The notes below the pieces were generated by a model that had not been told where the DNA came from, made no database searches, and worked only from the letters and a program-made list of their open reading frames with translations. Made by a program: the position numbers and the translations under genes. 44,155 bases of DNA from Campylobacteraceae bacterium (GTDB taxonomy: Bacteria; Campylobacterota; Campylobacteria; Campylobacterales; Campylobacteraceae). This document shows positions 1 through 44,155 of this stretch, one piece after another (position 1 is the stretch's first letter; the number at the start of each line of letters is the position of its first letter). The stretch spans positions 1 through 44,155 of the forward strand of contig JAISGD010000020.1 in assembly GCA_031263195.1 (NCBI GenBank), written 5' to 3'.

Positions 1-717
1 CTTGGTCAAATAACAGTAAGAGACACTGAAAACTCAGATGAATTAGACAAACTAAATAGAGATGTCAACAATATGAACAATCTTTTATACAGCGGCGGTA
101 TAGGATTGGATGTGGAGAGCGTTACTAGAGATCCCATAAGTAGAGCGATACAAACTTCTGTAACAAGTATTTTTAATATACAAGACGCTTTCCAAACCAT
201 TAGCGAAACAGATAATATTCTCAATATGGCAAGTAGCGCTTTGGATGTTGCGGATGGGGTACTTAAAATTAGAGACGGCATAGGCACTATTAATACGGTT
301 CTAAATCCACCTAAAAAAGATGATGCAGACAAAGCGGCACAAACATCCTTAGAAAATGAAGATAACCCAAAACAAGAGCCCACAGAAAACACAAATAATA
401 ACAAGCAAAATGAAAATACATTTGCTGACACAGTAGAAACAACATTAATTAGTCTTATAAAAATTAATAGCGGAATTAAAAGCATAGATACTTCGGTCAA
501 TAATTTGATTAATATGGATATACAGAGCTTATATTCAAAAGATAATATTAATAGTATCAATTCTTTTATTAGTGGAATGCAAAAGATAGATGAAGGGTTA
601 AGTAAAAACAGTTATGTTGAAAAATTCTTAGATGATAATCATTTACATTACTATTTTGATAAAGTATATGATGTTAATAAAGGTTTAAATAATGCCAATC
701 ATCTTAATCCATTTTAG
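1..717 (+). CDS. C-terminal end of a filamentous hemagglutinin / CdiA-like exoprotein (5' partial)
   Basis: The reading frame is open from base 1, so this is the last 238 codons of a longer gene whose start lies outside the window. The first residues (GQITVRD, then LDKLNRDVNN) match the recurring pattern of the hemagglutinin-repeat/pretoxin region of CdiA and FhaB-type two-partner-secretion exoproteins (T-I-x-V-R-D ... LNRD). The remainder is rich in Asn, Asp, Ser and Ile, with a hydrophilic Lys/Asn/Glu stretch around residues 100-135. I see no VENN motif and no toxin domain I can name, so a contact-dependent inhibition role is inference only. The next gene overlaps the 3' end by 26 bases, so a downstream immunity or accessory role for the lipoproteins is possible but unproven. 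Confidence 0.7.
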   Translation, partial: LGQITVRDTENSDELDKLNRDVNNMNNLLYSGGIGLDVESVTRDPISRAIQTSVTSIFNIQDAFQTISETDNILNMASSALDVADGVLKIRDGIGTINTVLNPPKKDDADKAAQTSLENEDNPKQEPTENTNNNKQNENTFADTVETTLISLIKINSGIKSIDTSVNNLINMDIQSLYSKDNINSINSFISGMQKIDEGLSKNSYVEKFLDDNHLHYYFDKVYDVNKGLNNANHLNPF

Positions 718-1594
718 AAAATATAAAGTAATATATACTCATTTAATTTTATTCATGGCACTATTGTTTGGACTGTCAAGCTGTGCATCTATAGGGTATG
801 TAAAGATTGAAAATGCCATCAGCGACAATAGAAGCATCCTAATTTTTCCTCTTTCTGAATCAAATATAGAGTGGCAAATTATAGATAACTCTTCCAAACC
901 TTTTACTTTTTCAACATTTAAAGCGGGAGATGTTTCTGTAACATCGGTAAAGCCGGGAGTATATTATATAAAAAGTGTTACTTTCAAAGATACCAAAAAA
1001 AGGAATTTGCGATATGAAGAGACATATAACTCAAGTATCGGTAACATAGAAATAGATAAAACGCCGGAAAAAGAACGTATAAGTTTTGAAAGAGAAAGAA
1101 AGGGTAAGTTTTCAACATGGATTGAAAAAGGAGAAGAAGTAAATAGTATAACAAGTTATTACATAATGAAGTATACTTTTGATAAAGATAAACCTATTAT
1201 AGGTACCATAACAGTTATGCCCAATGAAGTTATTTTAATGCCGTTAGTTGAAATTAATTTCATAATGAGGATAAATGCTTGTCAGTATAGGGGCGATAGC
1301 GGTTCATTTCTTGATTTATTTACAATAGCAGAAATCATAAAGAGCGATGACCGTTTTGATGATTTTAATCATCTGTATTGGAGTTGTCCTGCTGAACAGA
1401 TGTATATCACCACAAAAACAATTTCCATAGAAACTCTGCTCTCAAAAGTGGATAAAAAATATTTTCCAGATGGAGTATTAGATAGAGTAATATTTAGAGA
1501 TTTTGAGTTTGGGAATATTTCTAAAAATATAGAAAAAGAGGAAGAGCTAAATGGTATAAAAACTATAAAATATAAAGTGGAAACATTTGAATAA
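692..1594 (+). CDS. Putative lipoprotein, paralogue of the next gene
   Basis: A 300-residue protein with a positively charged N-terminus (HFRKYK), a hydrophobic stretch and a lipobox LSSC (Cys near residue 31), so probably a lipidated envelope protein. A shorter start at the ATG at 755 would leave almost no charged n-region, so the start at 692 is preferred. The body is predicted beta-rich, with motifs shared with the following gene: GVYYIKSV, EETYNSSIGNI, GTITVMPNE and a C-terminal DFEFGNISKN. It overlaps the end of the hemagglutinin-like gene, which suggests co-expression. No known family is recognised. It could be an immunity or accessory lipoprotein of the upstream exoprotein, but no sequence motif proves this. 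Confidence 0.75.
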   Translation: MPIILIHFRKYKVIYTHLILFMALLFGLSSCASIGYVKIENAISDNRSILIFPLSESNIEWQIIDNSSKPFTFSTFKAGDVSVTSVKPGVYYIKSVTFKDTKKRNLRYEETYNSSIGNIEIDKTPEKERISFERERKGKFSTWIEKGEEVNSITSYYIMKYTFDKDKPIIGTITVMPNEVILMPLVEINFIMRINACQYRGDSGSFLDLFTIAEIIKSDDRFDDFNHLYWSCPAEQMYITTKTISIETLLSKVDKKYFPDGVLDRVIFRDFEFGNISKNIEKEEELNGIKTIKYKVETFE

Positions 1595-1604
1595 ATAAGA
1601 GAAT

Positions 1605-2560
1605 ATGAAAAATATTATACATAATATGTTGCTATGTTTTGCTATTTTAGTCATTGCAGGCTGCGCGTCTAAAACTAATATCGAAGCCAATCTAAATGAT
1701 GGCAAAAGTGTAGTGATTTTACCTGACTATGACACAAATGGATTAAGAATATATTGGGCAAAAGCTGGAAGTAACGCCACATACGACTTTTCGTTTAATT
1801 ATGGTACTTCAAGATTGGGTATTTATTTTGCTTTACCTGTAGAGACAGGAGTATATTATATAAAAAGTATTTCTTTGAAAAGCACAAGTGGATTTAATCC
1901 GATATATACAGAGGAATACAATTCAATATTTGGAAACATTATTCTTGAGAAAACACCTGAAGAAGTTATTAGAACGGTTGTAGATAATACTAAAAAAAAT
2001 CTATTTCAAAAGAGGTTGTAGAACCTATCGCAAGCTATTATAAATTTAACTATCAATTTGATAATGATACTTTGTTCGGCACGATAACTATTAATCCAAA
2101 TGAGATAGCACTTATTCCTGCTGTATGGATAGATGTGACGCTAAAACAAAACTCTTGTAAACATTTTGATAACAAGCAAGATAGTTTTGTTCGTAAGATA
2201 GTGAGAGATTATGATAATCCGCTTACTATGGTATTTAGCGTAGCAGGAAAGTCAAATGGAATTTATACTTGGTATTGGGATTGTCCGATAAAGGAGTTTG
2301 TTATTAATGCGAAGTCAATTTCATTAAATGAATTTACAGATTTTGCAAAAACTCACAAAATGATGGAACCAATAGGGCGTAATTTTATATATATGTTAAT
2401 GCCACAAGCGTATAGGGCATTTCCGAAACATATACTTGATAAAATCATAGTAAAAGATTTCGAATTTGGCAATATGTTTAAAAACGCCAAAAAGATAGAA
2501 AGTATTGAAGATAGTGTTGAAAGATATATTATTGACGGAAATACAAACCAACAAGAATAA
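1605..2560 (+). pseudogene. Second paralogous lipoprotein gene, split by a frameshift at an A8 run
   Basis: The first part (1605-2021) encodes 138 residues with a clear lipoprotein signal (MKNIIHNMLLCFAIL, lipobox IAGC) and shares GVYYIKSISL and YNSIFGNI with the upstream paralogue. The frame stops at 2019-2021. The matching downstream half continues in the next frame (from about 2000 to 2560), with SYYKFNYQFDND, FGTITINPNE and DFEFGNMFKN aligning to the second half of the paralogue. The switch falls at eight consecutive A residues (1992-1999); a ninth A, or a -1 ribosomal or transcriptional slip, would restore one protein of about 318 residues. It may be a true pseudogene, a phase-variable gene or a sequencing error in a homopolymer. 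Confidence 0.75.
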
Positions 2561-2563
2561 AAT

Positions 2564-2795
2564 ATGCGATACAAAACATTAAATCTGTTTTTTATTCTAT
2601 TTTATTTTGGAACTTTAGCTAACGCTAACTTCCGAATAAACAGTGCAAATTATCAGGAAAAACAGGTAATTCTCTCTTAAATAACAGAAGGTACGGTTAA
2701 TATAGGAGGCAATACAAATATAAAAGGTTCTTCAATAGCTGATCGGATACTTTGATGAAAACAATAACTTTGTAGATAACGCCAATTATATCTAA
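2564..2795 (+). pseudogene. Remnant of a hemagglutinin-repeat protein
   Basis: An ATG at 2564 opens 38 codons that look like a signal peptide (hydrophobic core LNLFFILFYFG, cleavage site ANA) and stops at 2678-2680. In the same frame after the stop the sequence reads VNIGGNTNIKGSSIAD, the typical repeat of filamentous hemagglutinin/CdiA proteins, ending at 2753-2755. One frame over, FDENNNFVDNANY follows up to a stop at 2793-2795. The string of stops and the frameshift show a decayed copy of a gene family whose longer member ends at 717. It is too short to be functional. Confidence 0.5.
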
Positions 2796-2799
2796 CGAT

Positions 2800-3270
2800 T
2801 CATATCTTCAATCTTTGTGCATGCGTTAAAGCAACGGCGATGGCGTCGGTTATATCTAAAGGTTTTATCTCTTGATTTATACCTAAAATTCTTTTTACCA
2901 TAAAAGCTACCTGCTCTTTTTTCGCTTTCGCTTTTCCGGTAACTGATTTTTTTACCTGTAAAGGCGTATATTCACTAAAATTTCCGAAAATCTGTAAAAC
3001 TTTAAGACTTAAAGCGCCTCTAAACTGTGCAAGTTTTAAAACAGTTTTAGGGTTATACGCATAAAAAATATCTTCTATAGCGACTTCATTTATATTGTTA
3101 TTTTTAAAAACGATATCTATTCCTTCAACAAGTTCCGTTATCTGATATTGGAGTTCATTTGATTTTATTTTAATAAGTCCCGCCTCTAAAAGTCTTAGTT
3201 TATTTGAGTTTTTTTCTATAACAGCATATCCGCAATTTTTACTTCCCGGATCTATTCCTAAAATATTCAA
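2800..3270 (-). CDS. ruvC: Holliday junction resolvase RuvC
   Basis: RuvC cuts Holliday junctions after RuvAB branch migration during recombinational repair. The 156-residue product has the usual family length. It shows the N-terminal GIDPGS motif with Asp7, the AIED motif with Glu66, and the C-terminal [12 protein letters not shown] motif with Asp139 and Asp142, which together correspond to the four acidic metal ligands of the RNase H-like fold. The basic [12 protein letters not shown] segment fits the DNA-contacting region. It is transcribed away from dnaA, and in Campylobacterota this ruvC-dnaA arrangement commonly flanks the chromosomal origin. All active-site residues are present. Confidence 0.95.
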
Positions 3271-3341
3271 TTGTATCCTTTATATCCGTTTGCGCAATTG
3301 TAGCAGGCTTTTATTTAACATACAATTCAACGAAAATTGGA

Positions 3342-3347
3342 TAGAAT
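3342..3347 (+). promoter_or_regulatory. Putative -10 box for dnaA
   Basis: TAGAAT, 31 bases before the dnaA start codon, in the AT-rich ruvC-dnaA gap. It has one mismatch from TATAAT and no clear -35 box, as is usual for sigma70 promoters in this phylum. It is based on spacing and sequence only. Confidence 0.35.
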
Positions 3348-3378
3348 TGAACTTTCTAGAAAGAGCAAAGGATGATAG

Positions 3379-4695
3379 TTGGGGGCAGAATTAGCCAATA
3401 ACGTATTTAAGCTTTTGAAAGCAGAGATACCGATTAACGAATACAATAGATATATCAAACAACTCTCTTACAATGAAAAAGAGTCAAAAGAGAATTTAAG
3501 CGTATTTACAGTACCCAACAAACTTGTATTAAATTGGATAAAGACAAGATACGGCTTGAAGCTCTCACAATTATTTGAGGCTAAAACAGATACAAAACAT
3601 TCGATCATTTTTACTATCAAAGAGAGTCATTCCGATAAGGCATCATTAAATGCCCAAAAAATTGAAAATAAGAAAAACAGTATCCTAAATCCATCGTATA
3701 ATTTCGATAACTTCATAGTCGGCAACTCTAATCGTTTTGCTTTCAGTACTGCAAAAACCGTAGCAAATAAACCGGGAATCGTGTATAATCCGGTATTTAT
3801 ATACGGTCCTACAGGACTTGGTAAAACACATTTGATACACGCTATAGGAAATTATGTTCAAAGCAGAAATAAAATCGCCATTTATGCCACTTGCGAACAA
3901 TTTGTCAATGACTATATTCATCATCTTAAAAATGATACAATGGATAAATTTAGAGAAAAATACAGAAGCTGCGATATTTTAATGATAGACGACGTACAAT
4001 TTTTTCAAGGAAAAGTCGGTACTCAAGAGGTATTTTTTCATACGTTCAACGAACTATACACAATGAAAAAACAGATAGTTTTAACTTCCGACAAACCACC
4101 AAAAATCATAGACGGTATTGAAGAAAGACTTAAAACACGCTTTGAATGGGGAGTCATAGCGGATATATCAATTCCTGAACTTGAAACAAAAATAGCGATT
4201 ATCAAAAAAAAGTGTGAGTTGGATAAAGTTGATTTAACAGATAGCACAATAAATTATATAGCTTCAAATATGGGTGATAATATCAGAGAAATCGAGAGTG
4301 CTATCATCAATATAAATGCCTATGCAAATCTTATGCGTCAAGAGATAACACTTGAATTTGCTAAAAACGTTATCAAAGATCAGATTAGAGAAAAACACGA
4401 AAATATCAACATAGATGACATTATTTATATTGTAGCTAAAAATGAAAATATAAAACCAAGCGAGATAAAATCAAAAAATCGCTCACAAAAGATAGTAGAG
4501 GCAAGACGTATAGTTATCTATTTAGCACGTGTCTTAACACCAAACTCTATGCCTTCAATCGCATCATTTTTTGGTATGAAAGACCACACAGCAGTATCTC
4601 ACAATATGAAAAAAATAGTAGAATTGATCCAAAGCAGTGAGAGTTTCAGACTAAAAGTAGATGAATTAAAAAACAAAATTTTAAAAAAAGTATAG
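3379..4695 (+). CDS. dnaA: Chromosomal replication initiator DnaA
   Basis: DnaA binds DnaA boxes at the origin, melts the DNA and loads the helicase. The 438-residue protein contains Walker A GPTGLGKT (residues 143-150), Walker B LMIDD with Asp204/Asp205, and the C-terminal DNA-binding signature DHTAVSH (402-408). The N-terminal domain (about 1-80) matches the domain I family pattern, and a short linker follows. The start is a TTG at 3379, preceded by AAAGGA with good spacing; the nearby ATG at 3372 is out of frame. The gene lies between ruvC and dnaN, with DnaA-box-like sequences immediately downstream. Confidence 0.97.
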   Translation: MGAELANNVFKLLKAEIPINEYNRYIKQLSYNEKESKENLSVFTVPNKLVLNWIKTRYGLKLSQLFEAKTDTKHSIIFTIKESHSDKASLNAQKIENKKNSILNPSYNFDNFIVGNSNRFAFSTAKTVANKPGIVYNPVFIYGPTGLGKTHLIHAIGNYVQSRNKIAIYATCEQFVNDYIHHLKNDTMDKFREKYRSCDILMIDDVQFFQGKVGTQEVFFHTFNELYTMKKQIVLTSDKPPKIIDGIEERLKTRFEWGVIADISIPELETKIAIIKKKCELDKVDLTDSTINYIASNMGDNIREIESAIININAYANLMRQEITLEFAKNVIKDQIREKHENINIDDIIYIVAKNENIKPSEIKSKNRSQKIVEARRIVIYLARVLTPNSMPSIASFFGMKDHTAVSHNMKKIVELIQSSESFRLKVDELKNKILKKV

Positions 4696-4836
4696 TATGA
4701 CAGTGAAAATATGTGAAAAACTTCTTCAACTTTTTCACAATAAAAACAGCGATTTTTTAGTAAAATTCAACTGTTTTTCACATTTTCAACACAGTTACTA
4801 TTACTATTATATATTTTAAAAATATAAGGAGAAAAA
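4696..4836. other. Chromosomal origin (oriC2-like): DnaA-box cluster between dnaA and dnaN
   Basis: Within 141 bases there are three exact copies of the 9-mer TTTTTCACA: minus strand at 4712-4720, plus strand at 4731-4739 and plus strand at 4774-4782. A near copy, ATTTTCACT, lies on the minus strand at 4702-4710. Each exact copy differs from the E. coli consensus TTATNCACA at one position and resembles the TCATTCACA type reported for Helicobacter. An AT-rich tract follows at 4795-4826. Several Campylobacterota are known to have an origin in this gap, sometimes with a second half upstream of dnaA. I saw no matching box in the ruvC-dnaA gap. Confidence 0.75.
4795..4812 (+). promoter_or_regulatory. 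DnaA-trio-like unwinding element
   Basis: Immediately after the last DnaA-like boxes the sequence runs as consecutive triplets TTA CTA TTA CTA TTA TAT. This is the complement of the 3'-(G/A)A(T/A)-5' repeats that define the DnaA-trio element, which guides the DnaA filament onto single-stranded DNA in Bacillus and other bacteria. Position (next to DnaA boxes and at the start of the AT-rich tract) and periodicity agree. Function is inferred. Confidence 0.5.
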
Positions 4837-5904
4837 ATGAAAGTCGTTATAGCTAAAAGCGTTTTAGAACTCATACTCACAAACGCTCAATCGTATCTTG
4901 AAAAAAAAGATTTAAGCCAGATAACATCACATATACTTTTACAAGCAGAAAACAGTGTATTAAAAGTAAAGGCTACTGACTTTGAGATAGGATTCAGTTA
5001 TTTGAGTTCCGAATTAAACATAGTTGAAAGCGGATACGCTACAGCTAACGGTACAAAATTACTTGGAATCATAAAAAGCTTTAAAGAAGACGAGATAACG
5101 CTTGAGACAATCAACAATTATCTATATATAAAACAGAAAAATTCAAAATTTAAACTTCCTATGTTTAACCATCTCGAATTTCCATCTTTTCCGGAGATAG
5201 AAAACAAATCAAAATTTGACATAGATGCTGAAGATTTTGTCAAAGCAGTAAAAAAAATAACACCGGCAATTGATAATAATAATCCGAAATTTGAGTTAAA
5301 CGGCGCACTTATAGATATAAAGTCAAATTTTATAAATTTTGTGGCAACCGATACAAGAAGACTTGGAATATTTAAAAAAAATAGAGACAATGATAATGAA
5401 TTTCTACTTATTATCCCTAAAAAGGCTATTATAGAACTTCAAAAGTTATTTTCTGATAAGATAGAATTTTTTTATGATGAAAATACTCTTATAGCAAAGA
5501 GTGATGATTTCACATTTTTTACAAAATTAATTAATGGTAAATTTCCTGATTACGAGAGAATTATCCCAAAAGATAAACATTTTAGGCTTCAGTTGGACCG
5601 TAATAAAATGATAGAATCCATTAAACAAATATCAGTTATTTCAAATGAAATAAAAGTTACTTTCAAGTCTAAAAATATACTTTTTGAAAGTTTAAATGAT
5701 GAAAATATTGAAGCGAAAACGGAAATAGATTTTGAGACAGGACTTGATGATGAAATAAATCTTTCATTTAATATCAAATATATGCTTGATTTTTTGAGCA
5801 ATATAGAGGATAATAGCTTTATCTTGGGATATAATGACTCAAACTTGCCATTTACGCTTGAAGCGAAAGATTTTATAACCATAGTCATGCCAATAATACG
5901 ATAA
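4837..5904 (+). CDS. dnaN: DNA polymerase III beta sliding clamp
   Basis: The beta subunit forms a ring dimer that tethers DNA polymerase III to DNA. The 355-residue product has the three-domain clamp length and typical segments such as LLGIIKSF, NGKFPDYERIIP (domain 2) and a C-terminal FTIVMPIIR-like end (residues ITIVMPIIR). The ATG is preceded by AAGGAG with a six-base spacer. It follows dnaA across the origin and precedes gyrB by 32 bases, the classical replication gene order, so it is likely co-transcribed with gyrB. Confidence 0.95.
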   Translation: MKVVIAKSVLELILTNAQSYLEKKDLSQITSHILLQAENSVLKVKATDFEIGFSYLSSELNIVESGYATANGTKLLGIIKSFKEDEITLETINNYLYIKQKNSKFKLPMFNHLEFPSFPEIENKSKFDIDAEDFVKAVKKITPAIDNNNPKFELNGALIDIKSNFINFVATDTRRLGIFKKNRDNDNEFLLIIPKKAIIELQKLFSDKIEFFYDENTLIAKSDDFTFFTKLINGKFPDYERIIPKDKHFRLQLDRNKMIESIKQISVISNEIKVTFKSKNILFESLNDENIEAKTEIDFETGLDDEINLSFNIKYMLDFLSNIEDNSFILGYNDSNLPFTLEAKDFITIVMPIIR

Positions 5905-5936
5905 AAAGCAAAAAAATATAGGAAAGTATAAAACAG

Positions 5937-8249
5937 ATGAGTAATTACGCAGCGGAAAATATAAAAGTTTTAAAAGGTCTTGAGGCGGTTAGAAAGCGCC
6001 CCGGAATGTATATAGGTGATACAAATATAAACGGACTTCACCATTTGATTTATGAAGTTGTTGATAACTCTATAGATGAGGCTATGGCTGGATACTGTGA
6101 CACGATTGATGTGGAAATAACGACTGACGGTTCAGCTATTATTACAGATAACGGTCGCGGAATTCCTACAGATATTCATCCGACAGAACATATATCTGCT
6201 GCAACTGTAGTTTTGACCGTGCTTCACGCCGGAGGAAAATTCGACAAAGATACTTATAAAGTAAGCGGCGGTTTGCATGGTGTGGGTGTTTCGGTAGTAA
6301 ACGCGCTCTCATCAAAACTTGTAGTACAGATTAAAAGAGATGGTAATGAATACAGGCAAGAGTTTAAAAAAGGTATACCTCAGTATGATTTGGAAATCAT
6401 AGGAAACGCAAAAAAAAGTGGTACAAAAGTAGAATTTTGGCCTGATTCGGAAATATTTGAAGTTACGGAATTTGATTTTGATACATTGGCTAAAAGATTT
6501 AAAGAGATAGCTTATCTAAATCCGAAGATTATTATAAATTTTAAGGATCATAGAACCGGAAGAGAAGAGAGTTATCATTTTGACGGCGGTATAGAACAGT
6601 TTGTAACAGACCTAAATACTAAAGAGATGGTAGCAAAACCATTTCACTTCCAAGATAGTGTTGAAGATTTGGAAATCGATATTGCTTTTGGTTATAACAG
6701 TTCATATACGGAGATATTTTTTTCATTTGTGAATAATATAAAGACACCGGAAGGTGGTACTCACGAGAGCGGATTTAGAGCAGGACTTACAAGAGCTATC
6801 GTAAATTATATAAACCTGAATGCAGCCGCTAGAGAAAAGGATATAAAAATTGCCGGAGACGATGTAAGAGAAGGACTTATAGCTATTGTCAGTATAAAAG
6901 TTCCTGAACCGCAGTTTGAGGGACAGACAAAAAGCAAACTTGGTAACTCATATGTAAAACCTATAGTTCAAAAATATGTTTATGAGCAGCTTGTAAAGTA
7001 TTTTGAAGAAAATCCTATAGAAGCAAGAGCTATAATGAATAAAGCCTTAGCTGCTGCAAGAGGACGTGAAGCTGCTAAAAAGGCGCGCGATTTAACCCGT
7101 AAAAAAGATGCTATGAGTATAGGTACGCTTCCGGGAAAACTCGCCGACTGTCAAAGTAAAGACGCTGAAATATGTGAGATTTATTTAGTAGAGGGAGATA
7201 GCGCCGGAGGTTCGGCAAAACAAGGTAGAGATAGAGTTTTTCAAGCTATTTTACCGCTAAGAGGAAAAATTTTAAATGTTGAAAAAAGTCGTCTTGATAA
7301 GATTTTACAGTCTGAAGAGATAAAAAATATGATAACTGCTTTTGGTTGCGGTATAGCCGGAGAGTTTGATACAAACCGTCTCAGATATCATAAAATCATT
7401 ATTATGACAGATGCCGATGTGGACGGAAGTCATATACAAACATTGCTTTTAACATTCTTTTTTAGATTTTTACCCAATGTTGTTGAAAACGGACATATTT
7501 ATCTGGCACAGCCTCCTTTATATCGCTATAAAAAGGGTAAAAAAGAGATTTATCTTAAAGACGATAAAGTTATGAGTGAGTTTTTGATAACAAACGGCAT
7601 AGAAAATATGGAGTTTCAGGGTATCGGAACAAATGATATCATTAACTACTTTAAGATAGTTTCTGCTTATAGAGGTGTTTTAAAAGAACTTGAAAAAAGA
7701 TTTTCCATTATAGATATAGTGCGTCTTTTGATAGAAAATCCCGACCTTATATCAAAATCATTCGATGAACTTTACAGCTATATAGAACAATTTGCACTAA
7801 AAATGGAGTTTAACATTTTAAATAAAATCGTTTCAGATGACAAAATACATCTTTTTATCCAAACAAAAAACGGACTTGAAGAGCTTTTGATAGATGATGA
7901 TCTTTTTACAAATAACCTGTATCAAGAGGCATTGTATATTTATGAGAAGATAAAATCGCGTGATTTGGAAGCGTTGCACGGACAAGATCCTATCGAAATA
8001 TTGGAACAGATAGAGAGTAATGCAAAAAAAGGGGCTTATATACAACGCTATAAAGGTTTGGGTGAAATGAATCCGGAACAACTTTGGGAGACAACTATGA
8101 ATCCGGAAAACCGCAGATTACTTCAAATCAAAATAGAAGATGCTCAAACTGCAAGCGATACTTTTGCATTATTTATGGGGGATGAGGTAGAACCAAGACG
8201 TCAATATATTCAAGATCATGCAAAAGATGTAAAATATTTGGATGTTTAG
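5937..8249 (+). CDS. gyrB: DNA gyrase subunit B
   Basis: GyrB supplies the ATPase and TOPRIM parts of gyrase, which introduces negative supercoils. In order, the 770-residue product shows the GHKL ATPase motifs (EVVDNSIDEAMAG, DNGRGIP, GGLHGVGVSVVNALS), the transducer domain, the TOPRIM motifs (LVEGDSAGGSAKQGRDR and DADVDGSHI), and the C-terminal GAYIQRYKGLGEMNPEQLWETT block. Length is normal for the family. The TAG stop is directly followed by the ATG of the next gene with no gap, so the downstream gene is probably translated from the same message. Confidence 0.97.
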   Translation: MSNYAAENIKVLKGLEAVRKRPGMYIGDTNINGLHHLIYEVVDNSIDEAMAGYCDTIDVEITTDGSAIITDNGRGIPTDIHPTEHISAATVVLTVLHAGGKFDKDTYKVSGGLHGVGVSVVNALSSKLVVQIKRDGNEYRQEFKKGIPQYDLEIIGNAKKSGTKVEFWPDSEIFEVTEFDFDTLAKRFKEIAYLNPKIIINFKDHRTGREESYHFDGGIEQFVTDLNTKEMVAKPFHFQDSVEDLEIDIAFGYNSSYTEIFFSFVNNIKTPEGGTHESGFRAGLTRAIVNYINLNAAAREKDIKIAGDDVREGLIAIVSIKVPEPQFEGQTKSKLGNSYVKPIVQKYVYEQLVKYFEENPIEARAIMNKALAAARGREAAKKARDLTRKKDAMSIGTLPGKLADCQSKDAEICEIYLVEGDSAGGSAKQGRDRVFQAILPLRGKILNVEKSRLDKILQSEEIKNMITAFGCGIAGEFDTNRLRYHKIIIMTDADVDGSHIQTLLLTFFFRFLPNVVENGHIYLAQPPLYRYKKGKKEIYLKDDKVMSEFLITNGIENMEFQGIGTNDIINYFKIVSAYRGVLKELEKRFSIIDIVRLLIENPDLISKSFDELYSYIEQFALKMEFNILNKIVSDDKIHLFIQTKNGLEELLIDDDLFTNNLYQEALYIYEKIKSRDLEALHGQDPIEILEQIESNAKKGAYIQRYKGLGEMNPEQLWETTMNPENRRLLQIKIEDAQTASDTFALFMGDEVEPRRQYIQDHAKDVKYLDV

Positions 8250-9668
8250 ATGTTGTATTCCGAATTTAAAGAGAGGCAAAACAGATTTGCCGTAGCGCTG
8301 AAGATAGGGTTACCTTTTTTAGCCCTTATAGTTGTTTATATAAGTGTTTTCGCGCTATTTGATATAAAGTCCAATAATTTTGTTTTACTTCTTTTATTTA
8401 TTTTAGTCTATATCTATTATATTTTTTATATGATATATAAGGGTTTTAACGAATCCTTGATAGATTACACGCAAGCTTTTAATGCTCATACTATAACAAA
8501 AGAGATACAAAAAACTATTAAAAAAAGAAATAAAGAGGGATTTATCGCAATGATAAATATCCTGAATATCTCTTATATTGAGGAACAATATGGTGTCGCG
8601 GCACGGAACCAAATCCTAAAACATCTTGTTGAGAGATTAAATCTCTACCTCTCCTCATTCGGGCTTAAAAAGATACCGATAGGCCGCTATCAAAGCGGCA
8701 GTTTTTTGCTGATTTTTAATGATATCGGCAATAAAAAACATTTAGATCATCTGCTTATAGGTTTTTGCAAGGAGACAAAATCAAAAGGTATTTTTAAAAT
8801 CGAGATAAAGTTAAAATCCGCCTCCGTAAGCAAGAGTTATGATGAGAACGCAAAAAATATTATCTCCAAACTCATCAATATTTCTCAAGATGTAGAGAAT
8901 GATTTTCAAGATATTTTAAAGCCTAATGAATTTGACCGTCTTGTAAGAAACGCTGTGCAAACGCATAATTTCATTTTTACCTACCAAGGCGTTTTTGATT
9001 ATAATAATACGGAAAAAGGCGCGGATATTTTCACTGTTAATACAAAACTTTTGATAGACCGTTACGGCGCACTTCCAAGATCGCAGATAATTACTTCCGT
9101 TAAGAAAAACGGTTATGAGGTGAAGTTCGACCAATTTGTTTTGGAGATATTATTTAACGAGATAAAACTGTTACTTACAAGTTACCCAAAATTTCATTTT
9201 ATAGTAAAAATTTCGCCCGTTTCTTTTAGAAACAGAAGCTTTTTAATCTTTATCAAAGAGCTTTTAAAAAATGAAGAGATTAACGCGCATAGCGTATCTT
9301 TCGCATTTGAAGAGAAAAAGGTTTATGATGATTTTGAGAGATTTAAAGAGATTATCAATGAATATAGAGAACTTGGATTTGGGATAGTTTTAGACAGGTT
9401 TGGTTCAAATAATGCTGGATTTGAATATTTGAAACACGGCATAAAATTTGATATTGTGAGTTTTGATTTGGAGTTTGTGAAAAATATCAATTCTGAAAAT
9501 TATCGATCGATGTTTAAAACTCTTATCTCTTTTGCGCAAAAGCTTGGTCTTAAAACAGTTGTGAAATTTATAGACAAAGAGAGTATTTTACATATTTTAA
9601 GCGATGCTCGTCCCGATTTTGTGCAAGGATTTTTATTTGATAAGCCACGCGCTTTGAAAGATTTTTAA
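8250..9668 (+). CDS. Membrane protein with degenerate GGDEF and EAL domains
   Basis: The 472-residue protein begins with two predicted membrane helices (about residues 15-37 and 43-63), followed by a GGDEF-like domain (about 85-215) and an EAL-like domain (about 230-470). The GGDEF signature is replaced by GRYQSGSF. In the EAL half the usual first motif is replaced by TYQGVFD without EAL, the DDFGTG motif reads DRFGSNNAG, and the C-terminal QGF.F.KP pattern remains (VQGFLFDKPRA). Catalysis of c-di-GMP synthesis or breakdown is therefore unlikely; a binding or scaffold role is possible. The start abuts the gyrB stop codon, implying co-expression, and queF follows. Confidence 0.8.
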   Translation: MLYSEFKERQNRFAVALKIGLPFLALIVVYISVFALFDIKSNNFVLLLLFILVYIYYIFYMIYKGFNESLIDYTQAFNAHTITKEIQKTIKKRNKEGFIAMINILNISYIEEQYGVAARNQILKHLVERLNLYLSSFGLKKIPIGRYQSGSFLLIFNDIGNKKHLDHLLIGFCKETKSKGIFKIEIKLKSASVSKSYDENAKNIISKLINISQDVENDFQDILKPNEFDRLVRNAVQTHNFIFTYQGVFDYNNTEKGADIFTVNTKLLIDRYGALPRSQIITSVKKNGYEVKFDQFVLEILFNEIKLLLTSYPKFHFIVKISPVSFRNRSFLIFIKELLKNEEINAHSVSFAFEEKKVYDDFERFKEIINEYRELGFGIVLDRFGSNNAGFEYLKHGIKFDIVSFDLEFVKNINSENYRSMFKTLISFAQKLGLKTVVKFIDKESILHILSDARPDFVQGFLFDKPRALKDF

Positions 9669-9676
9669 GGAGAATG

Positions 9677-10066
9677 ATGAAATACGGAGAAAAGATAATC
9701 AAAGAATTTGAGATAGATAAAGATTTGGAGGTTTGGGAAAACAGACATAAAAAAAATTATATTGTAAAAATTACACTTCCGGAATTTATATGTCTTTGCC
9801 CAAGGAGCGGATATCCTGATTTTGCAACAATTTATCTGGAATATATCCCGAACGATTGGGTGGTTGAATTAAAAGCTTTGAAACTCTATATCAATAGTTT
9901 TATGTCAAAAAATATAAGTCATGAAACGAGTGCAAATGAGATTTATGACACTTTATGGCAGAAATTGAAACCAAAATGGCTGAAAATTACAGTTGATTTT
10001 AATCCTCGCGGTAATGTTCACACTGTAATCGAAATAGATTCGCAAAAAATAGAAAAACTTCCATGA
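9677..10066 (+). CDS. queF: NADPH-dependent 7-cyano-7-deazaguanine reductase QueF
   Basis: QueF reduces preQ0 to preQ1 in the queuosine tRNA modification pathway. The 129-residue form matches the short (YkvM-type) subfamily. The active-site segment CPRSGYPDFATIYLEYIP carries the catalytic Cys41 and Asp48, and the QueF motif ELKALKLYINSF follows. AAGGAG at 9667-9672 favours the second of two tandem ATGs (9677) over the one at 9674. The end overlaps the next gene by four bases (ATGA), so the two are translationally coupled. Confidence 0.93.
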   Translation: MKYGEKIIKEFEIDKDLEVWENRHKKNYIVKITLPEFICLCPRSGYPDFATIYLEYIPNDWVVELKALKLYINSFMSKNISHETSANEIYDTLWQKLKPKWLKITVDFNPRGNVHTVIEIDSQKIEKLP

Positions 10067-11265
10067 TAAGCGCGCAACTTATAGATAAGTTTTTTTCTGC
10101 AGCTTCTATAGAAAGATGGAATGATTATCCAAGAATGGTAGAATTGTCTGAGCTTGATAAACAAGCGCATAAATTCATAATCGCTTTCTTTTTGTCTAAA
10201 GAGGAAAGCGGTATCGATATGCCGTTTCTCATTGAAGCTGGTGTTTTTGAGTTTTTAAGAAGGATTGTTGTAACGGATATACGTCCTGATGTTTTTCACC
10301 AAGCGCTTAAAAAAAAGACAAAAGAGATAAATATATGGGTTTTGGAAAAATTAAAAAACTCTCTGGAAAAGATAGAAAACGGAGAATTTTATAAGCGATT
10401 TGAACAGTATTTAAGCGATGAAAGCTTGCATGCTAAAGAGCGTTTTATCCTCAAAGCCGCTTCATATCTTGCAACAAGATGGGAATTTTCCATTATTTAT
10501 CAAACAAGTAAATTTTTAAATGATATAGAGGGTGTGAAAAATTCCGTAGAAGAAGAGATGGAAGAGTATCTGTCTTTAAACGGCGTAAGACAGATAGCTT
10601 TCAATAAAAAATTATCGCGCATTGTAGATTTAAGTGGTAGACTTCGTTTTCAGAAACGATGGGCTCAGACACAGCGTATTCCAAAAACATCTGTTTTGGG
10701 GCATATGTTGATAGTAGCCATTTTAGGTTACTTTTATTCGCTTAAGATTAAAGCTTGTCCGAAGAGAGTTGAAAACAACTTTTTCGGCGCGCTTTTTCAT
10801 GATTTGCCCGAGGCTCTAACAAGAGATATTATAAGTCCCGTAAAATATTCCGTAAGCGGGCTTGATGAGATAATAAGCGAATTCGAAATTCAAAAAATAG
10901 AAAAAGAGATAATGCCGTATATCCCGTACCGTATACAAAACGAATTTTTATATCTGCTTGGCATTAAAGAGGGCAAAAAAGACGAGTTTCAAAATAGAAT
11001 CTTTCAAGAAGGCAAACTTGTAACAGTAAACAATCTATTCGATTATAATGAAAACAGTTTTAGCGCCATAGACGGTCAAATCTTAAAAAAATGCGATAGA
11101 TTGGCAGCGTTTATTGAAGCTGTAATATCGATATCTTACGGTATTAAATCAAGAGAATTGATAAACGGTAAAGAGAGTACAAAAGAGAAGTTAAAAGATA
11201 ACATAAATTCGAATGTTGATTTTTATAAATTAGCCGACGAGATAGAAGAGTTTTATTTTAATTAA
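10063..11265 (+). CDS. HD-domain phosphohydrolase (YfbR/HDDC3-like core)
   Basis: A 400-residue protein. The C-terminal half carries an HD fold: His214 in VLGHMLIV, His246-Asp247 in ALFHDLPEALTRDIISPVKY, and a later KKCDRLAAFIEA motif. The HD.PEALT.D...PVKY pattern is characteristic of the YfbR family of 5'-deoxynucleotidases and relatives. The N-terminal 190 residues are alpha-helical and unassigned. Many Campylobacterota encode a similar HD protein. It overlaps queF by ATGA, so it belongs to the same message. The substrate is not known; nucleotide hydrolysis is inferred from the family. Confidence 0.8.
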   Translation: MISAQLIDKFFSAASIERWNDYPRMVELSELDKQAHKFIIAFFLSKEESGIDMPFLIEAGVFEFLRRIVVTDIRPDVFHQALKKKTKEINIWVLEKLKNSLEKIENGEFYKRFEQYLSDESLHAKERFILKAASYLATRWEFSIIYQTSKFLNDIEGVKNSVEEEMEEYLSLNGVRQIAFNKKLSRIVDLSGRLRFQKRWAQTQRIPKTSVLGHMLIVAILGYFYSLKIKACPKRVENNFFGALFHDLPEALTRDIISPVKYSVSGLDEIISEFEIQKIEKEIMPYIPYRIQNEFLYLLGIKEGKKDEFQNRIFQEGKLVTVNNLFDYNENSFSAIDGQILKKCDRLAAFIEAVISISYGIKSRELINGKESTKEKLKDNINSNVDFYKLADEIEEFYFN

Positions 11266-11449
11266 TATCACTATAAAATATTCGCAATAACATTTTTTAT
11301 ATAATAAAAATTCATTTTCATGAATAAATTTTAAATCAAAAGAGTCGATAATAGCGGCTTCAATAACCAAGTTCAAGGCTTTATTTAAGTTTAAAGCGCT
11401 CCCTCTTCCTTACTTAGTCTATTCTTAATTAGTTAGAGGAGTAGCAGTA
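11266..11449. other. Intergenic gap after the HD gene
   Basis: AT-rich sequence with a short inverted repeat ATTCAT/ATGAAT (11310-11325, four-base loop) flanked by A and T runs. This could be a weak terminator of the upstream operon. AGAGGAG at 11435-11441 lies before the ATG of the pseudogene. No RNA gene or repeat was recognised. Confidence 0.3.
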
Positions 11450-12000
11450 ATGGCGAAACATTCTTACCTTCGGTAGAAAATAGTTTCCGGCATTTAATAT
11501 AGCTTTTGCAGAAAGCGAAAAATGCATAGCGTATGATTATATATCGAAAGCAGATTTTGATAAAAATGTTAAAGATATAGAAAATAACTGCTTTATTTGT
11601 GATGATTATATGTGCTATAAAAATTATCTTTATGAAGCATATGCTGCCGGCGGCTCATCGGCTGATTTAGATATAAGTGAGAGAGGCTCTATCAGGTCTT
11701 CAAAAAATGACGGGGATGAAATAGACAGCGGGCGGGCTATTTACACAAGTTTTTCCTGAAATTAGGGAGAAGAGAAGCTATTGTAGCAACCGATATATCA
11801 AACGGTTTGGAGACTAGCGGGTTTAAATATGACCCATACAATGAAATATATTATAAAAACAAAACCGGATATTTTACTTGCGCACTTATTACCCCGATGA
11901 AAAAGCGGCTTTATGGGTTATTATAAGAGAGGACATTGCGTATGGCGATATAGCTAAAATATTTAATTTATATCTTGTTTTAAAGCCGTGTCCTGATTAG
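11450..12000 (+). pseudogene. Decayed gene of unknown function
   Basis: An ATG at 11450 with an upstream purine-rich RBS opens only nine codons, ending in a stop. Coding-like sequence then resumes in other frames: a Cys-rich part (AFAESEKCIAYDYI ... CFICDDYMCYKNYLYEA) ending in a stop near 11759, then REAIVATDISNGLETSG and KYDPYNEIYYKNKTGYF in a second frame, then YPDEKAALWVIIRED and ILNLYLV-like residues in a third frame up to the stop at 11998-12000. Protein-like composition in successive frames shows at least three frame changes. The parts suggest a secreted or periplasmic protein, but no family is recognised. Confidence 0.55.
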
Positions 12001-12092
12001 GTGTAGTTTTTTGTAGTTAAAGAAAACATTTTTATAAATACAATTTACTTATAATATATATTACTGCTTGATTATTTTATTACTTTAAAAAA

Positions 12093-12197
12093 GACCTTTC
12101 CCCAGATATCTGCGGCACACACACCGTTTCAGTGCTCTGCTGTGTTCCCACCCTGAAGCGTTGCTCAAACGGGCATTGCACAGGTCTAAGGAAAGGC
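12093..12197 (-). ncRNA. ffs: Signal recognition particle RNA (4.5S-type, SRP RNA)
   Basis: Read on the minus strand, the sequence contains the universal SRP domain IV: TCAGG, three bases, GGAA tetraloop, three bases, then AGCAG (around 12136-12157). The ends pair as GCCTTTCC with GGAAAGGTC, and inner helices flank the loop. A run of T follows the 3' end on the minus strand, serving as a terminator. A possible -10 box TATCAT lies just upstream on the minus strand (about 12207-12212). It is about 105 nt long, typical of the small bacterial SRP RNA that binds Ffh. The outer boundaries are estimated from the terminal helix. Confidence 0.85.
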
Positions 12198-12352
12198 AAG
12201 CGTGATGATAACTATTTTTGACTTAAATTTCTATTTCATTGATTTTTTACACACTTCGTACCTTTTTTGACAGCTGATTTGAATACTACCCTACCCTTTG
12301 GCACTAACAACAGTAGTATAAGCTGGTTCAAATACATAGTGAAGATTTATGT

Positions 12353-12358
12353 TATACT
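12353..12358 (+). promoter_or_regulatory. Putative -10 box before the 153-residue conserved protein
   Basis: TATACT lies 20 bases upstream of the ATG at 12379, with AGAGGAAAAT as the RBS. No -35 box is obvious. The rest of 12198-12352 holds nothing that I can assign. Confidence 0.4.
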
Positions 12359-12378
12359 TATAAAAAACAGAGGAAAAT

Positions 12379-12840
12379 ATGGGCGCTAAAACTTGGCTTT
12401 TGACGGTTTTTAGAGAGTTGTTTTTATACCATTACAAATCGCTCGAATTTAGAGCTGAAATATTCGCTCTTATTATTGCGTCCGGTTGTAAAAATGCTAA
12501 AGAGTACAATCTTAACACACTCAAAGAGATTGCCGTTGATATATATGGGAATGACCGCCACAGGCGGGGAGTACTTTTAAATATTGTCAAAGAGTATGTG
12601 GCGATGATTTTACGCAATGCGCCGGCTTCTTACGATGAAGCGGTCAAAGATATAAATCGCAAGATAAAAAGTAACAAAAGCCTTGCTATAAAAATCAATA
12701 TGAATCACATCGATAGATTTTTAAGAGATGATATAGATGAAAGCAAACAGCTTTTGCAACGGCGTATAGCAGAGTTTTTGGAGGATCAAAGTAAAGAAGC
12801 GTCTTGCCCTATAAACATGGTAAAAAATGAGAATTTATAA
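12379..12840 (+). CDS. Conserved small helical protein of unknown function
   Basis: A 153-residue, probably soluble all-helical protein starting MGAKTWLLTVFRELFLYHYKSLEFRAE. It has a good RBS (AGAGGAAAA), a promoter-like TATACT upstream and coding-like composition throughout, so it is a real gene. It ends 12 bases before the convergent mnmG. I recognise no family motif; there are no membrane segments or signal peptide, and it is rich in basic and acidic residues. The nearby SRP RNA and mnmG may be coincidental neighbours. Confidence 0.75.
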   Translation: MGAKTWLLTVFRELFLYHYKSLEFRAEIFALIIASGCKNAKEYNLNTLKEIAVDIYGNDRHRRGVLLNIVKEYVAMILRNAPASYDEAVKDINRKIKSNKSLAIKINMNHIDRFLRDDIDESKQLLQRRIAEFLEDQSKEASCPINMVKNENL

Positions 12841-12851
12841 TTACAAATAAA

Positions 12852-14717
12852 TTATCGTTTTTTTCTCATAACTATATAAACATGTAAAGCGTCAATAGCT
12901 GCCGGCGTTATACCGCTGATTTCACTTGCGGCAAACAGCGTGGGGGGGTTGAAGCGTTTCAGTTTTTCAGCAGCTTCGTTTCCAAGCCCGCTTACTTTTG
13001 TGAAATCAATATCTGTCGGGATTTTTACTTCTAACATTTTGCGCATTGAAGCTATCTGCTCTTTTTGTTTTTGTATGTAGTTTTTATATTTAGCCAGAAT
13101 CAATATCTGCTCTTTTGCCTCATTATCAAAACTTGACAAAGAAGGCAACAGTCTCTCCAATTTTTCAGCGGTAAAACTTTTTCTTGCCGCTATCTTTTGA
13201 TAAGTCGTTTTATCATTTATGCCCTCCTCTTCCAAAGAGGCTAAAAATGTTACATTTTCTTTCGAAGGAGTTAAGAAATTTTTTTCCAAAAGTTCCAATC
13301 CTTCGCGCACATGATCTATTTTGCGGCGCATTTTGGCACATATGTATTCGTCTATCAAGCCAAATTTATACCCATATTCCATAAGTCTTATATCAGCGTT
13401 ATCTTCACGCAATAAAAGCCTGTATTCGGCACGCGAGGTGAACATTCTGTAAGGCTCTTTCGTGCCTTTTGTTACGAGGTCGTCTATCATAACGCCTATA
13501 TACGCTTCATCGCGGCGCAAAATAAACGGCTCTTTCTCTTCGTATGACAAAACGGCGTTTATTCCGGCTATTAAACCTTGCGCCGCCGCTTCCTCATATC
13601 CTGTTGTGCCGTTTATTTGTCCGGCACAATAAAGTCCTTTTATTTTTTTTGTCTCAAGCGTGTGCTTAAGTTCTATAGGCTCTACATAGTCATACTCTAT
13701 CGCATATCCGTAACGTACGATTTTAGCCTCTTCAAGTCCCGGTATTGTTTGTAAAAAACTTAACTGTACATCCGGCGGCAGCGAAGTTGAAAGTCCGTTC
13801 AGGTAATACTCGCTTGCCTCTTTTGTCTGCGGTTCCACAAAAATATGATGACGCTCTTTATCTGCAAAACGGTTTATCTTATCCTCAATACTTGGGCAAT
13901 ATCTTGGACCAATACCCTCTATTTGTCCCGTAAAAAGTGGTGCTCTGTGGAAATTATTGCGTATTGTTTCATGTGTTATATTATTTGTATATGTTATAAA
14001 ACACGGAAGCTGAAAAGGGTTAAAATTTGTTTTATCTGTTCTGAAGCTCATGGGCGAAGGATTTTCGTCTCCACCTTGAATTTGCATTTTATTAAAGTCT
14101 ATACTTTTAGCGTCTATTCTCGGGCAAGTTCCTGTTTTCAGTCTTCCCAAAGTAAGCCCCAAATTTTTTAAAGAATCCGATAGCGCATTTGAAGCGAATT
14201 CCCCTGTTCTGCCTGCGCTTTGACGAAATTCCCCTATATGTATGAGTCCTTTTAAAAAAGTGCCGGTTGTTATAATAACTTTTTTGGCGTAATATTTATT
14301 TTGAATATGCGTCAAAACGCCGCTTATTTCGCCGTTTTGTGTGAGTATTTCTTCCGCAATCTCTTGAGTTACATCTAAGTTTTTGGTGTTTAATATAATA
14401 TTTCGCATAAAAATACGGTATCTGTCCATATCTATTTGTGCTCTTGTGCCTCTTACTGCCGGACCTTTGGACTCATTTAAAATACGAAACTGTATTCCGG
14501 CGGCATCTGTTGCAAGTGCCATTTGTCCGCCTAAAGCGTCAATCTCTTTGGTCAGGTGCCCTTTGCCAAGTCCGCCTATCGCAGGGTTGCAGCTGGCAGC
14601 TCCTATCTGCTCGACCAGTATAGTAAGAAGCAGCGTTTTTTTACCCATTCTGGCGCATGCCAAAGAGGCTTCAATACCAGCATGTCCGCCGCCTACAACG
14701 ATAATATCATATTTCAT
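12852..14717 (-). CDS. mnmG: tRNA uridine-5-carboxymethylaminomethyl modification enzyme MnmG (GidA)
   Basis: With MnmE, MnmG installs the cmnm5 group on U34 of tRNAs, using FAD and NADH. The 621-residue product has the N-terminal FAD-binding motif [17 protein letters not shown], the family signature [14 protein letters not shown], the block [11 protein letters not shown] and the [14 protein letters not shown] segment. The C-terminal helical domain is complete. Length is normal. A minus-strand TACAAT (14753-14758) upstream is a candidate -10 box. It converges with the preceding small gene. Confidence 0.96.
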
Positions 14718-14752
14718 TTATTCCTCAAAAGCTAAAAAATTTTAGAGGAAGT

Positions 14753-14758
14753 ATTGTA
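14753..14758 (-). promoter_or_regulatory. Putative -10 box for mnmG
   Basis: On the minus strand the sequence reads TACAAT about 36 bases before the mnmG start. It fits the single-element promoters common in this phylum. No -35 box is visible. Confidence 0.35.
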
Positions 14759-14893
14759 GCATAAAAGCAAACAACATCAGTTCCGATAGAACAACGCATA
14801 TAGGAGAAAGTTTATTTGAGTAATATACAGCCACTAATTATTAAAATAAAATGCTGTTTTGATACGAAAATATTAAAAGAATATAAATAGATA

Positions 14894-14902
14894 TGCTATA
14901 AT
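14894..14902 (+). promoter_or_regulatory. Extended -10 promoter for the ribE operon
   Basis: TGCTATAAT is a perfect -10 box with an extended TG element, 77 bases before the riboflavin synthase ATG. The leader contains a GGAGGG at 14932-14937 that is not in the right place for the ATG at 14980. Confidence 0.55.
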
Positions 14903-14979
14903 AAAAACGTTTTAATTTCGCGGAGGGTATCGGGGGTGTTGTGGCGGTTTTTGACGCGACAAATTTTGAAAGGCAGAAA

Positions 14980-15594
14980 ATGTTTACAGGACTTATCAGA
15001 GAGTGCGCCAGAACGCTCTCATATAAAGACAATATTTTATGGCTTAGCGCGCAATACCGACCAAATATCGGAGATAGCATCGCCGTAAACGGTGCGTGCT
15101 TAACAGTAGTGGAGGCTAAAGCAGGTGGTTTTAAGGCGGAGCTTTCGCATGAGAGCCGAAAAACTTTGGCAACGGAGAATTTTAAAGGTTTGGTTCATAT
15201 AGAGCCGGCAATAGTGATCGGAAGCCGTATAGAGGGGCATTTATTGCAAGGGCATATAGACGCTGTCGGTGAGATAACCAATATACAAAAAGATGAGAAT
15301 TCCACAAGTTTTTTCATTAAAACGCAAAATGACGTTATAAAATTTATCTCTCCCAAAGGAAGTATCGCGATTGACGGCATAAGTCTTACGGTAAATGAAG
15401 TCGGCGAGGACGATACTTTTAAGCTGACTATTATTTCACATACTATGCGCCAAACACTTTTTAGCGCGTATAGAGTCGGGCGCAGAGTAAATATAGAGAC
15501 TGATATGATAGCGCGTTATCTTTTTAACTTCACGCAAAACAGAGGGAATGGTTTAAAATGGAGCGATATAGATAGAATGGTAGCATTGTATTAA
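14980..15594 (+). CDS. ribE: Riboflavin synthase (alpha subunit)
   Basis: It dismutates two 6,7-dimethyl-8-ribityllumazine molecules to riboflavin. The start is the ATG giving MFTGLIRE, the conserved N-terminus of the family; a longer GTG frame from 14941 adds 13 non-conserved residues and is rejected. The two tandem lumazine-binding halves are visible: the first with GDSIAVNGACLTVVE, the second with EGHLLQGHIDAVGEI and GSIAIDGISLTVNEV. The product is 204 residues, close to the family norm. Its stop is immediately followed by the ATG of pgeF. The gene symbol for this enzyme varies (ribE or ribC). Confidence 0.93.
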   Translation: MFTGLIRECARTLSYKDNILWLSAQYRPNIGDSIAVNGACLTVVEAKAGGFKAELSHESRKTLATENFKGLVHIEPAIVIGSRIEGHLLQGHIDAVGEITNIQKDENSTSFFIKTQNDVIKFISPKGSIAIDGISLTVNEVGEDDTFKLTIISHTMRQTLFSAYRVGRRVNIETDMIARYLFNFTQNRGNGLKWSDIDRMVALY

Positions 15595-16302
15595 ATGAGA
15601 AAGATTGTCGCTCAAGAGTGGATAAAAATCATCAAAAGCGATAGAGCGGGCGGCGTGAGCGAGGGGGCGTTTCACAGTCTAAATTTGGCTTTGCATACCG
15701 GCGATGAACCTTTGCGCGTTAATAAAAATAGAGAGATTTTTGCCTCATATTTTGGTGTAAGTGCGAAAGAGTTATGTTTTATGGAGCAGATACACAGCTC
15801 TTCGGTAGTGGTGGCAAGAAAAGGAGAGACCCCCAAAGCTGATGCTTTGATAACTCAAGAAAAAAATTTGATTTTATGCGTTATGGTCGCCGATTGCGTG
15901 CCTGTTATATTATATGACAACGATAAAAAAGCCGTTGCCGCTATACATGCAGGGCGCAAAGGAATATTTACGGACATTATCACAAATGCTTGCGAAGCAA
16001 TGAGAACGGAATTTGGCACAAAAGCGTTAAACGCTTATATCGGAGCTTCTATCCGCTCTTGCTGTTATGAAATACAAGGCGAGGTTTTAAGTGAAGCTAT
16101 GAAGAGATTCGCATACGCACTAAAGAGCATAGACGGACGATATTTTCTTTCGCTGCAGACAATTATCAAGAAACAGCTGTATGAAAACGGTATTGTTAAT
16201 ATCGCTGACGGCGGTATTTGTTCCTGCTGTGATAAAAACTACTTTTCATACAGGCGTGACGGTGTGTGCGGGAGATTTGCCGTTGGCGTGAAAATGATAT
16301 GA
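15595..16302 (+). CDS. pgeF: Laccase-domain protein PgeF/YfiH (purine nucleoside phosphorylase family)
   Basis: A 235-residue member of the multicopper-polyphenol-oxidase (DUF152) family. Some homologues have adenosine deaminase and purine phosphorylase activity, and E. coli PgeF edits peptidoglycan composition. Metal-binding motifs are present: His in FMEQIHSS, Cys in MVADCVPV and His in AIHAGRKG, plus a CSCCD segment near the C-terminus. It starts directly after the ribE stop codon, and its last four bases (ATGA) overlap the cupin gene, so all three genes form one operon. Confidence 0.88.
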   Translation: MRKIVAQEWIKIIKSDRAGGVSEGAFHSLNLALHTGDEPLRVNKNREIFASYFGVSAKELCFMEQIHSSSVVVARKGETPKADALITQEKNLILCVMVADCVPVILYDNDKKAVAAIHAGRKGIFTDIITNACEAMRTEFGTKALNAYIGASIRSCCYEIQGEVLSEAMKRFAYALKSIDGRYFLSLQTIIKKQLYENGIVNIADGGICSCCDKNYFSYRRDGVCGRFAVGVKMI

Positions 16303-16619
16303 GTATATTTGAAAAAGCATCTCCAAAAAGCGGTGAGATTTTCGAGATTTTGCATAAGCAAAAAAATATAGAGATAACTCATATAATAAGTTCATCAAAG
16401 CTACAGGATATTGAATATAACCAAGACAAAGACGAATTTGTTATTGTGCTTGAGGGCGAGACAGTTTTGGAAGTAGAAGGAGAAGAAGTTTGCCTTAAAA
16501 GGGGCGAATATCTTTTTATTAAAGCTTTTACAAAACATCGCATTTTAAAATGTAAAAACGGTACGCATTGGTTTGCCGTCTACATGAAAAATCAAAACGG
16601 TTTGGGTGTTTCATTATGA
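16299..16619 (+). CDS. Small cupin-fold protein
   Basis: A 106-residue single-domain cupin. The pattern DEFVIVLEGETVLEVEGEEVCLKRGEYLFIKAFTKHRI matches the two cupin motifs: motif 1 with the Gly-Glu core and motif 2 ending in His, around residues 46-82. The start is the ATG overlapping the pgeF stop (ATGA); a longer frame from 16266 lies inside pgeF and is not needed. The substrate is unknown. Translational coupling to pgeF and ribE suggests co-expression. Confidence 0.8.
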   Translation: MSIFEKASPKSGEIFEILHKQKNIEITHIISSSKLQDIEYNQDKDEFVIVLEGETVLEVEGEEVCLKRGEYLFIKAFTKHRILKCKNGTHWFAVYMKNQNGLGVSL

Positions 16620-16777
16620 AGTTTTTTATATTTCAAAAATTGATCTTTGATGTGTACAACTACGCTTTGAGGCGCGTAGGACAAGAGGCGAATAATCTCT
16701 CTGACTTCTTTTGAATGGCGGTGATTGTAGCTTACGGAATACTCCAAATCAAACGCAAAAAGCTCTAACATCTGCAA
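16592..16777 (-). CDS. Small hypothetical ORF, minus strand
   Basis: 61 codons starting at a TTG, reading MQMLELFAFDLEYSVSY and RHSKEVREIIRLLSYAPQSVVVHIKDQFLKYKK. The composition is protein-like, but there is no good RBS and the end overlaps the 3' end of the cupin gene on the other strand. It lies 21 bases past the stop of a second short minus-strand ORF (16799-16915), in the same frame. It could be a tiny gene or the end of a decayed one. Confidence 0.3.
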   Translation of the reverse strand: MQMLELFAFDLEYSVSYNHRHSKEVREIIRLLSYAPQSVVVHIKDQFLKYKKLHNETPKPF

Positions 16778-16798
16778 TATTATGGTATAAGTTCAATT

Positions 16799-16915
16799 TT
16801 ATCTCTCTTTTGCCATAAGATAGTCAAGTATGGTGTATTCCGAAGATGTTTCACTTGTTAATTTGATTTTCGGCTCAAGGGCTACAAGTTTATCTGCAAA
16901 CTCTTTTTTTGACAT
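16799..16915 (-). CDS. 38-residue hypothetical ORF, minus strand
   Basis: Starts with ATG (MSKKEFADKLVALEPKIKL) and ends in MAKER followed by a stop. It is too short to classify. With the ORF at 16592-16777 in the same frame beyond two stops (TAA, TGA), it may be the front of a broken gene. It could equally be a small protein such as an antitoxin; no motif supports that. Confidence 0.3.
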   Translation of the reverse strand: MSKKEFADKLVALEPKIKLTSETSSEYTILDYLMAKER

Positions 16916-17071
16916 ATTTTTTCAATCAAAATGTAATTTATTTTTTCCCAAACTTCCATAAAAACCCTTTTGGTCATTTTGAATATGTCTTGTTCATATT
17001 GTAAAGATTTATTAAGGCTGTTTTTAATATTAAGACGGTCATTATGACACAAGGTGTGTTATTATTAAAAT
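16916..17071. other. AT-rich gap without a recognised gene
   Basis: Between the tiny minus-strand ORFs and the small lipoprotein ORF there is AT-rich sequence with no RNA gene or repeat that I recognise. Confidence 0.3.
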
Positions 17072-17158
17072 ATGAAGTTGTTAGCAATAACCTTGATGAT
17101 TTTAACCAGTTGTGAAAACAAACAAAGATTAGATAGGTTTGTTAAAGAACTTTTATAA
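17072..17158 (+). CDS. Tiny putative lipoprotein
   Basis: 28 codons: MKLLAITLMILTSCENKQRL, with a lipobox LTSC, then DRFVKELL. The stop (TAA, 17156-17158) overlaps the next ATG by one base. Tiny lipoproteins (lysis- or exclusion-type) do exist, but there is little else to support it. A partly similar stretch recurs at 17484-17515. Confidence 0.3.
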   Translation: MKLLAITLMILTSCENKQRLDRFVKELL

Positions 17159-17471
17159 TGCTGGCTTTGTATATTGCCGCAGGTATTTTATTGGTGGTGT
17201 TATTTTATGGCTTTTGTTTAGCTATAGTAGGAAGGGTCATTCTTCTATGGCTAGTATTTGGGGTATTTTTGCATCTACGGGGTGTTTCATTGCGAGCATA
17301 TTTATATGGATTGTAGAACATCATTATGGAGAAAGCACAAAAATAGTTATTACATTAGCGTTTTTGATTATCATTGGTTTTGCAAATAACAAAAGTGATA
17401 AAAAATGGATAGCAAAAGACAACAAAGAACAGTTTTATAGATATAAAAATAGAAAAATAAGAGATAAATAA
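17158..17471 (+). pseudogene. Small membrane protein, apparently frameshifted
   Basis: From the ATG at 17158 one frame gives MLALYIAAGILLVVLFYGFCLAIVG, a strong membrane helix, and stops at 17316. From about 17235 the next frame gives RKGHSSMASIWGIFASTGCFIASIFIWIVEHHYG, a second hydrophobic segment, then a hydrophilic Lys-rich tail ending at 17471. Each frame holds half of a plausible membrane protein, so a single base change near 17230-17240 may have split it. The alternative is that the longer frame alone, from a TTG at 17139, is the gene; its N-terminus looks less natural. No family is recognised. Confidence 0.4.
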
Positions 17472-17559
17472 TATATATAGAACCAAGAATAGATAAGTTT
17501 GTGAAACTTTTTACACATGGGTCTTTACTACATTAAGCCCTACATAAACAAATTTTAAG

Positions 17560-17565
17560 TAAAAT
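17560..17565 (+). promoter_or_regulatory. Putative -10 box of the rpsB-tsf operon
   Basis: TAAAAT in the rpsB upstream region, about 113 bases before the ATG. It would give a long leader that contains the hairpin at 17606-17623. Assignment rests on position and similarity to TATAAT only. Confidence 0.3.
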
Positions 17566-17605
17566 TATTCCCTTAATCTCACACACACCAATTCTTAAAA
17601 AGGTT

Positions 17606-17623
17606 GCGTGCATTCATGTGCGC
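17606..17623 (+). promoter_or_regulatory. Hairpin in the rpsB leader
   Basis: GCGTGCA (17606-17612) pairs over seven base pairs, including two G-U pairs, with TGTGCGC (17617-17623) across a four-base loop. A second short inverted repeat, AGGC/GCCT, lies nearer the RBS. Many rpsB-tsf operons are controlled by ribosomal protein S2 binding to the leader, so this could be such an element. It does not match a leader motif known to me. Confidence 0.35.
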
Positions 17624-17677
17624 TGATGGGTGTGGAGGCAAAACCAAAATACAGGCGCTAGCCTATAAGGAGCCATT

Positions 17678-18643
17678 ATGGTAACAATGAAAGATTTATT
17701 GGAATGCGGTGTGCACTTCGGGCACCAAACAAGAAGATGGAATCCGAAAATGAAAAAATTCATCTTCGGCGAGAGAAAAAACATCTATATTATTGATCTT
17801 CAAAAGACTTTAAGATATTTTAGATATACCTACAATATCGTAAGAGACGCCGCGGCAGAAGGTAAAACCATTCTTTTTGTCGGCACAAAAAAACAAGCTG
17901 TTGTAGCTATCAAAGAAGCGGCTGAAGGCTGCGGCATGCCATATGTCAATCATCGCTGGCTTGGCGGCATGATGACAAACTTTAATACCATTAGACAATC
18001 AATACATAAACTTGAAATTATAGAAGAGATGGAAAAAGACGGTCAAATTGACCTTTTGACCAAAAAAGAGGCTCTAATGCTTCGCAGAAAAAAAGAGAAA
18101 CTTATTAGTTATCTTGGCGGACTAAGAAATCTCAAAAGTTCACCCGATATGCTTTTTATCATAGATACTGTTAAAGAAAGAATAGCCGTTGCCGAAGCAA
18201 ATAGATTGAAAATTCCCGTAGTAGCTCCCCTTGATACAAATTGTGATCCGGATGTTGTGGATTTTCCAATACCTGGCAATGACGACGCTATCCGCTCCGT
18301 TCAGTTGTTTTGTAAAGAGATGATGGAAGCTGTAAATGAGGGTAAAGAGTTAAGAGCTCAAGATAATCCTGACGCCGAAGGCGTTGTCATAACACAAAAA
18401 GAGAAAGAAGAGTTGCTGGAAGAGGCGATTGGTGAAGCCGACGAGGAGTTGAGTGAAGAGTTTTCAGATGAGAATATCGTTGAAACCGCTCCGAAAGAGG
18501 TCAAAAAATCAAAAGCCGAACAAGATAATACGCAAGAATCTCCTAAAAAAACGAGAGTAAAAAAAGAGACTAAAACTGATAAAGATAGCGTGGAAGCAGC
18601 TGAAAAACCAAAGAGAACAAGAAAACCAAAAGAGGCAGAATAA
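17678..18643 (+). CDS. rpsB: 30S ribosomal protein S2
   Basis: S2 is a small-subunit ribosomal protein. The core (residues 1-235) has the family motifs: [51 protein letters not shown] and [26 protein letters not shown]. The 321-residue product is about 80 residues longer than E. coli S2 (241). The extra C-terminal part (about 241-321) is low-complexity, first acidic ([19 protein letters not shown]), then Lys-rich. The stop overlaps the tsf start by one base (TAATG), coupling S2 to EF-Ts. Confidence 0.95.
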
Positions 18644-19710
18644 TGGCAGAGATAAGTGCAAGCTTGGTTAAAGAATTAAGAGAGATGACTGGTGCTGGAA
18701 TGATGGATTGCAAAAACGCTCTCGTTCAAACAGGCGGCGATATAGATGCTGCCGTTGATTTTTTACGCGAGAAAGGACTTGGTAAAGCCGCTAAAAAAGC
18801 AGACCGTCTTGCAAGTGAAGGGTTGATAAGTGTTGAAATTGCGCCGGATTTTAGTACGGCTACAATAAGCGAGATAAACTCCGAAACCGATTTTGTTGCC
18901 AAAAATGATAAATTTACAGATATGACAAAAAAGGTAACAAAATATATTCAAGACAACAACATCCAAAATACAGAAGAGCTTCAAAACAGTTCCATAGACG
19001 GCATAAACTTTAGCGAGTATATAAATTCGCAAATAGCTACTATCGGCGAAAATCTTGTAGTACGCCGTTTTGTTACGATAAAAGCTTCAAACGGTTTTGT
19101 CGTAAATGGATATATCCATTCAAACGGACGTGTGGGCGTGCTTTTAGAGGCAAAAATAAGCCAAAATATAGAGATTCAAAAGGCGGCTGGTTTATTGAAA
19201 AATATCGCTATGCACGCAGCGGCTATGAAACCGGTTTATCTTTCATACAACGAGCTTACACCAGACTTTATAGAAAAAGAGTTTGTTGCACTTAAAGCCA
19301 ATATAGAAAAAGAGAATGAAGAAAACAGGCGCCTAAAAAAACTTGAGAAGAAAATGCCGATTTACGGAAGTAAAGCGCAAATTACAGACGAAGTTTTAAA
19401 TGGCGTAAGAGCTGAATTTGAAGCAGAGTTGAAATCACAGGGTAAACCCGAGAAGATTTGGGACAGGATTATTCCCGGTCAGCTTGAGAGGTTTATAGCG
19501 GATAATACGCAGCTTGATCAGCAGTATGCGCTTTTGAGTCAGTTTTACGTTATGGACGATAGTAAGGCTATAGAACAGGCCGTAAAGATAAGAGCCGAAG
19601 AACTTGGCGGAACGATAGAACTTACAAAATATATCCGCTTTGAACTTGGCGAAGGATTAGAGAAAAAGAGTGAAGATTTCGCTGCCGAAGTCGCGGCGCA
19701 ACTTAACTAA
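18643..19710 (+). CDS. tsf: Elongation factor Ts
   Basis: EF-Ts recycles EF-Tu by exchanging GDP for GTP. The 355-residue product has the N-terminal UBA-like domain with LVKELREMTGAGMMDCKNAL, the core pattern INSETDFVAKND (residues about 80-91) and a C-terminal coiled region. The segment MHAAAMKPVYLS is also typical. The start codon shares one base with the rpsB stop. A hairpin with a T-rich tail follows the stop. Confidence 0.96.
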   Translation: MAEISASLVKELREMTGAGMMDCKNALVQTGGDIDAAVDFLREKGLGKAAKKADRLASEGLISVEIAPDFSTATISEINSETDFVAKNDKFTDMTKKVTKYIQDNNIQNTEELQNSSIDGINFSEYINSQIATIGENLVVRRFVTIKASNGFVVNGYIHSNGRVGVLLEAKISQNIEIQKAAGLLKNIAMHAAAMKPVYLSYNELTPDFIEKEFVALKANIEKENEENRRLKKLEKKMPIYGSKAQITDEVLNGVRAEFEAELKSQGKPEKIWDRIIPGQLERFIADNTQLDQQYALLSQFYVMDDSKAIEQAVKIRAEELGGTIELTKYIRFELGEGLEKKSEDFAAEVAAQLN

Positions 19711-19716
19711 AATAAA

Positions 19717-19734
19717 GGGCGGTTTGTGCCGCCC
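19717..19734 (+). terminator. Hairpin after tsf
   Basis: GGGCGG pairs with CCGCCC over six base pairs with a six-base loop, and the following sequence is T-rich (ACGCTTTT). It fits a weak Rho-independent terminator or attenuator between tsf and the ABC ATPase, which starts 20 bases later. Confidence 0.5.
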
Positions 19735-19754
19735 ACGCTTTTAAAGGGGAGAGT

Positions 19755-20393
19755 GTGTATTTAAACGTCAAAAATCTCTCACATTCATTTGATTACCCTC
19801 TTTTTAATGATGTCTCTTTTGAACTTTCCCCCGGATCGTCTATGGCTGTAACGGGTATCAGCGGCAGCGGTAAAAGTACACTTTTACATATCTGTTCCAC
19901 GCTTTTAAAACCAAACGGCGGCGAAGTCTTTTTTGATAATAAAAGCCTTTACAGGCTAAGCGCTAATGAATTGATAAATATAAGAAGAAATGATGTGGGG
20001 ATTATATTTCAATCTCATTTTTTGTTTAAAGGCTTCAGCGCATTTGAAAATATAGAACTGTCCAGCGTTTTGACCGGACTTCCTTTGGAAGACAGGCTTT
20101 TAAAAAGACTTGGTATTTCGCATATTTTAAAACAAAAACCGGGTGATATTTCAGGCGGGCAGCAGCAGAGAGTAAGCATCGCACGCGTACTTTCAAAAAG
20201 GCCTAAAATCATATTTGCCGATGAACCTACGGGCAATCTGGATGCTGAAACTGCTGCAGAAGTAACCGAACTTCTTTTTGATTATATCAGGAGCAATAAT
20301 GCGATACTTTTTTTAGTAACGCATGATTTGAATCTTGCCAAATGTTGTGATGAAGCATATAAACTTGAAAATTTAGTACTGAAAATGCTTTAA
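19755..20393 (+). CDS. ABC transporter ATP-binding protein (LolD/FtsE-like)
   Basis: A 212-residue ATPase subunit with Walker A GISGSGKST, Q-loop IIFQSHFLF, signature SGGQQQRVSIARVL, Walker B IIFADEPTGNLD and H-loop VTHD. The DEPTGNLD variant and size point to the LolD/FtsE/MacB family, which partners with FtsX-like membrane proteins. The GTG start is preceded by AAGGGGAG. No permease gene is adjacent. In C. jejuni a related ATPase gene follows tsf, to my recollection, so the location is conserved. Confidence 0.85.
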   Translation: MYLNVKNLSHSFDYPLFNDVSFELSPGSSMAVTGISGSGKSTLLHICSTLLKPNGGEVFFDNKSLYRLSANELINIRRNDVGIIFQSHFLFKGFSAFENIELSSVLTGLPLEDRLLKRLGISHILKQKPGDISGGQQQRVSIARVLSKRPKIIFADEPTGNLDAETAAEVTELLFDYIRSNNAILFLVTHDLNLAKCCDEAYKLENLVLKML

Positions 20394-20452
20394 TAATCCA
20401 ATACTAATTTAAGATATAATACAATTTACAATTGGAAATCAAAGGAAGCAGC

Positions 20453-21733
20453 ATGCGCTTTTTACTTATTAATACAAATCCCGCAGTTTCAAAGCTTGTA
20501 AATGCCAGTTTAAATCGTATAGGGCATGAAACGAGGGAGATAAGCAGTTATGATAATTTGCCGTTGGATTCGTTTATAGCTGTTATCGTGGACAGCGACT
20601 CATACGATGCTTCGCATATAGATGATTTATTGGCAGTTAGTATCGCGCCCTCTTTGATATATCTTAAACAACAAGATATGCTGACGCCATCCGGTTTTCA
20701 ATATGCACTTTCAAAGCCATTTTTACCGACAGATTTTATCACATTTATCGTATCCATCTTGAAAAAAAATCCCGAGTTAAAGCGGTTTATTACACCTGAA
20801 GCCGAAGAGTTTGTAAATATGCTTCCGGAAGAGGGTAGAGTGGAAGCTACAGAGGAAAAGGCTATCGAAATTTCTATGCTAACCCCTGAAGAACAGGCGA
20901 TAGATAATGATTTTATTAACCTCAACTTTTATGACGATTTGCAAAAAAAAGCGCCCATTTTCAGTGTAGAAGAGCAGGGCGAAATTGTACCTACAGAACC
21001 GATAGATATGGCTTTTAGTGCGCCTAAAATAGAACCTGACATATCGGATAGCGCTTTTTTTAATCTCTCCGATGATATTAGCAAATTCTATTCTTCCGGC
21101 AGCGAAGAGACTGTAAAAAAAGATCCAGTGACAACTTTATCTAACGAAACTGCCCAAAGCCCAAAACAACAAACGACACTGCCGCCTGCTATAGATGACA
21201 ATGGCGACAGTTTAAAGAGCAGCAATTTTGTATTGAACGACAAAGAGATTGATAAAGATCTGCAAATACCGCCAAAAGAGCAAAATAACAATAGAATTGA
21301 TTTTGATTTTAATATTATGGATGAGGTAGAAATTTCAAATCCAATGGAAGATGCCTTAGCAAAAGAGGACTTTTTGAAAGAGCCCGTAGAAGAAGTGAAA
21401 CAATTCGGCGGATTTGAAAAACTGGCAAAAGAATTTGATGATTTGATAAAACCGTCAAAAGATGAAACCGTGCCTAAAGAGGTTAAGCTACCATCTTATG
21501 CTTCCGAACCTAAAGCTCAGGCTGACCCATTTAAAAACCTAAATGAAAAAGAGATGAAAAAAGTGCTTCAAGAAGGAGGGCTTTTACCTCAAAGCGCAGA
21601 AGAGATAGTAAAGCATGAGATACAAAGCGTAGTACAAGATAGTGTGCAAGGATTGCTGCAAGGCAATATTTTGCGCGATGTGTTAAAGGGCTTAAAAATG
21701 AATATCACGATAACTTTTGAGGACAAAGAGTGA
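20453..21733 (+). CDS. Acidic protein with a receiver-like N-terminal domain
   Basis: Starts at the ATG giving MRFLLINTNPAVSKLV (RBS AAAGGAAG, 20441-20448); a longer frame from a TTG at 20432 is rejected. Residues 1-110 resemble a response regulator receiver fold: VIVDSDSY carries a possible phosphoacceptor Asp, and ALSKPF has the Lys-Pro of the last strand. The next 250 residues are strongly acidic and low in complexity. The C-terminal 60 residues (EIVKHEIQSVVQDSV ... ILRDVLKGLKMNITITFEDKE) may be a coiled binding region. Campylobacter genomes have a 'highly acidic protein' in this position. Function unknown; the last four bases (GTGA) overlap gmk. Confidence 0.75.
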   Translation: MRFLLINTNPAVSKLVNASLNRIGHETREISSYDNLPLDSFIAVIVDSDSYDASHIDDLLAVSIAPSLIYLKQQDMLTPSGFQYALSKPFLPTDFITFIVSILKKNPELKRFITPEAEEFVNMLPEEGRVEATEEKAIEISMLTPEEQAIDNDFINLNFYDDLQKKAPIFSVEEQGEIVPTEPIDMAFSAPKIEPDISDSAFFNLSDDISKFYSSGSEETVKKDPVTTLSNETAQSPKQQTTLPPAIDDNGDSLKSSNFVLNDKEIDKDLQIPPKEQNNNRIDFDFNIMDEVEISNPMEDALAKEDFLKEPVEEVKQFGGFEKLAKEFDDLIKPSKDETVPKEVKLPSYASEPKAQADPFKNLNEKEMKKVLQEGGLLPQSAEEIVKHEIQSVVQDSVQGLLQGNILRDVLKGLKMNITITFEDKE

Positions 21734-22344
21734 ATGCCAAAGGCGCGCTTTTAGTTATATCGGGTCCCAGCGGCGCAGGAAAAAGTTCGATTATACGCGA
21801 ACTTTTAAAACAAATCCCAAATGCCGCTTTCTCTGTCTCCACGACGACAAGGCAAAAGAGAGAAGGAGAGGTTGATGGAGTAAACTATCATTTCGTTGAT
21901 AAAAAAAGTTTCAAGCAAGAGATAAAAGAGGGAACTTTTTTGGAGTGGGCTAATGTTCACGGAAACTTTTACGGCACATCACTGAAGCAGATTATAAAAA
22001 TGCTAGATGAGGGAAAGCTTGTTATTTTGGATATAGATGTACAGGGATATATGCTCTTAAAAGAGAAAGTCAAATCAGCCACCTCTGTATTTTTGACGAC
22101 AAAAAATAGGGATGATTTGAAAACAAGGCTGCTTTTAAGAGAAAGTGACAGCAAAGAGATGATTGAAAAAAGGCTTGAAAATGCCGCTGTGGAGATGACC
22201 TATATCAACCGCTACAAATATCTCGTTATTAATGACGATTTTAAAACAGCTCTCGCGCAAATGCTGAATATCGCTCGTGCCGCATCCAATAAATGCGTTA
22301 TTACGGATGTGGATAAATTTATAGAAGATTGGATAAAGAGTTGA
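21730..22344 (+). CDS. gmk: Guanylate kinase
   Basis: Gmk converts GMP and ATP to GDP and ADP. The 204-residue product has the P-loop GPSGAGKSS, the STTTRQKREGEVDGVNYHFV segment that binds GMP, EWANVHGNFYGTS, and VILDIDVQG in the acidic core, all family markers. The GTG start overlaps the stop of the preceding gene by four bases, so the pair is translationally coupled. Confidence 0.95.
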   Translation: MNAKGALLVISGPSGAGKSSIIRELLKQIPNAAFSVSTTTRQKREGEVDGVNYHFVDKKSFKQEIKEGTFLEWANVHGNFYGTSLKQIIKMLDEGKLVILDIDVQGYMLLKEKVKSATSVFLTTKNRDDLKTRLLLRESDSKEMIEKRLENAAVEMTYINRYKYLVINDDFKTALAQMLNIARAASNKCVITDVDKFIEDWIKS

Positions 22345-22389
22345 AAAAATGATATAATACCTCTCTCATTTTTAAATTTAGGAGTAAAA

Positions 22390-22632
22390 ATGCTTTCAAA
22401 TATAGGCGTGCCGGGTTTAGTTATTATACTTCTTATTATTGTCGTACTTTTTGGTGGCAAGAGGATTGCCGAAGTAGCAAAAGGTCTTGGTACGGGCGTG
22501 AAAAACTTTAAAGATGCTGTGAAAGAGGATGAAAAGGTTCAGTCCGAACCTGTTTTGGAAGAGAAACCAATGGTTAAAAAAACGACTGCGAAAAAAAGCT
22601 CAAGTGTCAAAACTAAAACAGCGTCTAAGTAA
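22390..22632 (+). CDS. tatA: Twin-arginine translocase subunit TatA
   Basis: TatA forms the pore of the Tat system that exports folded proteins. The 80-residue product has a short N-terminal helix (GVPGLVIILLIIVVLFGGKRI) followed by an FGG hinge, an amphipathic helix (KGLGTGVKNFKDAVK) and a Lys-rich tail. A good RBS (TAGGAG) precedes the ATG. TatB/TatC are not adjacent. It sits between gmk and argS in the same direction. Confidence 0.9.
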   Translation: MLSNIGVPGLVIILLIIVVLFGGKRIAEVAKGLGTGVKNFKDAVKEDEKVQSEPVLEEKPMVKKTTAKKSSSVKTKTASK

Positions 22633-22640
22633 ATCTCGAT

Positions 22641-24227
22641 ATGAAGCGAAAAGTTACCGAAGTTATAAAAAAATATATTGATAAAGAGTTTCATTTAGAA
22701 AAACCAAAAAGCGCGGAACTCGGGCACTACGCTACGCCTATAGCTTTCTCATTGGCAAAAGAATTACGCCGACCCCCGATCATTATAGCGCAGGAACTTG
22801 CTTCAAAACTTCAAAATGAACCTGTTTTTGAGAGCGTGAATGCGATTAACGGATATATCAACTTTAAACTCTCTTTGGATTTCATGGATAATTATGCCTC
22901 CCATTTTTTGCACAATCCAAACGATTTTGCAAAGGGTAAAAAAGACGGCTCGATATTGATAGAGTTTGTCAGCGCAAATCCAACCGGTCCTTTACACATA
23001 GGACACGCAAGAGGTGCGGTTGTCGGCGACGCGTTATGCCGCATAGGTTCGCATCTTGGTTATAAAATCACAAGCGAGTATTACGTTAATGATGCCGGCA
23101 ATCAAGTGGATTTATTGGGGCTTTCCATATTTTTGGCAGGGCGCGAAAATATTTTGAAACTTAATGTGGAATTTCCCGAGCAGTATTATAGGGGAGAGTA
23201 TATTGTAGATTTGGCGCATAAGGCAGCAGTGAAATTCGGTAAAAATATATTTGGGGATGAAAAAAATATAGTGGATTTGAGTCTTTGGGGTAAAGATGAG
23301 ATGATGGAGTTAATACGTCAAAATCTAAATGCTGCAAAAATAAGTTTTGACAGTTTTATCAGTGAAAAAAGCTTATATCCCAAATGGGAAGAGAGTTTTG
23401 AAAAGTTGCAAAGCAAATGCAAAACGTATGAAAAAGATGGAAAAGTCTGGATAAAATCGCAGGAATTTGGCGATGAGAAAGACAGAGTTGTCATAAGAGA
23501 AGACAATCGCCCCACATACCTTGCAGGAGACATAGTTTATCATGACTGTAAATTTTCAAGAGATTTTGACAGATATATCAATATCTGGGGTGCAGACCAC
23601 CACGGATATATAGCCAGAGTAAAAGCGGCAATAAATTTTATGGGGTATGACGAGAGTAAATTAGAGGTTATTTTAGCGCAAATGGTGTCCCTGTTAAAAG
23701 GCGGTGAACCGTATAAGATGAGTAAACGCGCGGGTAATTTTATACTAATGAGCGAAGTGATTGACGAGATAGGAAGCGATGCTTTACGTTTTATGTTTTT
23801 GAGCAAAAAGAGCGACACGCATCTTGAGTTTGATATAGACGAATTGAAAAAAGACGATAACTCCAATCCCGTTTATTATGTCAATTATGCGCATGCCAGG
23901 ATAAATCAACTCTTCGCCAAGTGTGGCAAACGTATTGACGACGTAGCCAATGTAAAACTTACCAATTTAAATGAAAGCGCGCAAAATCTGCTCTTTAATG
24001 CTCTTTTACTGCCTGAAGTATTGGAAGATGCATTTGAGACAAGGCAACTTCAAAAAGTAACGGATTACTTAAAATCATTGGCGGCAGTTTTGCATAAATT
24101 TTACAATGAAAACAGAGTTTTAGGCAGCGAGTTTGAAGATAGATATCTGAAACTTTTAAGTATTGTCTCTCTCTCTTTACGTACGGGACTAAATCTTATA
24201 GGGGTAAACGCTAAAGAGAAGATGTAG
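22641..24227 (+). CDS. argS: Arginyl-tRNA synthetase
   Basis: It charges tRNA-Arg. The 528-residue class I enzyme shows FVSANPTGPLHIGHARGAVVGDAL with the HIGH motif, the ArgS-type ISEKSLYPKWEESF region, the LAGDIVYHDCKF motif, the KMSKS equivalent YKMSKRAGN, and a C-terminal all-helical anticodon domain (NPVYYVNYAHARINQLFAKCG). The start ATG follows the tatA stop by eight bases. Length is normal for this phylum. Confidence 0.96.
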   Translation: MKRKVTEVIKKYIDKEFHLEKPKSAELGHYATPIAFSLAKELRRPPIIIAQELASKLQNEPVFESVNAINGYINFKLSLDFMDNYASHFLHNPNDFAKGKKDGSILIEFVSANPTGPLHIGHARGAVVGDALCRIGSHLGYKITSEYYVNDAGNQVDLLGLSIFLAGRENILKLNVEFPEQYYRGEYIVDLAHKAAVKFGKNIFGDEKNIVDLSLWGKDEMMELIRQNLNAAKISFDSFISEKSLYPKWEESFEKLQSKCKTYEKDGKVWIKSQEFGDEKDRVVIREDNRPTYLAGDIVYHDCKFSRDFDRYINIWGADHHGYIARVKAAINFMGYDESKLEVILAQMVSLLKGGEPYKMSKRAGNFILMSEVIDEIGSDALRFMFLSKKSDTHLEFDIDELKKDDNSNPVYYVNYAHARINQLFAKCGKRIDDVANVKLTNLNESAQNLLFNALLLPEVLEDAFETRQLQKVTDYLKSLAAVLHKFYNENRVLGSEFEDRYLKLLSIVSLSLRTGLNLIGVNAKEKM

Positions 24228-24248
24228 TGGTTTTTTTGGGTGTGGTAA

Positions 24249-25850
24249 ATGAAAAATATGTCAAAATCGATTTTTGTCCCCTTTGTCGTTATTTTTTTGA
24301 TTGGTTGCGGCGGGGGTGGCGGAAGCAGCGGATATGAAGCACATAGTGGTGGTAGTACGGTAACTCTTGCCTCAGTTTGCAGTGGTGGACTACCTTGCGG
24401 CAATAACGGCAACAGTTATATGGGAGCAGGTATTGGTGTTTGGAATTATAAAAACAGTGGTACATCCAGTGTCAATCTCAATGTTTCACTCTCTAATGTA
24501 GCAAATAGAGATATCACCATAGTCTTTACAAATGAAGGTGATACAAATATCAACAATTTTCCGCATATTGAAGTGTACCAGTCTTTGAAAAATGAGATAT
24601 ACGCTTATTCACAGACGGAAGATACATTTAATTATATTCCAGAGTCTATAAGATATTTTGACCCAGAAGAGTTTATACGACAAAATAAGCCTTATCCAAA
24701 TCAATATTCACAAAAATTACTGCTTAAGACATGGAATAAAAACGATAAAAACACATGGCGCATTCATAGAGATATAAGTTCAAATACAAATCGTATCGCT
24801 ACGCTTAGAAAGCAGATGAGTATTTTGGGGCGCACTATCAATCTATGGGTTGAGGATAGCGAATTTAAAAGCGGCAAGATTACCGAGTCGGAGATAAATA
24901 CTATCTCTTCCCATATTGATACCATATATTATAACGTGATAACTATAGCGGGAGAACCATGGGGAACTCATAGCAGGTCAGGATATATATCCGGTGACCA
25001 ACCTTTAGATATAGTATTCGTCAACTTTGATAATAACGGACAACCATTTGGTACGATAGGGTATTTTTGGGCAGGCAATAACCTTAATAAAAATATTAAC
25101 CAAAATTCCAACGAAGCCATAGCCGTCTTTATAGATACTGAGACGCTTTACGGGGGTTCGATATTGTATGGATTAAGTACAATAGCGCATGAATTGACCC
25201 ATGCGGTCAATTTCTATCAGCGTGTTATTCTTATAAATGATGAATTTGACACATTTTTAGACGAGATGACGGCTATAATGATGGAAGACGTATTGGCTAG
25301 AAAGATAGATGCTGTTTTTAATGATGCTAAAGAGAGATATATGGAATGGCTCAGGATCCCCCTTTATAAGTGTGATTTTGCAAAGTGGGAAGGGTGCGGT
25401 AATGCTGTCTATAGTTATAATGTCGCCGGTAGTTTTGGGGCGTTTTTGCTGCGTCAGTACGGTATAGATAATTTTTACAAAACAGTGTTCAAAACCCGAA
25501 GTGATATCAGCGCCAGAACAAAATCCATAAGCATTTTAGATAAAGCCATAAAGACATATGACAGCGGAGGTTTGACAAAAGCCCTACGTAATTGGGGAGC
25601 GAGTATCGCGATGCTGTCGACCTCTTTACCGCTTAATGGTTTTGGGTATCCGTATCGCAACGATAACGGACTCGAGTTGGAAGAGTTTGACGGGAGCGTT
25701 TACAAACAATATCGTTCATTGCCTCTATACTCTCCGGCGACACTCTCGGCACATGCTCATTTTCCGTTTTTGAGAAGACCTGCAAGCTACACATATGAAG
25801 AGGTTTTTGTTGTGCCAAAAAATGCATCGGTAACTGTAATTGTCCAGTGA
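24249..25850 (+). CDS. Secreted lipoprotein zinc metalloprotease, M30-like (copy 1)
   Basis: A 533-residue protein with a lipoprotein signal (hydrophobic IFVPFVVIFLIG, lipobox LIGC, Cys20) followed by a glycine-rich linker. The zinc site HELTH (His314, Glu315, His318) lies in STIAHELTHAVNFYQR, and Glu339 in LDEM is a likely third ligand. This pattern of HEXXH, NFYQ and a later E resembles the M30 (hyicolysin) family. The N-terminal domain (about 30-110) is Asn- and Ser-rich and probably beta-sandwich. It is therefore a surface or secreted protease. It is a tandem paralogue of the gene at 26200-27747; the gap between them carries no gene I recognise. Confidence 0.75.
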   Translation: MKNMSKSIFVPFVVIFLIGCGGGGGSSGYEAHSGGSTVTLASVCSGGLPCGNNGNSYMGAGIGVWNYKNSGTSSVNLNVSLSNVANRDITIVFTNEGDTNINNFPHIEVYQSLKNEIYAYSQTEDTFNYIPESIRYFDPEEFIRQNKPYPNQYSQKLLLKTWNKNDKNTWRIHRDISSNTNRIATLRKQMSILGRTINLWVEDSEFKSGKITESEINTISSHIDTIYYNVITIAGEPWGTHSRSGYISGDQPLDIVFVNFDNNGQPFGTIGYFWAGNNLNKNINQNSNEAIAVFIDTETLYGGSILYGLSTIAHELTHAVNFYQRVILINDEFDTFLDEMTAIMMEDVLARKIDAVFNDAKERYMEWLRIPLYKCDFAKWEGCGNAVYSYNVAGSFGAFLLRQYGIDNFYKTVFKTRSDISARTKSISILDKAIKTYDSGGLTKALRNWGASIAMLSTSLPLNGFGYPYRNDNGLELEEFDGSVYKQYRSLPLYSPATLSAHAHFPFLRRPASYTYEEVFVVPKNASVTVIVQ

Positions 25851-26199
25851 ATTTCATATAGCGTTTATTAGTCTGTTTGGAAAACAAGACTAAACTTTAT
25901 ATTGGTGTATTAAATTATATTCCGGTAGTGCAAAAGATTTTTAATTACCCGATTGCAATCCCCGCAACTCCAAATAAAGAGTTGAGAAACTATTAACAAT
26001 AACATATAATTGCCCTCAATTTATAAATATTGGCGGTGCTATGAGCGGGGAACACGGCTTAATTCAAGTCTTGAGTTTTATCTTTCAAAACAAAATATAT
26101 AAAGTATTTATAAACATATTTTAAGTATTTCCATTATTATGCGGTATGAATTTATCAGGAGCGATATTTCGCAAGGGGGTGGTATTAAAGGAATTGAAA
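25851..26199. other. Gap between the two protease genes
   Basis: AT-rich sequence of about 350 bases with no RNA gene, operon-scale ORF or terminator that I can name. An ATG frame from 26146 simply extends the second protease upstream and is less likely than the start chosen at 26200. Confidence 0.3.
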
Positions 26200-27747
26200 A
26201 TGAGAAAGATTAAAGCGATTTTGATTTTACTGCCTGCTCTTTTTCTGGCAGGCTGTTGTGTTGATGAATATGGTAATGTAGTCATCGGTAAATGTGAGAT
26301 CAATACAACGACAAGCGCAACCTTTCAGTGCAACGGCGCTTCCTGCGGTAGCAGTCTCAGTTCGTATAGCGGAACAAATTCTAATGTCTGGACTTATAAA
26401 AACAACGGAAACAGTAATGTAAATCTCAATGTCTCTATGTCCAATATATCAAACAAAGATATAACTATTGTCTATACAAACGAAGGAAGCAGTTATGTTA
26501 CTATACCTCCTGTCTCTATCGATAAAACTCTGAAAAATGAGATATACCCATATAATATCGGATACGAAGAAGAGACTTATGAGTTCAGAGAACCCGATTT
26601 TATAAGAGACTTTGAGCCTGCAGAACTGATAGAAGAGACCGATGACTTAAAGCTAAATCAAACCCCTTCATACGCAGTATGGTACGAAGGAAATAAACGT
26701 AATTGGAATGTATACTATGGTTCATTAGTTCGTGCAACAACTCTCAGAAAACAGTTAACGGTTAACGGACGCACTGTCAACCTATGGGTTGAAGACAGTG
26801 AATATGGCAGTGGAAAGATTGATGCTGCAAAAATCAATGATATATCCTCTTATATCAGTACTATATATACTGATGTAGTCAAGGTAGCCGGAGAACCTTG
26901 GGGAACACACAGAGCCTCAAATCTCATAGCGAGCGGCAATCAACCTTTGGATATAGTGTTTGTTGATTTAGGTGCACGATCTCCATTTATAGAAACAATG
27001 GCAGGATATTTTTGGAGTCTCAATAATTATAAAAAATCAACATATAGCGACTCCAATGAAGCGGTAGCTATATTTATAAATACGTGTATGGATAACGGAT
27101 ATACACTATCCACAATAGCTCACGAACTGACCCACGCCATAAACTTCTATCAGCGTTTTGTCCTTATAGGTAGTGGCAATGGGTATAAATCATTTTTAGA
27201 AGAGATGACGGCCGTAATGATGCAAGATGTAATAAGCAGCAGGATATCATATAATAGAGTTAGTAGTAGATACGTAAGTTGGATTAATGCACCGCTTTAT
27301 CATTGTGATCTTAGTTCCGGCGAGTGTGATGTCTATGCTATGGGAGGCAGTTTCGGAGCATTTTTGATGCGTCAATATGGTATAGATTTCTATAAGACAC
27401 TGCTTAGAACAAGCGGTTCATCTACGGATGCGATAGACAAAGCCATCAAAATATATGACAGTGGAGGTTTAGCAAAAGCTCTGCGTCATTGGGGAGCCAG
27501 TATTGCTATGTTTTCATCTTCACAGAGACCTAAAGGTTTTGGGTATCCTGCCCGTAATGATAATGGTTTTAATTTGGAAGCATTTGACGGCAATACGTAT
27601 AGATCATCTCGTAAGCTGCCTGTATCGTCACCTGCGACATTAGCTCCCAACGCTCATTTTCCGTTTTTAAGAAAAACGACAAACAATATATACAATGAAT
27701 CGTTTGTTGTGCCGAAAGGAGTTGGAATATCTATTGTGGTGAAGTGA
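26200..27747 (+). CDS. Secreted lipoprotein zinc metalloprotease, M30-like (copy 2)
   Basis: 515 residues from the ATG giving MRKIKAIL, with an AAAGGAATTG RBS; an ATG at 26146 adds 18 unlikely residues. The signal has LPALFLAGC with Cys19. HELTH (His308, Glu309, His312) and Glu335 form the zinc site, as in copy 1. Strong identity with copy 1 runs through the length, including LWVEDSE, GEPWGTH, QPLDIVFV, AGSFGAF/GGSFGAF, the RQYGID block and the ANAHFPFLR-like end. The two genes form a tandem duplication and may differ in substrate. A shared terminator with the convergent nusA follows. Confidence 0.75.
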   Translation: MRKIKAILILLPALFLAGCCVDEYGNVVIGKCEINTTTSATFQCNGASCGSSLSSYSGTNSNVWTYKNNGNSNVNLNVSMSNISNKDITIVYTNEGSSYVTIPPVSIDKTLKNEIYPYNIGYEEETYEFREPDFIRDFEPAELIEETDDLKLNQTPSYAVWYEGNKRNWNVYYGSLVRATTLRKQLTVNGRTVNLWVEDSEYGSGKIDAAKINDISSYISTIYTDVVKVAGEPWGTHRASNLIASGNQPLDIVFVDLGARSPFIETMAGYFWSLNNYKKSTYSDSNEAVAIFINTCMDNGYTLSTIAHELTHAINFYQRFVLIGSGNGYKSFLEEMTAVMMQDVISSRISYNRVSSRYVSWINAPLYHCDLSSGECDVYAMGGSFGAFLMRQYGIDFYKTLLRTSGSSTDAIDKAIKIYDSGGLAKALRHWGASIAMFSSSQRPKGFGYPARNDNGFNLEAFDGNTYRSSRKLPVSSPATLAPNAHFPFLRKTTNNIYNESFVVPKGVGISIVVK

Positions 27748-27753
27748 GAGATT

Positions 27754-27771
27754 GGGTGCTTTTACGCACCC
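27754..27771. terminator. Bidirectional hairpin between the protease and nusA
   Basis: GGGTGC (27754-27759) pairs with GCACCC (27766-27771) over six bases with a six-base loop, with a T-rich tail on the plus strand. Because both flanking genes end here it can serve both directions. Confidence 0.6.
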
Positions 27772-27774
27772 ATT

Positions 27775-28878
27775 TTAATCTTTAAAAAGAGCCTTTAGCG
27801 CATTTGGATCAATAGCTGTTTTTGCTTCGCCTGCTTTTTTCGAATTCTCCTCTATCAGTTCTATCTCATATCCGGTGAGCATAGAGGCTAAGCGGATATT
27901 TATGCCGTTTTTACCTATCGCTTTTGATTTTTGCTCGCTGTTTAGAGTAGCGATAGCTTTGTTAGCGTTTATTTTTACATTTGATATAAGTGCGGGAGCT
28001 AATGCGCGTGCTACAAATATTTCAGCTACAGGAGAGTACTCTATACAGTCTATATTTTCGCCATGGAGCTCTTTACCGATAGCATTTATGCGTACCCCTC
28101 TTGTGCCGACAGTCGCTCCTACAGCATCTACATTTGGGTGAATCGAAGCGACAGCAAGTTTGGCTCTGTCACCCGGAATTCTGGCAGCTTTTTGGATAAT
28201 TACCGTACCATCTTTAATCTCAGGCACCTCAAGCTCTAAAAGAGCCTCTAAAAATTTTGGGCTGGTGCGCGAAAGTTCAACAGTTATTCTTTTTGATTTA
28301 TCTATAAAGACTTTTCGTATAACACTTTTTACGACATTGCCGACTTTAAATTTTTCACCTTTTATGCGGTTTTTGCGCGGAAGCACACATCGTACTTCGT
28401 CTACATCTATATATGTACTCTCTTCCGCATCAACACCCGTGACGATACCGTGGACGCATTTGCTCACGCGATTTTTATACTTTTCAAATATCTGCTGTTC
28501 CAAAAGTCTTTGTATATGATATTCAAGCTCCTTGTGCAGGGTAGCGGCAGCTGTACGCCCTAAATTGTCAAGAGGCAGCTCGTATCTTAACTCATCGCCT
28601 ATCTCTATCAGCGGATCAATCTCTTTGGCTTCTTTGATACATATGTGGTTTTCGTCGCTAACCAAAAGCTGCTCATCATTATTTGGAACGACAAGTACTT
28701 TTTGAAATAGTTGTAAAATCTTTTTTTTGTCGTCTATTTGCGTTTCATATTCATATTTTTCGCCGTAAACCTTTTTGGCCGTTTTGGTCAATGACAATTT
28801 GATAGCGTCTTTGACATCATTAAGAGCTAAGCCCTTCTCATTTGCGATTGACTCTATAATATCTATAACTCTTTCCAT
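27775..28878 (-). CDS. nusA: Transcription termination/antitermination factor NusA
   Basis: NusA binds RNA polymerase and modulates pausing and termination. The 367-residue product has the N-terminal RNA polymerase-binding domain (MERVIDIIESIANEKGLALNDV), the S1 domain (about 135-200, GIVTGVDAEESTYIDVDEVRCVLP) and two KH domains (about 200-345), including GVRINAIGKELHGENIDCIEYS and IGKNGINIRLASML. It lacks the C-terminal acidic repeats of E. coli NusA (495 residues), as is usual in this phylum. Its order next to the small gene and miaB agrees with C. jejuni Cj0460-Cj0458 from memory. Confidence 0.95.
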   Translation of the reverse strand: MERVIDIIESIANEKGLALNDVKDAIKLSLTKTAKKVYGEKYEYETQIDDKKKILQLFQKVLVVPNNDEQLLVSDENHICIKEAKEIDPLIEIGDELRYELPLDNLGRTAAATLHKELEYHIQRLLEQQIFEKYKNRVSKCVHGIVTGVDAEESTYIDVDEVRCVLPRKNRIKGEKFKVGNVVKSVIRKVFIDKSKRITVELSRTSPKFLEALLELEVPEIKDGTVIIQKAARIPGDRAKLAVASIHPNVDAVGATVGTRGVRINAIGKELHGENIDCIEYSPVAEIFVARALAPALISNVKINANKAIATLNSEQKSKAIGKNGINIRLASMLTGYEIELIEENSKKAGEAKTAIDPNALKALFKD

Positions 28879-29036
28879 AATTGCTGCCTCTATCTTTGTT
28901 TTGCAATGAAAAAATATGGATTTTTATAATTTCGGAGCGCGCATATTGTACCAAATTGAACTTTTATTTTACTTTAAAGGCTTCTTTATCCAAATAAAGC
29001 TATACTTATATCTTTTTATAATTGAGGGATTTAATG

Positions 29037-29279
29037 ATGGAACTGAAACTAGCAAGAACCGGTTTAAGCGAAAAACCTAAAACCATAGAATTGGAAAAAA
29101 TTGAAGAGGCTATCGAAAAAGAGGGCGGACAAATATTCTACTTTGATAAAGAAAATTCTCACAAGGATTTGGTAAAACTTGTGGAACACTTTGAAACCAA
29201 AAATTTTAGTGTCTATCTGCGCCAAGTCAGATACGGTCTTAATGAACAAGATTATATGTATGAGGTGCATATACTCTAA
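29037..29279 (+). CDS. HP0268-like small protein
   Basis: About 80 residues starting MELKLARTGLSEKPK from the ATG at 29037, the better spaced of two tandem ATGs relative to GAGGGA; the track frame from a TTG at 29022 is not needed. FYFDKENSHKDLVKLVEHFETK and a C-terminal MYEVHIL resemble Helicobacter pylori HP0268, a small protein reported as a nuclease, whose gene also lies next to miaB. Identification is from memory of the sequence pattern, so moderate. It is followed 11 bases later by miaB. Confidence 0.6.
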   Translation: MELKLARTGLSEKPKTIELEKIEEAIEKEGGQIFYFDKENSHKDLVKLVEHFETKNFSVYLRQVRYGLNEQDYMYEVHIL

Positions 29280-29290
29280 AGCAGTCTTAA

Positions 29291-30592
29291 GTGGCAAAAA
29301 AACTTTTTATAGAAACACTCGGATGCGCTATGAACGTAAGAGATTCGGAGCATATGATAGCCGAATTGAACCGCGACGAGCTATACCTTTTGACCAAGGA
29401 TGCCAAAGAGGCAGACCTCATACTTATTAACACTTGCAGCGTCAGAGAAAAACCTGTAAATAAACTTTTTTCCGAAATCGGACAATTTCTCAAACACAAA
29501 AAACACGGAGCGAAGATTGGCGTTTGTGGTTGTACTGCCAGTCACTTGGGAGAAGAGATATTTAAAAGAGCGCCGGAGGTCAATTTTGTATTGGGCGCAA
29601 GAAATGTCTCAAAAATACGAGAGGCTGTTGCTAAAGATAGATTTTTAGCTATTAACATCAATTATGACGAAAGCGCATACGCGTTTGGTGAATTTCGTCA
29701 AAATCCATATAAAGCTTACATAAATATTTCAATAGGTTGCGATAAAAAGTGCGCGTTTTGTATAGTGCCGCATACAAGAGGCGAGGAGATTTCGGTACCG
29801 CATGAATTGATTTTATCGGAAGTCGAACGAGCGGCAAAAAATGGTGCGAAAGAGATTTTTTTACTTGGACAAAACGTTAATAATTATGGCAGAAGACTGA
29901 GCGGTGGCGGTAAGAACAAATTCAATTTTTCACAGCTTTTAACACACATCAGTAAAATTGATGAAATAAAAAGAATCCGTTTTACTTCACCGCATCCTTT
30001 GCATATGGATGATGAGTTTTTGGAAGTTTTCTCTTCCAATCCCAAAATCTGTAAATCTATGCATATGCCGCTTCAAAGCGGTTCGACCGATATACTTAAA
30101 GTTATGAAACGCGGATATACAAAAGAGTGGTTTTTGGAACGCGCTGAAAAGCTTCGCGCTATGTTGCCGCAAGCTTCCATCAGTACGGATATCATAGTGG
30201 CGTTTCCAGGCGAAAGCGAAAGAGATTTTATGGATACTGTGGATGTTATGGAAAAGGTTCGTTTTGAACAGATATTCTCATTTAAATATTCCGCGCGTCC
30301 GCTTACAACCTCGGCGCAAATGACAAATAGAGTTGATGATACAATAGCTTCTATGCGATTGAAGATACTACAAGATAAGCACGCGGCTATACTTGATGAG
30401 ATGACACCAAGCTATATGGACAAAATTTTTGAAGTATATTTTGAGGAGTTAAGAGATAACGGTCTTGTAGCAGGCAGGACATCTCAAAATAGTACCGTTT
30501 GCGTTAAAGGCGGCGAAGAACTCTTAGGTAAAATAAGAAATGTCAAAATAACACAACCTCAAAGGTTGATTTTATATGGACAAGTCGTATGA
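29291..30592 (+). CDS. miaB: tRNA-2-methylthio-N6-dimethylallyladenosine synthase MiaB
   Basis: MiaB adds a methylthio group to i6A37 of tRNA by radical SAM chemistry. The 433-residue product has three N-terminal cysteines ([20 protein letters not shown]) for the auxiliary cluster, and the radical SAM motif CDKKCAFC near residue 152. The C-terminal TRAM-like domain follows. The start is GTG at 29291. The stop overlaps the next gene (4 bases, ATGA), so translation is coupled to the acyltransferase. Confidence 0.95.
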
Positions 30593-31212
30593 AAAGTAAG
30601 ATTTTGAAAAAAATAGCGTTCAAAATCTCACCTTTTTTGATAAGTGTTGTGCAGCATTTTATATATATTACTTGCAAAAAAGTTTATGAGTTACCAAAGG
30701 GTGAAGTTCCTTCTCCTGCTATTTGGGCTTGCTGGCATGGACAGCTCTTGATGTGCCCGTATATTTACCGTAAAATGCGTCCCGTGATGCAAATTAGCGT
30801 GATAGTAAGCGAACATATGCATGGCGATGTTGCGGTAGAGGTGGCAAAGAGGTTTGGTGCTAATTTTATTCGCGGCAGCAGTAGAAAAGGAGCGGTAAAA
30901 GCACTTGTTCAAGCTATAAATGCTCTTAAAAAAGGCGAGGATATAGGTATAACTCCCGATGGTCCGATAGGTCCAGCTTACTCAATATCGGATGGAGTAA
31001 TTACGCTTGCTTTTAAATGCGGTGTTCCTGTAGTCGCTCTTGGATATGTTTTAGACTCATTTTGGCAGCTTAAAAGCTGGGATAAGGCAAAAGTGCCGAA
31101 ACCTTTCTCTACGATAACCTATAGAGTCAGCGAACCTGTATATATAGATAGTTTGACCAAAGAAGAGGCGAAAGAAAAAGTCAAAGCCGCTCTGATGCAA
31201 TGCATGAACTAA
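30589..31212 (+). CDS. Lysophospholipid acyltransferase-family protein (DUF374)
   Basis: A 207-residue protein with an N-terminal hydrophobic segment (residues about 10-30), [10 protein letters not shown] as the HXXXXD-type region, [14 protein letters not shown] and the [15 protein letters not shown] motif, all typical of DUF374/LPLAT proteins of Campylobacterota and other didermic bacteria. It probably acylates a lipid at the inner membrane. It overlaps miaB by ATGA. C. jejuni has a similar gene (Cj0457c) in the same place, by my recollection. Confidence 0.8.
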
Positions 31213-31216
31213 ACAG

Positions 31217-31882
31217 CTAAAAATAGATTGAGAAACCTGCCTGTACTACGCTATGGAACTCGTGCCATAAAGTTTCATGCTCTCTCCAAAAAATTGGACT
31301 TCCTGTTTCTCTGTATTTTATTTTGTAGCGATCCCATTTTGGCATATAAGCGACGTTTAACGTAAAATGTTTTGATATGTCAAATTCAACGCCAAATTTA
31401 AGCGCTATACTGTCAAATCTCGTGTCATCGGTAAAATATATCATCGCGCTGTTTCCGGCATTTATCGCTGAAATAGTAACATTTCGCTCCTCAAATACAT
31501 CATCGCCGATACCAAATTTTTCATCGAATCCCAAAACAAGTGAAATAGGAATAGATTGAAATGGTCTGTATTTACCCTCTATACCATAACCTACGCCATA
31601 TTGGTCTGTATTGCCAAACCATAATGAACCGTAAAATTTTACGCCCATGGCATCATTTCGCGCGTAAAATCCCAAATCAAACTCATTAATATTTTTGCGC
31701 TCGCCCATTAGCTCTTTGACACTTTGCGTTTTGCCTATTATTTTGTCACTCTTGTCGGTAAAACCAATAGCCGTTTGCATATAGATACCGCTTTGTGCAT
31801 CGCTATTTTTGATATATAACTCTTCACTGAATACGTATGCCGCAAACATAAAAACTAAAAAAATCACTTTTTTCATCATCAT
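31217..31882 (-). CDS. Outer-membrane beta-barrel protein
   Basis: A 221-residue protein with a signal peptide (MMMKKVIFLVFMFAAYVFSEE) and alternating amphipathic strands, ending with a C-terminal aromatic (SIYF), as expected of an outer-membrane barrel. Motifs such as FYARNDAMGVKFYGSLWFG and GIEGKYRPF are strand-like. No function is recognised. It lies convergent to the acyltransferase gene and 7 bases after tilS on the minus strand. Confidence 0.65.
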   Translation of the reverse strand: MMMKKVIFLVFMFAAYVFSEELYIKNSDAQSGIYMQTAIGFTDKSDKIIGKTQSVKELMGERKNINEFDLGFYARNDAMGVKFYGSLWFGNTDQYGVGYGIEGKYRPFQSIPISLVLGFDEKFGIGDDVFEERNVTISAINAGNSAMIYFTDDTRFDSIALKFGVEFDISKHFTLNVAYMPKWDRYKIKYRETGSPIFWREHETLWHEFHSVVQAGFSIYF

Positions 31883-31889
31883 AACCTTT

Positions 31890-32867
31890 TTAAAGAGATT
31901 TCGGATCTATTTTTTTTTCATACATGTAACTTCTTATATGCGGAGGAATTTTAGCTTTCCTGCAAGCTTCTTTAAACTCTTTGCTCATAACAACACTTCG
32001 CAAATAAGGAGCGACAAAAACAAATTTATCATTTTTGCCGATAGCTAACTTGCCGCTGATGACGCAATTTGTTTGTTTGAATATCTCGTCTTGCTGGTTT
32101 TTGCTTAGGACGATTTTGAAAAACTTCGCGATTTTCACTATAAGTCTTATCTTGTTTTCGTCTCTTTTAAAAACATAAAGAGAGTTTATTTTTTGATATT
32201 CGTTCGGCAGAAGCCTCTTTTTATCCTCTTCCAAAGCTTTGAAGCTTCGCAAGATGCCGTCTTTATACTTTTTTAAAAGCGGTTCGCTGAAATTTTTGCG
32301 AAACCGATTGCGTTCAAATTTTTCGTCAAAATTGCTCTCATCTATAAAATACTCATATCCGTTTTTCGTCAAAAATTCCAACAATTCATCTTTTGTGTGC
32401 CAGATCAAAGGACGAGCGAGTACATAGCCTTCCCTTTGCTCAATTTGCGAAAAACCGCAAAGTTCCACTGCGCCCGCTCCTCTGATAAATCTCATAAAAA
32501 ACCACTCCAGTTTATCTCCCAAATGGTGCGCTGAAAGAAGCGCTTCATATCCATTGGCTTTGATAATCTCGTCAAAAAATTCATATCTTATCGCTCTGGC
32601 GTTCGCTTCAAAATTCGCGCTGTTTAATTTGACGCTTTTTACAAAGACGAGTTTGCTGTATTTTTTCGCCAAGTTTCGCGCAAACTCCTCCTCGTTTTTT
32701 GAACCATCTCTTGTATTGTAATTTACTATCGCTATATCAAAAGGTATGTTTTTTTGCAAAAGCATATAAAAAAGCGCGGATGAGTCAACGCCTCCCGAAA
32801 AAGCGAGAAGATTTTTTGTCTCCTTTAAACTCTGCCAAATGTCAGATGAGTTTTGTAACTGTTGCAA
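31890..32867 (-). CDS. tilS: tRNA(Ile)-lysidine synthase TilS
   Basis: TilS adds lysine to C34 of tRNA-Ile2 so that it reads AUA. The 325-residue product has the PP-loop motif [15 protein letters not shown] near residue 20, VNYNTRDGS and [23 protein letters not shown], all typical. The family is usually longer, but the C-terminal domain is short or absent in Campylobacterota. It overlaps rimO by 26 bases on the same strand, suggesting coupled translation. Confidence 0.92.
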
Positions 32868-34161
32868 CTAATTTATCTCCGACAAGATTTGTTACCAAAG
32901 CCTCTACAATATCGCCCGTTTTTAATCCCAAAACCTCGCTCTCGTTTATCAAAACTTCGCCGTCAATTTCGCCGATACACTCTATTTTGCGCGCACCCAA
33001 TAAAAGTTCGTGCTCGCTGCTTTCACCCTCTACCACTAAAATAACTTTTTTGCCTATTTGCGTTTTCAGGCGATTTGTTATGCCTACATGTACGATCTTT
33101 TCAAGTTTTTTCAGTCTGGAATTTAATACGTTTTTTGGTATTTTCCCATCCATCTCAAAAGCCGCTGTTCCCTCTTCGTTTGAGTAAGCGAAAATATTTA
33201 CTCTGTCAAATTCAAACTCTTTCGCGAAGATTAAAAGGTTTTCAAACTCTTCGTCGCTCTCGTTTGGATGTCCTACGATAAAGCTTGTGCGCACAAACGA
33301 ATCAGCCGCGCTTCTCATAAGATTTAACTGTTGTTTTATTCGCTTTGAATCAGCACCTCTTTTCATCCTTTTTAGCATATTATCGTCAATATGCTGGATA
33401 GGCATATCAAAATAGTTGTGAAAAACATTTGAAGCTATAATACGCGAAATCAAAGCAGCAGAAGTTGTCGTGGGATACAGGTACAAAATGCGAGCGCTTT
33501 TTACCCCTTCGATTTTCTCAACAGCGTCAATTAGCAAAATAAGCCCGTCGTCTATTTTTTTATCTCTCAAATACGAACTGCTGTCTTGCGAGATAAAACT
33601 AAAATCCCAAATTCCTTGTTTTACGAGGTTTTCAACTTCTTTTGTGACGCTTTCCAACTCGCGCGATTTGAGTTTGCCTTTAAAGCTTGGAATGGCGCAA
33701 AAACTACAACTTTGATTACAGCCTTCGGAGAGTTTTATGTACGCGTGCGTGTTTGAACCTGTTATTACTCTCTCTTCATTGTTTATAAGATATGTCTCTT
33801 GCGAAAAACGGTTTTTCCGCTCCTCCACTATAACGTCTATATGGTCGTAGTCTCCCACGCCTGTAAATATGTCAACTTCGGGCAACTCTTTTATCAGCTG
33901 TTCTTTATAGCGCTCAGTTAAACAGCCGCTTACGACTAAAAGCGAGTTTTTTTTTCTCTGCTCATGTAAGGAAAATATGACCCTTAAACTCTCCTCTTTC
34001 GCCGCTCCTATAAATCCGCATGTATTTACTATCAATACGTCGGCTTCATTTGCGTTATCAGTCAAAGCGTAGGATTTGAGGCGTCCTAACATAACTTCGC
34101 TGTCAATCAAATTTTTATTACAGCCAAGAGAGACAAGGTGAAGTTTTTTTCTCATATCCAT
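32842..34161 (-). CDS. rimO: Ribosomal protein S12 methylthiotransferase RimO
   Basis: RimO methylthiolates Asp88 of ribosomal protein S12 by radical SAM chemistry. The 439-residue product has N-terminal cysteines in [18 protein letters not shown] and SGCLTERY, the radical SAM motif [15 protein letters not shown], and [17 protein letters not shown]. It is distinguished from MiaB by this S12-type pattern. It is followed by tilS and preceded by panC, which overlaps it by 10 bases. Confidence 0.94.
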
Positions 34162-34973
34162 AAGTTATCGATTAGTCTTGTATTTCCGACAAACGCGGCT
34201 ATCAATAAGATCGTCTCTTTAACGATAATCTGCTCTTTTGCCTCAAAGTTACGTGAAAGGGCTTTCGCGTAGTCTACTTTTAAATCTTGTAAGGATTCCA
34301 ACATAATAAGTTCTATTTTTTTCGCCTCCCTTTCGCCTTTCATGATAGCTTGAGAAGCGTTTTTAAGAGCTATGCTAAGAGCCAAAGCCTGCACTCTGTC
34401 TTTTTCGCCGAGATATATATTTCTGGAAGAAAGAGCCAAACCGTCGCTCTCTCGCACGATATCGCAGGGGATTATATTGGTGTTTATAAATAGGGTTTTT
34501 ACCATATTTTGTATAAGGTACAACTGTTGAGCGTCTTTTTTGCCAAAATAAGCGTTTGTCGGACGAACGAGATTTAGAAGTTTTAACACTATTCTTAAAA
34601 CTCCGTCAAAATGTCCCGGTCTGCTGCTGCCCTCCAGAATATACGCTAAATTTTTTGGAGCGAGAATTTCAGGTTCTGTTTTTGCGTACATCTCCTCACA
34701 TGTTGGCATAAAAAGTATATCCACACCCGCTAATGTGCATATTTTAAGATCCGCTTCCTCGCGGCGCGGGTATTTTTCATAATCTTCATTCGGCAAAAAT
34801 TGCGTTGGATTTACAAAGATAGAGACGACAACCGTGTCGTTTTGTATTCTGGCTTGACGGATTAAAGACAGGTGACCGTTGTGCATAGCGCCCATTGTAG
34901 CCACAAAACCAACGCTTCCTTTTAGCTCTTCTCTGATCGCCGTCAACTCTTTTACTGTTGATACTATTTTCAT
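34152..34973 (-). CDS. panC: Pantothenate synthetase
   Basis: PanC joins pantoate and beta-alanine in the CoA pathway. The 273-residue product has [15 protein letters not shown] (nucleotide-binding HxGH), [17 protein letters not shown], the [15 protein letters not shown] segment and [24 protein letters not shown] is the KMSKS equivalent. Length is normal. It lies in a minus-strand group with rimO and tilS; prfB diverges. Confidence 0.95.
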
Positions 34974-35039
34974 TTTAGCTGCTTTTTTGTAAAATTTACT
35001 TTTTAAAAAGTTGATTATATCAAAATTTATGGAGTTAAA

Positions 35040-36134
35040 TTGGATAATTATGAATACACGGAGTTATTAAAAAAGCTTTCAATCAAAATAGACAACATCG
35101 CTAAGATTGTAAAAACAGACGAGCTTTTAAAAAGATTAAAAGAGATAGAAGAGATTGAGCAAAATCCTAGTTTTTGGGAAGACGCTAAAAATGTCGGGTT
35201 GCTTTCCAAAGAGAAAACCAAACTCGCGAACATATATAAAAAATATGAAAACGCTAAAAATGCCGCGAATGACGCGAAAGATTTGTGGGATATGGCAAAT
35301 GACGAAAACGATGAAAATACTATAAACGCTCTTATCGAAGACGCTCCAAATCTTGAAAATACGATAACAACTCTTGAGATATCCATGATGTTAAGCGGCG
35401 AACACGACGGTGCAAACGCGATAGTCAGTATTCATCCTGGTGCCGGTGGAACGGAGTCGAATGATTGGGCAAGTATGCTTTATCGCATGTATCTTAGATG
35501 GAGCGAACGTATGGGATATAAAGTAGAGATATTTGACTATCAAGAGGGCGAGGAAGCGGGCATAAAAGACGTTAGTTTTATCGTTAAAGGCGAAAACGCA
35601 TACGGTTATTTGAAAGCGGAAAACGGCATTCATAGATTGGTTAGAATAAGCCCGTTTGACGCGAACGCCAAAAGACACACATCTTTTAGCTCGGTTATGG
35701 TAAGTCCTGAGATTGACGACGACATAGATATACAAATAGAAGAAAAAGACATAAGAATAGATACGTATAGAGCAAGCGGCGCCGGCGGACAGCATATAAA
35801 TAAAACCGAAAGCGCCATTAGGATTACGCATATTCCAACAGGCGTCGTGGTTCAGTGTCAAAACGACAGAAGTCAGCACAAAAACAAAGCGAGCGCGATG
35901 AAAATGTTAAAATCAAGACTGTACGAATTGGAACTTGAAAAACAGCAAGCCGTAAAAGACGGAATTCCAAAAAGCGAGATCGGTTGGGGACATCAGATAA
36001 GAAGTTACGTTTTAGCTCCTTATCAGCAAGTAAAAGATGCCAGAAGCAATAAGGCTTATTCGCAAACGGACGCTATACTGGATGGCGATATAACAAAAAT
36101 CATTGAAGACGTTTTAATCTCGACGCAAAGTTAA
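35040..36134 (+). CDS. prfB: Peptide chain release factor 2
   Basis: RF2 releases peptides at UAA and UGA. The 364-residue product shows the codon-recognition tripeptide SPF (204-206) and the catalytic GGQ (249-251). The start is a TTG at 35040, preceded by GGAG. Unlike E. coli, there is no internal UGA or +1 programmed frameshift; the frame runs uninterrupted. The divergent panC shares the upstream gap. Confidence 0.95.
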
Positions 36135-36147
36135 AAAGGAGAAAATT

Positions 36148-36216
36148 ATGGTCATAACAAAAGAGGCGTTTTGTAATAAAGTTTGTGTTTTTAAGATTTT
36201 TACATATAATACGTAA
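36148..36216 (+). pseudogene. 22-codon relic ORF between prfB and the cas operon
   Basis: AAAAAGGAGAAAATT precedes an ATG (36148) that opens MVITKEAFCNKVCVFK and stops at 36214-36216. The RBS is excellent but the product has only 22 residues, so it may be the start of the gene that once followed prfB and was cut off when the cas region was inserted. Nothing shows it is expressed. Confidence 0.3.
36205..36210 (+). promoter_or_regulatory. Putative -10 box of the cas operon
   Basis: A perfect TATAAT lies 77 bases before the cas6 start. A second weaker TATTAT occurs at 36247-36252. Either could drive the cas genes. Confidence 0.4.
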
Positions 36217-36286
36217 AAAAGAGTTGCCAAAGAGAAAATTTTTTGGTATTATTCTACAAATAAACTTTTACTAAAAGGTAAAGAGA

Positions 36287-36994
36287 TTGAGAATATTTGA
36301 ACTCACATGCACAGCATACTTAAAAGATGATATTGAATTTAAAAGCAGTTTCGATGCTATAGCAAAGTATATAAGTTATTCACTGCATTTAGCTGAGCTT
36401 GGTTCAATACATGAAGGTAAGGATTATAAATATTATACATTTGGAAGTTTTCATCCTACAGAAAAAGATAAAATTTACAAGAAAGGTAAAATCTATAAAT
36501 TCACAATACGAACATTAAATAAAACTCTTGCCCAAGCTTTTTACAATACACTAAAAAACAATACAAACAATAGATATTTTACCGTTGTCGAAACTATAAA
36601 AAAAGATATTTCTCAATTTTTTATAAATGAGTTATATAGTGTCTCTCCTGTCATAGTTTCTGTGGATAATGGAAGATTTTGGACGATAAAAGAGAGTGGC
36701 GATGTAGAACAACTTAGAGAATTGCTGCACAATAATATAGAAAAAAAATACAAAAGTTTTTTTGGTGAAGATATGGATGTTAAGCAGAATTTTATACAAT
36801 TTATTGAGATTAAAAATAGGGTTCCACAAAATATTGTAATAGCAAAAGATAATAAAAGTATTTGTTTTTTTGGCAATAAATTAAAGATAATTCCAAATGA
36901 AGATGAAATTTCACAAAAGCTTGCATTTGGTGCTTTCGGATGCGGTTTGGGTGAGAAAAATAGCTACGGCGGCGGGTTTTGTATATGGAGATAA
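36287..36994 (+). CDS. cas6: CRISPR-associated endoribonuclease Cas6
   Basis: Cas6 cuts the precursor CRISPR RNA within its repeat. The 235-residue product has the RAMP fold pattern with a C-terminal glycine-rich loop (FGCGLGEKNSYGGGF). The start is a TTG with AAAAGGT upstream. It is the first gene of the cas operon. A catalytic His is not assignable by eye, as Cas6 active sites vary. Confidence 0.8.
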   Translation: MRIFELTCTAYLKDDIEFKSSFDAIAKYISYSLHLAELGSIHEGKDYKYYTFGSFHPTEKDKIYKKGKIYKFTIRTLNKTLAQAFYNTLKNNTNNRYFTVVETIKKDISQFFINELYSVSPVIVSVDNGRFWTIKESGDVEQLRELLHNNIEKKYKSFFGEDMDVKQNFIQFIEIKNRVPQNIVIAKDNKSICFFGNKLKIIPNEDEISQKLAFGAFGCGLGEKNSYGGGFCIWR

Positions 36995-37005
36995 AGGGAG
37001 AAAAT

Positions 37006-38679
37006 TTGTCCAAAGAAAATGATACGGTTACTAAGGAATTTAAAGTAAAAGATGTATTTTACAATAATGGTATTGTAAACTTGTATCAATTTTTGAAAGT
37101 TAAATATTTTAATTTAGAAATAACTTTATCGGGAGATAGTCTGTTAATTACTCTTAGTATTGCAAATGAAAAAAAGATATATTTTGAAATACTCAATGCC
37201 TTTATAAAAGAGTATAAAATAGTTTATCAAACTGAAAACAATAGATACTATTTTGATGAGAAAAAATTAGATTTTATATTAGATAAAAAGTTTGATACAA
37301 AAGGTGGACAAAAAAACGATTTAAGAAACGGTGTATACCTTTATAAAAAAGTGACAGAATTTGGATTGACGAGAGAAAACGTTGAAAGACTGTATATTGA
37401 TTTTTGTGAAAAATTTAAACAAAAGCCTGAAAAAGAGTCCGATGGAAAACTAAAAGTTCCAAATAAAAACAATGAAGTGATTGTTGCAATTACATTGGAA
37501 GAAGCTATTGAGCGATTTGTTGAATATTTTGTTGGACAAGTTAACAGTTTACCCATAGATTCCAAAATACACTCTTTTGAAGACGGGCAAGAACATTTTC
37601 ACGATATGCTTAAGCATCCGCAAAATTATAAAATAGATAAATGGGACGCTCTAATCTATTGGTTTGGAGGTCGAATTGGTAATCTTCATGGTTCATCTTA
37701 TTACATTTATCCGAATTCATATAATTTAGAAGCTCTAAATAAATTTAAGAAGTCATTAGATATAGGTGATGATGATATAAAATATAGAGATAAAAATGAG
37801 CAACTGAAATCGACCGGTTCGAATATTGATTTTCCTAAAGCCTTAGAAAAAGATGGGATTAGCGCTAAAAATTTACATATTTTGCATAGTGCAGAGGAGT
37901 TTGAAGTTAAGTTTTTTATGTATCTATTTTCTACTTTTTATCATATAGAAGAAAGATATGAGAATGCAAAAGAGCGAAGAGCGGAAAGAGCAAAAGAACT
38001 CTACGAGACATTAAAATATATCAGCTTTACCGTATATACGGATGACGGAATGTTTAAAACATCATTGGAAGAATACACGAAAGCTTATTGGCTAATACAG
38101 TTTTTTTACAAACTAAAAGAAAAAGATCTTTTCAAATACTTATCTGACTTATTTGTTATTTTTTCATTATCGCAAGGTGCGCAAGAAAATGTCAATATGC
38201 GGCGATGGTGTCAAAATTTACTGAATTTTTCAGATTTAAGAAAAGAGTATTATTTGACGAGTTTTAATGCTTTAAAAAATAATTCAAAAGGTTTTTCCGG
38301 CAAATTGCTTTTTGAATTCGAGCAAATTTATTTAGAATTTATATCGGGAGACAAAAATATGGATACTCATATAGATGCAAAAAAAATAGGCGATGGTATT
38401 GGCCATTTTTGTGCGGAACTTGGAGATAAAGATTTATTGTTTAAATTGCGTAATATAAAAAATTATAAACAATTAATTTCTTATTTTAAAGATTTGAAAT
38501 TTTCAGCTTTAAAAAACGGAAGAGAATCAAAATTTTCAAAGGAATTTAATGATGCACTTGAGAATATTCTAAGCAATATTGAGGAAAATTGGGAGGTAGC
38601 GAGAGATTACATTGCTATTTATGCAATAGATAAGTTTAAAACCGTTAGTTTTGCAAAAAACAATAAACAAGGAGAATAA
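37006..38679 (+). CDS. cas8: Type I CRISPR large subunit (Cas8-like)
   Basis: About 557 residues. The TTG at 37006 is chosen because AAGGGAG ends five bases before it, but a TTG at 36979 or an ATG at 36985 cannot be excluded. Identification rests on position between cas6 and cas7 and on length, since large subunits are poorly conserved. The product is Lys-, Glu- and Asn-rich with no CxxC zinc motif that I can see. In the Cascade complex the large subunit recognises the PAM and helps R-loop formation. Subtype I-B is the best guess. Confidence 0.6.
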   Translation: MSKENDTVTKEFKVKDVFYNNGIVNLYQFLKVKYFNLEITLSGDSLLITLSIANEKKIYFEILNAFIKEYKIVYQTENNRYYFDEKKLDFILDKKFDTKGGQKNDLRNGVYLYKKVTEFGLTRENVERLYIDFCEKFKQKPEKESDGKLKVPNKNNEVIVAITLEEAIERFVEYFVGQVNSLPIDSKIHSFEDGQEHFHDMLKHPQNYKIDKWDALIYWFGGRIGNLHGSSYYIYPNSYNLEALNKFKKSLDIGDDDIKYRDKNEQLKSTGSNIDFPKALEKDGISAKNLHILHSAEEFEVKFFMYLFSTFYHIEERYENAKERRAERAKELYETLKYISFTVYTDDGMFKTSLEEYTKAYWLIQFFYKLKEKDLFKYLSDLFVIFSLSQGAQENVNMRRWCQNLLNFSDLRKEYYLTSFNALKNNSKGFSGKLLFEFEQIYLEFISGDKNMDTHIDAKKIGDGIGHFCAELGDKDLLFKLRNIKNYKQLISYFKDLKFSALKNGRESKFSKEFNDALENILSNIEENWEVARDYIAIYAIDKFKTVSFAKNNKQGE

Positions 38680-39601
38680 AATGTTTTTAAATATAGCTTA
38701 TATAGTTAAAGTGAACATAGCTTCACTAAACGGCGGCGAAGGAAGCGGCGGGAACATAACGGCAATGAAAAAGATTGCAAATGCAAATGGTGATGAGTTT
38801 GCATATATATCAGGTCAAGCTTTAAGAAGATACTTAAAAGAAACATTAATGCAATTGGGAGAAATTATTAGTTCTGTAGATGAGAGTGGAAACCCTACTT
38901 TTAAAGACGGAGATAAATTTTTAGAGCTTAATGAGAAGATGAAAGACGAAAAAAAACAAAAGATTTTTAAATCTGTTTGTGATTTGGATCTATTTGGTTA
39001 TATGTTGCCAAAAGGAGGTAGAAGGTGGTCGCCTGTAAAGGTTACTCCTATGATTTCAATCCTTCCGTATAAAGGTGAATATGATTATTTGACAAGAAAA
39101 CAGAAAACTGCAGACGAAAGTGCAAAGAGCGGCAATATTGTGCAGGTTGAGATTGATACTTTTAATTTTATGAGGGGAAATATTATTGTAAATACAGCTC
39201 ATATAGGAAATGAAATTAATGAGTATACTTATGAGGTTAATAAAATCTTAAATATTGAAGAGAAAAATAGAAGATTGAATGTTTTGTTGGATGCTATAAA
39301 GTATTTTAATGGGGGAGCCAAACAAGCACGAAATCTTGAAGATATTGCTCCGAAATTTATTGTTATTGCAAAACAAAAAACAGGTAATCCGTTTTTGCTT
39401 AATGCTTTAAGCGTTGATACCAATGGCAATATCAATATAGAAAATATAAAAGAAGCCTTTCAAGGCAATGAGACAGAAAAGTATACTGTTGGGCTTACAA
39501 AGGGAATTTTTAATAATGAAGAAGAAATAAAAAATTCTTTTGAAAAAGTTGTAACTATTGCACAAGCTATTGATGAGTATAAAAATCTAATAAAAGTCTA
39601 A
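38651..39601 (+). CDS. cas7: CRISPR Cascade backbone protein Cas7 (Cst2/DevR-like)
   Basis: A 316-residue RAMP. The N-terminus IAYIVKVNIASLNGGEGSGGNITAMKKI with the internal ISGQALRRYLKETL and the GRRWSPVKVTPMISILPY block is typical of the DevR/Csa2 (Cst2) Cas7 family, found in subtype I-B and I-A systems. Cas7 coats the crRNA guide. The start at 38651 overlaps cas8; the ATG giving MFLNIAYIVKV at 38681 is equally likely, with GGAG just before it. Confidence 0.85.
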   Translation: MQKTINKENKMFLNIAYIVKVNIASLNGGEGSGGNITAMKKIANANGDEFAYISGQALRRYLKETLMQLGEIISSVDESGNPTFKDGDKFLELNEKMKDEKKQKIFKSVCDLDLFGYMLPKGGRRWSPVKVTPMISILPYKGEYDYLTRKQKTADESAKSGNIVQVEIDTFNFMRGNIIVNTAHIGNEINEYTYEVNKILNIEEKNRRLNVLLDAIKYFNGGAKQARNLEDIAPKFIVIAKQKTGNPFLLNALSVDTNGNINIENIKEAFQGNETEKYTVGLTKGIFNNEEEIKNSFEKVVTIAQAIDEYKNLIKV

Positions 39602-39603
39602 AA

Positions 39604-40326
39604 ATGAAATTTATAAGATTTGGTGTAGAGGGCATTTTAAATTCATTCAGGGTTCCTTTTTTTAGAACTTATCATAAAACATTTTTTGCGCCGCCAAAAA
39701 GTACAATTATTGGTATGTTGTGCAATATATCTTTAAAATCTCAAAAAGAATTTTTTGAGATTTTAAATAAAGAATCTATTGATGTTTCTGTTGTTATAAA
39801 CAGCATAAGCGGTAAAGCAAAAGAGTTATGGAGTTATAAAACTTTAAAAAAGGTGAATATGGGTAAGAGTGTTGTTAGGAGAGACAAGCTTTTTTTACCA
39901 ATATATACTATTTATCTACGGATACAAGATGACGCACTTTTTAAAAATACTTTAGAGTTTTTAACAAATCCAAAAAATATTCCATCATTGGGTCTTGATG
40001 ATGAACTGATAACAATCAAGAATATTACGGCCTTAAACAGTGAAATATTTGTGCAAAATAACACAAATAGAGTTAATTCAGTTTTTCTTGATAAAAACAT
40101 AAAATATAAAGTTCATATGGCCAAATATGACAAATTTTTAAAACTACCAACGCCAAACTTGGTTCCAACAAAATTTACAGCATTTGACTCTGAAGGAAAT
40201 AGAATTTCAAAAGAAGCCAAAGAGGAGTTTTTGCAAGTTGAATATATAAACTGCGAAGTGGAATTTTTGGAAAATATTGAAAGTTTTAGAGATATGGAAT
40301 TAGGCAATAGGGTAATTTTTTATTAA
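39604..40326 (+). CDS. cas5: CRISPR Cascade protein Cas5
   Basis: A 240-residue RAMP. The N-terminal pattern MKFIRFGVEGILNSFRVPFFRTYHKTFFAPPKSTIIGMLCNI matches Cas5, which caps the 5' end of the crRNA in Cascade. It begins two bases after the cas7 stop and its stop overlaps cas3 by one base (TAATG), so the operon is tightly coupled. Confidence 0.85.
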   Translation: MKFIRFGVEGILNSFRVPFFRTYHKTFFAPPKSTIIGMLCNISLKSQKEFFEILNKESIDVSVVINSISGKAKELWSYKTLKKVNMGKSVVRRDKLFLPIYTIYLRIQDDALFKNTLEFLTNPKNIPSLGLDDELITIKNITALNSEIFVQNNTNRVNSVFLDKNIKYKVHMAKYDKFLKLPTPNLVPTKFTAFDSEGNRISKEAKEEFLQVEYINCEVEFLENIESFRDMELGNRVIFY

Positions 40327-42524
40327 TGAAAATTTGGGCAAAGCGACTTGGCGAACAATACCAAACTATAGAAGGACATACAGATTGTGTTATAGAGGAG
40401 TCTTTAAAACAGATAGATGAATACACCATTCATAAAGTTTCAAAACTGACAAAATGGAATAAGGAAAAAATAAAAGATTTAATTTTTTTTTGCGCTTATT
40501 TTCATGATATTGGTAAAGCTACGAAAGAATTTCAAGAAACGATTAAAAATGGTTTAAAATCATATCATCCTATGTATTCTGCCAGCATTTTGGAGAACAT
40601 TGAAAAATTTGAATATAAAAATGAAGATATTTATATAAATCTATTGTTGATAGTTTCTTTAACTCATCATACTTTGATGCCATATACGGCAAATTCTTCA
40701 AAATTTACATTTTTGGATGAAGCAAAGGATTTTTTTGAAAATTATAGAAGCAAATATGAGCTATATATGCAAAAGACATGTAAGTATAATTTTGAATTTA
40801 AATTTTCAGAAAATATCAAGCTTGAGATTGAATGTATTGAGGATAGCCTAAAGTATATTGAAAACAATAATATATTAAGGACGCTTTATTCGTATATATC
40901 CGGTATTTTAAATATTGCCGATTGGTTGGCGAGTGCAAAATTTGCCAAGAATGCAACAAATATTACTTTTAATGTATTGCCCTCAAAGGAAGCTTTTATC
41001 AGTAAGCTATCTTTTGATAAATTAAGAAGTTTTCAGGAGAATTTATCCGAATGTGCAGGAAGCGTACTAGTTGAGATTCCAACAGGAGAAGGCAAAACAG
41101 AAGGCTCATTGCTTTGGGCAATTAACAACTTAAAAAATAAAAATACCAAAATAATATATACGCTCCCAACTCAAACGACGTCAAATAAACTATATGAGAG
41201 AATACAAAGTTTTTTTGATAAAGAAATGTGTGGTTTAATTCACTCCTCTGCAAAAGTTTATCTTGAAAAAGAGTACGAAAAAGATAATGGCTTTATTGAT
41301 GAAAACTTTAGAAGTGATTTTCTATTTAACAAAAGCTTTAATAAGCCAGTTACCGTTTCTACGATAGATTCACTATTAAAATATTTTATTAATATAGGAA
41401 GGTTTAATATTGCAATAAAAAATTTCCTTAACTCTGTAATTATAGTAGATGAAGTTCATTCTTATGATTTCAAATTGATGGGATTTTTAAAAAGATTTTT
41501 AGAACTTTGCAATAAGGAATATGAGGTAAAAGTATGTCTAATGAGTGCTTCAATTCCAAACAAAACCAAGCAATTGCTCGGAATCAAATCCTATCAAACA
41601 GTGCATCAAAACGACTTATTTAAGAAAAAAGCAAATCAAATTACCAAAAAAGAGTGTGTGATGGATGATGATTTTAATTTGCTGGAAGAAAAAATTTGTC
41701 TTAAGAAAAACACTTTAATTATAAGAAATACAGTCAGAAGCGCAACACTAACATATAAAAGGCTTAAAGAAAATCTTGATCCTGAAAAATTTGAAATTAT
41801 TCTGTACCATGCTGCTTTTAAGAAAATAGACAAAAATCAAAAAGAAAAATTGATTTTTGAAAAACTTGAAAAATCCAAAACAAATAAACCTTTGATTTTA
41901 ATAGCTACTCAAATTGTAGAAATTTCTTTGGATATAGATTTTGATATTTTATTTACTGATAATGCGCCGATTGATGCCTTAATTCAAAGATTTGGAAGGA
42001 TAAATCGTAAAAAATCTTTAAATAAAAAAGGGGAAGTATTTATATATAAATATGATAAAGCTTTTCCATATAAAAATACTTATATTTTAGAATTAACATT
42101 TGAAACTATTAAAGATGGATATTTTGAATTGAGTGAATATGTCAAATGGCTAAATATTGTATATGACAAGTTGTTTGTAGATGATATAAGTATAAAAAAT
42201 CGTATTTCCGGAATTTTTGATGACGCTTATGAAAAACATGATAAGAATTTGAAAAAATTGAATGCTATCGAACAATCGGAAGATAATTATGATTTGAGAG
42301 ATATTAATGTTCCTAGAGAGGATTTTTTGCTATATGATGATTTTATGAATGAAACAATTAATCCAAAAAACTACTACGAATACACGATATCTTTGCCGTC
42401 ATGTTATGCGAATAAATATTTATATATTCCTCAGGAAAAGCTAAAATATCGCATATTGAATTTAAAATATTCGTTCGAAAGCGGAATCGAGTTACCTATC
42501 GAAGACGAGGATGAAATTTGGTAA
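40326..42524 (+). CDS. cas3: CRISPR helicase-nuclease Cas3 (HD plus DExH)
   Basis: Cas3 unwinds and degrades DNA bound by Cascade. The 732-residue protein has an N-terminal HD nuclease domain (His18, His60-Asp61 in YFHDIGK, His81, His114-His115) followed by an SF2 helicase: Walker A PTGEGKT with Lys257, DEVH (375-378), motif III SAS in LMSASIP, and motif VI QRFGRINR (554-561). Both catalytic domains are intact. It overlaps cas5 and cas4. Confidence 0.93.
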   Translation: MKIWAKRLGEQYQTIEGHTDCVIEESLKQIDEYTIHKVSKLTKWNKEKIKDLIFFCAYFHDIGKATKEFQETIKNGLKSYHPMYSASILENIEKFEYKNEDIYINLLLIVSLTHHTLMPYTANSSKFTFLDEAKDFFENYRSKYELYMQKTCKYNFEFKFSENIKLEIECIEDSLKYIENNNILRTLYSYISGILNIADWLASAKFAKNATNITFNVLPSKEAFISKLSFDKLRSFQENLSECAGSVLVEIPTGEGKTEGSLLWAINNLKNKNTKIIYTLPTQTTSNKLYERIQSFFDKEMCGLIHSSAKVYLEKEYEKDNGFIDENFRSDFLFNKSFNKPVTVSTIDSLLKYFINIGRFNIAIKNFLNSVIIVDEVHSYDFKLMGFLKRFLELCNKEYEVKVCLMSASIPNKTKQLLGIKSYQTVHQNDLFKKKANQITKKECVMDDDFNLLEEKICLKKNTLIIRNTVRSATLTYKRLKENLDPEKFEIILYHAAFKKIDKNQKEKLIFEKLEKSKTNKPLILIATQIVEISLDIDFDILFTDNAPIDALIQRFGRINRKKSLNKKGEVFIYKYDKAFPYKNTYILELTFETIKDGYFELSEYVKWLNIVYDKLFVDDISIKNRISGIFDDAYEKHDKNLKKLNAIEQSEDNYDLRDINVPREDFLLYDDFMNETINPKNYYEYTISLPSCYANKYLYIPQEKLKYRILNLKYSFESGIELPIEDEDEIW

Positions 42525-43012
42525 AAATTACAGGAACTATGATTTCCTATTATTTTATTTGTAAAACAAAATTGTGGCTTAGTGCCAATCGTCTAAATCT
42601 TGAAGATAATAGCGAAGATGTTCATATAGGCAGGGTACTTCATGAGATAAATGAAGAAAAAAGTAAACATGCTGAGATATCACTGGGAAATGTCAAAATA
42701 GATAAAATAACAGATGATTATGTGATTGAATTTAAAAAGTCAGACTCTGACCCTGAAGCTGCAAAATGGCAATTGTTGCTTGAGCTTTTCACACTAAAGC
42801 AAAAAGGTATTGAGAAAAAAGGCAGACTTGAATATGCTGAAAAAAATAGACAAACAAAAACAGAAGTTGTGATGTTAGACGATGTGCATGAAGCCAAACT
42901 TTTAGAGATTTTTGAAGAAATAAATGCTTTGATTGAAGAAAAAATTCCTCCAAAGCCTGTTTTTGTATCAAAATGTAAAAAATGCGCTTATTATGAATAC
43001 TGTTTTATATAG
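42518..43012 (+). CDS. cas4: CRISPR-associated exonuclease Cas4
   Basis: Cas4 trims pre-spacers and helps PAM selection. The 164-residue product has Cys15 (YYFICKTKLW) and the C-terminal Cys153, Cys156 and Cys162 for an iron-sulfur cluster, His42 in GRVLHE, and Glu71-Lys73 in YVIEFKK of the RecB-like nuclease core. The TTG at 42518 fits the family's N-terminus (ITGTMISYYF); an ATG at 42539 would drop that. It overlaps cas3 by seven bases. Confidence 0.9.
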   Translation: MVKITGTMISYYFICKTKLWLSANRLNLEDNSEDVHIGRVLHEINEEKSKHAEISLGNVKIDKITDDYVIEFKKSDSDPEAAKWQLLLELFTLKQKGIEKKGRLEYAEKNRQTKTEVVMLDDVHEAKLLEIFEEINALIEEKIPPKPVFVSKCKKCAYYEYCFI

Positions 43013-43020
43013 GAGATTTA

Positions 43021-44155
<1,135 letters not shown>

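Follow-up and report, generated by a model that had tools for sequence, protein, structure and literature searches.

A lipoprotein gene changes frame at a run of eight adenines

Does a lipoprotein gene whose frame changes at a homopolymer carry a switch, or is it simply broken? The question is raised by a gene in the window, a 44,155-nt stretch of DNA from a Campylobacteraceae bacterium. On its plus strand, an open reading frame at 1605-2021 (138 aa, with a lipobox-like IAGC/AS) and an open frame at 1994-2560 constitute two halves of one lipoprotein-like gene lying in different frames. The first start codon listed for the downstream half is a TTG at 2072, which gives an ORF of 162 aa (2072-2560) in a frame that is open from 1994 and meets no stop beyond the break. 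Since the last stop of the downstream frame lies at 1991-1993 and the upstream frame ends with the stop at 2019-2021, the frame must change within 1994-2018, the only 25 nt over which both frames are open. Six of the eight As of a run at 1992-1999 (A8) fall inside this interval, which contains no further long run. These ORFs and stops confirm the initial annotation, which had placed the switch between the two halves at A8. A run of A8 was found in 1.0% of random 28-nt coding stretches of the window (200,000 draws, in a test done once the break was known), so the break and the A8 probably do not coincide by chance. Slippage of some kind is the likely reason for a break at this place.

The intact paralogue that had been noticed next door (692-1594, plus strand, 300 aa, lipobox-like LSSC/AS) also stood up, both halves aligning to it at 29 to 37% identity. 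The upstream half matches its residues 13-127 (35%, E 1e-14) and the downstream half matches the rest (29% or 31% according to the query, E 1e-14 and 4e-19); identities in a MAFFT alignment are 35% and 37%, respectively. A structure prediction for the paralogue made from the window's own three proteins reached a mean pLDDT of only 32 and was not used. The named genomes searched contained no confirmed relatives of the paralogue, and the viral contigs searched contained none of the downstream half.

The split gene lies behind an FhaB-like gene

Positions 1-717 of the plus strand code for the C-terminal part of an FhaB-like TpsA protein, the frame of which runs off the contig start. Its conserved stretch (...LNRD..MNNLLYSGGIGLDVES) ends in GLDVES and is followed by a variable tail. 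By blastx it matches an FhaB-like ORF of locus L021 (54% over 236 aa) and, over shorter lengths, sequences in L024, L026, L095 and L096, the last of which carries the FhaB N-terminal domain TIGR01901. The intact lipoprotein gene begins before the FhaB gene has ended, the two sharing 26 nt. The order in the window is thus FhaB C-terminus, overlapping lipoprotein, split lipoprotein and, at 2618-2780 (plus strand), a decayed FhaB fragment interrupted by an in-frame stop and by a change of frame, which matches FhaB of L024 (blastx, 65% over 43 aa, E 2e-11) and has a second-frame piece matched in L096.

The TpsA C-terminus is the only part of a two-partner secretion system in the window. The genome (1.79 Mb in 32 contigs, 99.7% complete, and by our inference probably a MAG) has a single TpsB match near the end of contig C17, which plausibly adjoins the window (contig C26). 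The order FhaB, lipoprotein, ShlB/FhaC transporter (PF03865, POTRA_2) is seen in L024, and the TPS domain PF05860 was found in L025. In L029 the lipoprotein gene precedes what remains of a transporter gene (tpsB), whereas L021 has a patatin gene on the opposite strand between lipoprotein and transporter region. The lipoprotein gene follows an FhaB C-terminus in the window, L021, L024 and L026; in L024 it precedes tpsB, and in L029 the tpsB remnant. No FhaB gene was seen on the fetched stretches of L019, L022, L023 and L027, and in L020 the contig ends just upstream of the lipoprotein copy.

A CdiA/FhaB-like neighbour had been proposed for this locus. The blastx matches, TIGR01901 in L096 and the gene order of L024 bear out its FhaB side, but not a CdiA-type toxin tail: no toxin domain was found in the FhaB tails scanned with Pfam (window, L021 and L024) or NCBIfam (window, L024, L095 and L096). 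For the lipoprotein itself, an immunity or accessory role had been suggested. Its position gives partial support to an accessory role, whereas the four loci compared lend no clear support to immunity. In these four loci only, the window and G005 share their FhaB tail (54%) and have the closest N-terminal halves (43%, against 31-35% for the others), and the C-terminal halves are out of step with the tails (G005 and G008, 51%).

A search of named genomes with the DnaA-like protein returned four relatives (83-92% identity), all MAGs of Campylobacteraceae bacteria. The Campylobacter setting assumed initially is therefore supported at most to the level of the family. In blastn, none of the four matches the part of the window that precedes the ruvC-like gene, the matches beginning at 2786-2815, on stretches reaching from 0.5 kb (L051) to 5.4 kb (L052) beyond the ruvC-like match; the module thus looks like an addition at this site. 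The FhaB-like genes of G005 (L021, about 4580-4615, a stretch that includes an A5) and G013 (L026, about 2725) are also frame-broken. Together with the FhaB debris at 2618-2780, they suggest that the locus turns over.

Two further features were seen in the window. Neighbouring ORFs of 533 aa at 24249-25850 and 26146-27747 each match Peptidase M30, and a Cas3-like gene with HD and helicase domains at 40326-42524 is matched at E 1e-20 or better in one of 13 other genomes of the genus (G006, 30% identity).

The lipoprotein family is found in one genus

Fifteen copies of the lipoprotein occur in 11 of 14 genomes of the genus. Nine are intact, one is cut by a contig end, two have a single frame change (window and G013) and three have several stops (G001, G002 and G004). 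A search of 100 relatives with the intact copy of the window matched ten, all of the same genus. A profile search of 150 genomes of the family matched 12, comprising the 11 genomes of the genus and G028, which belongs to another genus and matched weakly (E 2.4e-4). The G028 match was set aside, being a 150-aa ORF that is hydrophobic towards the C-terminus and in which no lipobox was seen. Nothing exceeded the Pfam cut-off for the intact copy and both halves, nor the NCBIfam cut-off for the lipoprotein copies scanned; PHROG returned weak matches only (best E 0.0024), and no relative was found among solved structures (best E 0.61). By eye, eight of the nine intact copies have a lipobox-like site with no Asp after the Cys, the exception being a G007 copy (L027, 6508-7236). 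The nearest named relatives are Campylobacteraceae MAGs.

FhaB-free copies in L019 (8057-8875), L022 (4095-5015) and L028 (3065-3742) occupy similar neighbourhoods, each beside a short lipoprotein-like ORF; L019 and L028 also have genes that we take to be rplU/obgE-like. These copies are intact in G000 and G006 and decayed in G002. The contig of another FhaB-free copy (L023) carries a CRISPR-like array at 8827-10568, the short ORFs of which repeat FQYNVCVGST.

Among known systems, the family would work most like BcpO of the Burkholderia bcpAIOB loci, an analogy of position and lipobox with no claim of homology. BcpO is a predicted lipoprotein without Asp after the Cys, is encoded between the TpsA and TpsB genes as is the lipoprotein between FhaB and ShlB in L024, and is reported to be needed for full activity of the Burkholderia two-partner CDI system (PMC3415462). 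BcpO alleles are described as heterogeneous, with 57-172 aa (PMC3415462), whereas the family studied here has about 240-330 aa. Unlike the bcpAIOB loci, those studied here yielded no identified bcpI-like immunity gene or toxin tail.

The closest orthologue is broken at another A run

The only close orthologue of the split gene is found in G013 (70% and 74% identity over the two halves), and the two group together with support of 100/100 in a tree of 12 C-terminal halves. The G013 gene is also frame-broken, but there the change falls within 11 overlapping nt at an A7, upstream of where the window's gene breaks, and goes the other way; Gs interrupt the sequence corresponding to the window's A8. 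The two genes, broken at different A runs and in different directions, thus lost their frames independently, and neither shares its tract with the other.

Between these orthologues, dN/dS is 0.305 for the upstream half (bootstrap 0.16-0.57) and 0.275 for the downstream half (0.18-0.42). An intact orthologous lipoprotein pair gives 0.297, and the window's intact copy compared with G005 gives 0.407 with synonymous sites near saturation; values are 0.118 and 0.147 for tpsB and 0.048 for the DnaA-like gene. The halves have thus been alike in constraint for most of their history, and either the breaks are recent or the product is still made. Between the window genome and G013, pS is 0.38-0.41 for the split gene, far below the 0.776 of a ribAB-like gene, the one core gene compared, which suggests horizontal exchange.

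Long A runs are common in intact genes

To place the A8 against its background, runs of at least A8 were counted in 33 chosen long ORFs of the window, the split gene being left out: 18 were observed compared to 15.9 expected from synonymous reshuffling. Runs of this length also occur in window ORFs of normal length, including the DnaA-like one, and two further stretches of the same genome contributed four more in unbroken ORFs. Across 40 window ORFs there are 19 such runs, and three of them, the split gene's included, come within 45 nt of a stop. The downstream ORFs that we take to encode DnaA-like, DnaN-like and GyrB-like proteins keep their length compared to the four named relatives. The 13 matches to the GyrB-like gene, from 12 of 14 genomes, contain neither a stop nor a split (one match is cut by a contig end), G013 and G010 having no match. 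A second GyrB-like match in G005 (contig C122, 68%, besides one of 88%) may reflect a mixed bin or a paralogue.

The hinge between the two halves is lysine-rich (11.9% compared to 8.4% elsewhere). In the nine intact copies it holds 11 runs of at least A6, compared to 6.6 expected from the copies' own codons (reached by 1 of 300 shuffles) and 5.9 from the window's codons (0 of 300 shuffles reach 11), for a threshold picked after viewing the data and copies that are related. Runs of A7 or A8 are not enriched there, two being observed and about two expected; A8 occurs in the hinge of two of the nine intact copies (G008 and one from G007). The simplest reading is that the hinge is a hotspot of ordinary slippage.

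MutL (TIGR00585) was above cut-off in none of the 14 genomes of the genus, compared to 11 of 14 named controls. This absence rests on one model and on genomes that are 55-99.7% complete; weak partial matches occur in four of the 14, G000 included.

Separately, a C7 on the coding strand at 12942-12948 lies near the 3' end of the mnmG/gidA gene (12852-14717, minus strand). It reaches the G/C cut-off of 7 used by PhasomeIt, and the C-terminal domain of the gene product is still matched.

Recent inactivation probably explains the frame break

In our view the split gene is probably a spare, horizontally exchanged accessory lipoprotein gene recently inactivated by slippage at its A run. This explanation builds on the observed break and its place, the paralogue, the linkage to FhaB, the orthologue broken elsewhere, the similar constraint on both halves and the lack of MutL above cut-off. 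The split copy would be the second, spare accessory lipoprotein of an FhaB-like two-partner-secretion locus, presumably exchanged horizontally within the genus if the one core gene compared is representative, and its frame would have been lost, apparently recently, by polymerase slippage at the A run in a lineage with no detectable MutL. The intact upstream paralogue, which at its start overlaps the FhaB gene, probably fulfils the function, and loss of the split copy would therefore be tolerated. By analogy with BcpO, that function may be to aid secretion or display of the FhaB protein.

Blochmannia offers a parallel: otherwise preserved genes are reported there to have a single change of frame within an A run, and related genomes carry independently broken ytfM genes, each at a place of its own, much like the split gene and its G013 orthologue (PMC3017870). 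However, those breaks occur in a reduced symbiont genome and also touch core replication genes, whereas here the gene is accessory and adjoins an intact paralogue.

Several observations pull against inactivation. The downstream half, with no sign of relaxation and no further stops, is also what continued expression would leave; both known orthologues are broken at A runs, as they might be if the gene tolerates or uses slippage; and the enrichment of runs of at least A6 in the hinge of intact copies, two of nine having an A8, counts against it as well.

The alternative that survives best, although unlikely, is that the gene is leaky, transcriptional slippage on the A8 giving a minority of full-length mRNA, which would let the gene bear the frame change and keep selection acting on the full protein. 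Similar constraint on the two halves agrees with this, but a recent break accounts for it equally well, and in the orthologue the run at the break is shorter (A7) and the frame changes in the other direction. A run of eight As is also short for strong transcriptional slippage. There is nonetheless precedent in E. coli, where insertions during transcription are reported to rise exponentially with run length up to 9 nt and homopolymer insertions to occur only in A or T (PMC5574713), and frameshifted A-run genes of insect symbionts reportedly give full-length product (PMC3017870).

Reversible phase variation, in which replication slippage at the A run would switch the lipoprotein on and off, we regard as distinctly unlikely. 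The lack of MutL above cut-off, the link to a surface protein gene and the A8 in the hinge of two of nine intact copies are in its favour. Short A runs also vary in C. jejuni pgp1 (A8 to A7) and flgR/flgS, with loss of frame as here and in a lineage said to lack mismatch repair (PMC5530802, PMC3928116); that variation was observed among clones, whereas here there is one sequence per genome. Against it, A8 is shorter than the 10 As set as the A/T cut-off for Campylobacter in PhasomeIt (PMC6321876), the one orthologue available (G013) lacks the tract, equal runs lie in other ORFs, the DnaA-like one among them, and the hinge of intact copies has no excess of A7 or A8 runs. The dedicated phase-variation tract proposed initially thus finds no support. 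A broader version, which we hold to be similarly doubtful, is that the lysine-rich hinge acts across the genus as a slippage region that switches or dials down FhaB-linked lipoproteins, with a different run at work in each lineage and some full-length product leaking through by transcriptional slippage. If true, the hinge would be a contingency region set by composition and not by one conserved tract.

We judge an assembly or sequencing error at the homopolymer to be improbable. The genome is in 32 contigs, probably a MAG, the G013 bin is 62% complete with two frame breaks within 1 kb, and two of the 18 other runs of at least A8 in window ORFs lie within 45 nt of an ORF stop, all of which would suit an error. 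Yet these 18 runs and the four elsewhere leave their ORFs unbroken, and the GyrB-like gene is free of stops or splits wherever it was matched. Moreover, errors at A8 are rare in Illumina reads, a point that matters if the reads are of that kind, as the k119_n contig names of the four relatives suggest; such names are used for termite-gut MAGs assembled from Illumina reads. Termite-gut Illumina metagenomes including Campylobacterales MAGs have been described (PMC9137090), but no link from them to the relatives' records was found.

Finally, a programmed -1 ribosomal frameshift was rejected as scarcely credible: the A AAA AAT heptamer noted initially does lie in register, with the downstream half in the -1 frame, but the heptamer is absent from the G013 orthologue, which is broken in the other direction, no stimulatory structure is predicted at 2000-2100 (z -0.11, 84 of 200 shuffles folding as well), and nine family members are open without any shift.

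The lipoprotein family, which has no Pfam or NCBIfam name, is found in one genus and is tied to FhaB in several genomes, may be a counterpart to BcpO in function. Where a genome is rich in A, a frame broken at A8 says little about phase variation; to tell ordinary breakage from a switch, it helps to look at whether the tract is conserved, how many such runs the background holds and what orthologues show.
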